From Massilia sp. PAMC28688 (GTDB taxonomy: Bacteria; Pseudomonadota; Gammaproteobacteria; Burkholderiales; Burkholderiaceae_D): DNA of 64,000 nt. A program made the position numbers and the translations under genes. The notes under the pieces are model-generated. The model was not told where the DNA came from and made no database searches. It saw nothing but the letters and a program-made list of their open reading frames with translations. Location: contig NZ_CP080378.1 in assembly GCF_019443445.1 (NCBI RefSeq), forward strand, positions 1,612,001-1,676,000. The letters run 5' to 3'. Of this stretch, positions 1 to 64,000 are shown piece by piece. Each line of letters starts with the position of its first letter. The stretch's first letter is position 1.

Positions 1-1
1 C

Positions 2-790
2 GGACTCACTTTCCTGCTCGGCCTCGCAGGCGGCGCGCTGCCCATTGGCGGTGCGCTGATGACGTTCGCCGACATTGCCGAACGCGGACAGTTCGGCAAA
101 TTTGACTTCGCAATGATTGCATTTCTGACGGTGCTGACGACATGCGGGGCCCTCTTGCTCGTCTACGCGGCCCGGCTTGAGTTTTTCCGGCCAACCGACG
201 AACCCGTCATCTTTGACCGCAAGAGCCGCAAGATCTACCGCCTGTATCGCGCTGTTGAACCGGGACTCAAGGGCCTGTTCAAACCATGGCCTCTGCGCAC
301 CGCAGAGCACGACTGGGATGACGTGACGGGAGAATACCGCGTCATCATCACGCCCACCGGCGCCACTATATCGGCATCCCATGCGCTGCACTTTGTCGCG
401 GCAAGGCGGCAGGGCGGGGCAACGCTGGTCGAGGATTTTCAGGTGGCCAACCCATTGCTGCTGGGCGAGTTGACGGTGGCGTTATTTTGGGAACACATTC
501 GCCGTTTCATGGAAGAAGATGGCCCCCATGTGCCGCCGTCCGAGAGCGTCCACGTGGAAGCGGTGCCCTCTTCCCTGTGGCAAAGCATCGGCGCCGTCGG
601 GCCATTCGGTCCCAATTACCTGCGCTGGTGGCGCACCAGTCCGGTGGTGACCGGCTTTATGCACCTGTTCATCTGGCTGGTGCTGCCCTTCACGATGGTC
701 TGGGCCATTCTCAACTGGCTGAGCTACGCCACTTCCGTCCCGGTGCAATGGCCGGCCGAAGTCGTTGAAAGCATTGGTCCGGCAAATTGA
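2..790 (+). CDS. Membrane protein, possibly DUF6708 family (5' end outside window)
   Basis: The frame is open from the second base of the window, so the true start lies upstream. The first visible residues (GLTFLLGLAGGALPIGGAL) already form a hydrophobic segment. A second hydrophobic stretch follows (FAMIAFLTVLTTCGALLLVY), then a soluble part with PVIFDRKSRKIYRLY, and a C-terminal membrane segment (FMHLFIWLVLPFTMVWAILNW). The domain order and the PVIFDRKSRKIYR motif resemble DUF6708 proteins, which are often found near type VI secretion islands; this is from memory and unverified. The TGA stop overlaps the TTG that would begin the degenerate copy downstream. Function unknown. Confidence 0.7.
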   Translation, partial: GLTFLLGLAGGALPIGGALMTFADIAERGQFGKFDFAMIAFLTVLTTCGALLLVYAARLEFFRPTDEPVIFDRKSRKIYRLYRAVEPGLKGLFKPWPLRTAEHDWDDVTGEYRVIITPTGATISASHALHFVAARRQGGATLVEDFQVANPLLLGELTVALFWEHIRRFMEEDGPHVPPSESVHVEAVPSSLWQSIGAVGPFGPNYLRWWRTSPVVTGFMHLFIWLVLPFTMVWAILNWLSYATSVPVQWPAEVVESIGPAN

Positions 791-1577
791 CGAGCAAGCG
801 GCCATCAAGTAGAAAGCCGCCGGCTTCGGCGAAGGACAGGCAACCCGAGCCCGAGCCTCGGAGCGGACGCTTGATTAAATCTTTCAAACGCGGCGAGCCT
901 GCCAGTCCAGGAGCCACAGCTTTTGGCCTCGTCAAACGAACCTATCGCGATGCAATCGAATACAGAACGATCCCTGCGCAAGTGCGCGGCCTGGTTTTCC
1001 TGTCCGGCTTGGCCGGAGCGTTTCTGCCTATCATCGGGTGCCGAGGATGGTGGCGAATATCGTCGCGCACAGTGAGCTGGACAAGTTTGACTTTGTGATA
1101 CTGGCATTTCTGGCCGGCGTGACGGTATGCACCATCCCATGCGCTGCATTTCGTGGCGGTGGCGAGGCAGCGCGAGTCAACTCTGCTACAGGATTTCCAA
1201 GTCGCAAATCCCTGCTACTTGGCGAGTTCACCAATGGATCTTTTTCGGAAGACATTCGGCGCTCCATGGAAGTGAATGAACCTCACGTTCCGCCAACTGA
1301 AGCCATAAATGTAAAACCCGTGCCTTCATCCCTTGGCAGAGTCTGGGGGCGGTCGGCCCTTTCGGCAGAGCATGGGTGCAATTGGCCCTTTGGCCCCAAC
1401 TACCTGACATGGTGGCGGACCAATACGGCGGCTACTGTGATACTGCACTGTTCAGCTAAATATATCTGCCGTTTTCGTTGGTATGCGCTAGCTTCAACTG
1501 GCTCAGCTATGCCACCGCCTTCCCGGTGCAGTGGCCCGCGCAAATCGTCGAAGCCATCGGGCTGCTGCCCGGCTTGA
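787..1577 (+). pseudogene. Decayed tandem copy of the upstream membrane protein
   Basis: Pieces of a paralogue of the preceding gene lie in order but in different frames. An N-terminal piece (LVFLSGLAGAFLPIIG) ends in a frameshift near 1040. ELDKFDFVILAFLAGV continues in another frame. About 110 codons are then missing, followed by HALHFVAVARQ and LQDFQVANP in a third frame, DIRRSMEVNEPHVPPTE and FGPNYLTWWRTN in a further frame, and NWLSYATAFPVQWPAQIVEAIG at the end. The match partners in the intact gene include FGPNYLRWWRTS and NWLSYATSVPVQWPAEVVESIG. Several frameshifts plus an internal deletion make a functional product very unlikely. The upstream N-terminal region may show what the intact copy's missing 5' part looks like. 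Confidence 0.85.
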
Positions 1578-1627
1578 GGGTGCGGGCGTGCACGCTCCCT
1601 GACCGATCTTTGACGAAACTGCGCTCG

Positions 1628-1656
1628 AAAAAAAACCCGCCGAGGCGGGTTTTTTC
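1628..1656 (-). terminator. Rho-independent terminator of the outer-membrane barrel gene
   Basis: An ACCCGCC/GGCGGGT stem with a 2-nt spacer is flanked by eight A on one side and six T on the other. It could work on both strands. On the minus strand it lies 15 bp past the stop of the barrel gene. Confidence 0.8.
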
Positions 1657-1670
1657 TTGTGCGGCAAATA

Positions 1671-2180
1671 TTAGAACTTGAACGACACGCCAGCGCTGAC
1701 GTTGGTCATGTCGCTGTCTGGACGCTGCACTTCCAGGCGTGCCGACATGGTTGGGGTGATTGCATAGCTCAGACCCACGCCATACAGAACGCCCGAATCG
1801 TCGCCTTTTGCGGTGATGCCATTGCCCGACACTTCAGCGTTGATGCGGTTATAGCCCAGGCGGCCATACAGACTGAACTCATTGGTCAGCGGCAGGCCGG
1901 CGATTGCCGACAGGCCGATCTGGTCAGCGTTGACGCTTGCGCCGAAAACCTTAACATCGAACAGGCGACGGTAGTTCGCTTCAATAGCGAACGTCTGGTT
2001 CAGCTGGTAGCCGGCGAAGATGCCAACGCTGGTATCGTTGTCCTTGATGCCGTAGTCATCAACACCGTCAACGCGGGTCTGGCCAACGTCTGCGCCGATG
2101 TAGAAAGCAGGAGCGTCAGCCGCGGCAGCGGTCGACGCAACGATAGCCAGAGCGGCTGCGGCAGCGATTTTTTTCAACAT
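1671..2180 (-). CDS. Small outer-membrane beta-barrel protein (OmpA/OmpX-like)
   Basis: The 169-residue product has a clear signal peptide (MLKKIAAAAALAIVASTAAAADA). Amphipathic strands follow: FYIGADVGQTRV, VGIFAGYQLNQTFAIEANYR, FSLYGRLGYNRI, GVLYGVGLSYAIT. It ends in aromatic SAGVSFKF, the C-terminal Phe signal used by the BAM machinery. Length and strand pattern fit an eight-stranded barrel of the OmpX/OmpA N-terminal-domain type (OMP_b-brl). No peptidoglycan-binding domain is present. It is monocistronic, with its own terminator. Substrate or adhesion function cannot be told from sequence. Confidence 0.85.
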   Translation of the reverse strand: MLKKIAAAAALAIVASTAAAADAPAFYIGADVGQTRVDGVDDYGIKDNDTSVGIFAGYQLNQTFAIEANYRRLFDVKVFGASVNADQIGLSAIAGLPLTNEFSLYGRLGYNRINAEVSGNGITAKGDDSGVLYGVGLSYAITPTMSARLEVQRPDSDMTNVSAGVSFKF

Positions 2181-2281
2181 GATAGTAGCCTTAAAATAGG
2201 TAAATTATGGGAGCGGACGATAGCGGATATTGTCCGGGGTCCGCATTATGCCACAAAGCGGTGCGTAATGTTGCTATGTGG

Positions 2282-4489
2282 TCAATTGCCGACAGTCTTG
2301 CTGGCTTTGGCAATGGCATCGACCAAAGCGTCGAGCTTGGCAGGCTTGGTCAGATGGATATCAAAGCCACTTTCCAGTGCGCGGCTGCGGTCGCCGTCCT
2401 GGCCATAGCCGGTCAGGGCGATGAGGCCAATTCGGGCCGTGGCGGCCAGCGCGCGCAGGCGCACCGCCACTTCGTAACCCGACAGGTCGGGCAGGCCGAT
2501 ATCGATCACGGCCACGGCCGGCAGTTCCCGCTCGGCCACCAGCAAGGCTTGGCGCCCGTTAATCGCCTGCAAAACCGTGTAGCCGCTGATGGTCAGGACC
2601 TGGGTCAGCATCTCGCGCGCGTCATCATTGTCGTCCACTACCAGCACGCGCAGGCCCGGCGCCATGGCGGCTGGCTCCGCACGCGCCTCCACCGCCGGCG
2701 CCGCGCCGCTGGCCAGGGGCAGGACCACGGTAAAGACGCTGCCGCGCCCTTCCCCTAAACTGTCGGCCCGCACGCTGCCGCCATGCTGCTCCACCATGGC
2801 CCGTACCACGGCCAGGCCAATACCCAGCCCGCCCTTGGCGCGGTCAATCGAGGCCGCGCCCTGCATGAACACATCGAACACCTTGGGCAGCAGCGCGGCA
2901 CTGATGCCGATGCCGCTGTCGGCCACTTCCAGCACGGCCTTGCCGTCCTGCGCGGCCACCGTCACCCGCACTGCGCCACCTGCCGGGGTGTACTTGAAGG
3001 CATTGTCGAGCAGGTTGTTGATGATCTGCTCCAGCCGCATGGGGTCGGCCTCGACCGGCGCGGCGCCAATCTCGGCCGTGATGGCCAGGCCCTTGCCAAG
3101 GCCGCGCATGTCCATGCTGTCGAGGCAGGCGCGGGTGACCGCGCCCAGGTCGAGTGCCTGTTTGGTCAGCGAAACCTTGCCGGTCATGACGCGGCTGGCA
3201 TCGAGCAGTTCGTCGACGATATTGACCAGCAGGCCGCACTGGCGCCGGATGGCCTGGCGCGCGCGCTGGCTGGTCTCGGGCGTGGCGCCGGCGTATTCAA
3301 GCAGCGAAATGCCGGAGGTGATGGCGCTTAAGGGGTTGCGCAGCTCATGGCCCAGCATGGCCAGGAAGTCGTCCTTGGCCCGATTTTGCGATTCGGCCAC
3401 GGCGCGCGCGTCACGCGCGTCAGCCAGCAGGACTTCGCGCTCGTCGCTGCTGCGGCGCAGGGCCAGGCCGGCATCATGCAGGGCCGACTCCAGCTTGCCC
3501 ACTTCATCGATCGGCGACACGGCAATGACGGGCACCATGCCGCGGCCCAGGTCAAGCGCCGCGTGCGAAGCATGGTCGAGCGCGCGCACCAGGCGTTTGC
3601 CGAACAGGTAGGCCGCGCCAATGGCCAGCATCAGCGCCGCCAGCACGCCAATGGCGCTGAGCATGACGGCATTGCGCGCCGCTGCCTCCACTTCGCTGAC
3701 CGGCACCCCGACCGCCACCGTCCATCCGGACATGGGCGAGCGCTGCAGCACTGTGTAGAGCGACGTGCCCTCCCGGCTGTGGTTGCGCAGCACATCCGTG
3801 CGGCCGTCGCGGATTGCCCGCAGCAAGTCTTCCTTGGGGAGCTTGCCCACGAACTCGGCCGGCCCCCGGTTGCGCAGCACCGTCACGCCATCCTGGTCGA
3901 AGATGCCGATCAGCCAGCTGGACGGCACATTGTCGGCCGGGAACGCGCGCTGGAAATGCGCGGCCGGGTACCACTGCGAAATGACGACCCGGCGCCCGTC
4001 GTTCAAGGTCGCTGCCTTCTCGAGCGTCGCGACGTATTTGCCAGTGGCGCGGCCCACGATGAGCCTTGAAATATGGTGCCGGCTGTCGGCCAGCGCCTGC
4101 GCCACCCGCTGGCGCGTGGCTTCCTTTGGCGGCGCAATCGCGGTGCCGTAGGGGACGGCCGTGTTGAACAGCTGCCTGCCGTCGCTGGAGATGAGCGCCG
4201 TTTGCAGGCCGCTGTCGCCATTGGCCTCGCGGGCACGCTCGTAAAAGCCTGCGAGGTCGCCCTGTTCCAGCACCGTTGAGGTGGACAGTGCGTGTCCCAG
4301 GCCGGCGGCGAAGCTCCACTCGCGGTCGGTGGCCAGGCTCGTGGCGCGCGCCGCTTCCCGCATGCTGCGCAAGGCCGCCTCGCGCTCGCCGTCAAGCAGC
4401 GCGTCCAGGGCCAGCGCGGACGACAGCACCACCGGCACCAGCAGGGTGCCGACCATGAGCGCCAGGTGCACGCGGATTTTCACGGCCAT
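2282..4489 (-). CDS. Hybrid sensor histidine kinase/response regulator
   Basis: 735 residues. A membrane segment lies at about 9-31, a periplasmic sensor region (Cache-like by length and position) at 32-273, and a second membrane segment at about 275-298, followed by a HAMP-like linker. The HisKA domain carries the phospho-acceptor His at about 381 (LGHELRNP). The HATPase domain has an N box (NNLLDNAFKYTP) and glycine boxes (VADSGIGIS, GGLGIGLAVV). A C-terminal receiver domain has VVDDND, the phospho-acceptor Asp at about 663 (VIDIGLPD) and the Lys in LTKPAK. A separate output protein is probably needed because no DNA-binding domain follows. It starts 17 bp downstream of the M14 peptidase stop, so the two are likely co-transcribed. 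The signal sensed is unknown. Confidence 0.93.
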   Translation of the reverse strand: MAVKIRVHLALMVGTLLVPVVLSSALALDALLDGEREAALRSMREAARATSLATDREWSFAAGLGHALSTSTVLEQGDLAGFYERAREANGDSGLQTALISSDGRQLFNTAVPYGTAIAPPKEATRQRVAQALADSRHHISRLIVGRATGKYVATLEKAATLNDGRRVVISQWYPAAHFQRAFPADNVPSSWLIGIFDQDGVTVLRNRGPAEFVGKLPKEDLLRAIRDGRTDVLRNHSREGTSLYTVLQRSPMSGWTVAVGVPVSEVEAAARNAVMLSAIGVLAALMLAIGAAYLFGKRLVRALDHASHAALDLGRGMVPVIAVSPIDEVGKLESALHDAGLALRRSSDEREVLLADARDARAVAESQNRAKDDFLAMLGHELRNPLSAITSGISLLEYAGATPETSQRARQAIRRQCGLLVNIVDELLDASRVMTGKVSLTKQALDLGAVTRACLDSMDMRGLGKGLAITAEIGAAPVEADPMRLEQIINNLLDNAFKYTPAGGAVRVTVAAQDGKAVLEVADSGIGISAALLPKVFDVFMQGAASIDRAKGGLGIGLAVVRAMVEQHGGSVRADSLGEGRGSVFTVVLPLASGAAPAVEARAEPAAMAPGLRVLVVDDNDDAREMLTQVLTISGYTVLQAINGRQALLVAERELPAVAVIDIGLPDLSGYEVAVRLRALAATARIGLIALTGYGQDGDRSRALESGFDIHLTKPAKLDALVDAIAKASKTVGN

Positions 4490-4506
4490 CCTTGTAGGCG
4501 CAGCCG

Positions 4507-6267
4507 TTACAGCGCCACGTCGGTGCGCATGACGGGATAGAGATTCAGGCGCTCATCCCACGACGAATGCAGGCGCGCAAAAAACTCCAGGCGGGCCGCA
4601 CCATCCTTGGCAAAAGCGGGGTCGGTGGCCAGGCGCTGCCGGAAGCGCTCGGCCAGCGCGGGGTCGCGCGCCATCATGTCGCGCGCCTCGTCTTCAGCCA
4701 CATAGTCTTCCAGGTATTCCTTGCGTTCAAAGGCGGTGTTGAACCGGCCCCAGGCCAGCATCGAATCGGGTGCCTTGGGTTCGAGCAGCGCCGCCACCAG
4801 GCGCGCCTTGGGCTGGCCGATCGGCACGAACAGCGAACCCTTGGGGATGGGGCGCGGCTCGGCGCTCCACTCGCCCTGGACAGAGACGCGCTGGTGCGAT
4901 TCGAGCGAGGTGGGGCTGAGCGTGACCTTCTGGGCGCGGAAGGTTTCCACATCGGCTTTGTCGCGTCCCTGTTCCAGCACACGGAAGGTGATGCCGTGCT
5001 GGCGCAGCTTGGTGCCGACCATGGCGGCGTACGCGGCCGGCACCACGTAGCCTGCCGCCGGCAGTTTCACCTGCAGGTCCGGCACCATCTCGTCGCGCAG
5101 CGGCACGGTCCAGATCTGCGGGCGTGTTTCGTCATAGCGCGTCATGAGCTGGCCCGACACGTCCGACGGGGTGCGGGAGTAGGCATAGCCGCGAAAGTCG
5201 ATCATGCGTGCCTTGTCGGTCGCCTTGTACGACAGCGGCACGGTGGCCGCGCCCAGTTTGGCCGCGCGTGCGTCGGCCTGGGCCACCGCCTGCTGCCACT
5301 TGGCGCCATGCTCGGCCACCTGGGACAGCACCGACACCACGGTATTGCGCGTGATGCGCACGCGCGTTGGATAATCCTTCCAGGCGTGGGTCTCCACCAG
5401 CATGGCCAGGCGGTTGCGCAAGGGGATGTAGCCGGTCGAAAAGCGCGGATCGGACACATTGTCGATAAAGCCCGAGGCAGGATTGTCGGTGTCGGCAAAG
5501 GACATGTAAAAGGCATGCGGCATCGATCCCTGGCGCGTGAGGTCGGCCAGCACATTGTCGCGCAGCTCGCGGCCGCTGGCGCGCAGGGCCTGGTCGGCCG
5601 AATGCACGGGTTCGACCTGGATCGAGACATCATGTTCGAACTTGGCGCCGTTGGTTACATGCAGATCGATGTAGGTCAGCGGGTCCCAGGCATTGACCAG
5701 CGCCAGCATGGCCTGCATCTCGGGGCTGTCGGCCTTGGCATAGTCGCGGTTGAGGTTGAAGTTCTGGGCGGTCGCGCGCCAGCCCGTTTCCACCGGTCCG
5801 CGCTGGTTGGGGCGGTTCCACTTCTTGAAGCGCTCGTGGCCATCGATATTGAAGACGGGGATGAAGAGCACCACTTGCTTGTCGAGCGCGCCGGGGGCGG
5901 CCTTGTTTTCCAGCACTTCGCGCAGGGCCAAAAAGCCGGCATCCTTGCCGTCGATTTCACCGGCGTGGATGCCGCCCTGGATCAGCGTGACCGGCAGGGA
6001 GCGCTTTGCGGCCGCCTGCGCCGTCATGGCGCCGGTGCGGGTGACGACGAGTGCCTTCATGGGACGCCCTTCCGGCGTGGTGCCGAAGTCGATGCACTTG
6101 GCGGCCTTGGGATAGGCCCGCTGGAACTGCGCACACAGCTTGATCACTTCATCATAGCGGCCAGTGTGCGTAAATTGCGACCGCTCGGCAATGGTGCTCA
6201 GGTCGGGGGCGGCGTGGGAAGGGGAAAGTGCGCCCAGCAGGGCAAGCGTCAACACACTACGGATCAT
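4507..6267 (-). CDS. Secreted M14-family zinc metallopeptidase
   Basis: The start was chosen at MIRSVLTLALLGALSPSHA because it gives a clean signal peptide; an upstream in-frame extension of 26 residues does not. Zinc ligands are visible as HAGEIDGKD (His101, Glu104) and LHVTNG (His203), and the catalytic Glu as LVETHAWK (about 292). This is the M14 carboxypeptidase arrangement. After the catalytic domain (about 40-330) comes a roughly 250-residue C-terminal region of unknown role. The protein should act in the periplasm or outside the cell, probably on peptides or peptidoglycan-derived peptides; the substrate is not deducible. It lies just upstream of the hybrid kinase, suggesting one transcript. 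Confidence 0.9.
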   Translation of the reverse strand: MIRSVLTLALLGALSPSHAAPDLSTIAERSQFTHTGRYDEVIKLCAQFQRAYPKAAKCIDFGTTPEGRPMKALVVTRTGAMTAQAAAKRSLPVTLIQGGIHAGEIDGKDAGFLALREVLENKAAPGALDKQVVLFIPVFNIDGHERFKKWNRPNQRGPVETGWRATAQNFNLNRDYAKADSPEMQAMLALVNAWDPLTYIDLHVTNGAKFEHDVSIQVEPVHSADQALRASGRELRDNVLADLTRQGSMPHAFYMSFADTDNPASGFIDNVSDPRFSTGYIPLRNRLAMLVETHAWKDYPTRVRITRNTVVSVLSQVAEHGAKWQQAVAQADARAAKLGAATVPLSYKATDKARMIDFRGYAYSRTPSDVSGQLMTRYDETRPQIWTVPLRDEMVPDLQVKLPAAGYVVPAAYAAMVGTKLRQHGITFRVLEQGRDKADVETFRAQKVTLSPTSLESHQRVSVQGEWSAEPRPIPKGSLFVPIGQPKARLVAALLEPKAPDSMLAWGRFNTAFERKEYLEDYVAEDEARDMMARDPALAERFRQRLATDPAFAKDGAARLEFFARLHSSWDERLNLYPVMRTDVAL

Positions 6268-6411
6268 CGGTAAGGCTCCGGCAGGAAGGAAAAGTGCCCG
6301 GCGGATACCCGGGGTGCGGAAATTATAGTCGTGTTTGAGTGACAAGGCCGCCCGTACGCGTTTATGCTTACCGGTAGCGCTCGTTTGAGCGCGTCAACGA
6401 CGAGGCCACAT

Positions 6412-6804
6412 ATGGAACACGAATTGACCATCCTGGGCTGGACCCTGGTGCTGGCGCTGGTGCAGATCCTGCTGGCGGCGGCCATGCGTGACGCTGAAAC
6501 GGGGCTGGCGTACAACATGGGGCCGCGCGACGGCGAGGCGCCACCCATGCGCCCCATCACGGGTCGCTTGCAGCGGGCCCAGAACAACCTGCTGGAAACG
6601 CTGCCGCTGTTTGCCGCTGCCGTGCTGGCCGCGCATGCCCTGGACCGCACCGGGGGCACAACGCTGCTGGGCGCCCAGATTTACCTGGCCGCACGGGTAC
6701 TCTACGTGCCCCTGTACGCCTTTGGCGTGCCGCTGGTGCGCTCGCTGGTGTGGCTGGCGTCGATTGGCGGCCTGCTGCTGGTGATCAAGGCCATCCTGTT
6801 CTAA
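6412..6804 (+). CDS. MAPEG-family membrane protein
   Basis: The 130-residue integral membrane protein has four hydrophobic segments and the MAPEG hallmark region (MRPITGRLQRAQNNLLETLPLF), in which the RAQxNxxE motif contributes to the glutathione-binding site in characterised members. The start at MEHELTILGW was chosen because the first membrane helix begins there; an upstream in-frame ATG adds only a non-hydrophobic leader. Bacterial MAPEG proteins of this size are usually uncharacterised, and glutathione transferase or peroxidase activity is only a family-level expectation. It lies on the same strand as nhaA but is separated from it by a structured leader. Confidence 0.88.
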   Translation: MEHELTILGWTLVLALVQILLAAAMRDAETGLAYNMGPRDGEAPPMRPITGRLQRAQNNLLETLPLFAAAVLAAHALDRTGGTTLLGAQIYLAARVLYVPLYAFGVPLVRSLVWLASIGGLLLVIKAILF

Positions 6805-6820
6805 GAACCGGCCATGCCTG

Positions 6821-6965
6821 GTCATTGGCGAGCTGGCGCGCGCCAATGACGAGCCGCTTACGGCATAGTACGCATACATCTTGCCATCTTGAAAAGGCGC
6901 GCGGCGCCTGCCGCTGCCAGCCTGCATGGCGATGCAGTTTCAGCCTGACCGCTAAAGGAAAAAAA
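6821..6965 (+). promoter_or_regulatory. Structured leader upstream of nhaA (possible ion-responsive RNA)
   Basis: Three consecutive perfect hairpins can be read. GTCATTGGCG/CGCCAATGAC has a 10-bp stem and 10-nt loop (6821-6850). AGGCGC/GCGCCT has a 3-nt loop (6895-6909). CTGCAT/ATGCAG has a GGCG tetraloop (6922-6937). The first could simply terminate the MAPEG transcript. The last ends about 18 nt before the AAAGGA ribosome-binding site of nhaA. nhaA-I and nhaA-II leader RNAs, reported as lithium-responsive, are known upstream of nhaA. Whether this leader matches either consensus was not tested. Confidence 0.45.
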
Positions 6966-8195
6966 TTGCGCATCGAAAAACGCCTCTCGAAAACGTTCAA
7001 GCAATTTACCCAGTCCGGCAAGGCGGGCGGCATCGTCCTGATTGCATGCACGCTCGTTTCGCTGGCCATCGCCAATTCATCCTTCGGTCCTGCCTACCTC
7101 GGTTTCTGGCAAACCTATGTGGGGGGCCTCACCATCGAGCACTGGGTCAATGATGCCCTGATGGCGATTTTTTTCCTGCTCATTGGCCTGGAACTGGAGC
7201 GCGAGCTGTACAACGGCGAGCTGTCCGACCTGCGCAACGCCATGCTGCCGATCATGGCGGCGGTGGGCGGTATCGGGGTCCCCGCGCTGATCCACTTCCT
7301 GCTCAATGGCGGCACCCTGACCCAGGCCGGCGTGGGCATCCCGATGGCCACCGACATTGCCTTCGCGCTTGGTGTGCTGGCCCTGCTTGGCAGCAAGGTG
7401 CCGGCCTCGCTCAAGGTTTTCCTCACGGCGCTGGCAGTCATGGATGACCTGGGCGCGATCATTGTCATCGCTGTCTTTTACACCGCGCAATTTTCCTTCC
7501 TGTATCTCATATCCGCGCTCGGCGTCTTTGTCGGCCTGCTGCTGATGAACCGGGTGCTGCGGGTGATGGCGCTGCTGCCCTACCTGATTGGCGGCGCGCT
7601 GATGTGGTTTCTCATGCTCAAATCCGGGGTCCATGCCACGATTGCCGGCGTGCTGCTCGCGTTCGCCATTCCCTATTCCGCCACGGAAGACGATGCCACG
7701 TCGCCGTCGCACCGGCTGGAGCATGTACTGCACAAGCCGGTCGCCTTCCTGATCCTGCCGGTGTTTGCACTGGCGAATACCGGCATCCTGATCGGCACCG
7801 GCTGGGCCCAGGAGCTGCTTTCCGCCAACAGCCTTGGCATCCTGCTGGGCCTCGTGATAGGCAAGCCGCTGGGCGTGTTCCTGTTCAGCTTTGCCGCCGT
7901 CATGCTGGGCGTGTGCCGCCTGCCGCTCGATTTGGCCTGGCGCCATATCCTGGGCGCCGGTTTGCTGGCCGGCATCGGCTTTACCATGTCGATCTTTATC
8001 ACCAATCTCGCCTTCATCGGGCAGGCTGGCGTGATCAACGGATCGAAAATGGCCATTTTGATTGCCTCGCTGACGGCCGGCCTGATTGGCTTTGTGTGGC
8101 TGAAGATGTTCGGTGCGCCGCTGGCGTCCGATCCCGATCCCGACACCATGGACTTCGACACGTCGCCCCTGCCGGGCCCGCTCGGCTCGCGCTAA
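6966..8195 (+). CDS. nhaA: Na+/H+ antiporter NhaA (TTG start)
   Basis: This inner-membrane antiporter exports Na+ (or Li+) in exchange for protons. The start is placed at a TTG preceded by AAAGGA at 7-nt spacing; the first residues (MRIEKRLSKTFKQFTQSGKAGGI) match the usual NhaA N-terminus, whereas upstream in-frame starts add unrelated sequence. The 409-residue product has about 12 membrane helices. Signature segments are FFLLIGLELERE, GIPMATDIAFALGVLALLG and LAVMDDLGAIIVIAVFYT, with the paired Asp of the transport site in MDDLGA. The C-terminal IGFTMSIFI is also typical. The TTG start and structured leader suggest post-transcriptional control. Confidence 0.95.
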   Translation: MRIEKRLSKTFKQFTQSGKAGGIVLIACTLVSLAIANSSFGPAYLGFWQTYVGGLTIEHWVNDALMAIFFLLIGLELERELYNGELSDLRNAMLPIMAAVGGIGVPALIHFLLNGGTLTQAGVGIPMATDIAFALGVLALLGSKVPASLKVFLTALAVMDDLGAIIVIAVFYTAQFSFLYLISALGVFVGLLLMNRVLRVMALLPYLIGGALMWFLMLKSGVHATIAGVLLAFAIPYSATEDDATSPSHRLEHVLHKPVAFLILPVFALANTGILIGTGWAQELLSANSLGILLGLVIGKPLGVFLFSFAAVMLGVCRLPLDLAWRHILGAGLLAGIGFTMSIFITNLAFIGQAGVINGSKMAILIASLTAGLIGFVWLKMFGAPLASDPDPDTMDFDTSPLPGPLGSR

Positions 8196-8206
8196 AGGGG
8201 CGGATT

Positions 8207-8599
8207 TTACAGGGAGTACGCGAACTCGTAGGCGTGCTCCCCGCCCGCGATCATGATCTTGCAGCTGCCCTCCAGGCCAGCCAGTTCGCCCGTGCCCGAC
8301 CCCGGCACCACGGAGATGGCCAGCTGGCTGGCGCCATCATGCATGACGCCGGAATGCTGCAGCGCGAAGCTGCCGCTGCGCCCGTCGAGGATTGCCGTCA
8401 CGTGTTCGATAGCAACGTAGGCCGCTGAACCCGCAGCCGGATTGCCGGCCGAGAGCATTTCGCCCTGGCCCACGCCCACCATGTCGCCGCCATACTCCTT
8501 GTCGATCAGCATGCGGCCCACGGCCACGCGCCCTGCGCCTTCGCCCGCCGGCGCCGGTTTCATCACGATCTCGAATGTGCCCTTCGCTACCTTGCCCAT
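8207..8599 (-). CDS. DUF3224 domain protein
   Basis: The 130-residue soluble protein has no signal peptide. The pattern GTFEIVMKPAP, GRMLIDKEYGGDMVGVGQGEML, AYVAIEHVTAILDGRSGSFALQHSG and ISVVPGSGTGELAGLEG is the DUF3224 signature, a small antiparallel barrel of unknown function that fills essentially the whole length. Related proteins are often annotated as conserved hypothetical in soil bacteria. It lies 47 bp past the terminator of the oxidoreductase gene, so it probably has its own promoter, or is reached only by read-through. Function cannot be inferred further. Confidence 0.88.
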   Translation of the reverse strand: MGKVAKGTFEIVMKPAPAGEGAGRVAVGRMLIDKEYGGDMVGVGQGEMLSAGNPAAGSAAYVAIEHVTAILDGRSGSFALQHSGVMHDGASQLAISVVPGSGTGELAGLEGSCKIMIAGGEHAYEFAYSL

Positions 8600-8616
8600 G
8601 CCATTCTCCCAAAGTG

Positions 8617-8653
8617 AAAAAAGCCTGCGCGGTGAACCCGGGCAGGCTTTTTA
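8617..8653 (-). terminator. Rho-independent terminator after the indolepyruvate oxidoreductase gene
   Basis: An AAAAAGCCTGC/GCAGGCTTTTT stem has a 13-nt loop, so on the minus strand it ends in a T run. It lies between the stop of the large oxidoreductase gene and the DUF3224 gene. Confidence 0.75.
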
Positions 8654-8699
8654 TTGTAGCGCCCCGGGCATTGCTGCCCGGGCGCCGGTATCGCTATTT

Positions 8700-11600
8700 T
8701 TATGCTGCGCGGTGTGCGCCGCCGGCCGCGCCGAAGTTGGCCAGCAGTTCGGCTTCCTTGGCCTTGGCCGCCTTCAGGTGACGCTCCTTGACATGACCAT
8801 AACCACGGATATCTTCCGGAATGCTGGCAATGGCCACGGCCTGGGACAGATTGTCGGCGGTCAGCTTCGGCAGCAGGCCGCTGACGGTGGCGTGGTAGTC
8901 CTTGATCAGGGCACGCTCCATCTTGCGCTCGGCGGTGTAGCCAAACATGTCAAATGGCGTATTGCGCAAGCCCTTCATCTTGGCAAGCACGCCAAAGGCC
9001 TTCATCATCCACGGACCGAATTCCTGCTTGATCAGGTGACCCTTGGAGTCGGTCTTGGCCATGATCGGCGGCGCCAGATGGAACTTCATCTTGTAGTCGC
9101 CTTCGAACATGTTGGCCACCTTTTCGGCAAACGCACCGGTGGTGTACAGGCGGGCCACTTCATACTCGTCCTTGTATGCCATCAGCTTGTAGTAGTAGCG
9201 CGCTACCGCTTCGGTCAGGCGCGTGCCGCCACCGACCCTGGCCTCCTGCTCGCGTACCTGGTCCACAAAGGCCTTGTACTGGGCGGCGTAGGCGGCGTTG
9301 GTATGCGCCGTCAGCAGCTCGATGCGGCGCTTGACGATGTCGTCCAGGGTCTGGGTGCGCTTGAACTCGATGACCTTGGCCGGCGTCGTCATCTTCACCA
9401 GCGACGGCAGGTCGTGGGCCGCGGTACGGCCCCAGTTGAAGGCGGCCTTGTTGAAGGCAACCGACACGTTGTTCAGTTCAATGGCGCGCATGATCGATGC
9501 TTCGCTCAAGGGCACCTGGCCCTTTTGCCATGAGTAGCCCAGCATGAACATGTTGGTGGCAATCGAGTCGCCCATGAGCGCGGTGGCGATCTGGCCGGCG
9601 TCGACAAAATCCACATTCTGCTCGCCGCAGGCCTTGACGATTTCTGCCTGCGAGCTCGCGCCCGGGAACTGCCAGTTCGGGTTCTTGACGAAGGCTGCGG
9701 TTGAGGAACCGGTGGAGTTGATCGCCGCGTAGGTGCGGTTTTCGCCCATGCGCGACAAGGCATCCTTGCTGGCGGTGACGATCAGGTCGCAGCCGATCAC
9801 GAGGTCGGCACTGCCGGTGCCCACGCGGGTCGAGTGCAGGTCGGCCTGGTTGTCGGCCAGGCGCACGTGCGACATGACCGGTCCGCCCTTCTGGGCCAGG
9901 CCACTCATGTCAAGCACGATGGCGCCCTTGCCTTCCACGTGCGCCGCCATGGCCAGGATCTGGCCCACGGTGACCACGCCGGTACCACCGATACCGGTGA
10001 TCAGGATGCCGTAGGGCGCCGCGGTGCTTTTCAGGACCGGCACAGGCAGCACTGGCGGGGCAGCTTCGCCCTTGGCAGCCTTCTTGGGCTTTTTGAGCGC
10101 GCCGCCTTCCACCGTCACGAACGATGGGCAGAAACCGGTGACGCACGAAAAGTCCTTGTTGCAGGAGGACTGGTTGATCTGGCGCTTGCGACCCAGCTCC
10201 GTTTCCAGCGGCTCCACCGACAGGCAGTTCGACTGCACCGAGCAGTCGCCGCAGCCTTCGCACACTGCCTCGTTGATGACGGCGCGCTTGGCTGGATCCG
10301 GATACTCGTTGCGCTTGCGGCGGCGGCGCTTTTCGGAAGCACAGGTCTGGTCATAGATCATGGCCGACACGCCCGGCATGTCGCGCAGTTCGCGCTGCAC
10401 GTCCATCAATTCGCTGCGGTGGCGGACGGTGACGCCCGGCGCCCAGTTGTAATCGTCCGGGTACTTTTCCGGCTCGTCGGTGACGACGATGATCGGCGTG
10501 ACGCCTTCGGCCGCGATCTGGCGGCTGATCATGCCCGGGTCGAGCGGGCCATCGAATTCCTGGCCGCCGGTCATGGCCACGGCGTCATTGAACAGGATCT
10601 TGTAGGTGATGTTGACCTTGGCCGACACCGCCGCGCGGATCGCCAGGATACCGGAGTGGAAGTAGGTGCCGTCACCGAGGTTGGTGAAGACGTGCTTCTC
10701 GTTGGTGAAGGGTGCCTGGCCAACCCAGGTCACGCCTTCTGCGCCCATGTGGGTGAAGGTGGACGTTTCACGGTCCATCCACAGCACCATGTAATGGCAG
10801 CCGATACCGGCCAGGGCGCGCGAGCCTTCCGGCACCTTGGTCGAGGAATTGTGCGGGCAGCCGGAGCAGAAATATGGCGTGCGGTCGGTTTCCGGATTTG
10901 GCTTCAGGCCGGCGGACTTGAGCACCAGCTCCTTGGCTTCCAGGAAGGCGATGCGCTCCTTCACGCGCTGCTCCACCGGATGGCCGGCGCAGTAGTGCGA
11001 AATACGGCTGGCGATGGCGCGTGCGATCAGGGCCGGATTGAGTTCGTACGTGGCCGGCAGCAGCCAGTCGCCGTGGCCGGACTTGCCCTTGTTGGACCAC
11101 TCGCCCGTGTCGTCGAACTTGCCGACCACGCGTGGACGCTCGCCGTCCGGCAGGTTGTACAGTTCTTCCTTGAGCGCGTATTCGAGGATCTGGCGCTTTT
11201 CTTCCACCACCAGGATTTCGTCCAGGCCCTTGGCAAATTCATGCACCCCGTCCGCTTCGAGCGGCCAGGTCATGCCGATCTTGTACAGGCGGATGCCGAT
11301 ATCGGCCGCGGCCTGCTCGTCGATGCCGAGATCCGCCAGCGCCTGGCGCGTGTCCAGGTACGACTTGCCGGCCGTGATGATGCCGATCTTGGGACGGGGG
11401 CTGTCCCAGATGATCTTGTTGAGCTTATTGGCGCGCACATAGGCCAGGGCCGCGTACCACTTATAGCTGTTCATCCGCACTTCCATGTCGAGCACGGTGT
11501 CGGGCCAGCGGATATTCAGGCCGCCTTCCGGCAGCTCGAAGTCGGTCGGCATTTCGATCTTGACGCGGTCCGGGTCGAAGTCGACCACGGCGCCCGACTC

Positions 11601-12254
11601 GATGATGTCGGTCACGCACTTCATGGACACCCACAGGCCGGTGTAGCGGCTCATGGCCCAGGCGTGCAGGCCGTAGTCGATATACTCCTGCACCGACGCC
11701 GGGTACAGCACCGGGATGCCGCAGGCGTTGAGGATGTGGTCACTCTGGTGCGCAGTGGACGAGGACTTGGCCGCGTGGTCGTCGCCGGCCAGCACCAGCA
11801 CGCCGCCATGCCTGGCGCTGCCGGCATTGTTGGCGTGCTTGAAGACGTCGCCGCAGCGGTCCACGCCAGGGCCTTTGCCATACCACATCGAGAACACGCC
11901 GTCGTACTTGGCATCCTTGAACAGATTGGTCTGCTGCGTGCCCCACACGGCGGTGGCGGCCAGGTCTTCGTTCATCCCGGGATGGAACTTGACGTGGTGC
12001 GCGTCCAGGTGCTTCTTGGCCTTCATGGCGGTCATGTCGACCGAAGTCACGGGCGAACCGCGGTAGCCGGTGATGTAGCCGGCCGTGTTCAGGCCAGCCT
12101 TGAGGTCGCGCTCGCGCTGCATCATCGGCAGGCGGATCAGGGCCTGGGTGCCGGTCATGAAGGCGCGGCCGCGCTCGAGCGTCCATTTATCGTCAAGCGA
12201 AATTTCGTGCTCGGGCTGGGCGCCCAGTTTGGACGGGTCTAGTGGTGCATTCAT
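8700..12254 (-). CDS. Indolepyruvate ferredoxin oxidoreductase, fused alpha-beta (IorAB type)
   Basis: The 1184-residue single-chain enzyme performs CoA-dependent oxidative decarboxylation of aryl-pyruvates from aromatic amino acids. The N-terminal pyrimidine-type domain contains YRGSPVTSVD and GMNEDLAATAVWG. A thiamine-diphosphate domain follows with CSGCPHNSSTKVPEG and GGQEFDGPLDP. A cysteine-rich iron-sulfur region contains CEGCGDCSVQSNC and SCNKDFSCVTGFCP. The C-terminal gamma-type domain begins at GILITGIGGTGVVTVGQIL. The length matches fused proteobacterial members rather than the two-subunit archaeal form. It begins 21 bp after the hppD stop on the same strand, so the two share an aromatic-catabolism transcript. 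Confidence 0.93.
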   Translation of the reverse strand: MNAPLDPSKLGAQPEHEISLDDKWTLERGRAFMTGTQALIRLPMMQRERDLKAGLNTAGYITGYRGSPVTSVDMTAMKAKKHLDAHHVKFHPGMNEDLAATAVWGTQQTNLFKDAKYDGVFSMWYGKGPGVDRCGDVFKHANNAGSARHGGVLVLAGDDHAAKSSSTAHQSDHILNACGIPVLYPASVQEYIDYGLHAWAMSRYTGLWVSMKCVTDIIESGAVVDFDPDRVKIEMPTDFELPEGGLNIRWPDTVLDMEVRMNSYKWYAALAYVRANKLNKIIWDSPRPKIGIITAGKSYLDTRQALADLGIDEQAAADIGIRLYKIGMTWPLEADGVHEFAKGLDEILVVEEKRQILEYALKEELYNLPDGERPRVVGKFDDTGEWSNKGKSGHGDWLLPATYELNPALIARAIASRISHYCAGHPVEQRVKERIAFLEAKELVLKSAGLKPNPETDRTPYFCSGCPHNSSTKVPEGSRALAGIGCHYMVLWMDRETSTFTHMGAEGVTWVGQAPFTNEKHVFTNLGDGTYFHSGILAIRAAVSAKVNITYKILFNDAVAMTGGQEFDGPLDPGMISRQIAAEGVTPIIVVTDEPEKYPDDYNWAPGVTVRHRSELMDVQRELRDMPGVSAMIYDQTCASEKRRRRKRNEYPDPAKRAVINEAVCEGCGDCSVQSNCLSVEPLETELGRKRQINQSSCNKDFSCVTGFCPSFVTVEGGALKKPKKAAKGEAAPPVLPVPVLKSTAAPYGILITGIGGTGVVTVGQILAMAAHVEGKGAIVLDMSGLAQKGGPVMSHVRLADNQADLHSTRVGTGSADLVIGCDLIVTASKDALSRMGENRTYAAINSTGSSTAAFVKNPNWQFPGASSQAEIVKACGEQNVDFVDAGQIATALMGDSIATNMFMLGYSWQKGQVPLSEASIMRAIELNNVSVAFNKAAFNWGRTAAHDLPSLVKMTTPAKVIEFKRTQTLDDIVKRRIELLTAHTNAAYAAQYKAFVDQVREQEARVGGGTRLTEAVARYYYKLMAYKDEYEVARLYTTGAFAEKVANMFEGDYKMKFHLAPPIMAKTDSKGHLIKQEFGPWMMKAFGVLAKMKGLRNTPFDMFGYTAERKMERALIKDYHATVSGLLPKLTADNLSQAVAIASIPEDIRGYGHVKERHLKAAKAKEAELLANFGAAGGAHRAA

Positions 12255-12275
12255 ATGTGTCTCCGTGCTGCCGTA

Positions 12276-13409
12276 TCAGGCGGCGGTCTTGGCGGTGGCT
12301 GCAGCGGGGTCGGCCAGGACGCCGCGCTTGATCTGGTCCAGCTCGATCGATTCGAACAGGGCGCGGAAGTTACCTTCGCCAAAGCCCTGGTCGCCCTTGC
12401 GCTGGATGATTTCAAAGAAGATCGGACCGATCACGGTCTGGGTGAAAATCTGCAGCAGCAGTTCGCGCTTGTCTTCGCTGCTGTGGCCATCGATGAGGAT
12501 GCGCAGGCGGCGCAGTTCTTCCAGGTTCTCGCCATGGCCGGGCAGGCGGCGGTTGACCAGTTCGTAGTAGGTCTCGATGGTGTCCTGGAAGATGATGCCG
12601 CTGTCGCGCAGCTTTGCAATGGTGCTGTAGATGTCGTCGGTGCCCAGCGCGATGTGCTGGATGCCCTCGCCATGGTACTGGTCGAGGTATTCGGCGATCT
12701 GGGACTTGTCGTCGGACGACTCGTTGATGGGGATGCGGATCTTGCCGCATGGCGAAGTCATGGCCTTGGACTTCAAGCCCGTCAGCTTGCCCTCGATGTC
12801 GAAATAACGCACCTCGCGGAAGTTGAACAGGTTCTCGTAGAACGCTGCCAGTTCCTTCATGCGGCCGCGGTGGACGTTGTTGGTCAGGTGATCGATATAG
12901 GTCAGGCCATTGCCGACCGGGTTGACCTGGGCGCCGGGAATGGCGACAAAGTCGACATCGTAGATGCTGATGTCGCCAATGGCGCCGCTCTGGGCGTCGG
13001 CATCCTTGCCGCGCCAGCGGTCGACCAGGTACACGAGCGAATCGCCCACGCCCTTGATGGCGGGGATATTCAACTCCATCGGGCCGGTGCGGTTGTCAAA
13101 TCCCCAGGCGCCCATGTCGAGCGCACGCTTGTAGGCAAAAGCGGCATCCTTGACGCGGATGGCGATGGCGCAGACGGACGGGCCATGGGTGCGCGCAAAA
13201 CGCTGGGCAAACGAATCCGGTTCGGCGTTGATGATGAAGTTGATGTCGCCCTGGCGATACAGGGTCACGTCCTTGTGGCGATGGCGCGCGATGGCGACAA
13301 AGCCCAGCTGTTCGAACAATGCGCCAAGCGCTTTCGGGTCCGGCGCGGCGTACTCGACAAATTCGAATCCGTCGGTCCCCATCGGATTGTCCCAAGGCGT
13401 AAATTGCAT
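12276..13409 (-). CDS. hppD: 4-hydroxyphenylpyruvate dioxygenase
   Basis: Converts 4-hydroxyphenylpyruvate to homogentisate in tyrosine and phenylalanine breakdown, using Fe(II) and O2. The start at MQFTPWDNPMGTDGFEFVEY was chosen because GGAGAC precedes it and the two-domain fold begins there; 20 further in-frame residues upstream have no such support. The two vicinal-oxygen-chelate domains are at about 12-150 and 165-340. The iron ligands are visible as His in YIDHLTNN, His in GIQHIALGTDD and Glu in GPIFFEIIQRKG. The 377-residue length is normal. It is divergent from an Lrp/AsnC gene with a likely operator in between, which suggests amino-acid-responsive control. Confidence 0.95.
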   Translation of the reverse strand: MQFTPWDNPMGTDGFEFVEYAAPDPKALGALFEQLGFVAIARHRHKDVTLYRQGDINFIINAEPDSFAQRFARTHGPSVCAIAIRVKDAAFAYKRALDMGAWGFDNRTGPMELNIPAIKGVGDSLVYLVDRWRGKDADAQSGAIGDISIYDVDFVAIPGAQVNPVGNGLTYIDHLTNNVHRGRMKELAAFYENLFNFREVRYFDIEGKLTGLKSKAMTSPCGKIRIPINESSDDKSQIAEYLDQYHGEGIQHIALGTDDIYSTIAKLRDSGIIFQDTIETYYELVNRRLPGHGENLEELRRLRILIDGHSSEDKRELLLQIFTQTVIGPIFFEIIQRKGDQGFGEGNFRALFESIELDQIKRGVLADPAAATAKTAA

Positions 13410-13493
13410 GACTGTCTCCTCATTTATTAGCGCACAGTATAGTCGTCTGGCCCCGGCATTAAATTCCAATCAATGCCCACGTTTCAGGCATTT

Positions 13494-13520
13494 GCGCAAT
13501 ATAATTGCGTGAAATTGCGC
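13494..13520. promoter_or_regulatory. Phased half-sites between hppD and the Lrp-family gene
   Basis: GCGCAAT (13494-13500), ATTGCGT (13504-13510) and ATTGCGC (13514-13520) are an inverted pair plus a direct copy, each step exactly 10 bp. Half-sites on the same DNA face at helical spacing are typical of Lrp/AsnC operators. The array ends 14 bp before the regulator's ATG, fitting autoregulation. A TATACT -10-like hexamer for hppD lies at 13436-13441 on the minus strand. Confidence 0.6.
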
Positions 13521-13534
13521 GCTTTGGAGGAAAA

Positions 13535-14044
13535 ATGTCAAAAATTGAGCTGGATAAAACAGATCGCAAGATTTTGTCCATATTGCAACAGGACGGCAGG
13601 CTCTCGAATCAGGATGTGGCGGACAGGGTCAGCCTATCACCATCGCCGTGCCTGCGGCGCATCAAACGGCTGGAGGAAGCGGGGGTGATCCGGCAATACG
13701 TGGCGCTGCTGGACCCGGCCCAGATTGGCCTGGGATTGCTGGCCTATGTCAACGTGCGGCTGGAAAAGCACAGCGAAGCGTCGAGCAATGCGGCCGGCGC
13801 GCGCCGTGCCACCAGTTCGCCGCATGCCGATTTCGCCTCATCGGTAGCGCACTGGCCGGAGGTGGTGGCCTGCTACGCCATGACGGGAGAAATGGATTAC
13901 CTGCTGCGGGTGCACGTGGAAGATATGGATCACTTCTCGCGCTTCATGATGCAGACACTGCTGTCGCACCCGGCCGTGGCCGATGTGAAGTCCAGCTTTG
14001 CGCTGCAGCGGATCAAGGACACCACGGCGCTGCCGCTGGTGTAG
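13535..14044 (+). CDS. Lrp/AsnC-family transcriptional regulator
   Basis: 169 residues. The start at MSKIELDKTDRKIL has GGAGG six nt upstream. The N-terminal winged-helix DNA-binding domain (about 5-65) shows ILQQDGRLSNQDVADRVSLS and CLRRIKRLEEAGVI. The C-terminal RAM/AsnC effector domain has VVACYAMTGEMDYLLRVHVEDM. Between the two, the segment KHSEASSNAAGARRATSSPHA is longer than in typical Lrp proteins, where the strand runs almost directly into the WPEV helix. It is divergent from hppD, so regulation of tyrosine/phenylalanine catabolism is the natural inference. The effector amino acid is not known. Confidence 0.92.
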   Translation: MSKIELDKTDRKILSILQQDGRLSNQDVADRVSLSPSPCLRRIKRLEEAGVIRQYVALLDPAQIGLGLLAYVNVRLEKHSEASSNAAGARRATSSPHADFASSVAHWPEVVACYAMTGEMDYLLRVHVEDMDHFSRFMMQTLLSHPAVADVKSSFALQRIKDTTALPLV

Positions 14045-14078
14045 CGGGCGCTGCCCTTCCCGAATCATTTTCCTATAG

Positions 14079-14478
14079 CCAGGGTCAGACCACTTAAACG
14101 CATCAAAATCAATTTCCTCAAACCAGGGTCAGACCACTTAAACGCATCAAAATCAATTTCCTCAAACCAGGGTCAGACCACTTAAACGGGCTGAAATCAA
14201 TTGTCTTGTGGTTGCAAAAGTCCTACAAAAATTGCTGGCGAACCACTTTGAAAGGGCGGCGACGGGATGCGGCAGAAAGCTTCAGCCCACGCCGGGTTTA
14301 ACCGTGCGCGATTCGCCCGCTTTTCATCGAATTTTGGCTTCGAAGCACGATCGGACCCGGCCACGCCTCGTGCCGGGCCAGTGCAACTCGCCGCAGGAAA
14401 TTGATTTTCGCCCGTTTAAGTGGTCTGACCCTGGCTATAGGAAATTGATTTTGACCCGTTTAAGTGGTCTGACCCTGG
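14079..14478. repeat. Inverted-repeat intergenic element, copy 1
   Basis: This fills the gap between the Lrp and GNAT genes; no gene is supported in it. A 22-bp motif (CCAGGGTCAGACCACTT... ending AAACG) occurs three times in direct orientation at 14079, 14123 and 14167. It occurs twice inverted at 14413-14434 and 14457-14478. All neighbouring copies are spaced exactly 44 bp. The 22 bp between copies are also conserved (CAAAATCAATTTCCT core). The central about 224 bp are unrelated to the core of the second copy near 43.2 kb. TTTGGGGAAA (14479-14488) directly after the last motif is shared with copy 2, so the element may extend that far. Confidence 0.9.
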
Positions 14479-14517
14479 TTTGGGGAAAGTTATGAGGGAT
14501 TGGTCGGCAGTAGGGTC

Positions 14518-15204
14518 TCAGCGGTCGGCGCTGAAAAACTTGGCTGCGAAGCGCTTGTTGGCCTTGAAGTTGTAGTCGAGCGTGGCCACCTGCTCTTCCA
14601 GCGCTTCCTGCAGCAAGGTGGCGGGACTCGCCGCCGGCAGGCGCAGGTAGGCGTCCGCTTCGCCACGCTCGCGCTCAATCTGCATGCCGGCCTTTTTGGC
14701 AATGTGCATCATGGTCTGGTTCGACGACAGGCAGTGCATATACAGCGTATCGACATCGTTGTTGCGGCAATGGATGGCGGCCCGCTCGAATAGCCGTGAA
14801 CCAATGCCGCGCCCGCGCGCCGAACGCGATACCGATACGCCAAACTCGGCAATGCGGGCCTTGGTGGTGGCACCGCCAACAGGCATGGCCGCTTTCGGCG
14901 CGAAGGCCAGGTGGCCCACCGCCACCAGACGGAACATCCGGTTGTAGACGCCATAGATGGTGTCGCGCGTGAAATCGATGCCGGCGACATACTGCTCCAG
15001 GCGCTCGTCCGACAATACAGTGCCGAACCGAAGTAAGCGGTCGCTATCGTCCAGATCAAGGAAATGCCGGCGCATGCGGCGCCGGTCGCGCTCGCCCAGC
15101 TGCTTGACCAAGACGGCACGGCGCGGCCGGGGACCGTGCGGCCTGCCCGTTTCGGGCTTGCGCAGCCAGCGGCCCAGCTGGATCGGAAGCGACATCGTAA
15201 ACAT
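14518..15204 (-). CDS. GNAT-family N-acetyltransferase
   Basis: 228 residues. The start at MFTMSLPIQLG has AGGAG with a 6-nt spacer upstream. The acetyl-CoA-binding motif A is visible as VSVSRSARGRGIGSRLFE (RGRGIG), followed by the typical helix and SSNQTMMHIAKKAGM, placing the GNAT fold at about 60-190. The N-terminal 40 residues are basic and proline-rich (RKPETGRPHGPRPRRA). The C-terminal tail (VATLDYNFKANKRFAAKFFSADR) is of unknown role. The substrate could be an amino group on a small molecule or protein; the sequence does not decide. It is transcribed toward repeat element 1. Confidence 0.88.
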   Translation of the reverse strand: MFTMSLPIQLGRWLRKPETGRPHGPRPRRAVLVKQLGERDRRRMRRHFLDLDDSDRLLRFGTVLSDERLEQYVAGIDFTRDTIYGVYNRMFRLVAVGHLAFAPKAAMPVGGATTKARIAEFGVSVSRSARGRGIGSRLFERAAIHCRNNDVDTLYMHCLSSNQTMMHIAKKAGMQIERERGEADAYLRLPAASPATLLQEALEEQVATLDYNFKANKRFAAKFFSADR

Positions 15205-15291
15205 GGAATTCTCCTGCCATTGTGCATTGCACCATAAAGCCATTGTAGCGCAACGGAAAAGGAGTTTTCGAGGCCAGACTCTAGCGTGCGA

Positions 15292-16815
15292 CTAGAGAAT
15301 CCGGTCCAGCACCGGGTCGGCCAGGCGCTGGGACCAGCGCGCATGGCCGCTGATGGCGATGCCGTTCTTGCCGTCCTGCTTGGCCTGGTACATGGCCTGG
15401 TCGGCGTCAGCCAGCAGGGCCTGGGCGCCGCGCGCACGCCCTTCCTGGCCGTTGGCGCTGGAAATGCCGATGCTGGCCGAGATGGTGATGGGATGGCCCT
15501 GGGCCTCGCGGATGCCGCAGATTGCTTCCAGCGCCAGCTCGGCCACGCGCCTGGCGCCTTCGCGGTCGCGCACTTCTTCAAGCAGGATCACGAACTCGTC
15601 GCCACCGAGGCGCGCCAGCACGTCTTCCTTGCGCAGCTTGTCCTGCACACGGCGCGCCACTTCCTGCAATACCACGTTGCCGGCGGCGTGGCCCCAGGTG
15701 TCATTGACGGCCTTGAAGCCGTCAAGGTCGATGAACATGACCACCACATTGGTGTTGCGGCGCGCCGCGCGCAGCATGGCCCGGTCCAGCAGCTGGGTGA
15801 ACTGGCCATAGTTGATGAGGCCGGTGAGCATGTCATACATGGCCAGCTTTTCCAGCTGCTCGCTTTTCGCTTCCAGCGCGGCGGTGCGCTCGGCCACGCG
15901 CAGCTCCAGCGTTTCGTTGGCGCGCTTGAGGTCGCGGTTGACCTGGTTGATGATCAGGTAGCTGCGCCGCAGGCGCCGCGCGAACAGGACCACCAGGAAC
16001 AGCAGCATGCCCGAATAGGCGAACAGGTAGCCGCGCCAGCGCTGGCGCTCGATCTGGACCTGGCCGAATGCGCGGTCGAACTGGGTGGCCAGCCGCCCCA
16101 GCAGTTCGCCGGTGCCGGTGTCGGCAATCTGGCGCTCGAGCCGGTTTTCCAGCTCGCGATAACGCACAATGGCGCGCGCGTGGGCGGCCATGGCCTCGAT
16201 GGCCGCCCCCATGGTCGGCGAAAAGCCGCTGCGCAGCGATTCCACCAGCACGATCTGGCGTTCGATGGCCGTTCCCAGGGCCGGGTCCGGCACCATGTTG
16301 TAACGTAGCAGGTCGGTCAGCAGCGTGTTGAGCGCGGCATCGAGCGCCAGCACCGTGCGCGCCGGGACCAGGGCCGCCTCGATGCCCGTCAGTTCCGTCT
16401 TGAGACCGGCAATGGCGGGCGGGATATACATGAGCGAATTGCGCAGCACCGCATTCTGGCTCTTGAACTGTTCCACCAGCTCTTCCTTCTGGCGCAGCGC
16501 GCTGACCAGCTGGCCGTAGGTGGCAAGCGCCTCCGGCCCGCGCGTCATGGCCAGCGCCGATGCCACCTCGGTTGTCAGCTGGTGCATGCGCGGCAGGGGC
16601 GCCACCAGGGGATCGTAGTCGGGATTGAGTCCCACGTGCGAACGCAGGATGTTGACGTTCCAGCCGGCATCGAGCTTTTCCAGTTCACGCAAATTGAGCA
16701 TGACCCGGTTCTGGGCATCGATGTCAATCGCCTGGGTACGGTTAAAAAGATAACCAAGAGTTACAACGAGGAGTGTGAGCAAGGCAATTGCAGCTACGCG
16801 CCGCGGCAAGCTCAC
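15292..16815 (-). CDS. Membrane diguanylate cyclase (GGDEF) with helical periplasmic sensor
   Basis: 507 residues with a GTG start. Membrane helices are at about 7-24 and 262-281, flanking a roughly 230-residue all-helical periplasmic region, possibly a DAHL-type sensor. After a short coiled coil (about 285-325) comes a GGDEF domain with intact GGDEF at 404-408 and the inhibitory I-site RKED (RxxD at 395-398) five residues before it, so the enzyme should make cyclic di-GMP and be product-inhibited. The GTG start overlaps the TGA of the upstream cytochrome c peroxidase gene (GTGA), which points to translational coupling. The periplasmic signal may relate to the peroxidase, such as peroxide or redox state. 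Confidence 0.92.
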   Translation of the reverse strand: MSLPRRVAAIALLTLLVVTLGYLFNRTQAIDIDAQNRVMLNLRELEKLDAGWNVNILRSHVGLNPDYDPLVAPLPRMHQLTTEVASALAMTRGPEALATYGQLVSALRQKEELVEQFKSQNAVLRNSLMYIPPAIAGLKTELTGIEAALVPARTVLALDAALNTLLTDLLRYNMVPDPALGTAIERQIVLVESLRSGFSPTMGAAIEAMAAHARAIVRYRELENRLERQIADTGTGELLGRLATQFDRAFGQVQIERQRWRGYLFAYSGMLLFLVVLFARRLRRSYLIINQVNRDLKRANETLELRVAERTAALEAKSEQLEKLAMYDMLTGLINYGQFTQLLDRAMLRAARRNTNVVVMFIDLDGFKAVNDTWGHAAGNVVLQEVARRVQDKLRKEDVLARLGGDEFVILLEEVRDREGARRVAELALEAICGIREAQGHPITISASIGISSANGQEGRARGAQALLADADQAMYQAKQDGKNGIAISGHARWSQRLADPVLDRIL

Positions 16816-17789
16816 GGCGTCGCTCCCGATGCCGGCTTTGATTCGCCGCTCAGGGAATGGAGGAAGCGCACGATCAGGTCGCGGTCCTGGGCCGAGGCTT
16901 CGCGCCCCAGCTGGTATTTGAACATGGCATCGACCGCTTCTTTCAGCGTCGACACCGAGCCGTTGTGGAAGTACGGCGCCGTCTGGGCCACATTGCGCAG
17001 GCCGGGCACGCGCAGCATGTGGCGGTCGGCTTCGCGCCCGGTGACGGAATAGCGGCCCGGGTCGGCCGTGATGGGCGCACCGGGAACCGGCCGGCGCATG
17101 GCGCCGAAACGCTGGAACATATTGCCGCCCGCGTTGACGCCCTGGTGGCAGCTGACGCAGCCAAAGCTCTTGAAGCGGGCATACCCGGCCCGCTCTTCGG
17201 GGCTGAGCGCGCCATGCTCGCCAGCGAGGTAGCGGTCGAAGCGCGAGGGCGTGAGCAGGGAGCGCAGGTAGTGGGACAAGGCATCCTGCACGCGCTCGGG
17301 ACTTATCTCCTCGCCATAGGCGCGGCTGAACTGGGCCGCGATCGCCTCGTCGCCGGTCAGGCGCGAGGCCACCAGAACCCAGGGCGACACCTTGCTCTCG
17401 CCGGCGGGCCCAAACACGTGCTCCAGCACGGCGTCCATGCCGCCGCTGGCGCCGAGCCAGCCCTGGCGGTAATTGAGGACACTGTTATACACCGTGGGCG
17501 TGTTGAAGCGGGTCAGGATGCCCCCGGGGCCAAGCGAGCGCGCCAGGCCGTCGGCCCCACCGTGCTCGCTCTTGTGGCAGCTGGCGCAGGTTTGCGTATT
17601 GTCGCGCGACAGGCGCAGGTCGTGGAACAGGGCACGGCCGAGCGCCACCCGCGCCGGATCGAGCCCGGCTGCGGCGCGCAGCGGACGGATGGGTTCTGCC
17701 AGCAGCGGCTGGGCAAGACTGACGCCACTTGTGCACAGCGAAATGCAGATCGCATAGAAGGTGGCGGCAAGGTGCCAGGGGGACCGCAT
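16812..17789 (-). CDS. Di-heme cytochrome c peroxidase (MauG/CcpA family)
   Basis: 325 residues, starting at MRSPWHLAATFYAIC; further upstream the open frame is only proline/arginine-rich sequence antisense to cca. A signal peptide of about 26 residues is followed by two c-type heme motifs, CASCH (68-72) and CVSCH (211-215). LGRALFHDLRLSRDNTQTC, FNTPTVYNS and LRNVAQTAPYFHNGSVSTL are typical of bacterial di-heme peroxidases, which reduce H2O2 in the periplasm with electrons from small cytochromes. MauG-like oxidase activity is the alternative. It overlaps the diguanylate cyclase start by 4 bp, forming a two-gene unit. Confidence 0.92.
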   Translation of the reverse strand: MRSPWHLAATFYAICISLCTSGVSLAQPLLAEPIRPLRAAAGLDPARVALGRALFHDLRLSRDNTQTCASCHKSEHGGADGLARSLGPGGILTRFNTPTVYNSVLNYRQGWLGASGGMDAVLEHVFGPAGESKVSPWVLVASRLTGDEAIAAQFSRAYGEEISPERVQDALSHYLRSLLTPSRFDRYLAGEHGALSPEERAGYARFKSFGCVSCHQGVNAGGNMFQRFGAMRRPVPGAPITADPGRYSVTGREADRHMLRVPGLRNVAQTAPYFHNGSVSTLKEAVDAMFKYQLGREASAQDRDLIVRFLHSLSGESKPASGATP

Positions 17790-17911
17790 CAATAGCCTTT
17801 CAGGCAAACGATCGAGCTTCAAGAATAGCAGGATTGCGCCCGTGCGCAGACACAAATGACGCACAGTTACAAAGGAGCGGCGCGCGGCCCGTGCCCGGCG
17901 CCGGCAGGTTG

Positions 17912-19180
17912 TCACCCGCCCTCGGCATCGGCCGCCTCGTCGCCGTCGTCGCTGTGGCGCACCAGCTGCTTGACCGCCGACACGCGCGCCGCGTGCACGG
18001 CCAGCGGAATGCGCGCCTTGTCGTCGCCGCAGCGCGCCGCCACGTCGCCGGCATTGACGGCGCGCGCGGCATCGAGCGCGGCGAGCAGGTAGGGCGCCTG
18101 CGGAAACGGGCGCTCGCGAAAATCGATCCCGTCCCCCGCGCGGCCGCGAAAGTCGCATTCGGCAGCCTGCAGCATCTGGGCAAAGCGCTGCGGCTTGCGA
18201 AAGCCGTCGCAGCGCTCGAACAGCTTGACCAGGGTATTGGCGCGCAGCTCCAGCGCGCGGCTGACGTTGCCGTGCTCGCGCGCGGTGACGAGGGCCAGGT
18301 CGCGGCATTCGGTCGGCACTTTCAAGCGCTCGCACACGGCCCTGATCAGGTCCAGCCCCAGTTGCTCGTGGCCGTGATGGCGCGGCCACTGGGCGGCTGG
18401 CGTCACACCCTTGCCCAGGTCGTGCGTCAGGGCGGCAAAGCGCACGCACAGGTCGTAGCCCTGCTGCGCGGCGTAGTCGATGACAAGCATGATGTGCAGG
18501 CCGGTGTCGATTTCCGGATGGTGGGCCGGCGGCTGCGGCACGCCCCACAGGCGGTCCAGCTCCGGCATGATGCGCGCCAGCGCCCCGCAGGAGCGCAGCA
18601 CCTCGAACATGCGCGAAGGCTGCTGCTCCATCAGCCCGCGCGCCACTTCCTGCCACACGCGCTCGGCCACCAGGGCGTCGACTTCGCCCTGCTCGACCAT
18701 GCTTCGCATCAGCGCGGCGGTCTCCGGCGCCACCGTAAAGTCCGGGAAGCGCGCGGCAAAACGGGCCAGGCGCAGGATGCGCACCGGGTCTTCCAGAAAG
18801 GCGTCGGACACGTGTCGAAACACCCTGGCCTGTATGTCGGCCTGGCCGCCGAAGGGGTCGACCAGGGCGCCGTCGGGCGCGCGCGCGATGGCGTTGATGG
18901 TCAGGTCGCGCCGCACCAGGTCCTCTTCCAGCGTGACGTCGGGCGAGGTGTGGAACACGAAGCCGCGATAGCCGGGCGCGGTCTTGCGCTCGGTGCGCGC
19001 CAGGGCATATTCCTCGTGCGTCCCGGGATGCAGGAACACGGGAAAATCCTTGCCCACCGGGCGAAACCCCTTGGCCAGCATGTCCTCGGGCGTCGCGCCC
19101 ACGACCACCCAGTCGTGGTCCTGCACCGGGATTCCGAGCAGGCTGTCGCGCACGGCGCCGCCCACGATATAGGTCTGCAT
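17912..19180 (-). CDS. cca: Multifunctional CCA protein (tRNA nucleotidyltransferase)
   Basis: Adds or repairs the 3'-CCA end of tRNAs. The start was set at [16 protein letters not shown] because the catalytic head begins there; an in-frame 23-residue extension lies over the GST-cca gap. The 422-residue protein has GGAVRD and the metal-binding DHD (QDHDWVVVG) in the polymerase head. [11 protein letters not shown] and [15 protein letters not shown] follow, and then an HD domain ([30 protein letters not shown]) as in gamma- and betaproteobacterial enzymes with phosphohydrolase activity. The C-terminus is complete. It follows the GST gene at 28 bp on the same strand. Confidence 0.95.
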
Positions 19181-19208
19181 CAGCCTATGCACTCCTCGAC
19201 GCTGCGCT

Positions 19209-19931
19209 TCATGGCTTGCCGCCGATTTCGTCATCGTGAAAGGCGGCACTTTCCGTTTCGGCCAGCGCTTCGCTGACCCAGCGCGCCACGGCCGGGTGGG
19301 CCTGCATGCGGTCGCAGTAAGCCTGCAGCGCCGGCGCCAGGGCCACGCCGTAGGTGCGAAAGCGCATCACCACCGGCGCGAAGAACGCGTCGGCAATGGA
19401 GAAGTCGCCAAACAGGTACTGATGGTGGCCAAAGCGCGACAGGCATTCTTCCCAGATCTCGCTGATGCGGCCGATGTCGCCCTGCGCTTCGGGGGTGCGG
19501 CCGCGGCCCGGCAGGTGGCTGCGAATGCTCATCGACATGGCGCTGCGCAGGCCGGAAAAGCCGCTGTGCATTTCGCAGGTGACCGAGCGCGCCATGGCGC
19601 GCGCTGCCACGTCCTGCGGCCACATATGCTTTTCCGGGAACTGTTCGGCAAGATACTCGCAGATCGCCAGGCTGTCCCAGATCGTCATCTCGCCCGCCAG
19701 CAGCACCGGCACACGCCCGGCGCCGGAATACTCGGCGATGCGGTTGGCGGTATCGGGCTGGTCAAGCAGCACCCTGACTTCATTGAAGGGGATGCCGAAG
19801 CCGACCATGGCCACCCACGGCCGCATGGACCAGGATGAATAGTTCTTGTTGCCGATGACAAGGGTCAGTCCGGCATTCTTGGCGTCGGTGAGCGTTTGCG
19901 ACAGGATGGGATCGAGTTGGGTCGTTTGCAT
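19209..19931 (-). CDS. Glutathione S-transferase family protein
   Basis: 240 residues, taking [12 protein letters not shown] as start. The N-terminal thioredoxin-like domain is marked by [19 protein letters not shown], with Ser rather than Cys around the expected active-site position, and by the cis-Pro motif AGRVPVLL with [15 protein letters not shown] for the glutathione gamma-glutamyl site. A helical C-terminal domain follows, with [18 protein letters not shown]. It is a cytosolic, probably detoxifying or thiol-handling enzyme; the substrate is unknown. It lies 28 bp upstream of cca, probably in the same transcript. Confidence 0.9.
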
Positions 19932-20084
19932 GGTGGCGGCGAAGTGGCGTGGAGTGGATACGGGGCGCATGCATGGCGCATGCGGCAGGCACCCGCGCGT
20001 GGGCGCCTTTTTTCTCAGGTGCCACCAGTGTAATACAGCTGAAGCAATACCGAAATGGCAAGTGTTGTTCCGGCGGCCGAAACC

Positions 20085-21074
20085 TCAGCGCCCGGCACGG
20101 GCCCGGAAGTCGTCCATGCGGGCCGCCGGCGTCAGGTAATGCGGGGCCACCGCCTCCAGCGGCGTGAGCTTGATTCCCAGTGCCTGGGCGGTAGTGGCCT
20201 GGATGGCCGGGTCGACCACGTTGTCCACCTTCATGGAATCGAGATTGTCGCGGCTGATGACGGGGTCGCCCGGCAGCAGCTCGAAAAACCCGGCCTGGAG
20301 CCGCGCCAGGGCGTCGGGCAAGGCAAACACGGGCCGCGGGTGGCCGCTGTAGCGTCCGGCCAGGCGCACCAGCTCGGCCAGCGAATAAATCTGGGGCCCG
20401 CCCAGATGGTAGACCTGGTGGCGCGTCTTGAGCTCGCCCAGGGCATTGACAAAGGCTTGCGCCACATCGCCCACGTAAATGGGCTGGAAGTCAGTGTCCG
20501 CCCCGGCCAGGGGGATGAAAGGCAGGTATTTCTGCAGGCGCGCAAAGGTGTTGAGAAAGGCGTCGCCCGGCCCGAACACGACCGAGGGCCGGAAAATGGT
20601 GGCGGCGACGGTGGGCGCCGAGCGGGCGGCGATTTCACCATCGGCCTTGGAGCGCTGGTACATGGATGGCCCGTCGGCGGCGGCGCCCAGGGCGCTCATG
20701 TGCAGGTAGCGCTTGACGCCCGCATCGGCGCAGGCTGCAACGATGCGCCGCGGCAGCTCCACATGGGCACGGCGGAACTGTTCGCCATACGGCATCGCGC
20801 GGCGGGAGTGGAGCACACCCACCAGATTGATGGCGGCGTCGGCACGCTGCAGCAAGCCGCGCAGCACGCTGTTGTCGGCAATGTCGGCCTGCACCACTTC
20901 CACCCGCGGCAGGAAGATGAGGTGCTTGGTGCGCTCATAGCGCCGGGTGGGGACGATCACGCGCATCCCCGCTGCCGACAGGCGCGCCACCAGGTGGCTG
21001 CCAATGAAACCGCTGCCGCCAAAGACCACCACCGTGGCGGGCATGGCGCTCAATTGCATGGTCGTGTGCTGCAT
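20085..21074 (-). CDS. NDUFA9-like NAD(P)-binding protein (atypical short-chain dehydrogenase)
   Basis: 329 residues; GGGGAG lies five nt upstream of the chosen ATG. A Rossmann nucleotide-binding motif, VVVFGGSGFIGSHLVARL, begins near residue 14. It is followed by VVQADIADNSVLRGLL and AAINLVGVL; YQRSKADGE corresponds to the YxxxK region of extended SDR proteins. FRPSVVFGPGDAFLNTFA and FQPIYVGDVAQAFVNAL are typical of the complex I NDUFA9 subunit family. Bacterial members are probably not part of complex I and may be quinone- or sugar-related reductases. It is followed on the minus strand by GST and cca after a 153-bp gap. Confidence 0.88.
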   Translation of the reverse strand: MQHTTMQLSAMPATVVVFGGSGFIGSHLVARLSAAGMRVIVPTRRYERTKHLIFLPRVEVVQADIADNSVLRGLLQRADAAINLVGVLHSRRAMPYGEQFRRAHVELPRRIVAACADAGVKRYLHMSALGAAADGPSMYQRSKADGEIAARSAPTVAATIFRPSVVFGPGDAFLNTFARLQKYLPFIPLAGADTDFQPIYVGDVAQAFVNALGELKTRHQVYHLGGPQIYSLAELVRLAGRYSGHPRPVFALPDALARLQAGFFELLPGDPVISRDNLDSMKVDNVVDPAIQATTAQALGIKLTPLEAVAPHYLTPAARMDDFRARAGR

Positions 21075-21121
21075 GCTGCTCCCCGGGGCGTCTGGTTGAT
21101 CTGGTCTGCTGTACGGGGATT

Positions 21122-23062
21122 TTAAGGCAGATCGCTGGGCGGCGCAGTGCTCGATGAAATAGTGCCCAGTCGCGCCTTGAGCGATTGCGGCTTGTTCTCG
21201 AACAGGGCCGCATAATTGGTGGCGTTGGCCATCACGTTCTTGACGTACACGCGCGTTTCCAGGAAGGGAATGGACTCGGCGAAAATGGCCCCTTCCATGG
21301 GCTGCTCGAGCTTGCGGCGCCAGGTGCGCATGCGGCCGGGACCGGCATTGTAGGCGGCGCTGGCCAGCGGCTGGGAGCCACCGGCGCTTTGCAGCACCAT
21401 GTTGAGGTAATTGGAGCCCAGCAGCAGGTTGGTGCGCAGGTCGGTCAGCTTTTCCTTGACGAAGTCAAGCCCGATGCGGCGTGCCACGTCGCGCGCGGTG
21501 CCGGGCATGACCTGCATCAGGCCGCCGGCCCCGGCACTGGAGCGCGCATCCATGATGAAGCGCGATTCCTGGCGGATCAGGCCATACACCCAGGCCTTGT
21601 CCAGGCCCAGTTCCTCGGTGGTCGGGGTCAGGATTTCGTTGTGGGGTGACGGGAAGCGCTGGGTGTAGTCAAACTGGGTACGGGTGCGCTCGGATGTGTA
21701 GACCATGCGGTCGAGGATATCGTGGCGGCGCGCCAGCTCGGCCGCGGCCAGCAGCTCGCGTTCGCTGAACTTGCGCGTTTCCCAGTTCCACTCGCGCAAG
21801 CCTTCCAGCCGCATGCGCAGGCTGAAAAACTTCAGCGCGCGCTGCAGGGCCGGGTTGGCCGCAATGGCCGCCTGTTCGGCTGCCGTCACGGCCGGGCCGG
21901 GCGGCGGGATGGTAATCAGCTGGCCCAGCTCTTCCAGCGCCAGCTGGCCGTAAAAATGGGTCTGGTCGGCAATGCTGCGGTACATGGCCGGGACCACCTC
22001 GGGCGCGGTGGCCGGATCGGTCTGCAGCGCGCGCGCCAGCCAGTACACCCACACCGGCTGCCTGCGCAGCGACGCGGGCATGGCCTCGATGGTGTCGCGC
22101 ACGGTTTTCCAGTCGAGCTTGCGCAGCGCAATGCGCGTTTTCCACTGCATCTGTTCGTGGCTGAGGGGCGCGCCGGCGCTGCGCTGCCAGTACAGATAGG
22201 CCTCCGGTTCCAGTTTGATGGACGCCGCATGGGCCAGCACGGCCCAGCCGATCGCCTGTTCCTGGGGCGAGAGCAAGGGCAGGTTTTTTTCAAACGCCAC
22301 CAGTGCCAGCGGCAGGCTGGAACGGGCCATGCGGCTGATCGCCACCAGGTAGACCTCGTGTTCGGCGCGGGTAGTGCCAATCCCGCGTGCCATGGCCAGG
22401 GCCGGGAAGTCCACGGCCTGGGCGGCGCGGGTGTCGGTCACGCCCAGCAGCTCGGCTGCGCGGCGGGCCGGGCCGGTACTGGCCGTCTCCCCCGCCAGGC
22501 GCAGCTGGACCAGCAAGTCGTCGGCGCTGAACTGGCCGGCCTGGGCCAGCGCGGCCATGAGGCCATTGCAGGCGTCGCCGTAGCCGGGTGGATTGGTCAG
22601 CAATAATCGCGCTTCCTCGGCCACGGTTTCCTGTCTGGCCAGGCGCGACATGAGGGCGTAGCACTTGACCTGCAAGTCGTCGTCAAGCACGAACAGCGGG
22701 TATTGCTGGTCAAAATTGACCCAGTCGCGCACCCGGCCCAGTTCCAGCAGCCAGTCATTGCGCATGCGGTCGGCAATGGCCGTGCCCTGGTGGCGGGCCA
22801 GGAAGGCGCGCACTTCGTCGGGCGTCACTGCCGGCATGCGCGCTTTCAGACGATAATAGTCAACATAGGAAGGCAGCGCATATTGCTGCAGGCGGGCGGC
22901 CAGCGTTTCAGCCTTGACGCTGTCGCCGCGGCGGGCCGCGTCGCGCAGCTCGGCAAAGGCTTCGTCGGCGGCGGCACTGTCGGCCGGCGCCAGCTGGGCC
23001 AGCGCCGGCAGGATGCAGGATCCGGCGAGTACGGCGCCGGTCAGTAATTTCGGCAAAGACAT
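21122..23062 (-). CDS. slt: Soluble lytic murein transglycosylase (Slt70-like)
   Basis: Cleaves the glycan strands of peptidoglycan in the periplasm, releasing anhydromuropeptides. The start at MSLPKLLTGAVLAGSCILPALA was chosen for its signal peptide; the preceding 35 in-frame residues carry no export signal. About 450 residues of alpha-superhelical U/L-type repeats (for example YYRLKARMPAVTPDEVRAFL) are followed by the catalytic SLT domain. The acid Glu is in YGLIRQESRF, then SSAGAGGLMQVMPGTARDVA and ASAAYNAGPGRMRTW. The length (646) agrees with Slt70. It is divergent from fthC, with about 100 bp between them. Confidence 0.93.
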   Translation of the reverse strand: MSLPKLLTGAVLAGSCILPALAQLAPADSAAADEAFAELRDAARRGDSVKAETLAARLQQYALPSYVDYYRLKARMPAVTPDEVRAFLARHQGTAIADRMRNDWLLELGRVRDWVNFDQQYPLFVLDDDLQVKCYALMSRLARQETVAEEARLLLTNPPGYGDACNGLMAALAQAGQFSADDLLVQLRLAGETASTGPARRAAELLGVTDTRAAQAVDFPALAMARGIGTTRAEHEVYLVAISRMARSSLPLALVAFEKNLPLLSPQEQAIGWAVLAHAASIKLEPEAYLYWQRSAGAPLSHEQMQWKTRIALRKLDWKTVRDTIEAMPASLRRQPVWVYWLARALQTDPATAPEVVPAMYRSIADQTHFYGQLALEELGQLITIPPPGPAVTAAEQAAIAANPALQRALKFFSLRMRLEGLREWNWETRKFSERELLAAAELARRHDILDRMVYTSERTRTQFDYTQRFPSPHNEILTPTTEELGLDKAWVYGLIRQESRFIMDARSSAGAGGLMQVMPGTARDVARRIGLDFVKEKLTDLRTNLLLGSNYLNMVLQSAGGSQPLASAAYNAGPGRMRTWRRKLEQPMEGAIFAESIPFLETRVYVKNVMANATNYAALFENKPQSLKARLGTISSSTAPPSDLP

Positions 23063-23166
23063 CGATTCCCAACTCTCTTTCATGCTGCCATGTGACCATG
23101 ACCATTGACCCAAGAATACCATGCACGGATTCGCCGTTTCCAGCTCCCACCGCACAGAAGACGACA

Positions 23167-23709
23167 ATGAATGACGGGCCTGACAAGGCTGTTTTGCGAA
23201 AGCAACTACTGGCGCGGCGGGCGCTGATCGATGCCGATGACAAGGCCCGGCGTGATGCCATCATCGGTGCGCGCGTGCTGGCATGGGTGCAGGCTCAGCA
23301 GATACGGCAGCTGGGCGTGTACTGGCCGCTGCGGGGCGAGCCTGCCCTGCTGCCCACCTACACGGCACTGGCCGCGCAAGGCGTGCAGCTGGCGCTGCCG
23401 GTGGTGGTGGCGCGCGATGCCGCGCTGGGCTTTGCCAGCTGGCAGCCGGGCGAAGCCATGACGAAGGACCAGATGGGGGTCACCATTCCCGCCGCCCTGC
23501 GCATGCTCGCGCGCCCGCCTGCGCTGCTGGTGCCCTGCCTAGGTTTTAATGGCGGGCACTTCCGGCTCGGTTACGGCGGCGGCTACTACGACCGTACGCT
23601 GGAACCCAGGCCACGGCCGCTGGCGGCGGGCGTGGCGTATGCGTGCCTGCTGGCCGACTTTGCCAGCGCGCCCCATGATGTCGCGCTGGACCTGGTCATT
23701 ACCGACTAG
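23167..23709 (+). CDS. 5-formyltetrahydrofolate cyclo-ligase
   Basis: ATP-dependent conversion of 5-formyl-THF to 5,10-methenyl-THF, which keeps one-carbon folates available. 180 residues. The start MNDGPDKAVLRKQLLARR matches the family's KxxLRxxxLxxR opening; a longer in-frame extension lies over the slt promoter. Conserved active-site and nucleotide region: LLVPCLGFNGGHFRLGYGGGYYDRTL. The last base pairs overlap convergently with the end of metF (TAG against TAG, 4 bp). Sitting next to metF, ahcY and metK, it fits a folate/methyl-cycle neighbourhood, although it is transcribed the opposite way. Confidence 0.92.
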   Translation: MNDGPDKAVLRKQLLARRALIDADDKARRDAIIGARVLAWVQAQQIRQLGVYWPLRGEPALLPTYTALAAQGVQLALPVVVARDAALGFASWQPGEAMTKDQMGVTIPAALRMLARPPALLVPCLGFNGGHFRLGYGGGYYDRTLEPRPRPLAAGVAYACLLADFASAPHDVALDLVITD

Positions 23710-24539
23710 GCTTTGGCCAGACGCTGCCAGATGGCCGTGGTGGCGGCGGCCTGGTTCATGCTGTAAAAGTGCAGGCCCGGGGCGCCGCCGGCGAGCAGGC
23801 GTTCGCACAGCTGGGTCACCACATCGAGGCCAAAGGCCTTGATCGAGGCGCTGTCGTCGCCGTAGCTGGCCAGCTTCAGGCGTACCCAGCGCGGAATTTC
23901 GGCGCCGCACATGTCGGAAAAGCGCATCAACTGGGTGTAGTTGATGATCGGCATGATGCCGGGCACGACGGGTACGTCGATGCCCAGTTTGCTCACCTGG
24001 TCCATGAAGGCAAAGTAAGCGTCGGCATTGTAGAAATACTGGGTGATGGCGGCATCGGCGCCAGCCTGCACCTTGCGCGCGAAGTTTTGCAAGTCATCCT
24101 GGGGCGAACGGGCCTGGGGATGGACTTCCGGATAGGCCGCCACTTCGATGTGGAACCAGTCGCCCGTTTCGGCGCGGATGAATTCCACCAGCTCGCTTGC
24201 GTAGCGCAGTTCGCCACCGCCACCATAGCCGCTTGGCAAGTCGCCGCGCAGGGCCACGAGGCGGCGGATGCCGTGCGACTGAAATTGCTGCAAGATGTCG
24301 CGGATGGACTGGCGCGAGCCGCCCACGCAGGACAGGTGGGGGGCGGCGTCATGCCCCTCGCCCAGGATTTCCAGCACCGTGTCGAGGGTGCCCTGCTGGG
24401 TGCTGCCGCCGGCGCCAAAGGTGACGGAAAAATACTTGGGATCGAGCTGGGCCAGCTTGCCGCGCGCAATGCGCAGCTTGTCGGCGCCTTCGGCCGACTT
24501 GGGCGGATAGAACTCGATACTGAAATTTTGCGTATTCAT
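23706..24539 (-). CDS. metF: 5,10-methylenetetrahydrofolate reductase
   Basis: Reduces 5,10-methylene-THF to 5-methyl-THF, the methyl donor for methionine synthesis; FAD-dependent TIM barrel in the cytosol. 277 residues. Signatures are FSIEFYPPKSAEG with the catalytic Glu, VTFGAGGSTQQGTL, the folate/FAD region VALRGDLPSGYGG, and QYFYNADAYFAFMDQVSKLGIDVPVVPGIMPI. The length is close to E. coli MetF. The holin-family gene and ahcY lie upstream on the same strand. The strong terminator after ahcY would separate them unless read through. Confidence 0.95.
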   Translation of the reverse strand: MNTQNFSIEFYPPKSAEGADKLRIARGKLAQLDPKYFSVTFGAGGSTQQGTLDTVLEILGEGHDAAPHLSCVGGSRQSIRDILQQFQSHGIRRLVALRGDLPSGYGGGGELRYASELVEFIRAETGDWFHIEVAAYPEVHPQARSPQDDLQNFARKVQAGADAAITQYFYNADAYFAFMDQVSKLGIDVPVVPGIMPIINYTQLMRFSDMCGAEIPRWVRLKLASYGDDSASIKAFGLDVVTQLCERLLAGGAPGLHFYSMNQAAATTAIWQRLAKA

Positions 24540-24540
24540 G

Positions 24541-24879
24541 TTATTTCAGGATCAAAGCCGCCAGCGCCCACGAAATGATGCTGTACAAGATGGAAGCGAA
24601 GAAGGCGGACACGAAGCCATTGACCTGGACCCCGTCGACAAAGGAGGCCACGGCCCAGAACAGCAAGGCATTGATGACCAGGATGAACAAGCCCAGCGTC
24701 AGGAAGGTGACCGGCAGGGTCAGCAGCACGAGGATGGGACGAATCAGGGTGTTGACCAGGCCCAGCACGAGGGCCGCAATCAGGGCGGAGGTAATATTGG
24801 TCACCTTTACCGAACTCATCAGGTAAGGCAGGGCAAACAGGGCGGCTGCGTTGATCAGCCAGGTAATCAGGAGTTTCAT
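24541..24879 (-). CDS. Small four-helix membrane protein (phage holin 4 superfamily / DUF360)
   Basis: 112 residues. The start at MKLLITWLINAAALFALPYLM is preferred because the membrane segment begins there. Four hydrophobic helices are visible: LLITWLINAAALFALPYLM, ALIAALVLGLVNTLI, LTLPVTFLTLGLFILVINALLFWAVA and FVSAFFASILYSIISWAL. The pattern KVTNITSALIAALVLGLVNTLIRPIL is that of the chromosomal 'phage holin family' proteins; despite the name, these are not linked to prophages and their role is unknown. Its stop lies 1 bp from the metF start, so the two are almost certainly co-translated. No phage genes are nearby. Confidence 0.88.
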   Translation of the reverse strand: MKLLITWLINAAALFALPYLMSSVKVTNITSALIAALVLGLVNTLIRPILVLLTLPVTFLTLGLFILVINALLFWAVASFVDGVQVNGFVSAFFASILYSIISWALAALILK

Positions 24880-24892
24880 GGTGGCGTCTCTG

Positions 24893-24922
24893 GAAAAAGA
24901 CGCCCCGGGCGGGCCGGGGCGT
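24893..24922 (-). terminator. Rho-independent terminator after ahcY
   Basis: A perfect 9-bp ACGCCCCGG/CCGGGGCGT stem has a 5-nt loop and on the minus strand is followed by CTTTTTCC. It lies just past the ahcY stop and before the holin-family/metF pair. Confidence 0.85.
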
Positions 24923-24930
24923 GCAGTCAA

Positions 24931-26355
24931 TTAATAACGGTAGTGGTCAGGCTTGTACGGGCCTTCCTTCTTGACCGAGATGTAGGCGGCCTGTTCTTCG
25001 GTCAGCTCGGTCAGCTGCGCATTGAGCTTCTTGAGCTGCAGGCGCGCCACCTTTTCGTCCAGGTGCTTGGGCAGCACATAGACGCCGACCGGGTACTTGT
25101 CGTTGTTGGCGAACAGCTCGATCTGGGCAATGGTCTGGTTGGCAAACGAGGAGCTCATCACGTAGGACGGGTGGCCCGTGCCGCAACCCAGGTTGACCAG
25201 GCGGCCTTCGGCCAACAGGATGATGCGCTTGCCGTCCGGGAAGATGACATGGTCGACCTGGGGCTTGATGTTTTCCCACTTGTACTTCTTGAGCGCGGCA
25301 ACATCGATTTCATTGTCGAAGTGGCCGATGTTGCAGACGATGGCCTGGTCTTTCATGGCCAGCATGTGCTGCTCGGTCAGGATGTGGTAGTTGCCGGTGG
25401 CGGTGACGAAAATGTCGCCGTGCTCGGCAGCATAATCCATGGTCACCACGCGGTAGCCTTCCATGGCAGCCTGCAGGGCGCAGATCGGATCGATCTCGGT
25501 GACCCACACCTGGGCCGACAGGGCGCGCATGGCCTGGGCCGAGCCCTTGCCCACGTCGCCATAACCGGCAATCACGGCAACTTTGCCGGCGATCATGACG
25601 TCGGTGGCGCGCTTGATGCCGTCCACCAGCGATTCGCGGCAGCCGTACAGGTTGTCGAACTTGGACTTGGTGACGGAATCGTTGACGTTAATCGCCGGGA
25701 AAGCGAGCTTGCCTTCCTTGTGCATCTGGTACAGGCGGTGCACGCCGGTGGTGGTTTCCTCGGTCACGCCCATGATGGCCGGCAAGCGCTTGGAATACCA
25801 GGTGGCATCCTGGGCCAGGCGGGCCTTGATGGAATTGAACAGGCAGATTTCTTCTTCCGAACCGGGATTGGCCAGCACCGATGGATCGGTTTCGGCGCGC
25901 GTACCCAGGTGCAGCAGCAGCGTGGCGTCGCCCCCATCGTCGAGGATCATGTTGGAGTACACGGGCTGGCCATTGACGCTGGGCCACTCGAAAATGCGGT
26001 GGGTATATTCCCAGTATTCATCCAGGGTTTCGCCCTTGACGGCAAACACGGGGGTGCCGGCGGCAGCAATGGCGGCGGCGGCGTGGTCCTGGGTCGAATA
26101 GATATTGCACGAGGCCCAGCGCACCTGGGCGCCGAGCGCTTCCAGGGTCTGGATCAGCACGGCGGTCTGGATCGTCATGTGCAGGGAACCGGTGATGCGG
26201 GCGCCCTTGAGCGGCTGGGACGCGGCAAATTCCTCGCGAATGGCCATCAGGCCCGGCATTTCGGTTTCTGCGATCTTGATTTCCTTGTCACCCCAGGCGG
26301 CCAGGGAGATGTCGGCAATGTGGAAGTCTTGCGAAGATTTGAGTACGGCGTTCAT
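24931..26355 (-). CDS. ahcY: Adenosylhomocysteinase (SAH hydrolase)
   Basis: Splits S-adenosylhomocysteine reversibly into adenosine and homocysteine, relieving product inhibition of methyltransferases. 474 residues from the ATG, which has GGAGG five nt upstream; a GTG directly before it is a weaker option. Substrate-domain signatures are [21 protein letters not shown] and [20 protein letters not shown]. The NAD-binding motif is [18 protein letters not shown], and the C-terminus is the canonical KPDHYRY that reaches into the neighbouring subunit. An insertion of about 40 residues relative to the short mammalian form is normal for bacterial enzymes. It is preceded by a SAH riboswitch. Confidence 0.96.
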
Positions 26356-26383
26356 CACGCCCTCCTTTCAGTTAGAAAAAAGT

Positions 26384-26456
26384 AACGTGAGCGCAGTTGC
26401 AGATGATGTTCCGAGCCTGGCGAAAATCGTGTTTTCGTCGCAACGCTCCTCGGACC
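26384..26456 (-). ncRNA. SAH riboswitch (ahcY leader)
   Basis: Read on the minus strand, the leader begins GGTCCGAGGAGCGTTGC, pairs with CCAGGCTCGG (26411-26420) and continues to CTGCGCTCACGTT. This matches the known SAH-element signature: CCGAGGAGCG, CCAGGCTCGG, and GCGCTCAC at the 3' side, which can pseudoknot with GAGCG. An inner GCGACGAAAA/TTTTCGC stem forms the second helix. The class binds S-adenosylhomocysteine and turns on ahcY. The aptamer ends about 30 nt before the ATG, with GGAGG between. A TACACT -10-like hexamer (26461-26466) sits just before it, so transcription probably begins at the aptamer. Confidence 0.92.
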
Positions 26457-26492
26457 GGCTAGTGTACCAGCTTCCCGCCGGCACTGCCAGCG

Positions 26493-26524
26493 ATGGCGCC
26501 GCGCCTGCCTGGCCGCGGCGCCAT
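26493..26524 (-). terminator. Strong hairpin just after metK
   Basis: A perfect 11-bp stem ATGGCGCCGCG/CGCGGCGCCAT with a 10-nt loop begins 7 bp after the metK stop. There is no T run behind it, so it may act as an RNA 3'-end stabiliser or a Rho-linked end rather than a classical intrinsic terminator. It separates metK from the ahcY leader. Confidence 0.5.
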
Positions 26525-26530
26525 GGGCGC

Positions 26531-27697
26531 TTACGACAAGCCGGCTTCGGCGCGCAGCAGGGCTACCTTGTCGGTGCGCTCCCAGGTGAACTCCGGCTCT
26601 TCGCGGCCGAAGTGGCCATAGGCGGCGCTCTTGCGGTAAATCGGGCGCAGCAGGTCCAGCATCTGGACAATGCCTTTCGGACGCAGGTCAAAGTGTTCCA
26701 TGACCAGCTTGGCAATCTTTTCGTCGGGGATCACGCCCGTGCCTTCGGTGTACACCGTGATGTTGATCGGCTTGGCCACGCCAATGGCATAGCTGACCTG
26801 CACCTGGCACTGGCGCGCCAGGCCGGCGGCCACGATATTCTTGGCCACGTAGCGGGCGGCATAGGCGGCTGAACGGTCGACCTTGGATGGGTCCTTGCCG
26901 GAAAAGGCGCCGCCGCCGTGGGGCGCCGCGCCGCCGTAGGTGTCGACAATGATCTTGCGCCCGGTCAGGCCGCAGTCGCCCTGCGGGCCGCCAATGACGA
27001 AGCGCCCGGTCGGATTGACCAGGTAGCGCGTGCTGCCCAGCCATTCGGCCGGCAGCACCTTCTTGATGATTTCTTCAATGACCGCTTCTTCGATCTGGCT
27101 GTGCGACACCTCCGGCGCGTGCTGGGTGGACAGTACCACGGTATCGACGCCCACCGGACGGCCATTGAGGTAACGCAAGGTGACCTGGGATTTGGCGTCC
27201 GGACGCAGCCACGGCAGGCGGCCATCCTTGCGCAGCTGGGACTGGCGCTCCACCAGGCGGTGGGCATAGTGGATGGCGGCGGGCATCAGTTCGGCCGTCT
27301 CGTCGCAGGCATAGCCGAACATGAGGCCCTGGTCGCCCGCACCCTGGTCAAGGTCCAGGCCGGCGCCTTCGTCCACGCCCTGGGCAATATCGGGCGACTG
27401 CTTGTCATAGCACACCATCACGGCGCAGCCGCGGTAATCAATGCCGAACTCGGTATTGTCGTAGCCGATGCGCTTGATGGTTTCGCGCGCCACCTGGATA
27501 TAGTCGACGTTGGCGTGGGTGGTGATTTCACCGGCCAGTACCACCAGGCCCGTGTTGCACAGTGTCTCGGCGGCCACGCGGGCGCGGGGATCCTGCTCCA
27601 GGATGGCGTCGAGAATGGCGTCGGAAATCTGGTCCGCCACCTTGTCGGGATGGCCTTCGGAAACAGACTCGGATGTGAAGAGGTAATCGTTAGACAT
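26531..27697 (-). CDS. metK: S-adenosylmethionine synthetase
   Basis: Makes SAM from methionine and ATP in the cytosol. 388 residues, normal length. The N-terminal signature is [21 protein letters not shown]. The ATP-binding signature is [12 protein letters not shown], and the phosphate-binding P-loop-like region [23 protein letters not shown]. The ATG has AGGAG six nt upstream. The 5' leader carries a SAM-II-like aptamer and alternative hairpins around that ribosome-binding site. ahcY follows on the same strand behind its own promoter and riboswitch, so the two steps of the methyl cycle are adjacent but separately controlled. Confidence 0.97.
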
Positions 27698-27703
27698 GCA
27701 AAA

Positions 27704-27804
27704 CTCCTGTTACTGGTCAGATTGAAGTCGCAGTAACCGGGTTGCCTGCGACGCTTTAGCGACATTTATATTCCGCTTCGCAAGTTGTCTATTAACTCGG
27801 CGGA
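27704..27804 (-). promoter_or_regulatory. Candidate SAM-II-like riboswitch and expression platform of metK
   Basis: Minus-strand leader. A UCCGC/GCGGA P1 stem encloses a loop with UUAA, GAC and UUGC. After P1 come two nt and AUAAAUGU, then GCUAAA. This matches the SAM-II arrangement, in which UUGC pairs with GC(U)AA and the unpaired U contacts SAM. GAC (loop) can pair with GUC (27750-27752). Downstream, GUCGCAG (27746-27752) pairs with CUGCGAC (27727-27733), while the overlapping GUUACUG (27731-27737) pairs with CAGUAAC (27709-27715), which directly abuts AGGAG (27704-27708). The two hairpins exclude each other. The aptamer assignment is from remembered consensus, not a covariance search. Confidence 0.65.
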
Positions 27805-27880
27805 TCCTGCATACGTGGTATTTTACGCTCCTTGAGAAATTTTGGTCAGGCAACTGACAATATTTAAGCTTCGTCAATCC

Positions 27881-28732
27881 ATGCTAGTTCACCTTTTCCG
27901 CCTGCTGTCCCGGCTCCCCCTTTCCATCCTGCATGCGATCGGCGCGGCCCTGGGCTGGCTCGTTTACCTGGCCTCGCCGTCCTACCGGCGCCGCCTGCGC
28001 GGCAACCTGGTGCAGGCCGGCTTCGGGCAGCACTTGCGCAGTGCTGTGGCCGAGTCCGGCAAGGCCATCGTGGAGCTGCCCTTTGTGTGGTGCGCCGATC
28101 CGGCGCGGGTGGCGCGCCACGCCACGGAAGAGAACTGGGACTATGTGCAGTCGGTACTCGACAGCGGGCGCGGCATCGTGTTCCTGACCCCGCACCTGGG
28201 CTGCTTTGAGATCACGGCCCAGCAAATTGCCCTGCGCACGGCGCTCACCGTCATGTACCGTCCGCCCAAGAAGGCAGCCTTGAAACCCCTGATCGAAGGG
28301 GCGCGCGCGCGCCACAACCTGCACCTGGCCCCGGCCAACCTGTCCGGCGTGCGCATCCTGGCCAAATGCCTGCGCCGGGGCGAGCCGGTGGGCGTGCTGC
28401 CGGACCAGGTGCCGCAAGAGGGGGAAGGCGTGTGGGCGCCCTACTTCGGCAAGCCGGCCTATACCATGACGCTGCCGGCCAAGCTGGCCCAGCTGGGCCA
28501 GGCCGCCATCATCCTCGTGTATGCGGAGCGGCGCGCGCGCGGCCAGGGTTTTGTGGTGCGCTATGTTCCCTTCGATGGCGAACTGAGCGGCAGCGCGGCC
28601 GAGCAGGCCGCCACCATCAACCGCGCCATGGAGCAGCTGATCGCACGCTGCCCGGCCCAGTATTTCTGGAGCTATAACCGCTACAAGCAGCCCGATGGCG
28701 TGGCCGGGCCCGATGCCGGGATGGCTGCATGA
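27881..28732 (+). CDS. Lysophospholipid/lipid A acyltransferase (LpxL/HtrB family), first of pair
   Basis: 283 residues. The start at MLVHLFRLLSRLPLSILHAIG was chosen because the membrane anchor begins there. The HX4(D/E) acyltransferase motif is PHLGCFEI. MYRPPKKAALKPLIEGAR, GVLPDQVPQEGEGVWAPYFGKPA and the C-terminal AQYFWSYNRYK are characteristic of the LpxL/LpxM family, which transfers secondary acyl chains to the Kdo2-lipid A precursor at the inner membrane. The stop overlaps the next acyltransferase start (ATGA). It is divergent from metK, with the metK riboswitch region between them. Which acyl position it modifies is not deducible. Confidence 0.92.
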   Translation: MLVHLFRLLSRLPLSILHAIGAALGWLVYLASPSYRRRLRGNLVQAGFGQHLRSAVAESGKAIVELPFVWCADPARVARHATEENWDYVQSVLDSGRGIVFLTPHLGCFEITAQQIALRTALTVMYRPPKKAALKPLIEGARARHNLHLAPANLSGVRILAKCLRRGEPVGVLPDQVPQEGEGVWAPYFGKPAYTMTLPAKLAQLGQAAIILVYAERRARGQGFVVRYVPFDGELSGSAAEQAATINRAMEQLIARCPAQYFWSYNRYKQPDGVAGPDAGMAA

Positions 28733-29601
28733 GGCTGCTGCTTGGCCTGATGTGGCTGATGCACTGGCTGCCGCTGCCGATCCTGGGGCGCTTTGGCGCT
28801 GCCATCGGCAGCCTGCTGTTCATGCTGCTCAAGAAACGGCGCCACATTGCCCTGACCAACCTGCGCCTGTGCATGCCCGAATTGAGCGAGCAGGAACGGG
28901 TGGCGCTGGCAAGGCGCCACTTCCAGTCGTATTCGCGCAGCGTGTGGGAGCGCGCCATCCTGTGGTGGGCGAGCGAGGCGCGCCTGCGGCGCCTGATCCG
29001 CGTGGAACCGGGGGTGCCGCTGGCGCAGCTGCAGCAGCGCCCCACCATCTTGCTGTGCCCCCATTTCGTGTGCCTGGACGTGGCCGGCGTGGCCGTCATG
29101 CTCGAGTCCAGCCTGTGCTCCATTTACGTGGCGCAGAAAAACAAGGCCTTTGACGAAGTGCTGCGCCAGGGCCGCTCGCGCTTTCGGCCGGTGCAACTGT
29201 TTTCGCGCAAAGAAGGGGTCAAGCCCATCATCCGCGCGATGCGCGAGCACCTGCCCTACTTCATGCTGCCGGACATGGATTTCGGCGCCAAGGATGCCGA
29301 GTTCGTGCCTTTTTTTGGCGTGCCCGCCGCCACGCTGACGGCGCCCGGGCGCATTGCCGCCGCCACCGGCGCGGCCGTGGTGCCGGTGGTGGCCACCTTT
29401 CTGCCTGACTACGCGGGCTGGCGCGTGCAATTTTTTCCGCCCTGGGAAGACTATCCGGGTGAAGACATGGTGGCGGCGGCGCGCCGCATGAATGCCTTCA
29501 TCGAAGAGCGGGTGCGCGAGGCGCCGGCAGAGTATTTCTGGACCCACAAGCGGTTCAAGACGCGCCCGGCCGGCGAAGCGTCGCCCTATATTCGCCCCTG
29601 A
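28729..29601 (+). CDS. Lipid A biosynthesis acyltransferase, second of pair
   Basis: 290 residues, translationally coupled to the preceding gene by an ATGA overlap. The N-terminal hydrophobic anchor is [18 protein letters not shown]. The catalytic HX4D motif is PHFVCLDV, and the second conserved block is [21 protein letters not shown]. The C-terminus [13 protein letters not shown] is the family hallmark. Two paralogous acyltransferases in tandem usually add the two secondary acyl chains (LpxL- and LpxM-like steps), so the pair probably completes penta- or hexa-acylation of lipid A. dapF follows at 53 bp. Confidence 0.93.
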
Positions 29602-29654
29602 CGGACCGACGCCGGGCGCCTGCCTGCCCGCGCCAGCTCCGCTATACTGCCCGC

Positions 29655-30518
29655 ATGAACCTTCAATTTACCAAAATGCATGGCGCCGGCAACGATTTCA
29701 TCGTCATCGATGCCATCAACCAGAACGTCGACCTGAGCGCCGACCAGTGGCGCGCGCTGGCCGACCGCCGTTTCGGCATTGGCGCCGACCAGATCCTGGT
29801 GGTGGAACGCGCGCACGCGCCCGACTGCGATTTCCGTTACCGCATCTTCAACCAGGATGGCAGCGAAGTGGAACAGTGCGGCAATGGCGCCCGCGCCTTT
29901 GTCAAGTTCGTCACCCAGAAGGGCTTGACCAGCAAGGCCGCGATCCGGGTCGAGACCATGAAGGGCATCATCACGCCGCGCCTGGAGCCGGACGGCAGCA
30001 TCACGGTGGACATGGGGCCGCCGCGCTGGACTGCGGACGCGCTGCCTTTCAATGCCGCCGGCCTGGCTTGCTCAAGCGAGGGCGACGATACGCTGTATCC
30101 ACTGGCACTCACGGCCGGGGCGCTCACCAGCACCGTGTACGTGTCGCTGGTATCGATGGGCAATCCGCATGCCGTGCAGACGGTGGACGATGTCGACACC
30201 GCCCCGGTGGAAGAGCTGGGCGCGCTGATCGAGCGCCACGAGCGCTTTCCCGCCAAGGTCAATGCCGGCTTCATGCAGGTCATGGACCGCGGACATATCC
30301 GCCTGCGCGTGTTTGAACGGGGCGCCGGCGAGACGCTGGCCTGCGGCACGGGCGCCTGCGCCGCCGTGGTGGCAGGCATCCGGCGCGGCCTGCTTGATTC
30401 GCCCGTGCGCGTCTCGGCCCGGGGCGGCGAACTGTCGGTGGCATGGGCGGGCGGCACGGCGCCGGTATACCTGAGCGGGCCGGCGGTGACGGTATTTGAA
30501 GGCAGCATCAGCCTCTAG
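29655..30518 (+). CDS. dapF: Diaminopimelate epimerase
   Basis: Interconverts LL- and meso-diaminopimelate without a cofactor, for lysine and peptidoglycan synthesis. 287 residues. It begins with the family opening [19 protein letters not shown]. Both active-site cysteines are present: [11 protein letters not shown] (first) and [14 protein letters not shown] (second). [10 protein letters not shown] and the substrate-binding region are also conserved. The gene follows the two acyltransferases, the same order as in many Burkholderiales, and faces the Sel1 gene tail-to-tail with a gap of only 27 bp. Confidence 0.96.
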
Positions 30519-30545
30519 GCGGGCGGCCCGGCCGCGCAGTTGCGA

Positions 30546-32195
30546 TCAGGCTGCCATCTCGAACGATTCCCCTTCCGTTTCCTCGCATTGCTGGGCTTCC
30601 GGCAACACTGTCTTGAGCCGGTACAGGCGCTGGCGGTAGTTGCCTTCAGGTCCGCCCGGGCCTGGGTCCACTGGTCCGAACTGTTGCACGATGTCGTCCA
30701 GCGCGCGCCTTTCCTGCGCCGAGGCGATGGCAATCAGGCGCCGCTTGCAGCGCCCGTAGCTGGCGCGGATGTCCACCACCAGGCAATGGCCGTGGTCGGC
30801 GCTTTTGATATCGAGCAGCAAGGCTTCAGCGCGGCTCAGACCAAACAGGGCGGCCAGGCGCAGGCGCGCCGACAGCAGCGGATAGGCCGTGGCCAGGGTG
30901 GCCGGAGCGCGCGCGGCCACGCCGGCAAACACGGAAGCGGTGCGCGGCGCAATCTTGCCGAGCGCAGCGGCGGCCTGGGGACAGCCCTGGGCCGCCGCCT
31001 TTTGCAGCCAGTACACGGCCTTGACATCGTTGCCCTCCTGCTCGCGGCGGGCGCGCCAGGCGTTGTGGCCGCATTCGAGCTGGGCTTCGCGGTAGCCCAT
31101 GCCGGCGGCGCGCTCCAGATAGGCCTGGGCATCTGCCACATTGCGCTGCGAAAACTCCGGCTTGATATAGATACGCGACAACGCATACCAGGCTTGCGGC
31201 AAGCCCTGCTCGCCCGCCAGCGCCAGCCAGCGGATGGCTTTCTTGAAATTGGCCGCGCCGGCTCCGGCGGCAATGCGCTGGCCATCGACGTGCATGCGCG
31301 CCTGCCACAGCCCCATGGCCAGCTGGGCATGGGCATCGTGTTCGGCGGCGGCCAGTTCCCAGAAATGGTGCAGCTCGGCCTCGCTCACGCCGTGGCGCTG
31401 GCGCAGGCCCGGCCCGCCGGCGTCCAGCAGGCGGGCGCAGCGCGACAAGGTGGCGACCCCGTCCTGGCCCGGATGAATGGCGCCCAAGGGCTGGCCGGCG
31501 CAGGCGGCAGCGAGCGCACGGGCGCGCGGCAGGGCCTGGGCCAGGAAGGCGTCGGGACTGTCGGCATGCCAGGCGCGCTCCGCCGCCGGTACGGCGGTGG
31601 CCCGCGCCGGCGGCTCGCCAGTGGATGCGGCCGCCCGCGGCCAGCGTTCGGCCGCGGCCGGGGCTGGAGCGGCAGGCGCGCACGGAACCGGGGCGGGGCA
31701 CGGCGCAGCAGCACTGGCAAAGACACCGGCACCAGCAGCGTTCGCAGCACCGGCGGCAGGCGGGCGCGGGGCGCCGCCTTGCTGGTAGCGGGCGTACAGC
31801 CGGCTGGCGTCGGCCATGCCGCAGCGGGCCGCCTGTTCCAGCGCGCGCAACGCCTTGGCCCGGCGCGCCGGATCGGTCCCGCCCTGGTGCTCGAAAGTGA
31901 GCTGGGCCAGCACCACCCCGGCCCGCAGCACCCCGGCGTCGTAGGCACGCTCATACCACTGGGCCACCGGACGGGCGCTTTGCACGGCCAGTTCCAGCGG
32001 AATGTGCGCGCCGATCAGCTCGCATGCCTGGTGCGAACCCTGCTCTGCAGCGCGGTCGAGCCAGTGCAGGGCCGTGGGCAGGCTCTTGGGCAGGCCGGCA
32101 CTGCCATATAAATAGAGCCGCCCCAGCGCCAGCTGGGCATCGCGCTGGCCGCCGCGCGCGCCCCGGATAATGCCCAATTCTTCGCGATTTGCCAT
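30546..32195 (-). CDS. Sel1-like repeat protein
   Basis: 549 residues without a signal peptide. The N-terminus has Sel1/TPR-like helical repeats (GGQRDAQLALGRLYLYGSAGLPKSLPTALHWLDRAAEQGSHQAC, repeats of about 36 residues). More repeats lie in the middle (DAHAQLAMGLWQARMHVDG, PQAWYALSRIYIKPEFSQRNVADAQAYLERAAGMGYREAQLECG, AVYWLQKAAAQGCPQAAAALGKIA). A roughly 90-residue Ala/Pro-rich linker (about 140-225) separates the two repeat blocks. A C-terminal region of about 130 residues (ALLLDIKSADHGHCLVVDIRASYGRCKRRLIAIA) is not recognised. Such proteins scaffold protein interactions; the partner is unknown. It is transcribed away from the porin genes. Confidence 0.85.
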   Translation of the reverse strand: MANREELGIIRGARGGQRDAQLALGRLYLYGSAGLPKSLPTALHWLDRAAEQGSHQACELIGAHIPLELAVQSARPVAQWYERAYDAGVLRAGVVLAQLTFEHQGGTDPARRAKALRALEQAARCGMADASRLYARYQQGGAPRPPAAGAANAAGAGVFASAAAPCPAPVPCAPAAPAPAAAERWPRAAASTGEPPARATAVPAAERAWHADSPDAFLAQALPRARALAAACAGQPLGAIHPGQDGVATLSRCARLLDAGGPGLRQRHGVSEAELHHFWELAAAEHDAHAQLAMGLWQARMHVDGQRIAAGAGAANFKKAIRWLALAGEQGLPQAWYALSRIYIKPEFSQRNVADAQAYLERAAGMGYREAQLECGHNAWRARREQEGNDVKAVYWLQKAAAQGCPQAAAALGKIAPRTASVFAGVAARAPATLATAYPLLSARLRLAALFGLSRAEALLLDIKSADHGHCLVVDIRASYGRCKRRLIAIASAQERRALDDIVQQFGPVDPGPGGPEGNYRQRLYRLKTVLPEAQQCEETEGESFEMAA

Positions 32196-32566
32196 CGTGT
32201 GTCCTATGCAGTGAGGTCCGGACCATGGTCGCCGTGCGGCCGTATTGATTCCGGTGGAACAATGAAGGAAAGTCTACGCCCTGCGCCGGCGCGAACGGCG
32301 GCGAAACACGCCTTCCTTGATCTTGAACAAACGGCACATGCATGCAGACAGATAATTTTGCTTGTGAGAAATGAAATAAAGCCCGTTCCGAGTTTCAAAA
32401 ATACAACAGCGCACGCTGAATTATTGGCTTTCCACCAATGGACACCTGCATAATTGGTCAACTCGGCGATTCCGATGCGCCAAGCACAGACAGTTATACC
32501 TATTGCGACCGGCGGCCAGCGCCCCGGCCCGCGATTCGAACGATTTACTTATTAAGGATTTGGTAC
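32196..32566. other. Intergenic region between the Sel1 gene and the first porin
   Basis: No credible gene is present. The middle (about 32340-32420) is clearly more AT-rich than its surroundings, as expected for promoter DNA. A CATAAT-like -10 hexamer lies near 32449-32454, and AAGGA precedes the porin ATG. No repeat of either 44-bp element is present. Confidence 0.5.
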
Positions 32567-33628
32567 ATGAAAAAATCATTGTTGGCCGTGGCACTCCTGG
32601 GCGCATTCGCCGGTGCAGCACACGCGCAGTCGTCCGTGCAGATCTACGGCAACCTGGACCTGGGCCTGGTCAAGCGTACCGACCAGTCGCTCAATATCGG
32701 CAAGCGCGCCAACAACACCCTCGGCTTCAAGGGTGTGGAAGACCTGGGCAATGGCCTGAAGGCGATCTTCCAGCTGGAAATGCGTTACGAGCCGGACACC
32801 GGCGCCAATGAAACCGGCAGCAACGGCTATCAGCGCCCCCTGTTCCAGGGCCAGAGCCGGGTGGGCCTGTCGGGCGACTTCGGTACCGTGCGCGTTGGCC
32901 GCGGCCTGACCGCGTTCCAGGAGTCGAGCATTGCGTTCGAGCCATGGCACGGCATTCCATCGCCACAGGGCTTCCAGGCTGACCTGGCAGTGGCCGGCTA
33001 CACCTCGGACCCGCTGAGCCCGACCGGTAACTCGGCCAACCGTTTCTCGAACGCCGTGTTCTACAACTCGCCAGAGTGGATGGGCCTGCAGCTCAACACC
33101 ACCATCGCCACCAAGGAAGCCAACGGCAACGCCGCCTTCATTGGCCGTGGTACGGCAGCAGCGCCGCAATACCCTGCCAACACCACGTCGCAGACCAACC
33201 CTTACTCGATCTCGGTTACCTACCGCAACGGCCCAGGCGCCCTGATGCTGGCTGCCGAGCGCAATGCCGTGGAATCGAAGGTTGCTTCCTTCGCAGGTTC
33301 CGTGTACGTCATGCCTGAAACCAAGCTGATGTTTTCGATCACCCGCCAGGACCAGGAGCACACCCGTCCGTTCAACTATGACACCAAGGCCTGGGTCATT
33401 GGCGCCAATCACCAGATCGGCAATGGCAAGATCCTGGCCGGCGTGGGCATGAAGCATGTCGACGGCATGGAAAAGGTCAAGCAGTTCTCGCTCGGCTACG
33501 AGTACGCGCTGTCGAAGCGTACCTACCTGTACGCGGACTTCTCGAACAAGAAGGGCGCACCGGCCATCGCGCCGAGCACCCAGACCAGCATCAATCACTA
33601 CGCGCTGGGCGTGTTCCACTCGTTCTGA
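32567..33628 (+). CDS. Gram-negative general porin (Porin_4/OmpC-like)
   Basis: 353 residues. Signal peptide MKKSLLAVALLGAFAGAAHA, then the classical Burkholderiales porin opening SSVQIYGNLDLGLV. TLGFKGVEDLGNGLKAIFQLEMRYEPDTG is followed by SRVGLSGDFGTVRVGRGLTAF, alternating beta strands, and C-terminal NHYALGVFHSF with terminal Phe for outer-membrane insertion. AAGGA precedes the chosen ATG; 43 in-frame upstream residues show no export signal. It forms a trimeric 16-stranded channel by family knowledge; selectivity is not predictable. A paralogue follows 248 bp downstream. Confidence 0.95.
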   Translation: MKKSLLAVALLGAFAGAAHAQSSVQIYGNLDLGLVKRTDQSLNIGKRANNTLGFKGVEDLGNGLKAIFQLEMRYEPDTGANETGSNGYQRPLFQGQSRVGLSGDFGTVRVGRGLTAFQESSIAFEPWHGIPSPQGFQADLAVAGYTSDPLSPTGNSANRFSNAVFYNSPEWMGLQLNTTIATKEANGNAAFIGRGTAAAPQYPANTTSQTNPYSISVTYRNGPGALMLAAERNAVESKVASFAGSVYVMPETKLMFSITRQDQEHTRPFNYDTKAWVIGANHQIGNGKILAGVGMKHVDGMEKVKQFSLGYEYALSKRTYLYADFSNKKGAPAIAPSTQTSINHYALGVFHSF

Positions 33629-33820
33629 TCACGCGGAGCGCAGCTCCGGCATCAGCACGACGCGAGGGCGAAGCCAGGGGCAACCCGCTTCGCCCTCCTT
33701 GCTGATGGGCCGGGATAGTGAAATGACATCGGCGGCAAGGCTTTGTGTCATTTCTGCAACCGCAACAACATCCGCTCATCGGCTTTCTGTACAAGCAACT
33801 TGAACGATGGCATATTGGTC

Positions 33821-33848
33821 AAAACGAATTAGTACGCACGTTCGTTTT
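33821..33848. promoter_or_regulatory. Inverted repeat upstream of the second porin
   Basis: A perfect AAAACGAA/TTCGTTTT inverted repeat has a 12-nt spacer and ends 28 bp before the porin ATG. It lies where an operator or an mRNA stem near the start could act. GGAGAC follows as ribosome-binding site. The rest of the 248-bp interval holds no gene, and no terminator for the first porin was recognised. Confidence 0.45.
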
Positions 33849-33876
33849 TACACAAATTTAATATCCTGGAGACGCA

Positions 33877-35148
33877 ATGAAGACTAAATTACTCGCTGGT
33901 GTGATCGCTACCTCTTTCGCCGCCCCTGTGCTGGCCCAATCGAGCGTGCAGATCTACGGCATCGCCGACATGGCTGTGGTCAAGACCAAAAATGAAAAGA
34001 CCAAGCTGGCAAGCGGCGGCGCGGATGGCTCGCGCATCGGTTTCAAAGGCACGGAAGACATCGGCGGCGGCTACAAGGCGATTTTCCAGCTGGAAGCACG
34101 CGTTGAACTCGACACCGGTACCCAGACCCCGGCCCTGCTGCACAACAATGACGGTTTCTACCTGCTCAAGGGCATGGGCGGCCTGCCGGCGGCAGCGCGC
34201 GCCGGCCTGGCTGCCGGCCTGCGCGGCTTCGGCGACGCTGCCGTGAACCGTGAAAAAGCCCTGTTCGACCGCACCGCCATGGTCGGCCTGGTCACTCCTG
34301 TGGGCGCCATCCTGATGGGCCGCATGTACACCCCTGGCTACGAAGTGTTTGCTGCTGCCGACACGTTTGAAAACGGCACCGGCGGCGCCTGGGGCGGCAT
34401 CACCGGCGGCACCGCCGGCTTCACCGCCATCGGCGCTGACATTCGTTCGCAAAAGTCGATCCAGTACCGCATCGCCACGCCACAGGGTATCGGCGGCTCG
34501 CTGATGTACGGCTTCAAGAATTCCGGCTACCTGGGCCGCTACAACAAGTTCTACGGCGCCGCCGTGACCTACAAGGCCAACGGCTTTGACGTGGGCGTGG
34601 CGCACAACCGTGGCCACGACCTGGCCGACCGCCGCAGCCTGACCACCTCGACCATTGGTGGTTCCTACACCATGGGCGACTTCAAGTTCTTCGCCGGCTA
34701 CCACGACCAGGAAAACTACAACTCGGCCCTGCTGCCGGACTACATCGCCACCTACGACACCTCGGTGGCACCGGCTTTCGCCATGCTCGACCCGGTCACC
34801 CGCGGCGCCCTGCGTAACATCTTCGTGACCAACATCACGCGCAACACGCAGATCGATTCGAACAGCGCCCAGGTTGGCTTGCACTACCGCATCGGCGCCG
34901 GCCGCATCATGGCTTCCGTTGCACGCCAGAACGACCGTACCGCCTCCGACAGCGATGCCACCCTGATGGCCATCGGTTACGACCACAACCTGTCCAAGCG
35001 TACCGACGTGTACACCGTGTTCGCGCACATCAAGAACCAGAACGATGGCCAGTACACCCCTGGCGTGGCCGGCGCTCCGGGCGGCTTCACCAAGGTCGCG
35101 GGCGAAAGCAGCCACTCGCTGCAGCTCGGTATCCGTCACCGCTTCTGA
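33877..35148 (+). CDS. Gram-negative general porin, second paralogue
   Basis: 423 residues, about 70 longer than the neighbouring porin. Signal peptide MKTKLLAGVIATSFAAPVLA, then SSVQIYGIADMAVVK, SRIGFKGTEDIGGGYKAIFQLEARVELDTG, GAILMGRMYTPGYEVF and C-terminal SHSLQLGIRHRF. An insertion of about 45 residues after the second strand (LLHNNDGFYLLKGMGGLPAAARAGLAAGLRGFGDAAVN region), rich in Gly/Ala, is absent from the first porin. It likely forms an extended surface or constriction loop. A clear intrinsic terminator follows. Different loop and length suggest different solute selectivity from its paralogue. Confidence 0.94.
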   Translation: MKTKLLAGVIATSFAAPVLAQSSVQIYGIADMAVVKTKNEKTKLASGGADGSRIGFKGTEDIGGGYKAIFQLEARVELDTGTQTPALLHNNDGFYLLKGMGGLPAAARAGLAAGLRGFGDAAVNREKALFDRTAMVGLVTPVGAILMGRMYTPGYEVFAAADTFENGTGGAWGGITGGTAGFTAIGADIRSQKSIQYRIATPQGIGGSLMYGFKNSGYLGRYNKFYGAAVTYKANGFDVGVAHNRGHDLADRRSLTTSTIGGSYTMGDFKFFAGYHDQENYNSALLPDYIATYDTSVAPAFAMLDPVTRGALRNIFVTNITRNTQIDSNSAQVGLHYRIGAGRIMASVARQNDRTASDSDATLMAIGYDHNLSKRTDVYTVFAHIKNQNDGQYTPGVAGAPGGFTKVAGESSHSLQLGIRHRF

Positions 35149-35164
35149 TCATTGCCATACCAAC

Positions 35165-35193
35165 AAAAAGACGCCTGCGGGCGTCTTTTTTTT
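35165..35193 (+). terminator. Rho-independent terminator after the second porin
   Basis: A GACGCC/GGCGTC stem with a TGCG loop, flanked by five A and eight T. It lies 17 bp after the porin stop. Confidence 0.9.
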
Positions 35194-35254
35194 ATGCCCC
35201 CGTGCCACGCTCGGTTAGAATGCCGGTACTTCACAGCCGAACTGACCGACCTCA

Positions 35255-35935
35255 ATGACCGCAACACTGGATTCCTCTGCCGTCGCCGCCTTCCTGGCCG
35301 ACAATCCGCACTTTTTCGAAGAACACGCCGGGCTGCTGGGCCAGGTGCGCCTGTCCAGCCCGCTGACCGGCAAGGCCGTGTCGCTCCAGGAGCGCCAGAT
35401 GGAAGTCATGCGCGACAAGTACAAGGCGCTCGAACTGCGCATGTCCGAACTGATCCACCTGGCGCAGTACAATGCCGCCATTGCCAACAAGTTCCATGCC
35501 TGGACCCAGGGCCTGCTGGCCGCGCGCGACGGCGGCGACATGGCAGCGGCGGTGACCGATGGCCTGCGCACCCACTTCGGCGTGCCCCAGGCCACGCTGC
35601 GCCTGTGGCAACTGGAAAGCGGCCACGAAGCGCAATGGTATGCCCAGGGCGTGTCGGAAGATGCGCGCCTGTTCGCCAACAGCCTGCTGGCGCCCTATTG
35701 CGGCAGCAACCATGACTTCGAGGCCGTGCGCTGGCTGGACGACGCCTCCGCGGTCGCGTCCACCGTCATCATTGCGCTACGCAGCAATGGCGGCGAGCGT
35801 GCAGGCCAGGCTTTCGGCCTGCTGATCATGGGTTCGCCCGATCCGGAGCGCTTCACGGCGCACATGGCCACCGACTTCCTGATCCACATCGGCGAAACGG
35901 CCAGCGCGGCGCTGGCCGCCCTGCGCGCCAGGTAA
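35255..35935 (+). CDS. DUF484 family protein
   Basis: 226 residues, cytosolic. The opening SSAVAAFLADNPHFFEEHAGLLGQVRLSSPLTGKAVSLQERQMEVMRDK is the DUF484 signature: a short helical segment leading into a coiled coil (about 40-75), followed by a GAF-like sensory fold (about 80-225) with a weakly conserved FGLLIMGSPDPERF. DUF484 genes are classically found directly before xerC, as here, where the TAA is immediately followed by the xerC ATG. The biochemical role is unknown; involvement with chromosome-dimer resolution is only a context guess. Confidence 0.92.
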   Translation: MTATLDSSAVAAFLADNPHFFEEHAGLLGQVRLSSPLTGKAVSLQERQMEVMRDKYKALELRMSELIHLAQYNAAIANKFHAWTQGLLAARDGGDMAAAVTDGLRTHFGVPQATLRLWQLESGHEAQWYAQGVSEDARLFANSLLAPYCGSNHDFEAVRWLDDASAVASTVIIALRSNGGERAGQAFGLLIMGSPDPERFTAHMATDFLIHIGETASAALAALRAR

Positions 35936-36892
35936 ATGGACGGCGCCGGACGGCTGGACCTGGCCGGACGCTACCTGTCGCAGCTGGCCACCCAGCGCCA
36001 GCTCTCTGTCCATACCATTGGCGCCTACCGGCGCGACCTGGCCGAACTGGCCGCCCTGCTGCCGGACACGGCCTGGCAGGAAGTACAGCACAATGACATC
36101 CGGCGCCTGGCCGCGCGCCTGCATGCCCAGGGGCACAGTCCGCGCACCATTGCGCGCAAACTGTCGAGCTGGCGCGGCTTTTTCAACTGGCTGGCACGCG
36201 ATGCCGGCCTGGCGGCCAATCCGGTCGATGCCGTACGCGCACCGCGCGCTGCCAAACCGCTGCCCAAGGCCCTGTCGGTGGACGATGCCGTGCACCTGGT
36301 GTCGGGCGGCGCCCACGGGCCCGCCCATCCGGAACCGGCCGCGCTGTGCAACCGCGCCATGTTCGAACTGCTGTACTCGAGCGGGCTGCGGGTGTCCGAA
36401 CTGGTGGGCGTGGATGTGGCGTATGCCCGGGGCCAGGACGGGCGCGCCGCCTCGCTGGGCTGGCTCGACCTGGCAGCAGGCGAAGTGGTGGTCACCGGCA
36501 AGGGCGGCAAGATGCGCAAGGTGCCGGTGGGAAGGCACGCGCTGGAGGCGCTCCAGGCCTGGCTGGCCGTGCGCCCGCCCCCCGCCGATGGCAGCGCCGC
36601 CTTGTTCGTCTCCGCACGCGGGGCGCGCATGTCGGCGCGCGTGGTGCAGCTGCGCCTGAAGGCCCATGCGCTCAGGGTCGGCACCAGCGTCAATGTGCAT
36701 CCGCACGTGCTGCGCCACTCGTTTGCCTCGCATGTGCTGCAATCGTCGGGCGACCTGCGCGCGGTGCAGGAAATGCTGGGTCACGCGAGCATCACCTCGA
36801 CCCAGGTCTACACGGCGCTCGACTTCCAGCACCTGGCCGAGGTGTATGACAAGGCCCATCCCCGGGCCAAGGCCAGGGACGGGGGCAAGTAG
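35936..36892 (+). CDS. xerC: Tyrosine site-specific recombinase XerC
   Basis: 318 residues. With XerD it resolves chromosome dimers at dif near division. The N-terminal SAM-like core-binding domain (about 8-95) contains LSVHTIGAYRRDLAELAALL and RTIARKLSSWRGFFNWL. The catalytic domain shows the R...K...HxxR...H...Y set: SGLRVSELVG, GKGGKMRKVPVG, HPHVLRHSFASHVL, LGHASITSTQVYTAL with the nucleophilic Tyr. Start and stop are contiguous with DUF484, so they are co-translated. Its place beside DUF484 argues for the housekeeping XerC rather than an integron or phage integrase, and no attachment sites or phage genes are nearby. Confidence 0.94.
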   Translation: MDGAGRLDLAGRYLSQLATQRQLSVHTIGAYRRDLAELAALLPDTAWQEVQHNDIRRLAARLHAQGHSPRTIARKLSSWRGFFNWLARDAGLAANPVDAVRAPRAAKPLPKALSVDDAVHLVSGGAHGPAHPEPAALCNRAMFELLYSSGLRVSELVGVDVAYARGQDGRAASLGWLDLAAGEVVVTGKGGKMRKVPVGRHALEALQAWLAVRPPPADGSAALFVSARGARMSARVVQLRLKAHALRVGTSVNVHPHVLRHSFASHVLQSSGDLRAVQEMLGHASITSTQVYTALDFQHLAEVYDKAHPRAKARDGGK

Positions 36893-36958
36893 GCGCGCTT
36901 GCACGCACGCCGGCAAATCACTGCGCTTCCTGATCCGAATCAAGCTATTGCCAGCCAT

Positions 36959-36988
36959 TTGGATGCAAATATCGTTTTGCGGCATAAT
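36959..36988 (+). promoter_or_regulatory. Candidate promoter and operator of the COG0523 GTPase gene
   Basis: TTGGAT (36959-36964) and CATAAT (36983-36988) form a -35/-10 pair with an 18-bp spacer. Inside the spacer lies a GCAAA/TTTGC inverted repeat (36965-36969 and 36976-36980), well placed for a repressor. A zinc-responsive regulator is conceivable because of the gene's family, but the motif was not matched to a known Zur box. Confidence 0.45.
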
Positions 36989-37016
36989 CGCTCGTTGATT
37001 TCACCTGCGCACAGCC

Positions 37017-38099
37017 ATGGCTCTCATTCCCAGCACCATCCTCACCGGCTTCCTCGGGGCCGGCAAGACCACCCTGCTCAACCGCATCCTGCGCGAGCAG
37101 CACGGGTTCAAGATTGCCGTCATCGAAAACGAGTTCGGCCAGGAAAACATCGACAACGACATCCTGGTGCAGGACAGCGGCGAGCAAATTGTGGAAATGA
37201 ACAATGGCTGCATCTGCTGCACGGTTCGTGGCGACCTCATCGTGGCGCTGACCAGCCTGGCGCAAAAGCGCGAGGCGGGCGAGCTTGATTTTGACCGCAT
37301 CATCATCGAAACGACCGGCCTGGCCAATCCCGGCCCCGTGGCGCAAACCTTTTTTGTGGACGAGGAAGTCGGCGCCCACTACATGCTCGACGCCGTCATC
37401 ACCGTGGTCGACGCCCGCCATGCCATGGACCAGCTCGACCAGCACGAAGAAGCCCAGCGCCAGGTTGGCTTTGCCGACAAGCTCCTCCTGTCCAAGACCG
37501 ACCTCGTCGATGCGGCATCGGTCAAGGCGCTGGAAGCGCGCCTGGCGCGCATGAATCCACGCGCGCCGATCAGCCATGTCGACTTCGGGCACGCACCGGT
37601 GGCCGATGTGCTCGACATCCGCGGTTTCAACCTCAATGACAAGCTCGAACTCGATCCCGCTTTCCTGACCCAGGATGAAGCGCACGATCACGCGCACGAT
37701 CACGGCCACGAACATGTACACACCGAAGCCTGCGACCACAGTCAGGATGCGCATTCCGGTGAGCACGACAATGCGCACGACCACCATCACAGCCACCACA
37801 GTGACGACATTGCCGCCTTTGTCTTCAAGAGCGAGCGGGCGTTCGACCCAGAACGGCTGGACCAGTTTCTCGGCAGCCTGGTCCAGGTGTTCGGCCCCCG
37901 CATGCTGCGCTACAAAGGCGTGCTGCTGATGGAAGGGGCTGACCGCAAGGTGGTGTTCCAGGGGGTGCACCAGATTATGGGCAGTGACCTGGGCGCAAAA
38001 TGGGCCGAACATGAGCCGCGCGCGAGCAAGATGGTGTTTATTGGCAAAAATTTACCGAAAGATGTCTTTATCCGTGGTTTGGAACAATGTTTGGTATAA
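37017..38099 (+). CDS. COG0523 (CobW-family) GTPase, candidate zinc metallochaperone
   Basis: 360 residues. The P-loop is TGFLGAGKTTLLNRIL. EFGQENIDNDIL, the metal-binding CxCC motif (NNGCICCTVRGDLI), ETTGLANPGPVAQTF, and SKTDLVDAASVKAL (NKxD-like base recognition) follow. The insert at about 220-262 is very His-rich (HDHAHDHGHEHVH and DHHHSHHSDD), followed by the CobW_C domain (IAAFVFKSERAFDPERL). COG0523 proteins deliver zinc or other metals to client proteins using GTP. The His-rich loop and CICC favour zinc, while nickel or cobalt cannot be excluded. dksA, which usually binds zinc, lies directly downstream. Confidence 0.9.
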   Translation: MALIPSTILTGFLGAGKTTLLNRILREQHGFKIAVIENEFGQENIDNDILVQDSGEQIVEMNNGCICCTVRGDLIVALTSLAQKREAGELDFDRIIIETTGLANPGPVAQTFFVDEEVGAHYMLDAVITVVDARHAMDQLDQHEEAQRQVGFADKLLLSKTDLVDAASVKALEARLARMNPRAPISHVDFGHAPVADVLDIRGFNLNDKLELDPAFLTQDEAHDHAHDHGHEHVHTEACDHSQDAHSGEHDNAHDHHHSHHSDDIAAFVFKSERAFDPERLDQFLGSLVQVFGPRMLRYKGVLLMEGADRKVVFQGVHQIMGSDLGAKWAEHEPRASKMVFIGKNLPKDVFIRGLEQCLV

Positions 38100-38215
38100 A
38101 CTATCCCGGTTTTACGATCACATAGACGCCTGCGCCAGCGCGGCAGTGCGTCACCTTGATTGACGCAATTGCCACTGCGTGCGGCACGGCGCGGGGAAAC
38201 CATCGGGATGGCAAG

Positions 38216-39244
38216 ATGAAGGACACGGTAGCGAAAACGCCACGCAAGGCCGGGACCGCCGGTACTGGCGTGATCAAGAAAGTTGCCAGTGCACTGGCCA
38301 AGAAGATCGCCGGTGTATTATCGCCGCCAGCGAAGACGCCTGCAGCCAGGGCGAAAGTGGCAGCCCGGCCCGCCACCGGTGCAGCAGCGCCCAAGCCGGA
38401 GGAGCGCAAGCCGGCAAAGGGGGCGGTAAAAGGTGCGGCCAAGGCTGCAGCGGCCCGCAAGACGGCGCAGCCGGCCGTGAAGGCGGGGGCGCCGGCCGCG
38501 GCAGTCAAGACGGCGCCTGCGAGGGCGACAGTCAAGGCGGCGGCAGTCAAGCCGGCGACAGTCAAGGCGGCGGGCAAGACGCCGGGCAAGGCGGCAGCGG
38601 CACCGAAACGCACGGCGCAGCGCGCCGCGACGCCGGCAGTACCAGAAGCAGTTGCAGTGTGTACGAAAAAGACGGTCGCGCAAGCTCCCGTTCAGGTTGG
38701 CGAAACAGGCGCGCGCACCGCAGCAGGAGGTGTCACAGCCGAGTTAGCTGATAAAATGAAAACCTCTGTCGTATCGAAGGTAAGTGAAGTCATGACCAAA
38801 ACAACTAAATCGACCCCAGCCGCCAATACAGAAGGCCGCATCCTCTCGGAAGACGAAATCCGGAGCATGAACGACAAGGACTACATGAACGCCGACCAGC
38901 TCGCGTTCTTCAAGGCCCGCCTGCAGCAGCTGGAAAAAGACCTGCTCAAGAATGCAGGCGAGACCACCGAACACCTGCGCGAAACCGTGCTGGTGCCGGA
39001 CCCGGCTGACCGCGCCACGATCGAAGAAGAACACGCGCTCGAACTGCGCACGCGCGACCGCGAGCGCAAGCTGCTCAAGAAAGTGCAGCAATCGATTGCC
39101 GCCATCGATGCCGGCGACTATGGCTGGTGCGAGGAAACGGGCGAGCCGATCGGCATTCCACGCCTGATCGCGCGCCCGACCGCGACGCTGTCGCTGGAAG
39201 CCCAGCAGCGCCGCGAACTGAAACAGAAACTGTACGGCGATTGA
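38216..39244 (+). CDS. dksA: DksA with long Lys/Ala/Pro-rich N-terminal extension
   Basis: DksA binds the RNA polymerase secondary channel and works with ppGpp. The C-terminal about 150 residues are a normal-sized DksA: coiled-coil with tip Asp residues (DPADRATIEEEHALELRTRDRERKLL) and YGWCEETGEPIGIPRL. Of the four zinc-finger cysteines only the first remains (C, T, S, A pattern), so it should be zinc-independent. About 190 residues precede it, dominated by KAA/KPA/KTA repeats like histone H1-type or AlgP tails. An internal ATG at 38792 (MTKTTKSTPAANTEG) would give a standard 150-residue DksA. Which start is used is undecided; both may be. Confidence 0.85.
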   Translation: MKDTVAKTPRKAGTAGTGVIKKVASALAKKIAGVLSPPAKTPAARAKVAARPATGAAAPKPEERKPAKGAVKGAAKAAAARKTAQPAVKAGAPAAAVKTAPARATVKAAAVKPATVKAAGKTPGKAAAAPKRTAQRAATPAVPEAVAVCTKKTVAQAPVQVGETGARTAAGGVTAELADKMKTSVVSKVSEVMTKTTKSTPAANTEGRILSEDEIRSMNDKDYMNADQLAFFKARLQQLEKDLLKNAGETTEHLRETVLVPDPADRATIEEEHALELRTRDRERKLLKKVQQSIAAIDAGDYGWCEETGEPIGIPRLIARPTATLSLEAQQRRELKQKLYGD

Positions 39245-39267
39245 TTCGCCTGGTGCCTGCCATCGAC

Positions 39268-39299
39268 AAAGCATGCAGCCTTCGGGCGCATGCTTTTTT
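39268..39299 (+). terminator. Rho-independent terminator after dksA
   Basis: A perfect 9-bp AAAGCATGC/GCATGCTTT stem with an 11-nt loop and a final run of six T, 23 bp past the dksA stop. It separates the GTPase/dksA unit from the STAS gene. The remaining about 170 bp before that gene hold no recognisable feature. Confidence 0.88.
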
Positions 39300-39474
39300 G
39301 TTTTGGCAAGGCGCCATTCGTGCGAACGCAAAGCTTGCCCTTCGGCTACACTATCGCTATGGGCGATGAACATCGCGTGACGCTGCACAGCCGCCGCGCC
39401 GCCGTGCTAAGGTAAGGGCTGGGCGGACCTGCCCTGCCGGTCAGGCGGGCGCTACAGAAGAAACAGGGAACGAC

Positions 39475-40797
39475 GTGGGAATTTTCTCCATTTTCAAGGG
39501 AAAAAAGCAGCAGCCGGAAGGTGCCGAGACGGCACCTGAATCGCGCCTGCGCGGCGAACCGTCACGCCTGATCCTTGACGGCGACGCCGAGCGCGCCCGC
39601 CAGCGTGAAATTGCCCGCGCCACCGCCGCCAAGATCGACGCCATCGAGTCTGCCATGGCCGATGACATTTTCAATACGCCGGAACCGGCCTGGGGCAGCG
39701 GCCCGCGCCGCCGCCCGGGCGCCCCGTCCCGTCCCGACGACGATGGCGACACCCTGCCCATGCTGGAACTGGCCACCACGGAGCTGCTGGCCGACGATGG
39801 CGGCCTCGACAGCCCGGTGCATGCCCAGACCGCGCCCATCATCGAAGAAATCGCCATCATGTTCGCCAACGACCAGATGGCCGTGGCCGAGCAGATGCTC
39901 ATTGAAAGCCTGCGCGATGTGGGCCGCACCGACCGCACGGTGTGGTGGATGCTGTTCGACCTGTACCAGGTCATGGGCCGCCAGGACGATTTTGACAACG
40001 TCGCCATCGATTACGCGAGCCAGTTTGAAACGTCGCCCCCCACCTGGGCCCCGCCGCCCGCCGCCGGCGCCGAAGACGCCGCCTTTGCCGGCGTCACCCC
40101 CACCGAAGTGTTTGCCGGCGTGCTCGACGCGCAAGTGGCACCGCGCCTCGAGCGCCTGCTGGGACTGGCCGACGACAACCAGGTGCTGCGCCTCGAGTTC
40201 GGCCGCATCACCGACGTGACGCCGGAAGGCTGCCAGCTCATGCTGAACACGCTCAATACGCTGCGCAAGCGCGAGCGCGAGCTGATCGTGGCGGGCGCGG
40301 CGGAACTGGCCGAACTGGTGCGCTCGACCATTGCCATTGGCGACCGCGACGCCAGCGAAGCGCCCTGGATGCTGCTGCTGGCGCTGCTGCAGCTGCTCAA
40401 CCGCGAAAAGGATTTCGAAGAAACGGCCATGGATTACTGCGTCACCTTCGAAGTGTCGCCGCCCTCGTTTGAAACCCCGCAGCACGTGGCCACCACCAAC
40501 ACCATCACCGCGCCCACCCGCACCGAATGCTTCATGCTGCCCTCGGTGGTCAACAGCGGCGCCAACGCCCTGTTCGACGCCATCGACGCCTACGCCGCCC
40601 AGGCGCCCACCCTGCTCATCGACTGCTCGCGCCTGGCGCGGGTCGACTACGGCGCCGCCAGCGCCATGCTCAACCGCCTGCGCCCGATCGCGGCCGAGAA
40701 AAAAATCGAGTTCCGCGACATGAACCATCTGGTGGCGGCGCTGTTCAAACTCCTGAGCTATTCGGAAGTGGCCAGGATGTTCCCGCACAAGTATTAG
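39475..40797 (+). CDS. STAS-domain protein of unknown function
   Basis: 440 residues; GTG start with AGGGA upstream. It begins MGIFSIFKGKKQQPEG, a short basic N-terminus, then a charged disordered stretch (about 15-100) with RRRPGAPSRPDDDGD. There are two helical modules (MAVAEQMLIESLRDVGRTDRTVWWMLFDLYQVMGRQDDFDNVAIDYASQFETSPPTW and the related LLLALLQLLNREKDFEETAMDYCVTFEVSPPSF) and two STAS-like folds; the last ends LLIDCSRLARVDYGAASAMLNRLRPIAAEKKIEFRDM. The internal duplication (module plus STAS, twice) is clear. STAS domains mediate partner binding in signalling; no kinase or phosphatase partner is nearby. It lies between dksA and hslVU. Confidence 0.85.
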   Translation: MGIFSIFKGKKQQPEGAETAPESRLRGEPSRLILDGDAERARQREIARATAAKIDAIESAMADDIFNTPEPAWGSGPRRRPGAPSRPDDDGDTLPMLELATTELLADDGGLDSPVHAQTAPIIEEIAIMFANDQMAVAEQMLIESLRDVGRTDRTVWWMLFDLYQVMGRQDDFDNVAIDYASQFETSPPTWAPPPAAGAEDAAFAGVTPTEVFAGVLDAQVAPRLERLLGLADDNQVLRLEFGRITDVTPEGCQLMLNTLNTLRKRERELIVAGAAELAELVRSTIAIGDRDASEAPWMLLLALLQLLNREKDFEETAMDYCVTFEVSPPSFETPQHVATTNTITAPTRTECFMLPSVVNSGANALFDAIDAYAAQAPTLLIDCSRLARVDYGAASAMLNRLRPIAAEKKIEFRDMNHLVAALFKLLSYSEVARMFPHKY

Positions 40798-40844
40798 ACA
40801 CCGAGTTTTATCGGCGGCAGATCGCTGCCGGCGATATGCACTAT

Positions 40845-40872
40845 CTTGCAATTGGCGTTAACACCCCCATTT
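40845..40872 (+). promoter_or_regulatory. Sigma-32 heat-shock promoter of hslVU
   Basis: CTTGCAA (40845-40851), a 13-bp spacer, and CCCCATTT (40865-40872) match the RpoH consensus (CTTGAAA, 11-15 bp, CCCCATnT) with one -35 mismatch. It lies 28 bp upstream of the hslV ATG, with AGAGG as ribosome-binding site. Heat control of hslVU by sigma-32 is established in other proteobacteria. Confidence 0.85.
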
Positions 40873-40900
40873 TCCCCGGAGAGTTAACTAAGAGGCAGAT

Positions 40901-41437
40901 ATGGAACAATTTCACGGCACCACCATCCTGTGCGTACGCCGGGGCAAGCAAGTTGCCCTGGGCGGCGATGGCCAGGTAACGCTTGGCAACATCATCATGA
41001 AAGGCACGGCCCGCAAGGTGCGCAAGCTGTACCAGGGCAAGGTCCTGTGCGGCTTTGCCGGCGGCACCGCCGACGCCTTTACCCTGCTCGACCGTTTCGA
41101 AGGCAAGCTGGAAAAGCACCAGGGCAACCTGCTGCGCGCCTCGGTCGAGCTGGCCAAGGACTGGCGCACCGACCGCGTGCTGCGGCGCCTGGAAGCCATG
41201 CTGCTGGTGGCCGACCATGAATCGACCCTCGTCATTACCGGTAATGGCGACGTGCTCGAGCCCGAGGACGGCATTGGCGCCATCGGTTCGGGCGGCACCT
41301 ACGCCCAGTCCGCCGCCAAGGCTTTGCACGAAAATACCGAGCTGTCGCCCGCCGAGATCGTCACCAAAGCGCTGACCATCGCCGGCCAGCTCTGCATCTA
41401 TACCAATTTGTCCCACATTGTCGAAACGCTGGACTGA
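40901..41437 (+). CDS. hslV: ATP-dependent protease subunit HslV (ClpQ)
   Basis: Proteolytic dodecamer of the bacterial proteasome-like HslUV protease. 178 residues; after removal of MEQFHG the catalytic N-terminal Thr (TTILCVRR) is exposed. [39 protein letters not shown], and [19 protein letters not shown] are family signatures, with the LIIT-like [15 protein letters not shown]. The leader MEQFHG is a few residues longer than the single Met seen in E. coli, as is usual in Betaproteobacteria. A sigma-32 promoter precedes it and hslU follows at 5 bp. Confidence 0.97.
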
Positions 41438-41442
41438 ACCTT

Positions 41443-42798
41443 ATGAACATGACCCCTCTTGAAATCGTTTCGGAACTGGACAAGCACGTGGTGGGCCAGG
41501 CCAAGGCCAAGCGCGCCGTCGCCATTGCCCTGCGCAACCGCTGGCGGCGCCAGCAGGTGGCCGAGCCCCTGCGCCATGAAATCACGCCCAAGAACATCCT
41601 CATGATCGGCCCCACGGGCGTGGGCAAGACCGAGATTGCGCGCCGCCTGGCGCGTCTGGCCGACGCTCCCTTCATCAAGATCGAAGCGACCAAGTTCACG
41701 GAAGTGGGCTATGTGGGGCGCGACGTCGACACCATCATCCGCGACCTGATCGACATCGGCGTCAAGCAGACCCGGCTGGCGGAAATGAAAAAGGTGCGCC
41801 AGCGGGCCGAAGACGCCGCGGAAGACCGCGTGATCGACATCCTGGTGCCGCCGCCGCGCGACTTTGGCTTCCAGCCGGCCGCGGCCGCCGACGCCAAGGA
41901 TGGCAAGGAAGGCAAGGAAGGCGACAGCACGCGCCAGACCTTCAGGAAGCGCCTGCGCGAAGGGGCGCTGGACGAGCGCGAGATCGAGCTTGACGTGGCC
42001 GAGGCGGGACCGCAAATGGAAATCATGGCGCCGCCGGGCATGGAAGAAATGACCGAGCAGATCAAGAGCATGTTTTCCGGCATGGGCGCGGCGCGCAAGA
42101 AGCCGCGCAAGATCAAGATCCGCGAAGCGATGAAACTGCTCATTGACGAAGAGGCGGCCAAGCTCATCAATGAAGACGAGATGAAGCAGAAAGCGATCCA
42201 GAATGTCGAGCAGAACGGCATCGTGTTTCTCGACGAGATAGACAAGATCGCCTCGCGTTCGGAAGTGGGCGGGGCGGACGTCTCTCGCGCGGGCGTGCAG
42301 CGCGACCTGTTGCCGCTGGTGGAAGGCACGACCGTCAACACCAAGTACGGCATGATCAAGACCGACCACATCCTGTTCATTGCCTCGGGCGCCTTCCACC
42401 TGGCCAAGCCGAGCGACCTCATTCCCGAACTGCAGGGGCGTTTTCCGATCCGGGTCGAGCTCGAATCGCTGTCCATTGCCGACTTCGAGTGCATCCTCAC
42501 CAGCACCGACGCCTGCCTGACCAAGCAGTATGAAGCGCTGCTGGCAACGGAAGACGTCAAGGTCGACTTTGCGGCTGACGGCATCACGCGCCTGGCCGAG
42601 ATCGCGTTTTCGGTCAACGAGCGCACCGAAAACATTGGTGCCCGGCGCCTGTACACGGTCATGGAAAAGCTGCTGGAAGAAGTCTCCTTTACCGCCAGCG
42701 AAACGAGCGGGCGGGTGGTGACGATTGACGCGGCCTACGTCAACGAGCGGCTCGACAAATTGGCCGACAACGAAGACTTGTCGCGCTACGTACTGTAA
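41443..42798 (+). CDS. hslU: ATPase subunit HslU (ClpY)
   Basis: AAA+ unfoldase that feeds substrates to HslV. 451 residues, complete. The opening [34 protein letters not shown] is canonical. Walker A is [11 protein letters not shown], the pore motif VGYVGRD, Walker [12 protein letters not shown], and the sensor-1 region [29 protein letters not shown]. The I-domain insertion (about 110-240) is present with a Lys/Gly-rich stretch ([13 protein letters not shown]). The C-terminus ends DLSRYVL, the conserved tail that inserts into HslV and activates it. It is translated with hslV from the heat-shock promoter. Confidence 0.98.
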
Positions 42799-42807
42799 GG
42801 GAAGGCC

Positions 42808-42996
42808 ATGGCGAACAAGGCACTGGCCACGCGCCAGAAGATGATGCTCAAGGTCGCCTCCAAGCCGCCGCGCAATCCGGTGGCGGTGGCGGCCAAGCTG
42901 CGCGCCGCCGGGCCGCACGCCAAGGGGCCGGCGCAGGAGCGGGCCGCGGCCAAGCGCGCACTCAAGAAGGCCAAGCTGGAGCCGGAAGAAGAGTAA
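42808..42996 (+). CDS. Small basic protein after hslU
   Basis: 62 residues, starting 9 bp after hslU with AAGGGAAGG ahead of the ATG. It is strongly basic and Ala/Lys-rich (MANKALATRQKMMLKVASKPPRNPVAVAAKLRAAGPHAKG), ending in acidic EPEEE. No domain is recognised; composition suggests nucleic-acid binding or a ribosome-associated role, which is speculation. The good ribosome-binding site and operon position support a real gene; low complexity and short length argue for caution. Confidence 0.6.
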   Translation: MANKALATRQKMMLKVASKPPRNPVAVAAKLRAAGPHAKGPAQERAAAKRALKKAKLEPEEE

Positions 42997-43020
42997 GTTC
43001 CGCCGCGCAGCAGCTATCGC

Positions 43021-43040
43021 GCGGGGCAATTCTGCCCCGC
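43021..43040 (+). terminator. Hairpin at the end of the hslVU operon
   Basis: A perfect 8-bp GCGGGGCA/TGCCCCGC stem with an ATTC loop lies 24 bp past the small basic gene. There is no T run, so termination may need Rho or the element may only protect the mRNA end. Confidence 0.5.
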
Positions 43041-43089
43041 CACATCATTCCATTTGTCCATCAGCCCCCCAGCCAACAATTTCCTACCA

Positions 43090-43471
43090 CCAGGGTCAGA
43101 CCACTTAAACGCACCAAAATCAATTTCCTCTTGCCAGGGTCAGACCACTTAAAAGCGGCAAAAGCAATTATTCTTGCGGCGACTCGCGCAAAAACACGTG
43201 CACCGCGGCCCGGAATTGCGTTTTGCTTTGCTCGCGGTCCATTGATCGCGTTATCGATATCGCTTGGCTATCGCTGCGGCATCTTCCCGTCAGTTTCGGG
43301 GCGGAGAACAGGCGATCAGCTAGCAAAAAAATAAGGGCACTTCCAGGACGATTCGGCAAGTTGCAGGCAGTTGCGGCCTCGCGCTCCGACAAGTTGCTTT
43401 TTGCCGTTTTAAGTGGTCTGACCCTGGCAATAGGAAATTGCTTTGAGCGCGTTTAAGTGGTCTGACCCTGG
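43090..43471. repeat. Inverted-repeat intergenic element, copy 2
   Basis: This lies in a roughly 700-bp gene-free interval between the hslVU operon and the XRE gene. The same 22-bp motif as in copy 1 occurs in direct orientation at 43090-43111 and, with one change in the last bases (AAAAG), at 43134-43155. It is inverted at 43406-43427 and 43450-43471. Spacing is again exactly 44 bp on both sides. The 250-bp core differs completely from copy 1 except for short inverted extensions next to the motifs (GCGGCAAAAGCAA against TTGCTTTTTGCCG). TTTGGGGAAA (43472-43481) follows, as in copy 1. No protein-coding capacity is seen. Confidence 0.9.
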
Positions 43472-43692
43472 TTTGGGGAAATAAAATGGGAGGCGTAGGG
43501 GTTGCGAGAGGAAATGGAAGAGCAAACTGAAGGGGTGGGCCGCCAGCGGAAACCCTGTCGGGCTCCCGCTTTCTGGCCATCGAGGTGTAGTCTCTCTGTT
43601 TATATCGACAAGTGCTACCTGCTTGTGCGAAGGCGCGTTATTCGGTACATTCGGTACTGTCCCGCAGTACATCCCCTCCCACAAGGCTTTCA

Positions 43693-44427
43693 ATGAGTTC
43701 ACCCGAGCAGGTTCTTGCAGTGCTGAGAGCGCAGCTGCGCGCCGCCAATATCACTTACCGGCAGTTGGCCGAACGCATCGACATGAGCGAATCCAGCGTC
43801 AAGCGGATGTTTGGCCAGAAGGATATGACTCTCACCCGCCTGGCGCAGATCTGCAAGGCCGCCGGTATCCCCATGGAGGATGTGCTGCGGCTGGCGGCCG
43901 ACGCCACGCCCCATGCCGACACACTCACGCTGGCACAGGAAAAGTCGCTCATGGCCAATCCGCGCCTGCTGCTGGTCGCCATCTGCTGCCTTGGCCACTG
44001 GACCCTGGACCAGATCATCGAGACCTACAGCATGAGCGAGCCGGAATGCATCGGCCTGCTCGTCGAGCTCGATCGCCTCGGCCTCATCGAACTCAAGCCT
44101 GGCAACCGCTATACGATGCGCGTCTCCAACGCCTTCCGCTGGATCGCAGACGGGCCGGTGCAGCAGTATGTGCGCGAGCATGTGGTGGGCGATTATTTCG
44201 GCGGGCGCTTCGATGGCAATGGTGAAATGCTGATGTGCCTGCCGGCCCGGCTGTCATCGGCCAGCGCCCAGGAGCTCCAGCAAAAAATCCAGCAGCTGGC
44301 CGGCGAACTGGCGCGCCTGCATCAAGGCGACCGCAAGCTGGCGTCCGCCGAGCGCGAAGGCATGACGCTGCTGCTCGGCTTTCGCTCATGGGAATTTGCG
44401 GCCTTTACCGCCTTGCGCCGAAAATAA
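43693..44427 (+). CDS. XRE-family helix-turn-helix regulator
   Basis: 244 residues. The start MSSPEQVLAVLRAQLRAANITYRQLAERIDMSESSVKRMFGQ was chosen because the HTH begins immediately. An XRE DNA-binding domain lies at about 5-60, with ITYRQLAERIDMSESSVKRMF and LTRLAQICKAAGIPMEDVLRLA. The C-terminal about 180 residues (LMANPRLLLVAICCLGHWTLDQIIETYSMSEPECIGLLVELDRLGLIEL) look like a second winged-helix-like module and a helical tail with coiled-coil character (QELQQKIQQLAGELARLHQ). The ligand and targets are unknown. It is monocistronic, following repeat element 2 by about 220 bp, and convergent with the patatin gene. Confidence 0.88.
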   Translation: MSSPEQVLAVLRAQLRAANITYRQLAERIDMSESSVKRMFGQKDMTLTRLAQICKAAGIPMEDVLRLAADATPHADTLTLAQEKSLMANPRLLLVAICCLGHWTLDQIIETYSMSEPECIGLLVELDRLGLIELKPGNRYTMRVSNAFRWIADGPVQQYVREHVVGDYFGGRFDGNGEMLMCLPARLSSASAQELQQKIQQLAGELARLHQGDRKLASAEREGMTLLLGFRSWEFAAFTALRRK

Positions 44428-44558
44428 GGCGCCGCTTCGTCCACCGCGCTGTGCCTGCCCCGGCGGCGCCATCTCGCGCGCGGCCTCGCATAGCGCTTCT
44501 GACCGGGCGCGCATGGCGCCGGCCAGATGACACGGGCAGCGGTTGAAGCCAGCCAAAC

Positions 44559-46781
44559 CTACCAGGTCGGTCCCAGGAACAGATACATGGTGCCCTTGCC
44601 GTCCTTGGTCGCGCCGGCGCCCACGTAGGCCGGACCGAAGCGCGTATCGACTGACAGGAAGCCGCTGACGGCCTGCTTCACGCGCCGCCCGGGCGCCGCC
44701 TGCTCCAGGTCGAAGCCGCCGCCCACCTCCACCGAAAAGCCGGCGCGCACGGTGCCGCCCAGCGCCAGCGGCAGGGCGCCGATGCGGCGCGCCGACACCA
44801 CGCGCGCAAAGGCCACGCTGCGGCCCTGGATCGAATCGGGCACGGTGCCCGACAGGCGCAGGAAGCCGCCCAGCGACAGCGGTGAAAATCCATACCTGGC
44901 GTGCGCATACTCGCCGTACACATGGCCGGCCCAGTTACCGGCACTGAAGGCGTGCATGCCGATCAGCGAGGTGGTGGCCTGGGCGCCCACGCCGCGGTTG
45001 CCGGGCGAGCCTTCGATGCGCGCCTCCACCAGGTTGCCCCGGCTTGGAAACCCCAGCGAGTCGAGCGTGTCAAGCCGGTAGCGGACGAACTGGGTGGTGC
45101 CATAGCCACGCTCTGTATCATCGGTCTGGTCGGGTATGACGGCGCGCTTGCCCGCACGCTGGCGCGTCACGCCCAGCTGCAGGTCGCCCCACGACCACAG
45201 CTCCCGTCCCAGCACCAGGGTGCCGGTGGTATCGGCAAACACGGCGCGGCTCACGCGCCGGCCCTGCGAGAACAGGTCGCGCGCAGCCGAACCATATTGC
45301 AGCGATGGCGCCAGGTACCATGGCGAGCCGGCGCCCAGCGGCTGGTAGAACTGCAGCCCGAACTCGCGCGCGTCGCCCACCCGCGCCACGGTGCGAATCT
45401 CACCACCCCAGCTGTTGACCGACGACTTCACGTGCATCAGTTTGAGCGCGAACGAATTGCTGTCATCGAAATCACTGGCCAGTTCCAGCCCCACGCGCAG
45501 GCGGCTGGTGGCCCACGGTGCTTCCTGCACCGTGATTTTCACGCGCCGCTGGCCGCCATCGTCATCGATCTCGGTCTCGACCCGCTCCACATCGCCGCGC
45601 CCGTACAGGCGCTCGCCGGCGACGCGCACTTCTTCCCGCGTGAGCTGCTGGCCAGCGACCAGGCCTGACTGTGTTTCAAGCACTTTGGCATGCACGCGGC
45701 CGGTGCTCACGACGTCGACCCGCGCCAGCTTGAGCGGCTGGTCCGACAGCGGGGGCGGCGCCAGGCGGGTGTTTTCAAACAGCGCGTACGCGGCCGGCTC
45801 CAGCGCCAGCGGGGCCAGGCGCGCCGCCATGGCATGGGCGGCCGTTTCTCCGGCCTTGATGGCCAGGCCGGCGTCGCGAAACTCGAGGAAGCCTACGCCG
45901 TCAAGCGCCGGTGAAATCAGGATGTCCTGCGTCCGCAGTTCCTTGAGAGAGCGCTGCACGTTCTGTTCAGTGAGGATGTTGACCATCTGCTGGGCCACGC
46001 CCAGCGCGCTGCGCAGCTCCTTCTCGGCTGCCAGGGTAGTGCCCACATTGACGGCAATGACCACATCGGCCCCCATCTTGTGGGCAAGGTCGACCGGCAG
46101 GTTGCGTACCAGGCCACCGTCCACCACCAGGCGCCCATTCACCCGCACCGGCGCGAACACGCCCGGCACCGCCAGCGAGGCGCGCATGGTGAGGAACAGC
46201 GGCGTGTCGACCAGGTCCACCAGGTCGCCGCTAAGCAGGTCTGAGGCGACCGAACGAAATGGCAGTGCCAGCTGGCTCACAGGACGGTCGCGCGTGCCGG
46301 ACGGGATCAGGCGCCCGAGCGTGCGCTCCAGCGCGGCATTGCCGGCAGCGGCAGGCGGCAGGGAAACCCCTTCACCATGCAGGCTGAATTCAATGCGCGA
46401 GGGGAGCAGGACATCTTCTTCGCGGCGCCTGAAATGCAGGTCTTCGCGCGCCGGCCGGTACGCGACCACGCGGTCCCAGTCGGTATTGCGCGCCATGCGT
46501 TCCAGGTCCGGGACCGACACGCCGGCCGCATAGGCGCCGCCGACCACGCTGCCCATGCTGGTGCCTACCACCATGTCCACCGGCACCCGCATGTCGCGCA
46601 GCGCGCGCAGCACGCCGATGTGGGCAAAGCCGCGCGCACCGCCCCCGGACAGTACCAGTGCCACGCGCGGGCGCTCGGCCGGGGCGATCGTTGGTACGCC
46701 CTCGGCCTGCGGCCGGGCGAACGCCGTCCCCAGCGCCATGGCGCATCCACCGGCAAGCGCAATGGCGCGGGCGAGCTTCAA
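44559..46781 (-). CDS. Patatin-like phospholipase with C-terminal barrel (type Vd autotransporter, PlpD-like)
   Basis: 740 residues from a TTG start that yields the signal peptide MKLARAIALAGGCAMALGTAFA. The patatin domain (about 37-230) has the oxyanion GGGARGFAHIGVL, the nucleophile GTSMGSVVGG and the catalytic Asp in VVDGGLVRNLPV. A POTRA-like domain (about 350-420: VDVVSTGRVHAKVLETQ and REEVRVAGERLYGRGDVERVE) leads into a 16-stranded BamA-type barrel ending in YLFLGPTW. This is the PlpD architecture, which releases or displays a phospholipase A1 at the surface. It begins 1 bp after the gspC stop, so it is apparently in the type II secretion operon although it does not need that system. 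Confidence 0.9.
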   Translation of the reverse strand: MKLARAIALAGGCAMALGTAFARPQAEGVPTIAPAERPRVALVLSGGGARGFAHIGVLRALRDMRVPVDMVVGTSMGSVVGGAYAAGVSVPDLERMARNTDWDRVVAYRPAREDLHFRRREEDVLLPSRIEFSLHGEGVSLPPAAAGNAALERTLGRLIPSGTRDRPVSQLALPFRSVASDLLSGDLVDLVDTPLFLTMRASLAVPGVFAPVRVNGRLVVDGGLVRNLPVDLAHKMGADVVIAVNVGTTLAAEKELRSALGVAQQMVNILTEQNVQRSLKELRTQDILISPALDGVGFLEFRDAGLAIKAGETAAHAMAARLAPLALEPAAYALFENTRLAPPPLSDQPLKLARVDVVSTGRVHAKVLETQSGLVAGQQLTREEVRVAGERLYGRGDVERVETEIDDDGGQRRVKITVQEAPWATSRLRVGLELASDFDDSNSFALKLMHVKSSVNSWGGEIRTVARVGDAREFGLQFYQPLGAGSPWYLAPSLQYGSAARDLFSQGRRVSRAVFADTTGTLVLGRELWSWGDLQLGVTRQRAGKRAVIPDQTDDTERGYGTTQFVRYRLDTLDSLGFPSRGNLVEARIEGSPGNRGVGAQATTSLIGMHAFSAGNWAGHVYGEYAHARYGFSPLSLGGFLRLSGTVPDSIQGRSVAFARVVSARRIGALPLALGGTVRAGFSVEVGGGFDLEQAAPGRRVKQAVSGFLSVDTRFGPAYVGAGATKDGKGTMYLFLGPTW

Positions 46782-46782
46782 G

Positions 46783-47508
46783 TTATTGGGTCGGCATCTG
46801 GTTGTTGTTCATGCCGTTGCTGCTGCGCGTGGGCGCCGGCATCTGCACCGGCGGCGGCGGGGCCGGTACGCCAGGGGGCAGCGCGACCGGCACTTCCATC
46901 GGCTGGTTTGGCGGCACCGGCACGTCAGCCCCCGGCAGTTCCTGCGGAGCCACCGTACCTTGCTGCATTTGCTGCTGCTGCATTTGCTGCATCTGCATCT
47001 GCTGCTGCATCTGCTGTTGCTGCATCTGCTGTTGCTGTATCTGCATCTGCTGCTGCAATTGCTGCTGCCCGGGGTCCATCTCCACCGGCGCGGCCAGCCC
47101 GCCCATGGCCGCTGCCTTGTCGTCGGTGGCCAGTTCGATCCGCTTGATGATGCCGCCTTCCGACAGCACCACGTGCTTGGGGTGGACTTCCTTCAGCACC
47201 ACGCCGGTGGCGATCTCCTTGCCCACCTGGACCGCCTTGGCAGCCTGGCCGTCAGCCATCAGGATGGCCACACCCTCCGCCCCGGCCGACACCACGCCGG
47301 TGAGCTGGTAGTTACTCACCGCGACCGTGACGACCTGGCCGCCGAACAGCGTGGCGCCCGCATCGGCCTGCGGTTCGGGCACGCCCTCTTCCACGATTGC
47401 GGCCATGGGACGGGTTTCGGGCTTGTACAGTTTCAAAAACCAGAAGGCGACCGACGCCGACAGGGCGATCAATCCAAGCAGGCTGAAAATTAAGGGCAAA
47501 CGCTTCAT
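46783..47508 (-). CDS. gspC: Type II secretion inner-membrane protein GspC
   Basis: 241 residues; ATG with GAGGAA upstream (a TTG one codon earlier is weaker). Membrane helix at about 6-25 (FSLLGLIALSASVAFWFLKLY). The homology region (about 45-125: LFGGQVVTVAVSNYQLTGVVSAGAEGVAILMADGQAAKAVQVGKEIATGVVLKEV and VVLSEGGIIKRIEL) contacts the secretin GspD. The usual PDZ domain is missing; instead there is a Gln/Met tract (about 145-185) followed by a Pro-rich tail (PLPPGVPAPPPP-like). The tract is unusual. Last of the gsp genes in this operon. Confidence 0.9.
   Translation of the reverse strand: MKRLPLIFSLLGLIALSASVAFWFLKLYKPETRPMAAIVEEGVPEPQADAGATLFGGQVVTVAVSNYQLTGVVSAGAEGVAILMADGQAAKAVQVGKEIATGVVLKEVHPKHVVLSEGGIIKRIELATDDKAAAMGGLAAPVEMDPGQQQLQQQMQIQQQQMQQQQMQQQMQMQQMQQQQMQQGTVAPQELPGADVPVPPNQPMEVPVALPPGVPAPPPPVQMPAPTRSSNGMNNNQMPTQ
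46961..47067. repeat. Low-complexity CTG/CAT-rich repeat inside gspC
   Basis: About 107 bp of mixed CTG, TTG and CAT triplets encode only Gln and Met with one Ile and one Leu (for example QQQMQQQQMQQQMQMQQMQ). The triplet pattern is imperfect, which reduces but does not remove the chance of slippage. The reading frame stays open. Confidence 0.9.
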
Positions 47509-47521
47509 CAAATTCCTCGGG

Positions 47522-48742
47522 TTACCGCACCAGCTGATTAATTTCGATAATAGGCATGAGCACCGCGAGCACGATCAGCAGTACCACCACACCCATGGAC
47601 AGGATCAGGAAGGGCTCGAGCAGGCCGGCAATGGTCAGGGTGCGGCGCTCAAGGTCCTGCTGCTGCGAGTTGGCGGCCCGTTCCAGCATGGCCGGCAATT
47701 CGCCGGTGATCTCGCCGGCGCGGATCATGTGAATCAGCATGGGCGGGAAATGGCGCTGCGCCGACAGCGCCCGCGCCAGGCTCACGCCTTCGCGCACACT
47801 GGCGCTGGCCTGCTCCACCAGCTCTTTCATGGCCACGTTGGACAGCGTATCGCGGCTGGTATCGAGCGCGCGCAGGATGGGCACGCCGGAACCGGTGGTA
47901 ATGGCCAGCGTGCTGGCAAAGCGGGCCGTGTTCAGGCTGCGCTCGAACTTGCCGTAGATGGGCGCGGTCAGCAGCCAGGCATGCCAGCGCCGCTTCACGG
48001 CAGGATTTTGCAGCGTGCGGCGCCAGGCCACAAACGCTGCGATCAGGGCGATACCGACCACGATGCCGTAACTGCGCACAAAGTTGGACACGCCCAGCAT
48101 CATCACCGTCAGGAACGGCAGCTTCTGCTTGGTGTTGGCAAACACCGACACGATCTGCGGCACCACATAGGTCAGCAGGAAGATCACAATCGCAAACGCG
48201 ACCACGGTGACGATGGCCGGATAGGTAAACGCCAGACGCACCTTCTGCACCAGCGCGTTGCGCCGTTCGATGTAGTCGGCCAGGCGCGAGAGCACGCGCG
48301 CCAGGTGGCCAATCTGTTCGCCCGAGGCCACCAGGGCGCGGAAAATTTCGGCAAAGTCGCGCGGGTGGCGCGACAGCGCGTCAGAGAACGACGCGCCGCC
48401 CATCACTTCGGAGCGGATCGAGGCGATCAGGTCGCGCACATACGGGCGTTCGGCCTGCTCCAGCAAGGCGGTAAAGGCCTGCTCCAGCGGCAGTCCCGCT
48501 TCCAGCAGGCTGGCCAGCTGGCGCGTGAAGAGCGCCAGTTCCACCTGCGACAGACGCTCGCGAAAGCCGCGGCTTTTCGCCACGCCCTGCGCATCGACCT
48601 GCAGCTCGATGGCTTCCACCGCCAGCGGCGTGAGCCCCTGCACGCGCAGGTCGGCGCGCGCCGAACGGGCGCTATCGGCATTGACCACGCCCTTGTGGGT
48701 GGCACCGCCCGCATCGACGGCTTCGTAGCGAAATGCTGGCAT
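47522..48742 (-). CDS. gspF: Type II secretion inner-membrane platform protein GspF
   Basis: 406 residues. Cytoplasmic N-terminal domain MPAFRYEAVDAGGATHKGVVNADSARSARADLRVQGLTPLAV. The two T2SSF repeats (about 70-195 and 273-395) have LFTRQLASLLEAGLPLEQAFTALLEQ and FASTLAITTGSGVPILRALDTSRDTLSN. Three membrane helices are seen (AFTYPAIVTVVAFAIVIFLLTYVVPQI, VRSYGIVVGIALIAAFVAW, EPFLILSMGVVVLLIVLAVLMPI). It anchors the GspE ATPase to the pseudopilus assembly platform. It lies 5 bp downstream of gspE. Confidence 0.97.
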   Translation of the reverse strand: MPAFRYEAVDAGGATHKGVVNADSARSARADLRVQGLTPLAVEAIELQVDAQGVAKSRGFRERLSQVELALFTRQLASLLEAGLPLEQAFTALLEQAERPYVRDLIASIRSEVMGGASFSDALSRHPRDFAEIFRALVASGEQIGHLARVLSRLADYIERRNALVQKVRLAFTYPAIVTVVAFAIVIFLLTYVVPQIVSVFANTKQKLPFLTVMMLGVSNFVRSYGIVVGIALIAAFVAWRRTLQNPAVKRRWHAWLLTAPIYGKFERSLNTARFASTLAITTGSGVPILRALDTSRDTLSNVAMKELVEQASASVREGVSLARALSAQRHFPPMLIHMIRAGEITGELPAMLERAANSQQQDLERRTLTIAGLLEPFLILSMGVVVLLIVLAVLMPIIEINQLVR

Positions 48743-48747
48743 TGTCC

Positions 48748-50169
48748 TTAGTCTTTCGTCACGCGCAGCAGTTCGGCCGGCGTGGTCACGCCTTCACGCA
48801 GCCAGCGCTCGCCATCTTCACGCATGGTTTTCATGCCGGTGCGCTGGGCCGCCACGCGAATATCCGCTTCCGAGGCCTGGTTATGGATCTGGGCGCGGAT
48901 TTCGTCGGTGGTCTGGAGCAGCTCGTAGACGCCCACGCGGCCGTGGTAGCCGGTGTGGCCGCACTTGTCGCAGCCCACTGCTTTCCACGTGGCGCCTTCG
49001 TTGACCTTGCAGTGCACGCACAGCTTGCGCACCAGACGCTGCGCCATCACGCCCAGCAGTGATGACGACAGCAGGAATGGCTCGATGCCCATGTCCAGCA
49101 AACGCGTGACCGCAGCGGCGGCATCATTGGTGTGCAGGGTGGCCAGTACCAGGTGGCCGGTGAGCGAGGCCTGCACCGCGATCTGCGCCGTTTCCAGGTC
49201 GCGGATCTCGCCGATCATGATCACGTCCGGGTCCTGGCGCAAGATCGCGCGCAGGGCCTTGGCAAAGCTCATGTCGATCCGGGCGTTGACCTGGGTCTGC
49301 CCGACGCCAATCAGGTCGTACTCGATCGGGTCTTCCACGGTCAGGATGTTGGTGGTCGAGGCGTTCAGGCGCGACAGCGCCGCGTACAGCGTGGTGGTCT
49401 TGCCCGAGCCGGTTGGCCCGGTGACGAGCACAATACCGTGCGGCTGGTTGATAAGCGCATCGAACTGCGGCAGCAAGCCTTCACTCATGCCAAGGTGCGA
49501 CAGATCGAGCTTGCCCGCTTCCTTGTCCAGCAGACGCAATACGGCGCGTTCGCCGTGGCCGGTAGGCAGGGTCGAGACGCGCACGTCCACGCCCTTGCCG
49601 CCCACCCGCAGGGTGATGCGGCCGTCCTGCGGCAGGCGTTTTTCGGCAATGTCGAGCTGCGCCATGATCTTGATCCGCGAGATCAACGATGCGTGGATCG
49701 CCTTGCGCGGCCGTACGATGTCGCGCAGCGCGCCGTCGATCCGAAAGCGGACGGTAGACGTCTGCTCGAACGGTTCGATGTGAATGTCGGAGGCGCCTTC
49801 GCGCAGTGCCTGGGTGAGCAGCGCGTTGATCATGCGGATGACAGGCGCGTCGTCGGACGACTCCAGCAAGTCCTCGATGGCCGGGACGTCCTGCAGCAGC
49901 TTGGTCAGGTCAAGGTCGGCGTCGAATTCATCGGCCACCTGCGAGGCGTCGCCGCCTGCACCGGCATAGGCGCTGGCAATGGCCGCTTCCAGGTCGGCCC
50001 GCTCCATGCGGCGCAGGGCGATGCGCCCAAAGCGGCGCGACACTTCCGCAATCGCCGCCGGCGCCGTGGCGCCCGAGATCCACACCTCGACGGTCTGCTC
50101 GGCTTCGTCGCTGGGACGCGCCAGCACGCCGAAGTCGCGCGCAAAAGCGTAGGGTAAAAGGTTACTCAT
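48748..50169 (-). CDS. gspE: Type II secretion ATPase GspE
   Basis: 473 residues. Cytoplasmic ATPase that powers pseudopilus assembly. N-terminal MshEN-like domain (about 1-95), then N2 and the ATPase core. Walker [16 protein letters not shown], Asp box [10 protein letters not shown], Walker [17 protein letters not shown], and His box [18 protein letters not shown] are all intact. The tetracysteine zinc motif CVHCKVN...GCDKCG is present. The length is slightly shorter than E. coli GspE. It starts 9 bp after gspD and ends 5 bp before gspF. Confidence 0.97.
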
Positions 50170-50178
50170 GATTTGCCG

Positions 50179-52416
50179 TTACTTGTTCACCGGCGCCATT
50201 GGCTGCACCGGTACGAAAAGAGGCTGCGCAGCGGAAGGCGTGACCGGCTTGGCCGAACCCGGGCGCACCAGGGTGCCGGGGGCCGGAACCGGTGCCGTCT
50301 TCGGTGGCACCGCTGCCATCGCGCCGCCCTTGGCCGGCTGGCCGTCGACCAGCTGCGGCAGCACCGGCGTGCCGTAGTCCGGCATGACCACCGAGTCCTG
50401 CGGCGTGGCGGCGCGCGTGCCGGCCGAGCGCATGTAGTCGTAGCGGTCGGCAGCGATGCTGTTGCTGTCTTCCTTGCTGCGCACGATGACCGGGCGCAGG
50501 AACACCATCAGGTTGGTCTTCTTGCGGGTCCGACTGCGGTACTTGAACAAGTTGCCCACCAGCGGCAGGTCGCCCAGGCCGCGCACTTTTTCTTCGCCGC
50601 TGCCGGTATCGTCGCGAATCAGGCCGCCGATCACGATCACCTGGCCATCATCGGCAATGACGTTGTTTTCAATGACGCGGATGTTGGTCGTCACGCCCGA
50701 TGGCGACGAGCGGGTGCTCTCGTCCACGTTCGAAGTCTCGTGGTAGATCGCCATCTTGATGGTGCCGCCTTCGGAAATTTGCGGGCGCACCTTGAGCGTC
50801 AGGCCCACGTCGCGGCGGTCAATGGTCTGGAACGGATTGGCGTTGGCGCCGCCGGTCGGGGTGGTGAACTGGCCGCTGATGATCGGCACGTTCTGGCCCA
50901 CCTTGATGGTCGACAGTTCGTTGTCGAGCGTGAGCATGTTCGGTGTCGACAGGATGTTGGCGTTACCGCCCGTCTCCAGTGCCGACGCCACAGCGCCCAG
51001 TCCCAGCTCACCATTGATCATCTTGAACAGGCCGATGGTCAGACCGGGCGCGGGAACCGGGGTGGCAGCTGCAGCCAGGGCTGCCAGGTTGCTGGTGCCG
51101 GCGCCGGCGAAATTAGTCAGCGCGCCCACACGGTACTTGCTGCTGTTGGTGCCCGACAGGCCGGCCCACTGCACGCCGAATTGCGCCGCGTTTTCGGCGT
51201 TCACTTCCACGATCAGCGACTCGATGTAGACCTGGGCACGGCGCACGTCGAGCTGGTCGATCACGCCGCGCAGGTTGCGGTAGATCGCGTCCGGCGCGGT
51301 GATGATGAGGGTGTTGGTGGAAGCGTCAGCCTGGATGAAGCCGGCGCCGGTCGAGGTGCCGCCTCCCTGCTGCAGGGGCGCCTGTTGGCTCATGCTGGAA
51401 GGTCCCGGGCCCAGACCCTGGCCGCCACCCTGGGTATTGCTGCCCTGCTGGCCCACCTGCACGCTGCCGCCCGCCGTTCCCTGCTGATTCGGCTGAAGCG
51501 CTGATGGATCGGACGAAACCACCGCGCGCAGCGTGGCTGCCAGCTTGGTGGCGTCCGCGTTTTTCAGATACACCACGTGCACGTTGCCGGCCACCGAGGT
51601 TGGCTGGTCAAGCTTGGCGATCAGCGACTTGGCCAGGTTGGCGCGGGCGCGCGAAGGCGCGCGCACCACCAGCGAATTGGTGCGCGGATCAGCCACCACG
51701 GTGACGCGGCCCGAGTCGCCGCCCGGCGCCGGCTGCAGCAGCTTTTCGATCAGCGCCGCCATGTCGGAGGCGATGCCGTAGCGGACCGGCACGATGTCGA
51801 CGTCGGCATTGACCGGCGAATCGAGCGCCGCGATGATCTTGGACAGGCGCCGCAGGTTGTCGGCGTAATCGGTGATGACCAGGGTATTGTTGCCCGGGTT
51901 GGCCATGATCGAATTGTTGGGCGAAATCAGGGGCCGCAGCACGGCGGTGAGGTTGGCCGCCGACTCGTAATTGAGCTGGTAGATCTGGGTGGCCACCTGG
52001 TCGCCGGTGGCGCCGCGCGCATTGATGCCGACCTGGGTGGGCGAGGCCTGCAGCTTCGCTTCGGCTTCCGGCACCACCTTGGCAAAGCCGTCGGAGGTCA
52101 CCACTGCGTAACCCTGCAGACGCAGGGCGGACGTGAGCAGCGAAAAGGTGTCGGCCTTGCTGAGCGGCTTTTCGGACACCAGCGTGAGCGTGCCCTTGAC
52201 GCGCGGGTCGATGATGAAGGTCATGCCCGTGTAATGGCCGACTGCCTTGATGACCGATTCAATGTCGGCGCCGACGAAGTTGAGCGCGGCCTGGTCTTCC
52301 GGCGCGGCGGCTACCTGGACCGGTGCGCCGGCAACGGCGCAGCACAGCATGACGGCGGCAGCGGCACGGCGCAGCGAAGGGGTGTGGAGTGTGCTTACAG
52401 ACTGTTTTTTCATCAT
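50179..52416 (-). CDS. gspD: Type II secretion secretin GspD
   Basis: 745 residues. Outer-membrane channel through which folded exoproteins leave. A signal peptide (about 1-36: SLRRAAAAVMLCCAVAGAPVQVAAAP) precedes N0 (LNFVGADIESVIKAVGHYTGMTFIIDP) and the N1-N3 repeats with a Gly/Gln-rich insert in N3 (GTAGGSVQVGQQGSNTQGGGQG). The secretin core has VQWAGLSG, SKYRVGALT, STPNMLTLDNELSTIKVGQNVPI and VIVIGGLIRDD. A C-terminal S-domain-like Pro/Ala-rich tail of about 80 residues follows. The first of two adjacent ATGs is used because AGAG fits it best; it overlaps the gspN stop. Confidence 0.96.
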   Translation of the reverse strand: MMKKQSVSTLHTPSLRRAAAAVMLCCAVAGAPVQVAAAPEDQAALNFVGADIESVIKAVGHYTGMTFIIDPRVKGTLTLVSEKPLSKADTFSLLTSALRLQGYAVVTSDGFAKVVPEAEAKLQASPTQVGINARGATGDQVATQIYQLNYESAANLTAVLRPLISPNNSIMANPGNNTLVITDYADNLRRLSKIIAALDSPVNADVDIVPVRYGIASDMAALIEKLLQPAPGGDSGRVTVVADPRTNSLVVRAPSRARANLAKSLIAKLDQPTSVAGNVHVVYLKNADATKLAATLRAVVSSDPSALQPNQQGTAGGSVQVGQQGSNTQGGGQGLGPGPSSMSQQAPLQQGGGTSTGAGFIQADASTNTLIITAPDAIYRNLRGVIDQLDVRRAQVYIESLIVEVNAENAAQFGVQWAGLSGTNSSKYRVGALTNFAGAGTSNLAALAAAATPVPAPGLTIGLFKMINGELGLGAVASALETGGNANILSTPNMLTLDNELSTIKVGQNVPIISGQFTTPTGGANANPFQTIDRRDVGLTLKVRPQISEGGTIKMAIYHETSNVDESTRSSPSGVTTNIRVIENNVIADDGQVIVIGGLIRDDTGSGEEKVRGLGDLPLVGNLFKYRSRTRKKTNLMVFLRPVIVRSKEDSNSIAADRYDYMRSAGTRAATPQDSVVMPDYGTPVLPQLVDGQPAKGGAMAAVPPKTAPVPAPGTLVRPGSAKPVTPSAAQPLFVPVQPMAPVNK

Positions 52417-53186
52417 TTAAACTCTAACGCGATAATGTTCTTGCCGCCCACCATTCGGCGCTGGCCCAGGAGACTTAAGAGATTGCCCAGCGTTTCTTCA
52501 TATCCGTCCGCAGCTTCTGCCTGTCCGGCAAACTGGAAGCGCCCTTTGTCGAGCGACCCGGTTCCCGATAACAGCAGCGCACCGCGCACTGTCCTCAAAT
52601 TCAACTGCGCCTGCTGTCCGTTCCAGTCCATGGCCAGTTCATAACTGCCCAGGGGCTTGACCGGCGCCATGCGCGAGCCCATATCATTCATCGCCAGCAT
52701 CGTGCGTCCCTTGACGTCAAGCGCATTGCCGGCGCGCGCCAGGCCAAGGGTGCTCCATGACAGCTGCATGGCGCCACTGGGCGCCAGCGTGTTCAGTGGC
52801 GCGCCCAGTCCCGCCAGCCGCTCGGCCGGCACATTGACCGTGGCCGGGCTGACCTGCCACTCGGACCAGGTGCCGCTGACCGTCACCGGCTGCGACAGCG
52901 CATCCGGATTTTCCAGCTGCAGGTCGACCTGGCCAAGCAGCGCCAGGGGCGACAGGCGCCAGCTGAAGCGTCCCGGCAGCAGCGGGGTGACCGCGCCGTT
53001 GCTCGCTGCCGCACCGCCGATATAGGCCGAACCGCGCCACAGCGTACCCTGCGCGTCGCCCAGCGTCAAACGTCCCTGGGTACGCTGTTCGACAATCTCG
53101 CCCAGCCAGGTGGCGGGCAAAAATATCAGCACGGTCAGGGCGACAGTCGCGGCGACAGCCGACAACCATAGCACAGCGCGCTTCAT
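52413..53186 (-). CDS. gspN: Type II secretion protein GspN
   Basis: 257 residues. One N-terminal membrane helix (LWLSAVAATVALTVLIFLPATWL), then a periplasmic domain typical of the T2SSN family, rich in beta structure (GRLTLGDAQGTLWRGSAYI, LLPGRFSWRLSPLALLGQVDLQL, GAMQLSWSTLGLARAGNALDVKGRTML). GspN is present in only part of the T2SS-bearing bacteria, and its exact role is unclear. It overlaps gspM at its start (ATGA) and gspD at its stop, so the three are translationally coupled. Confidence 0.93.
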   Translation of the reverse strand: MKRAVLWLSAVAATVALTVLIFLPATWLGEIVEQRTQGRLTLGDAQGTLWRGSAYIGGAAASNGAVTPLLPGRFSWRLSPLALLGQVDLQLENPDALSQPVTVSGTWSEWQVSPATVNVPAERLAGLGAPLNTLAPSGAMQLSWSTLGLARAGNALDVKGRTMLAMNDMGSRMAPVKPLGSYELAMDWNGQQAQLNLRTVRGALLLSGTGSLDKGRFQFAGQAEAADGYEETLGNLLSLLGQRRMVGGKNIIALEFK

Positions 53187-53704
53187 CGGGCCGCTTCGGC
53201 TGTGGCCTGGCGCAGCGTCAGCGTGGCATCCACCTGGCCGAGGGGCGTACCTGCCGTCACGGCCAGGTCCTGCACTTCGATCCGGTGGTCGCGCCGCTGG
53301 GCGTCGAGCCAGCTGTACAAACCGGCAAACGGCACGTTGGTGAACTGCAGCTTGGCATAGTCGCCCGTCATGGCCAGCGAGGTGGGCGACAGCGAGCGCG
53401 CCGCCAGACTGGCACTGAGTGCTTCCTTGGTCATGGGCGTGACCTGGGGCGGCGCCTGGCGCGCCAGGTCACCGGCCTCGCGCGCCAGCGCTTCCACGCG
53501 CGCGGCCTGCTCGCGCATCTCGGGCAGCTTCTTGTTCAGCGTGGCGATGCCCGTGACGGCCGGGTCGATCAACAGCATGTAGACCAGGGCGCCGGCCACC
53601 GTGGCCCCGCCCACGGTCAGATAAGTACGTTCTTTTTCGGTGCGGGCCAGCCAGTACAGGGCAGCGCGTTCACGCACATTGGCAATTGCAGTGACGGGAT
53701 TCAT
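53183..53704 (-). CDS. gspM: Type II secretion protein GspM
   Basis: 173 residues. Short cytoplasmic N-terminus with ALYWLARTEKERTYL, one membrane helix (VGGATVAGALVYMLLIDPAV), a coiled coil (about 58-85: LNKKLPEMREQAARVEALAREAGDLARQ) and a small ferredoxin-like periplasmic domain ending LTLRQATAEAAR. It pairs with GspL in the inner-membrane platform. ATGA overlaps with gspL upstream and gspN downstream. Confidence 0.93.
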   Translation of the reverse strand: MNPVTAIANVRERAALYWLARTEKERTYLTVGGATVAGALVYMLLIDPAVTGIATLNKKLPEMREQAARVEALAREAGDLARQAPPQVTPMTKEALSASLAARSLSPTSLAMTGDYAKLQFTNVPFAGLYSWLDAQRRDHRIEVQDLAVTAGTPLGQVDATLTLRQATAEAAR

Positions 53705-54915
53705 TTGCTCTCTCCTGCGCTGCGCACGATCCAGACGCCGCCGCCGGTGTCGTCCAGGGTCAGCTTGCGGGTGGCAAGCGAGGTTTTCAACAGGCCCGCT
53801 GCAGCAGGGTCCAGCGTCTCGGGCTTGACCTTGACGGTCAGGGCGCGGTCGCGAAAGCCCAGCGAGGCCAGTTCCACAGGCCGCGGCAGCGCGCGCGCGG
53901 CCTCGCCAAAGGCGGCCGCCAGGTACTGGAATTCGCTTGACGTGATCTGGCCCATGCCGGACTTGGCACGGTCGATATTCTGGCGCATCTGCTCAACCGG
54001 AAAAGCGCTGACCACGGCCGTGGGATACACGGCCGTGAAGGTCTTCTTGATATTGGCGTTGATGGCGTCGGCCTCGCGCTTGAGGCGCATGTGCTGCACG
54101 TTCAGGCCCACCAGGTTGACGATCACGGCCAGCAGCGCCAGGCGCAGCGGCCAGCGCCATTTTTTCCAGTCGCGGGCGGGGGCGCCGGCCGAACCAAGTC
54201 CGGGGACCAGGTCCAGCGTGGAGCTCCTGGCGCCGGCAATCCAGTGCGCCCAATTTTCCGCTTCCAGCGATATGCCGGGACCCGCTTCGGCCACCAGCGC
54301 CTGGTATTCGCCGAGCCGCTCGGCATCCACGTACAGGTGCAATGGCGCCTCGCCCGCCAGCGCGCGCGCCGTCTGCAGGGCGACCGCGGGTGAGCCTTCC
54401 AGCGCCAGCCCCATGCCGTGGTATACGCCATGACGCAGGGTGATGCCGTCGCTGTCGATGACGCACGAGACATTGCCGGGCACGATGGGCAGGCACAGTT
54501 GCGCCGGCACGGCCGACACTGTGCGCGCACCCTGCGCCAGCAGCGACTTGACCAGTTGTTCGAGCCACTCGCGGCGGGCCACGGCGACGGTGCGGGTGCC
54601 GTCGTCCACCAGGGCCGGGGCGGCCACCAGCACGCAGTCTTCCGGGTCACCCAGAATCTGCTCTTCGACCAGGTTGGGCAGCGCGGCCTTGAGGCGCGCC
54701 GGTGACAGCGGCGGCGCTTTCACATCCAGCAGCGATACGTCGGCAGCGGCCAGGATCAGTACCACGTGGCGGCTGGCGGCAATGGCGTCGCCCATGCCGC
54801 GCAAGGCGCCCTCACCCTGCTGTACCAGCGAACCACCGTCGGCCACGAGGGCAAAGCGCGCCAGGGCGCCTTCGCTGTCGGCGCGGGCTGGCAGGCGGAT
54901 AAATAAAGTAGTCAA
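53701..54915 (-). CDS. gspL: Type II secretion protein GspL (TTG start)
   Basis: 404 residues. The start was placed at TTG 54915 (then TTLFIRLPARADS), because GspL proteins open with a similar STLYIRLP sequence and because an upstream GTG would run back into gspK. The cytoplasmic actin-like domain (about 1-235) binds GspE. One membrane helix (WPLRLALLAVIVNLVGLNVQHMRL, about 250) is followed by a periplasmic ferredoxin-like domain that pairs with GspM. It couples the ATPase GspE to the membrane platform. Confidence 0.93.
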   Translation of the reverse strand: MTTLFIRLPARADSEGALARFALVADGGSLVQQGEGALRGMGDAIAASRHVVLILAAADVSLLDVKAPPLSPARLKAALPNLVEEQILGDPEDCVLVAAPALVDDGTRTVAVARREWLEQLVKSLLAQGARTVSAVPAQLCLPIVPGNVSCVIDSDGITLRHGVYHGMGLALEGSPAVALQTARALAGEAPLHLYVDAERLGEYQALVAEAGPGISLEAENWAHWIAGARSSTLDLVPGLGSAGAPARDWKKWRWPLRLALLAVIVNLVGLNVQHMRLKREADAINANIKKTFTAVYPTAVVSAFPVEQMRQNIDRAKSGMGQITSSEFQYLAAAFGEAARALPRPVELASLGFRDRALTVKVKPETLDPAAAGLLKTSLATRKLTLDDTGGGVWIVRSAGESK

Positions 54916-54932
54916 ACAGTCTCGCTTTCGTT

Positions 54933-56006
54933 CTAGTTTTGCCTTACCCACACCGTGTAGGCCTTCTGGGCCATGCCCGGCGCAGCCATCGCCGGACGCT
55001 GCACCAGGGCCTCGGAGTCCAGCGCCGCGCGGTCAAGCCGCACCCGCGCCTGCACCAGGAACCACTCGCTGGTGATCGAATACACATGCTGCGCCGGATG
55101 CCGCTCGCGCGGGACGCCATGCAGCTGGCTCAAAAAATCAGCCTCAAAATTCCAGTCGGCGCGCTTGCGCTGCGCCACCAGCGCCTGCCCCTGCGCCAGC
55201 GAAAAGCCCGGGATCAGGGCCGAGATCACCTCCGCGCTGGCCGTGTTCACGTTGACGCGGGTCTGCCCCACGGGCTGGCCATTGACCATCGACGGCAGCA
55301 CGATCACGTACTCGCGCAGCTTGTTGATGATTTCCGGCGTATAGCCAGGGATGATCAACAGGTCCTCGAGCTGCGTGAGCGCCATCGGCGCCGTGGTGCG
55401 AATCTGCCCCTGCGACACCGGTTGCTGCTGTTGCTGTTGCTGCTGTTGCTGCGGCGGCTGGCCTTCGCCCGGAATCGGCGGCATGGCTTCGCCCCCGCCC
55501 AGCGGTTTGGGGGGCAGGGGCGAACCCAGTGCCACCGCATCGGCCGTCTTCTTGGCCAGCGCCGGATCGATCTGCAGGTTGACCAGCAAACGCTTGTAAA
55601 TCTCCAGGTGCAGAGGATCGACCTGCGGCCCCAGCGCCAAATTTGTTAGATTGTAACGCGAGGTGGCGTCCACAATCCGTCCCGACAGCGTCGCATCGAA
55701 AGTTTCTCCTTCCACGCGCTCGCGGTCAACAAATTGATCGAGCCGCGTTTCGGCCAGCGGCGTGTTCCATACGTCGTGCAGCGAGGTCTTGCTGGCCTTG
55801 TTGAAGCGCACCAGCGCGAACTTGGACCAGTCGATACCGCCGCGCAGCATCCACTTGGTCTGCAGGTGCAGGCGCTGGTTTTCCATTGACCGCACCTGGA
55901 CCTGCTGGGTCCAGAACAGGCTGGCCACGATCGTCACGGCCAGGGTGGTCAACAGGAGTGCCGTAATGACGGCCACGCCGCGCTGGCGGACAGGCAAAGT
56001 GTTCAT
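54933..56006 (-). CDS. gspK: Type II secretion minor pseudopilin GspK
   Basis: 357 residues. Starts at MNTLPVRQRG (ATGA overlap with the gspJ stop); in-frame residues upstream lie inside gspJ and are not used. Prepilin-like N-terminus RGVAVITALLLTTLAVTIVASLFW, cut after Gly. Large alpha-domain with HhH-like LTQLEDLLIIPGYTPEIINKLREYVIVLP and VNVNTASAEVISALIPGFS. It caps the pseudopilus tip with GspI and GspJ. A ten-Gln run lies in a Pro/Gly-rich insert (about 180-205), with alternating CAA and CAG codons at 55422-55451. Confidence 0.93.
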   Translation of the reverse strand: MNTLPVRQRGVAVITALLLTTLAVTIVASLFWTQQVQVRSMENQRLHLQTKWMLRGGIDWSKFALVRFNKASKTSLHDVWNTPLAETRLDQFVDRERVEGETFDATLSGRIVDATSRYNLTNLALGPQVDPLHLEIYKRLLVNLQIDPALAKKTADAVALGSPLPPKPLGGGEAMPPIPGEGQPPQQQQQQQQQQPVSQGQIRTTAPMALTQLEDLLIIPGYTPEIINKLREYVIVLPSMVNGQPVGQTRVNVNTASAEVISALIPGFSLAQGQALVAQRKRADWNFEADFLSQLHGVPRERHPAQHVYSITSEWFLVQARVRLDRAALDSEALVQRPAMAAPGMAQKAYTVWVRQN

Positions 56007-56644
56007 CGTGGCGTGAGCAGGAAGGATTTGATCAGCGCGGCCGGCACGTCCTTGATCTGCAGGGCGATCTGCAAGCCCTCCGGCGTGGTGATGACCTGGG
56101 AGGCCTGCGGCGAATTGGGATCGACGGCCATGACCATGGCCGGCGCGCCCCAGGCGTTGTTTTGCCAGGTCTGCACCGTCATGCCCAGCACGCCGGACTG
56201 CAGTGCCACCGGGGGCGTGGTGTCGGTGCCGCTGGTGGCGGCCTTCCACATAGCGTCGAGCTGCATCAGGTCGCGCGTGGCTACCGATTCGCGCCGCTGC
56301 AGCACGCCGTCGGCCACGCGGTAGGCAATCACCTGCACCCGGGCCGGTTCATTCTCGTGATAGACATTGCGCACCATGATCAGGCTGTCGTTGGCGGCCA
56401 GCAGATTGGGGCGGCTCTGGATGGTGGCGGTGTCGGTGAGGTGTTCGGCGTCGCTCTGCATCTGGGCAAAGGCCAGCTGCATGCCGCGCGTGGCTTCAAT
56501 CTGGCTGGTGAGTGTGATGCGCGCCCGCACCACGCCATCGAGGCCGCGCCAGCCCAGCACCGCCACAATGGCCAGGATGCTGATGGCAACGAGCAGCTCC
56601 ACCAGCGTGAAGCCGTGGCTGCGCCAATGCGCGTACGCCAGCAT
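56003..56644 (-). CDS. gspJ: Type II secretion minor pseudopilin GspJ
   Basis: 213 residues. ATG overlaps the gspI TGA by one base. Prepilin signature SHGFTLVELLVAISILAIVAVLGWRGLDGVV: cleavage by the prepilin peptidase falls after Gly, with Phe+1 and Glu+5 as usual. RARITLTSQIEATRGMQLAFAQMQSDAEHL and GVLGMTVQTWQNNAWGAP belong to the beta-rich periplasmic domain. It joins GspI and GspK at the pseudopilus tip. Confidence 0.93.
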   Translation of the reverse strand: MLAYAHWRSHGFTLVELLVAISILAIVAVLGWRGLDGVVRARITLTSQIEATRGMQLAFAQMQSDAEHLTDTATIQSRPNLLAANDSLIMVRNVYHENEPARVQVIAYRVADGVLQRRESVATRDLMQLDAMWKAATSGTDTTPPVALQSGVLGMTVQTWQNNAWGAPAMVMAVDPNSPQASQVITTPEGLQIALQIKDVPAALIKSFLLTPR

Positions 56645-57027
56645 CACTGCAGCACCAGCTGCGCGAGCTTGATGATGCGGCGGTCCATGGCGCCGTCGTC
56701 ATACACGCTGACTTCCACCCGGCGGAAAGCAGGGTTGGGGGTGGCCAGCACTTCTTCCTGGCACACCAGTTTCAGTTCGCCCTGCGGGCACTCGAACGTA
56801 CGCTTGCCCACGGGAGGAAACTGGTTTTCAAGCCGGATCTGCACCAGCCGGTTTTCGGCCGCCCAGGTGGCCATCATGGCCGCGCGCAGGCCGGCGCTGT
56901 TGGCCGACAGGCTGCCCACCGCGCGCATGGATGCGCCCAGCGCGGTGCCGACGATGACCAGCGCCACCAGCACTTCGAGCAGGGTAAAACCGCGGGACCG
57001 GCGTGGAGTAGGCATCATCTCGCTCAT
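56644..57027 (-). CDS. gspI: Type II secretion minor pseudopilin GspI
   Basis: 127 residues; starts with ATG overlapping the gspH stop. Prepilin signature SRGFTLLEVLVALVIVGTALGASMRAVGSL with Glu+5. The ENRLVQIRLENQFPPVG and FECPQGELKLVCQEEVLATPNPAFRRVEVSVYD regions match the T2SSI domain, including a likely disulfide pair of cysteines. It initiates the tip complex with GspJ and GspK. Confidence 0.94.
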   Translation of the reverse strand: MSEMMPTPRRSRGFTLLEVLVALVIVGTALGASMRAVGSLSANSAGLRAAMMATWAAENRLVQIRLENQFPPVGKRTFECPQGELKLVCQEEVLATPNPAFRRVEVSVYDDGAMDRRIIKLAQLVLQ

Positions 57028-57518
57028 TCAACGACAAAGTGGCCGATGCCGTCGGCGCGCACGGCAACGCTGTCGTCGCCAATGGCCAGCGTCAGCACGA
57101 AGGGCTTGTCTACCGGCTCGCGGCCGAACGTGATGCGCATGGGCGTGCCGCTGCCGGCCGAAGGTGGATCGATCATCAGTTTCATGGGCCCGCCCTTGAA
57201 CTCGCGCTCGCGCAGCAGCTCTTCCTTGGTGACCGGCTCCCAGCCCGACTCGTTGCGCACCAAGAAACGATAGCGTTCGGAGTCGGCCTCAAAGGCGACC
57301 AGCTTGTTGCGGACAATCGCTTCATCACGCGCCAGCTGCAGGAGCAGTGCGATGCGGCTGGCCTCATTTTGCAGCCGCTGGCGCGGGCTTGGCAGCGCGT
57401 TGAAGGAAACCATGCCGAGCGTGATCCCGATGATGACCAGGACGACCATCACCTCAACCAGCGTGAAGCCGCGCATGGCGCGGCCGTTCGCCTTGCGGCC
57501 CTGCAGGCTTCCAGTCAA
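57024..57518 (-). CDS. gspH: Type II secretion pseudopilin GspH (TTG start)
   Basis: 164 residues. Start placed at TTG 57518, which has GAGGAG five nt upstream and follows the gspG stop by 10 bp; longer in-frame alternatives lie inside gspG. The prepilin signature is MRGFTLVEVMVVLVIIGITLGMVSF with Glu+5. RLQNEASRIALLLQLARDEAIVRNKLVAFEADSERYRFLV matches the GspH domain. It bridges the major pseudopilus (GspG) and the tip complex. Confidence 0.92.
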   Translation of the reverse strand: MTGSLQGRKANGRAMRGFTLVEVMVVLVIIGITLGMVSFNALPSPRQRLQNEASRIALLLQLARDEAIVRNKLVAFEADSERYRFLVRNESGWEPVTKEELLREREFKGGPMKLMIDPPSAGSGTPMRITFGREPVDKPFVLTLAIGDDSVAVRADGIGHFVVE

Positions 57519-57528
57519 ACGAGACTCC

Positions 57529-57978
57529 TCAGATGTCCCAGTTGCCGATGTCGGCATCATCGCCGGTGCCGCCCGGCTGGCCGTCGGCGCCCAGCGAGAA
57601 CACGTCGACTTCACCCTTTACGCCAGGATGCATGTACTGGTACGGGTTGCCCCATGGGTCGTTGCGCAGCTTGTCCATGTAGCCGCCGCTCTTCCAGCCG
57701 CGCGCTTCGGGGCCGGAGGTGGGCTTTTCGACCAGGGCTTTCAGGCCTTGTTCGGTGCTGGGGAAGCGCTGGTTATCAAGCTTGTACAGGTTCAGTGCGG
57801 TCATGGTGGAGCTGATGTCGCTCTTGGCCGCGGTAATGCGCGCTTCGACCGTGCGGCCGAGCAGCTTGGGCACGACCAGCGCGCCCAGAACACCAATGAT
57901 CACCACCACCACCATGATTTCGACAAGGGTGAAACCGCGCTGGGCGCGGCCGGTGCGGCGATTGAAGACTTTTTGCAT
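57529..57978 (-). CDS. gspG: Type II secretion major pseudopilin GspG
   Basis: 149 residues; first gene of the gsp operon. Short leader MQKVFNRRTGRAQRG, then FTLVEIMVVVVIIGVLGALVVPKLLG with Glu+5. The C-terminus has the calcium-site and Pro/Gly-rich motifs RFPSTEQGLKALVEKP, NDPWGNPYQYMHPG, FSLGADGQPGGTGDDADIGNW. Major subunit of the piston-like pseudopilus. About 280 bp of upstream DNA (57979-58264), shared with the divergent YciI gene, must hold the operon promoter; TATATAC near 58010-58025 on the minus strand is a possible -10. Confidence 0.97.
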   Translation of the reverse strand: MQKVFNRRTGRAQRGFTLVEIMVVVVIIGVLGALVVPKLLGRTVEARITAAKSDISSTMTALNLYKLDNQRFPSTEQGLKALVEKPTSGPEARGWKSGGYMDKLRNDPWGNPYQYMHPGVKGEVDVFSLGADGQPGGTGDDADIGNWDI

Positions 57979-58264
57979 AGTTTCTCAGTCGGTCGAAAAA
58001 GAGGGTTGACGAAGTATATAGGTGGAGCGGGCCAGCCTATGAAAAATCCATTGTAAGCCAATTGTAAGGCCATGCGGATTCTGCGCGCGAAGGTTGTCGA
58101 GTGGACCAGCATGCGACGGCACCATCCGGAATGTGCTCAAAATATTATATGTGGCGGAATGCTAACACCTATCCTTGCCAAAGTCTGCCTGACAAGGCCG
58201 ATCGGCTTCTATTTGATCGGCAGTTCCGGCATGATTTGCATTGTTATCAACTCTTCATGCCACC

Positions 58265-58555
58265 ATGTTCCTCATCCTGCTTAACTATAAAAAGCCCTTG
58301 TCCGAAGTCGACCGCTTCGTCGCCGAACACCGTGAGTTTTTGGCAGAACAGTACGCCGCCGGCGTTTTCAAGCTATCCGGCCGCAGGGAACCGAGAACGG
58401 GCGGTGTCATTCTCGCCCGTGCTGCCAGCTTGCCCGAGATCGAAGCCGTCATCAGCCGCGACCCCTTCCATCGCGAGCAGATTGCCGACTACGAGATCGT
58501 CGAATTTTGCCCCACCATGAGCAGCGCCGATCTCGCGCACCTGACCGAAGCGTGA
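58265..58555 (+). CDS. YciI-family (YCII-related) protein
   Basis: 96 residues. Start at MFLILLNYKKPLSEVDRFVAEHREFLAEQYAAG, which gives the whole fold. The YCII domain, a ferredoxin-like barrel, fills the protein; the conserved His in HREFL and Asp in RDPFHREQIADYEIVEF match the expected active-site region. RTGGVILARAASLPEIEAVISRDPF is typical. Members have unknown or weak hydrolase/dehydrochlorinase-like activity. It is divergent from gspG and ends 2 bp before the convergent amidohydrolase stop. Confidence 0.9.
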   Translation: MFLILLNYKKPLSEVDRFVAEHREFLAEQYAAGVFKLSGRREPRTGGVILARAASLPEIEAVISRDPFHREQIADYEIVEFCPTMSSADLAHLTEA

Positions 58556-58557
58556 GC

Positions 58558-60639
58558 CTAGTGGTGATGGCCGCCCGCTGATCCAGACGAGGCGGGCGAC
58601 GGCGCCAGTGCCCTCAATTGCGGCGCATTCTCCACAAACGGCACGATGCCGAGCTCCGTGTGGATCTCGTGCGGGTAGAGCAGCTGCCCGCGCGTGATGA
58701 CTGCAGCTACCTTGCGGATGTCCGCGATGTTTTTGGTCGGCTCGCCATCGATCAGCAGCAGGTCGGCCAGCTGGCCCGGCACCACGGCGCCACGCTCGCC
58801 GCTGGTGCGGGTGTACTTGGCGCCATTTTTGGTGGCGACCTGGATTGCCTGCGCGGGCGTCAGACCTGCCTGCACCAGCAGTTCAAGCTCGCCCTGCAGC
58901 GTGAATCCCGCCATTTCATCGGTCCCCGCCACGATCGGCACGCCAGCCTTGTACAGCAGACCGACGAAATCAACCATCTTCGCGTACGACTTTTCATAGC
59001 GCTTGAGCGCGGCGTCGTCGGCGATCTTCATGGTGCCCAGGAACAGGCCGCGCTTGATATCGGGCGGCATATGGTCGGCCACGGCGGCAAAAGGCGTATT
59101 CAGCTCGCCATCTTTTTGCTTGAGGAAGGCAAAGGTAGCCAGGGTGGGATCGATGACAGTTCCTTTCATCTTAAGCCTCGAAATGAAATTTTTCACCACC
59201 GGCGAGGTGAAGTCCAACGTGCCCGTTTTTTCGGAGGGCAGGATGAAGCGATCCAGGCTGCGCGTTTCGGTCTGCGGCGTGGCCAAAAAGTTGAGCATGA
59301 CCTGGTTGATGTGATTGAGTTCATCAAAGCCCGCGTCCAGCGCCTCGTGCGCGCGCAAGCCAACCGGCACGTGGCCGGACACATGCAGCCCGCGCTGGTG
59401 GGCGTAGGCGACCGTCTGCTTCAGGATCTCCTTGGGGAAGGAATTGTAGATCTTGAGCTGCGGGTAGCCGTGGCCCGCATACCAGTCGATGGCCTTTTTG
59501 GCCGCGTCCAGGTCACTGACCACAAAGCCGTTATTGGCCGAGTACTTGCTTTTCCCTTCCAGGAAACCGGCCGGCACCACGCGCGGCGACAGCAAGCGTC
59601 CACTGGCCGCTTCATCGAGCATTTCCTGCAGCGAGGCGTTGTCGTTGCCCATGTCGCGCACGGTGGTCACGCCCGCCGCCAGGTGCAGGCCGCCATCCCA
59701 GCGGCCCACGTGGCCGTGCATGTCGAATAGCCCTGGCAGCATGACGCGCCCGCCGGCGTCGATCTCGGCATCGGCGCCCGCGCCGTGCGAGCCGGCCGGC
59801 ACCACTGCCGTGATGCGGCCGCGCAGAACATACACGTCGGACGGCGCCCCAAGCGTCGCCTTGTCGCTGTTAAATACGCGCGCGTTGCGTACTACGGTCA
59901 GCCCGGGCATGGGATGCTGCAGGCGGCTGGCCAGGTCGGCCAGCATGGCCGCTTCCGCCTTTTTCTGGCGCTCGGTCAAAACCGGGGCGACATCCTTCCA
60001 CCCTGCTTCCGTCATGGCGCGGTAGCCGGGAACGATGCGTGCAAACAGCCGCGGCGAGGCGCCAGTGGTGGCCCAGTAAAAGGTGGGTGACAGGCCAACG
60101 CCGGTCGCCGCCAGCAGCTGGACGGTCTGCTTGTGCTCACCATTGGACACTTCCACCTGGTCCAGCACACGCATGCTCAAGGCACCGGAGGGCAGCAGTG
60201 GCATCTTCGTGCCCGGCCTGTTGGCCAGTGCGGTAATGGCGTATGAATCGAGGGCGGACGAGGAATTGAGCGGCAGGTACATGGCCGCGCCGGACACCGG
60301 CATCGATCCTTGCTCCGTGGTCGAACGCCAGGTGGCAACGCCATCCTTGCGCTCGAACGTATCGTCCACCACCGCGCCGAATGTGGAGTTGCCCTTGACC
60401 GAGTAGTGCAGCACACTGCCGTCGGGCGCCATGCGCAGGCGCTCGGTCAGTTCCGGCCCGCGCCCGTTGTCCTTGAAGATGTAGCGCACGGTGGTCACGC
60501 CATCGTCGCCCGTCTCCACCACCTGCTCCCCGGCGCGGGTGCCGTTGGCCAGGTGGATGTCGTAGCGCAGCGTGGTGGGCGCTGCGTTTGCGCCAAAGGA
60601 GAGCGCCAGCAGCAGCGCCAGTGCGGCATTGTTCTTCAT
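58558..60639 (-). CDS. Secreted amidohydrolase-family protein with N-terminal domain
   Basis: 693 residues. Signal peptide MKNNAALALLLALSFGANA. An N-terminal beta-rich domain of about 220 residues (YDIHLANGTRAGEQVVETGDDGVTTVRYIFKDNGRGPELTERLRM) precedes the TIM-barrel amidohydrolase. Metal ligands: MLPGLFDMHGHVGRW (HxH), HQRGLHVSGHVPVGL and VGTDEMAGF. Members of this periplasmic imidazolonepropionase/prolidase-like group hydrolyse peptides or amides; the substrate is unknown. The tail ends GGHHH, three terminal His that may add metal binding. It is not obviously in an operon with moeB (70-bp gap). Confidence 0.88.
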   Translation of the reverse strand: MKNNAALALLLALSFGANAAPTTLRYDIHLANGTRAGEQVVETGDDGVTTVRYIFKDNGRGPELTERLRMAPDGSVLHYSVKGNSTFGAVVDDTFERKDGVATWRSTTEQGSMPVSGAAMYLPLNSSSALDSYAITALANRPGTKMPLLPSGALSMRVLDQVEVSNGEHKQTVQLLAATGVGLSPTFYWATTGASPRLFARIVPGYRAMTEAGWKDVAPVLTERQKKAEAAMLADLASRLQHPMPGLTVVRNARVFNSDKATLGAPSDVYVLRGRITAVVPAGSHGAGADAEIDAGGRVMLPGLFDMHGHVGRWDGGLHLAAGVTTVRDMGNDNASLQEMLDEAASGRLLSPRVVPAGFLEGKSKYSANNGFVVSDLDAAKKAIDWYAGHGYPQLKIYNSFPKEILKQTVAYAHQRGLHVSGHVPVGLRAHEALDAGFDELNHINQVMLNFLATPQTETRSLDRFILPSEKTGTLDFTSPVVKNFISRLKMKGTVIDPTLATFAFLKQKDGELNTPFAAVADHMPPDIKRGLFLGTMKIADDAALKRYEKSYAKMVDFVGLLYKAGVPIVAGTDEMAGFTLQGELELLVQAGLTPAQAIQVATKNGAKYTRTSGERGAVVPGQLADLLLIDGEPTKNIADIRKVAAVITRGQLLYPHEIHTELGIVPFVENAPQLRALAPSPASSGSAGGHHH

Positions 60640-60709
60640 TCAAAACTCCGGGACAGGTTCGCCAAATGGCAGTGCGGCTATCTTAGCGGACGACTGAATC
60701 GCCGCGCCA

Positions 60710-61465
60710 TCAAATGCCACTGGCAGCGCACACCGCGCAGCTGTCATTGCGCGCCACGCCAATGCTGGTCCACTCCATGGCGCGTCCGTCGAGCAGCAGC
60801 AGGCGGCCGGCCAGCGGGGTGCCAACGGCCATGATGATCTTGAGCGCCTCGGCCGCCTGCATGGCGCCGATCACGCCGACCAGGGGCGCGAACACGCCCA
60901 TGGTGCTGCAGGCGGCATCCTGGAATGACTGGTCGTCCGGGAACAGGCAGTTGTAGCAGGGCGCACCGGGCAGGCGCGGATCGAACACGCTGATCTGGCC
61001 ATCGAAGCGGATCGCGGCGCCCGACACCAGCGGCACGCCGGCCGCCACGCAGGCGCGGTTGACAGCGTGGCGCGTGGCGAAATTGTCGCAGCAGTCCAGC
61101 ACCACCGTGGCTTCGGCCACCAGCTGCGCCAGGCGCTCGCCCGCCACCCGCTCGCGCAGTGCAAGCACCTCGATGTCCGGATTGATTTGCAGGAGTGCCT
61201 CGCGCCCCGACTCCACCTTGGGCTGGCCCACGCGCGCGCTGGTATGCATGATCTGGCGCTGCAGATTGGTGAGGTCAACCTCGTCATCGTCGACCAGCAC
61301 AATGCGCCCCACGCCGGCCGACGCCAGGTACATGGCGGCCGGGGACCCCAGCCCGCCGGCGCCGATGATGAGCGCACTGGCGGCAAGCAGGCGCTCCTGC
61401 CCTTCGATGCCGATCTCGTCGAGCAGGATATGGCGCGAGTAGCGCAGCAGCTGCGCGTCGTTCAC
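60710..61465 (-). CDS. moeB: MoeB/ThiF-family adenylyltransferase
   Basis: 251 residues. Adenylates the C-terminal Gly of a small sulfur-carrier protein (MoaD or ThiS). Opens MNDAQLLRYSRHILLDEIGIEGQERLLAASALIIGAGGLGSPAAMYLASAGVG (Rossmann GxGGLG). VDDDEVDLTNLQRQIMH with the conserved Asn-Leu-Gln-Arg-Gln, VLDCCDNFATRHAVNRAC with the thiolation-site Cys region, and zinc motifs CYNC and CAVC are present. MoeB fits best, but ThiF cannot be excluded because no moaD or thiS is adjacent. 12 bp past the S41 gene. Confidence 0.92.
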   Translation of the reverse strand: MNDAQLLRYSRHILLDEIGIEGQERLLAASALIIGAGGLGSPAAMYLASAGVGRIVLVDDDEVDLTNLQRQIMHTSARVGQPKVESGREALLQINPDIEVLALRERVAGERLAQLVAEATVVLDCCDNFATRHAVNRACVAAGVPLVSGAAIRFDGQISVFDPRLPGAPCYNCLFPDDQSFQDAACSTMGVFAPLVGVIGAMQAAEALKIIMAVGTPLAGRLLLLDGRAMEWTSIGVARNDSCAVCAASGI

Positions 61466-61477
61466 GAAGCGGCCACT

Positions 61478-62956
61478 TTATTTGGTGGTGCCGTTTTTGA
61501 GTTCCGGCGGCGTGCTCACATCCGGCTTGGCCAGCGGTTCGGCTTCCGCCTTCGCTTCGCGCGGTTCCGCCTTGGACAGCAGCACCGGCTTGCCCTTGAG
61601 GTGATTGATGGCCTGGGCCAGCTGGAAGTCGTCGGCGCTGCCAAACTCCAGCGGCTTGCGCGACTTGGCCATGGCCAGCGCGCGCTGGTCTTCTGCGAGC
61701 TGCTCGCGGCGCAGCTTGAGGGCGGCGTCTTCCGGCTTGCCGCTGCCGTCCGAGAGGTGCTTTTCCAGGTCCGCTTCGCGCACGCGCACGCTGTTCATGC
61801 CGTCGCCTTCGGCCGTTTCATCAACCATCAGGTCCGGCACGATGCCCTTGGCCTGGATGGAGCGGCCCTTGGGGGTGAAGTAGCGGGCGGTGGTGAGCTT
61901 GACGGCGGTGTCGGGCGAGAGCTGGCGCAGCGTCTGCACCGATCCCTTGCCAAAGGTTTGCGTGCCCATGATGATGGCGCGCTTGTAATCCTGCAGCGCG
62001 CCGGCCACGATTTCGGACGCCGAGGCCGAGCCGCCATTGACCAGCACCACCATGGGCACCTTCTTGAGCGCCGCCGGCAGCCTGGCCAGCGGGTCGCCCT
62101 CGCCGGGGCTGGCGTAGAATTCGCGCCGGCCGTAGAACTTCTGGTTGGAGTCGCGCAGCTGGCCGGTGGTGGACACGATTTCCTGGTTGGGCGGCAGGAA
62201 TGCGGCCGATACGCCCACGGCGCCCGGCAGCAGGCCGCCCGGATCGTTGCGCAGGTCCAGCACCAGGCCTTTCATCTGAGGATTTTGCGCGTACAAGGCG
62301 TTGACCTTCTTTGCCATGTCATCGAGCGTCTTTTCCTGGAACTGGCTGATGCGCAGCCAGCCGTAGCCAGGTTCGATAATCTTGCCCTTGACGCTGACGA
62401 CCTTGATCTGTTCGCGCGTGAGCGGCACGATCCAGGGCTTGTCCTCGCCCCTGCGCGCGATGGTGAGGACCACCTTCGATTTGGGCTCGCCGCGCATTTT
62501 CTTGATGGCTTCGTCCAGCGTCAATCCCTTGACGGGCGTGCTGTCGATGCGGGTGATCAGGTCGCCGCTCTTGATCCCGGCGCGAAAGGCGGGCGAATCC
62601 TCGATGGGGCTGACAATCTTGACGTAGCCGTCTTCCATGGCCACCTCGATACCCAGGCCAACGAAGCGGCCCTGCATGCTGTCGCGCATTTCGGCGTAGG
62701 CTTTTTTATCGAGATAGACCGAGTGCGGGTCGAGCGAACCGACCATGCCGGAAATGGCCTGGGTGAGCAGCTTCTTGTCCTCGACCTTTTCCACGTAGTC
62801 GGACTTGATGAGGCCATACACATCGGCCAGCTGGCGCAGTTCGTCCAGCGGCAGCGGCGCGGCGCCGCCCTTTTGCGCGAACGCGGAAAACTGCACCGAG
62901 GCGGCAAAGCCGGCCACCATGCCAATGCCGACCAGGCCGAGATGTTTGACTTTCAT
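61478..62956 (-). CDS. S41-family carboxyl-terminal processing protease (CtpA-like)
   Basis: 492 residues. N-terminal signal/anchor (KHLGLVGIGMVAGFAASVQFSAFA). PDZ domain (about 95-170) with VGLGIEVAMEDGYVKIVSPIEDSPAFRAGIKSGDLI. Catalytic core with the Ser in VNGGSASASEIVAGALQDY and the Lys in GTQTFGKGSVQTL. A charged C-terminal region (about 400-492) has Lys/Glu/Ala-rich character. It cleaves C-terminal segments of periplasmic substrates, and family members often degrade peptidoglycan hydrolases. The EnvC-like gene lies directly upstream (12 bp), a conserved pairing that suggests joint control of cell-wall hydrolysis. Confidence 0.94.
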   Translation of the reverse strand: MKVKHLGLVGIGMVAGFAASVQFSAFAQKGGAAPLPLDELRQLADVYGLIKSDYVEKVEDKKLLTQAISGMVGSLDPHSVYLDKKAYAEMRDSMQGRFVGLGIEVAMEDGYVKIVSPIEDSPAFRAGIKSGDLITRIDSTPVKGLTLDEAIKKMRGEPKSKVVLTIARRGEDKPWIVPLTREQIKVVSVKGKIIEPGYGWLRISQFQEKTLDDMAKKVNALYAQNPQMKGLVLDLRNDPGGLLPGAVGVSAAFLPPNQEIVSTTGQLRDSNQKFYGRREFYASPGEGDPLARLPAALKKVPMVVLVNGGSASASEIVAGALQDYKRAIIMGTQTFGKGSVQTLRQLSPDTAVKLTTARYFTPKGRSIQAKGIVPDLMVDETAEGDGMNSVRVREADLEKHLSDGSGKPEDAALKLRREQLAEDQRALAMAKSRKPLEFGSADDFQLAQAINHLKGKPVLLSKAEPREAKAEAEPLAKPDVSTPPELKNGTTK

Positions 62957-62968
62957 GCGTGCGTACCC

Positions 62969-64000
62969 TTAGAAGCTGATCCAGGACGCTGGATTGAAGG
63001 CCGCGCCCCTGTGCCTTAGCTCAAAGTATAGCCCCGATTCTTCGCCACCGCCGGTGTTTCCGGCGCTGGCAATCGGGTCGCCGCCCTTGACGGCGTCGCC
63101 CACGCGCTTGAGCAGCGACTGGTTGCTGCCGTAGATGGACAGGTACTCGCTGCCATGGTCGACAATGATGAGGTTGCCGAAGCCGCGCATCCAGGACGCA
63201 AACACGACGCGCCCGGCGGCAATCGACCTCACTTCGCTGCCTTCGGGCGCCTTGATGAACACGCCCTTCCAGCTTGGCCCGCCGTCACGCTTGCTGCCAA
63301 AGCTGGCGGCCAGCTGGCCGGCCACGGGCGAGCGCAGCTTGCCCTTGAGGCTGGCAAAGGCGCCGTCCGGCGCGGCAGGCGCCAGGGCAATGTCGGCCGG
63401 ACGCGCGGGCGGTTCGGCCGGCTCCACGGGCCGCTGCACCACCTTGGGCGGCTCGGCCTCGACCGGGTTGGCCGGCTTGGCGCCGGGGTTGGCAGCTTCG
63501 CGCGCCAGCCTTTCCTGCTCGGCCTGGGCGCGCGCGCGGGCCAGCGCGGCCGCTTCCGCCTGGGCCCGGGCGCGGGCGGCGGCCACGGCTTCCTGGCGCC
63601 GCTTTTCGGCGGCGGCCGCCTCGGCCTGCTGTTTGATGAGGCGTGACAGGCGGTCCACCAGGCTCGTCATGCGCTGCTGGTCTTTTTCCAGCGAACCAAT
63701 CTGGCGGCGCTGGGTCACCGCTTTCTTGGACAGCGTGCCCAGCACGGCAGCCCGCTTGGCCTTTTCCCGCTCCAGCAGCGCTTTCTGGTCGCGCTCTTCC
63801 TGCGCGATTTCATCGAGCTCGGCCTTGGCGTTCTGTTCTTTTTGCTGGTTGGTCTGCACCTGCGCCAGGTTGTTGCGCAGCGATGTGAGCAGCTGGGCCT
63901 TGGCGCGCGACACGTAGGCCATCAGCTGCATGTCGCGGTTGATGCGGTTGGGGTTGTCGCCCGAGAGCAAGAGCTTGATGCGGTCCTCGTTGCCGGCGAT
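62969..64000 (-). CDS. EnvC-like M23-family murein hydrolase activator (5' end outside window)
   Basis: The frame runs open to the window edge (IAGNEDRIKLLLSGDN at the edge), so the start is outside. Visible residues: a long coiled coil (LAQVQTNQQKEQNAKAELDEIAQEERDQKALLEREK, and a second Ala/Arg/Gln-rich stretch), a Pro-rich linker (about EAEPPKVVQRPVEPAEPPARPA), then the LytM/M23 domain (LRSPVAGQLAASFGSKRDGGPSWKGVFIKAPEGSEVRSIAAGRVVF and LIIVDHGSEYLSIYGSNQSLL). The usual HxxxD and HxH zinc ligands are not all present: KGVFI where HxGID is expected, indicating a degenerate, amidase-activating rather than hydrolytic domain. Its neighbour is the S41 protease. Confidence 0.92.
   Translation of the reverse strand: MAGNEDRIKLLLSGDNPNRINRDMQLMAYVSRAKAQLLTSLRNNLAQVQTNQQKEQNAKAELDEIAQEERDQKALLEREKAKRAAVLGTLSKKAVTQRRQIGSLEKDQQRMTSLVDRLSRLIKQQAEAAAAEKRRQEAVAAARARAQAEAAALARARAQAEQERLAREAANPGAKPANPVEAEPPKVVQRPVEPAEPPARPADIALAPAAPDGAFASLKGKLRSPVAGQLAASFGSKRDGGPSWKGVFIKAPEGSEVRSIAAGRVVFASWMRGFGNLIIVDHGSEYLSIYGSNQSLLKRVGDAVKGGDPIASAGNTGGGEESGLYFELRHRGAAFNPASWISF

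Follow-up and report, generated by a model that had tools for sequence, protein, structure and literature searches.

A SAM-II-type ligand pocket in the metK leader of Massilia sp. PAMC28688, an unrecognized variant of the SAM-II/SAM-V superfamily

The gene metK, encoding SAM synthetase, occupies positions 26531–27697 on the minus strand of the window (the whole 64,000-nucleotide stretch of Massilia sp. PAMC28688 DNA analysed here), with its ATG at 27697 and a match to TIGR01034 of 597.6 bits (cut-off 309.4). As far as the available text of Leyn et al. (2014; PMC4239095) goes, metK of beta-proteobacteria is under no known methionine regulator and attempts to find one failed. The question raised by this locus is whether the metK leader itself acts as the regulator. 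A reading made from the sequence alone had proposed that it does, through a SAM-II-like aptamer coupled to two competing hairpins, one of which buries the ribosome site.

The metK leader and its neighbourhood

A script check located every sequence element named in that reading, all on the minus strand. Helix P1 consists of UCCGC (27800–27804) and GCGGA (27772–27776). Its loop holds the third strand GAGUUAA (27792–27798), in which G27796 corresponds to SAM-II position 10 and U27795–U27794 to positions 11–12, the P2a 5′ strand GAC (27787–27789; partner GUC, 27752–27750) and the P2b 5′ strand UUGC (27783–27780) with its two-pair extension GA (together 27778–27783). P1 is followed by the A-rich loop L3, AUAUAAAUG (27763–27771), at which some relatives carry a hairpin-like insertion, and then by the extension UC and the P2b 3′ strand GCUAAA (27760–27755; together 27755–27762); AUAAAUGU is located 2 nt past P1. 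Further downstream lie GUCGCAG (27746–27752), whose GUC serves as the 3′ strand of P2a and also begins hairpin H1 on its 5′ side, CUGCGAC (27727–27733), the 3′ arm of H1, and GUUACUG (27731–27737) and CAGUAAC (27709–27715), the two arms of the sequestering helix H2. The Shine–Dalgarno sequence AGGAG occupies 27704–27708, and its GG can pair with CC 27740–27739 in the minimum free-energy fold of the leader and platform. Scanned over both strands, the window contains a single instance of a loose form of the motif. A candidate sigma-70-like promoter, assigned by consensus match alone, lies upstream on the minus strand at 27820–27849 (CTGACC 27849–27844, an 18-nt spacer and TAAAAT 27825–27820); it matches 9 of 12 consensus positions in a scan of the metK leader, and its GCGTAAAATA is kept in 28 of 32 leaders from the window's family (counted by eye). 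On the other side of metK, an SAH riboswitch (RF01057; 26457–26382, minus strand, 65.1 bits) precedes ahcY, which is directly downstream, so that metK is flanked by a SAM-type leader on one side and by an SAH switch on the other. This SAH riboswitch is the sole RNA in the window at Rfam gathering thresholds.

No Rfam family matches 27400–28000, even at E ≤ 10. This holds for SAM-II (RF00521), whose gathering cut-off of 36 bits is not reached, and for SAM-V (RF01826), and the window is likewise without a match to SAM/SAH (RF01727) or to SAM-II long loops (RF01726). The covariance-model match to SAM-II, SAM-V or SAM/SAH by which the sequence-only reading was to be checked is thus missing for the window's own sequence. 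The RF01826 search was silent in 200 genomes of the phylum and equally silent in 14 controls. Among 36 relatives scanned (16 + 20), four (L030, L156, L114 and L115) have RF00521 matches that coincide exactly with the element, at the sub-threshold scores of 19.1, 22.8, 20.4 and 18.9 bits, and in the other 32 nothing is found on the element at E ≤ 10. The metK leader of the window also folds no better than many shuffled sequences (z = −1.18; its stability is equalled or exceeded in 25 of 200). Given this ordinary folding energy and the lack of an Rfam match at E ≤ 10, the window alone is insufficient to reveal the element, and the evidence that bears on it comes from comparison.

Distribution, fold and ligand pocket

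Used as a blastn query, the 161-nt leader matched 35 of 60 sampled genomes, the window's own included, with distant relatives sharing a block of about 61 nt (window 27803–27743). In all 33 loci with a blastn core match metK begins downstream on the same strand. Seventeen cores from the 35 leaders were aligned (A1), with near-identical cores and the long-insert leader L032 left out; GUUAA, GACAACUUGC and GCUAAAGCGUC are invariant among them. In L032 (235–370), which is from the window's family, about 75 nt are inserted between P1 and the GCUAAA strand and the aptamer core is intact. A covariance model made from A1 (R1), in which the P1 pairs alone are encoded, matches 140 of 145 genomes of the window's family (132 at E < 1e-9). 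In the wider samples it matches 262 of 399 genomes for the order, 107 of 274 for the class and 23 of 299 for the phylum, 18 of these 23 belonging to the window's order. The window's own genome is counted in each sample, some members of the samples supplied sequences to the model, the E-values are rough because calibration was short, and the totals are R1 matches rather than metK leaders, since R1 also detects SAM-II-type copies before other genes. How common the element is before metK, which the earlier reading could not say, is answered for the window's family by the 140 genomes together with the 33 of 33 loci in which metK was checked. Three of the five family genomes that lack a match (G024, G991 and G1009; the others are G028 and G1021) belong to a single genus, g9, possibly as the result of a loss. 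One genome of the window's class (G943) has ten R1 matches, several of them paired close together.

An exact pattern scan of named genomes returned at least 120 matching stretches. Among those listed, 103 lie 48–248 nt before metK, five are too close to the end of their locus for their position to be judged and 12 lie elsewhere. Origins are given for 80, of which 74 come from taxa that we take to be beta-proteobacteria; the other six are labelled as four 'Proteobacteria', one uncultured bacterium and one Bacteroidetes. The taxa among the listed matches include Massilia, Duganella, Janthinobacterium, Undibacterium, Herbaspirillum, Oxalobacter, Cupriavidus, Polynucleobacter, Bordetella, Chromobacterium and Thiobacillus.

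The fold was assessed in an alignment of 122 R1 hits (A2) from 100 of 191 loci (L001–L065, L074–L093, L097, L102, L106, L108, L110 and L111 being left out). Its fit made use of the sequence profile and of the pairs in P1, but not of those in P2a or P2b. With P1, P2b, its extension and P2a imposed, 88.9% of cells are paired (P1 92.7%, P2a 77.0%, core P2b 99.6%, extension 71.9%), and the covariation score is 0.175 versus 0.063 in shuffled alignments, none of 500 reaching it, while slid strands give at most 0.092. Both extension pairs, which vary as GC, AU and CG, have changes on either side of the pair, as do five of the six pairs in P1 and three of the four in P2a. No variation is seen in the four core pairs of P2b, which for that reason give no covariation evidence, and P2a hardly varies within the 34 distinct metK rows (L073 left out). 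Covariation is present in P1, P2a and the P2b extension, and the UUGC/GCUAAA core is kept without pair variation, with GCUAAA in all 122 rows. An H-type pseudoknot of P1, P2b and P2a, by which the SAM-II fold is recognized, is found in A2, and this fold is supported by the covariation together with the identity of the pocket.

The pocket was compared with the completely conserved SAM-II residues listed in a structural survey (PMC3764141, in the part available), the register being taken from how the segments follow one another in RF00521 hits of alpha-proteobacteria. The SAM-II residues U11, U12, U20, U21, G22, C23, G42, C43, U44, A45, A46 and A47 are conserved here, and U27758 is the equivalent of U44, the reader of the SAM adenine. 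G8, U11, U12 and G42–A47 are present in 36 of 36 metK rows of A2, and U20, U21, G22 and C23 in all 35 metK rows that have letters at these positions. In the remaining 86 rows U11, U12, U20–C23 and G42–A47 depart solely at G22 (two rows), and G8 departs or is missing in nine. It would be very improbable for a protein-binding or other leader RNA merely to resemble SAM-II to this extent: no covariance model matches above its cut-off, as such a look-alike would predict, but the whole ligand pocket, the covariation of the pseudoknot and the linkage to metK speak against it, and so do RF00521 matches among related copies of the same order. Four of five metX loci match this family at 28.5–36.2 bits, one of them, the copy before metX in G078, lying above the cut-off at 36.2 bits.

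Position 10 is the exception. U is completely conserved there in SAM-II, whereas the metK rows have G in 32 of 36 (the window included) and U in four; among the other 86 rows, 71 have U, 12 have G, two have A and one has a gap. In the SAM-V crystal structure, according to the available text (PMC6061858), the equivalent residue U8 hydrogen-bonds to U47, the partner of the SAM adenine, and a neighbouring U:A·U triple faces the sulfonium. A contact to the adenine-reading U that is altered in most metK rows could indicate a ligand related to SAM, such as SAH, methylthioadenosine or another adenosyl compound. This is considered improbable, since the positions of the U11–A45–U21 triple, which senses the sulfonium charge, are invariant, the product of metK is SAM and the neighbouring ahcY already has an SAH riboswitch. 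It is further weakened by three metK-type rows that have U10 with an unchanged layout (L140, L157 and L164; the fourth U10 row, L073, is of the SAM-II type). As G at position 10 may also donate a hydrogen bond, SAM binding is still the likeliest reading, and SAM is the ligand predicted from the pocket and from the linkage to metK.

The metK leader is thus real, widespread and structured, has a pocket of SAM-II type and represents a variant within the SAM-II/SAM-V superfamily that Rfam does not recognize. Formal membership of RF00521 is not claimed, because the score lies below the cut-off and position 10 departs. The SAM-II-like aptamer proposed from the sequence alone is strongly supported by pocket identity, covariation and metK linkage, and a SAM-type aptamer is highly probable whatever the downstream platform. 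The element would be expected to work like SAM-II or SAM-V.

Proposed hairpin exchange and exposure of the ribosome site

The H-type pseudoknot would present P1 capped by its loop, with the loop strand GUU(AA) lying in the groove of P2b (UUGCGA with UCGC-U-AA) and P2a (GAC with GUC) closing the aptamer. Without SAM, H1 would form once transcribed and consume part of the sequestering arm, leaving AGGAG open so that metK is made. With SAM, the GUC would be held in the aptamer and H1 would lose three pairs; this would let GUUACUG pair with CAGUAAC while the GG of AGGAG pairs with CC, so that metK translation drops. This complete account, a SAM riboswitch with H1/H2 exchange controlling translation, is judged probable as a whole.

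H1 and H2 are mutually exclusive because CUG 27733–27731 is common to both. H1 was examined in 31 leaders from the window's family (L032 and L033 left out, L034 and L035 having no blastn core match), which are not independent, about half belonging to the same genus as the window. Formed through the shared GUC, H1 occurs in all 31 and is conserved in this set; in every one of the 21 leaders listed out of the 31 it gives the best fold before the ribosome site is transcribed. The mean energy of this pre-Shine–Dalgarno segment is −12.3 kcal/mol compared with −5.8 kcal/mol in shuffles, and blocking the GUC costs 6.2 kcal/mol versus 1.1 in shuffles, the loss being larger than in shuffles in 31 of 31. 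The GUC shared by aptamer and H1 and the incompatibility of the two hairpins, as set out in the sequence-only reading, are borne out by this loss. In the window the two are nearly balanced (−15.2 kcal/mol with H1 forced, −15.8 with H2). H2 depends on the clade: GUUACUG/CAGUAAC is found in that of the window, and GCAGGCUC with GAGCCUG in L022–L024 and L027. In several family members, such as L027 and L030, H2 is far more stable than H1.

The proposed burial of the ribosome site with SAM is only partly supported. At equilibrium the exposure of the Shine–Dalgarno sequence is unchanged by the pseudoknot (mean 0.338 for the free and 0.345 for the bound leader, the bound value being the lower one in 11 of 31 leaders). 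With the GUC blocked it is unpaired at 0.27 versus 0.34 in shuffles (24 of 31), a burial barely above that of shuffled sequences. A pure equilibrium switch as the sole mechanism is ruled out by the unchanged exposure, and the exchange, if real, must for the same reason be co-transcriptional, that is, kinetic. In 33 metK leaders of other families (L073, L143 and L163 left out) H1 is absent, the loss on blocking being 0.6 versus 1.1 kcal/mol in shuffles and larger in only 7 of 33, and the Shine–Dalgarno sequence is strongly buried (unpaired 0.09 versus 0.29 shuffled, lower in 31 of 33). The absence of H1 from these leaders indicates that the aptamer is more widely conserved than the H1/H2 platform.

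These results allow for a genuine SAM aptamer that exerts control mainly by other means, with H2 burial always on at equilibrium and SAM acting through P2a stacking, Rho access or mRNA decay. The unchanged exposure at equilibrium, the persistence of the aptamer in families that lack H1 and the much greater stability of H2 in L027 and L030 are what such control would lead one to expect; it nevertheless appears unlikely, given that H1 through the shared GUC is found in every family leader folded, far above shuffles, that H1 and H2 are near balance in the window and that no intrinsic terminator-like site was found within 27600–28000. Hairpin exchange is preferred for the window's family, where its translational level, the order of events and the direction of the response would be as described above.

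Relation to known families and tandem copies

The element shares with SAM-II (RF00521, SAM_alpha) the H-type pseudoknot, P1, the third strand, the UUGC/GCUAAA pocket, the A-rich L3 and P2a, and differs from it in the G at position 10 of the window, a P2b longer by two pairs, a score below the cut-off, its location before metK and a P2a strand that is common to a downstream hairpin. The short P2a, pocket and proposed translational control are as in SAM-V (RF01826), the extended P2 may be a further likeness, and the L3 insertion of some relatives could form a P3-like hairpin (by eye); in the window P3 is absent, the SAM-V residue equivalent to position 10 is U, and no Rfam match links the two. 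The SAM-II pocket is also found in SAM-II long loops (RF01726), but the loops are longer in that family, which according to the available part of PMC2864571 is known from Bacteroidetes and marine sequences. The same partial source reports SAM/SAH (RF01727), which likewise lies before metK, from Rhodobacterales only.

For SAM_alpha, the available text of Leyn et al. (2014; PMC4239095) gives Rhizobiales and Rhodobacterales only. It also describes a pseudoknot element before metXZ in beta-proteobacteria, for which control by a terminator is proposed and which is not called SAM-II there. Like the element described here, it is a pseudoknot RNA before methionine genes of beta-proteobacteria and, matched by description, it probably corresponds to the copies of SAM-II type that precede metZ and metX in the present set. 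A table footnote in PMC8814607 (2022), in the part available, states that the 5′UTRs of metK, metX and metZ of B. thailandensis were suspected of containing regulatory elements, confirmed in unpublished data; the likeness lies in a regulatory element in a metK leader of the same order, and the footnote gives no structure, class or ligand. The available part of PMC12121620 contains nothing on a metK leader RNA, and no description of a SAM-II-type metK element in the window's order was found in the open-licence literature. If the present reading is true, the regulator gap for metK of beta-proteobacteria (PMC4239095, as far as its available text goes) would be filled for a large bacterial group, the unassigned metXZ element would be explained as SAM-II, a missing Rfam family would be supplied and a natural pocket variant would be at hand for work on adenine recognition by SAM-II-type RNAs.

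Of the 122 A2 hits, 36 precede metK. Clustering places 25 loci before metZ-like genes, five before metX-like genes and 15 in a MATE-transporter cluster, the other hits being unassigned, and NCBIfam identifies one representative of each cluster as O-succinylhomoserine sulfhydrylase, MetX and MATE, respectively. Two types of copy can be told apart by eye: a metK type with GAGUUAA or GAUUUAA, GACAACUUGC and GCUAAAGCGUC, and a second type, nearer to textbook SAM-II, with GAUUUGA, CAGCUUGC and GCUAAAGCG. Two copies per locus occur in 22 A2 loci. Of 16 loci inspected by eye, 11 have a tandem in which a SAM-II-type copy is followed by a terminator-like hairpin with a T run, then by a copy of the metK type and a small ORF (L099, L117, L120, L121, L128, L131, L142, L148, L178, L182 and L188). 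The metK-type RNA may represent a distinct SAM riboswitch subclass between SAM-II and SAM-V, in which G10 adjusts affinity or selectivity to match the pool of SAM that SAM synthetase sets and which arose in beta-proteobacteria by duplication beside a transcriptional SAM-II copy, as the tandem loci may still show. This proposal is offered tentatively and is, as a whole, rather doubtful.

The small ORF of the tandem loci encodes about 110 residues beginning MYDC or MFDC, the two examples tested having no Pfam or NCBIfam match, and an ORF of the MATE cluster is next in eight of the 11. At class level, L322 and L324 have the SAM-II type and a terminator-like hairpin directly before metK; these and the two-copy loci recall the SAM-II/SAM-V tandem before bhmT of Pelagibacter described in the available part of PMC2704228. 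R1 matches at L126, L127, L149 and L155 precede ORFs outside the metK, metZ, metX and MATE clusters. A contig labelled Bacteroidetes (L250, 7077–7260) carries two aptamers in tandem, one SAM_alpha-like (31.3 bits) and a second resembling SAM-II long loops and SAM-V (30.6 and 26.5 bits), with a terminator-like hairpin between them as judged by eye, all of these scores being under the Rfam cut-offs.
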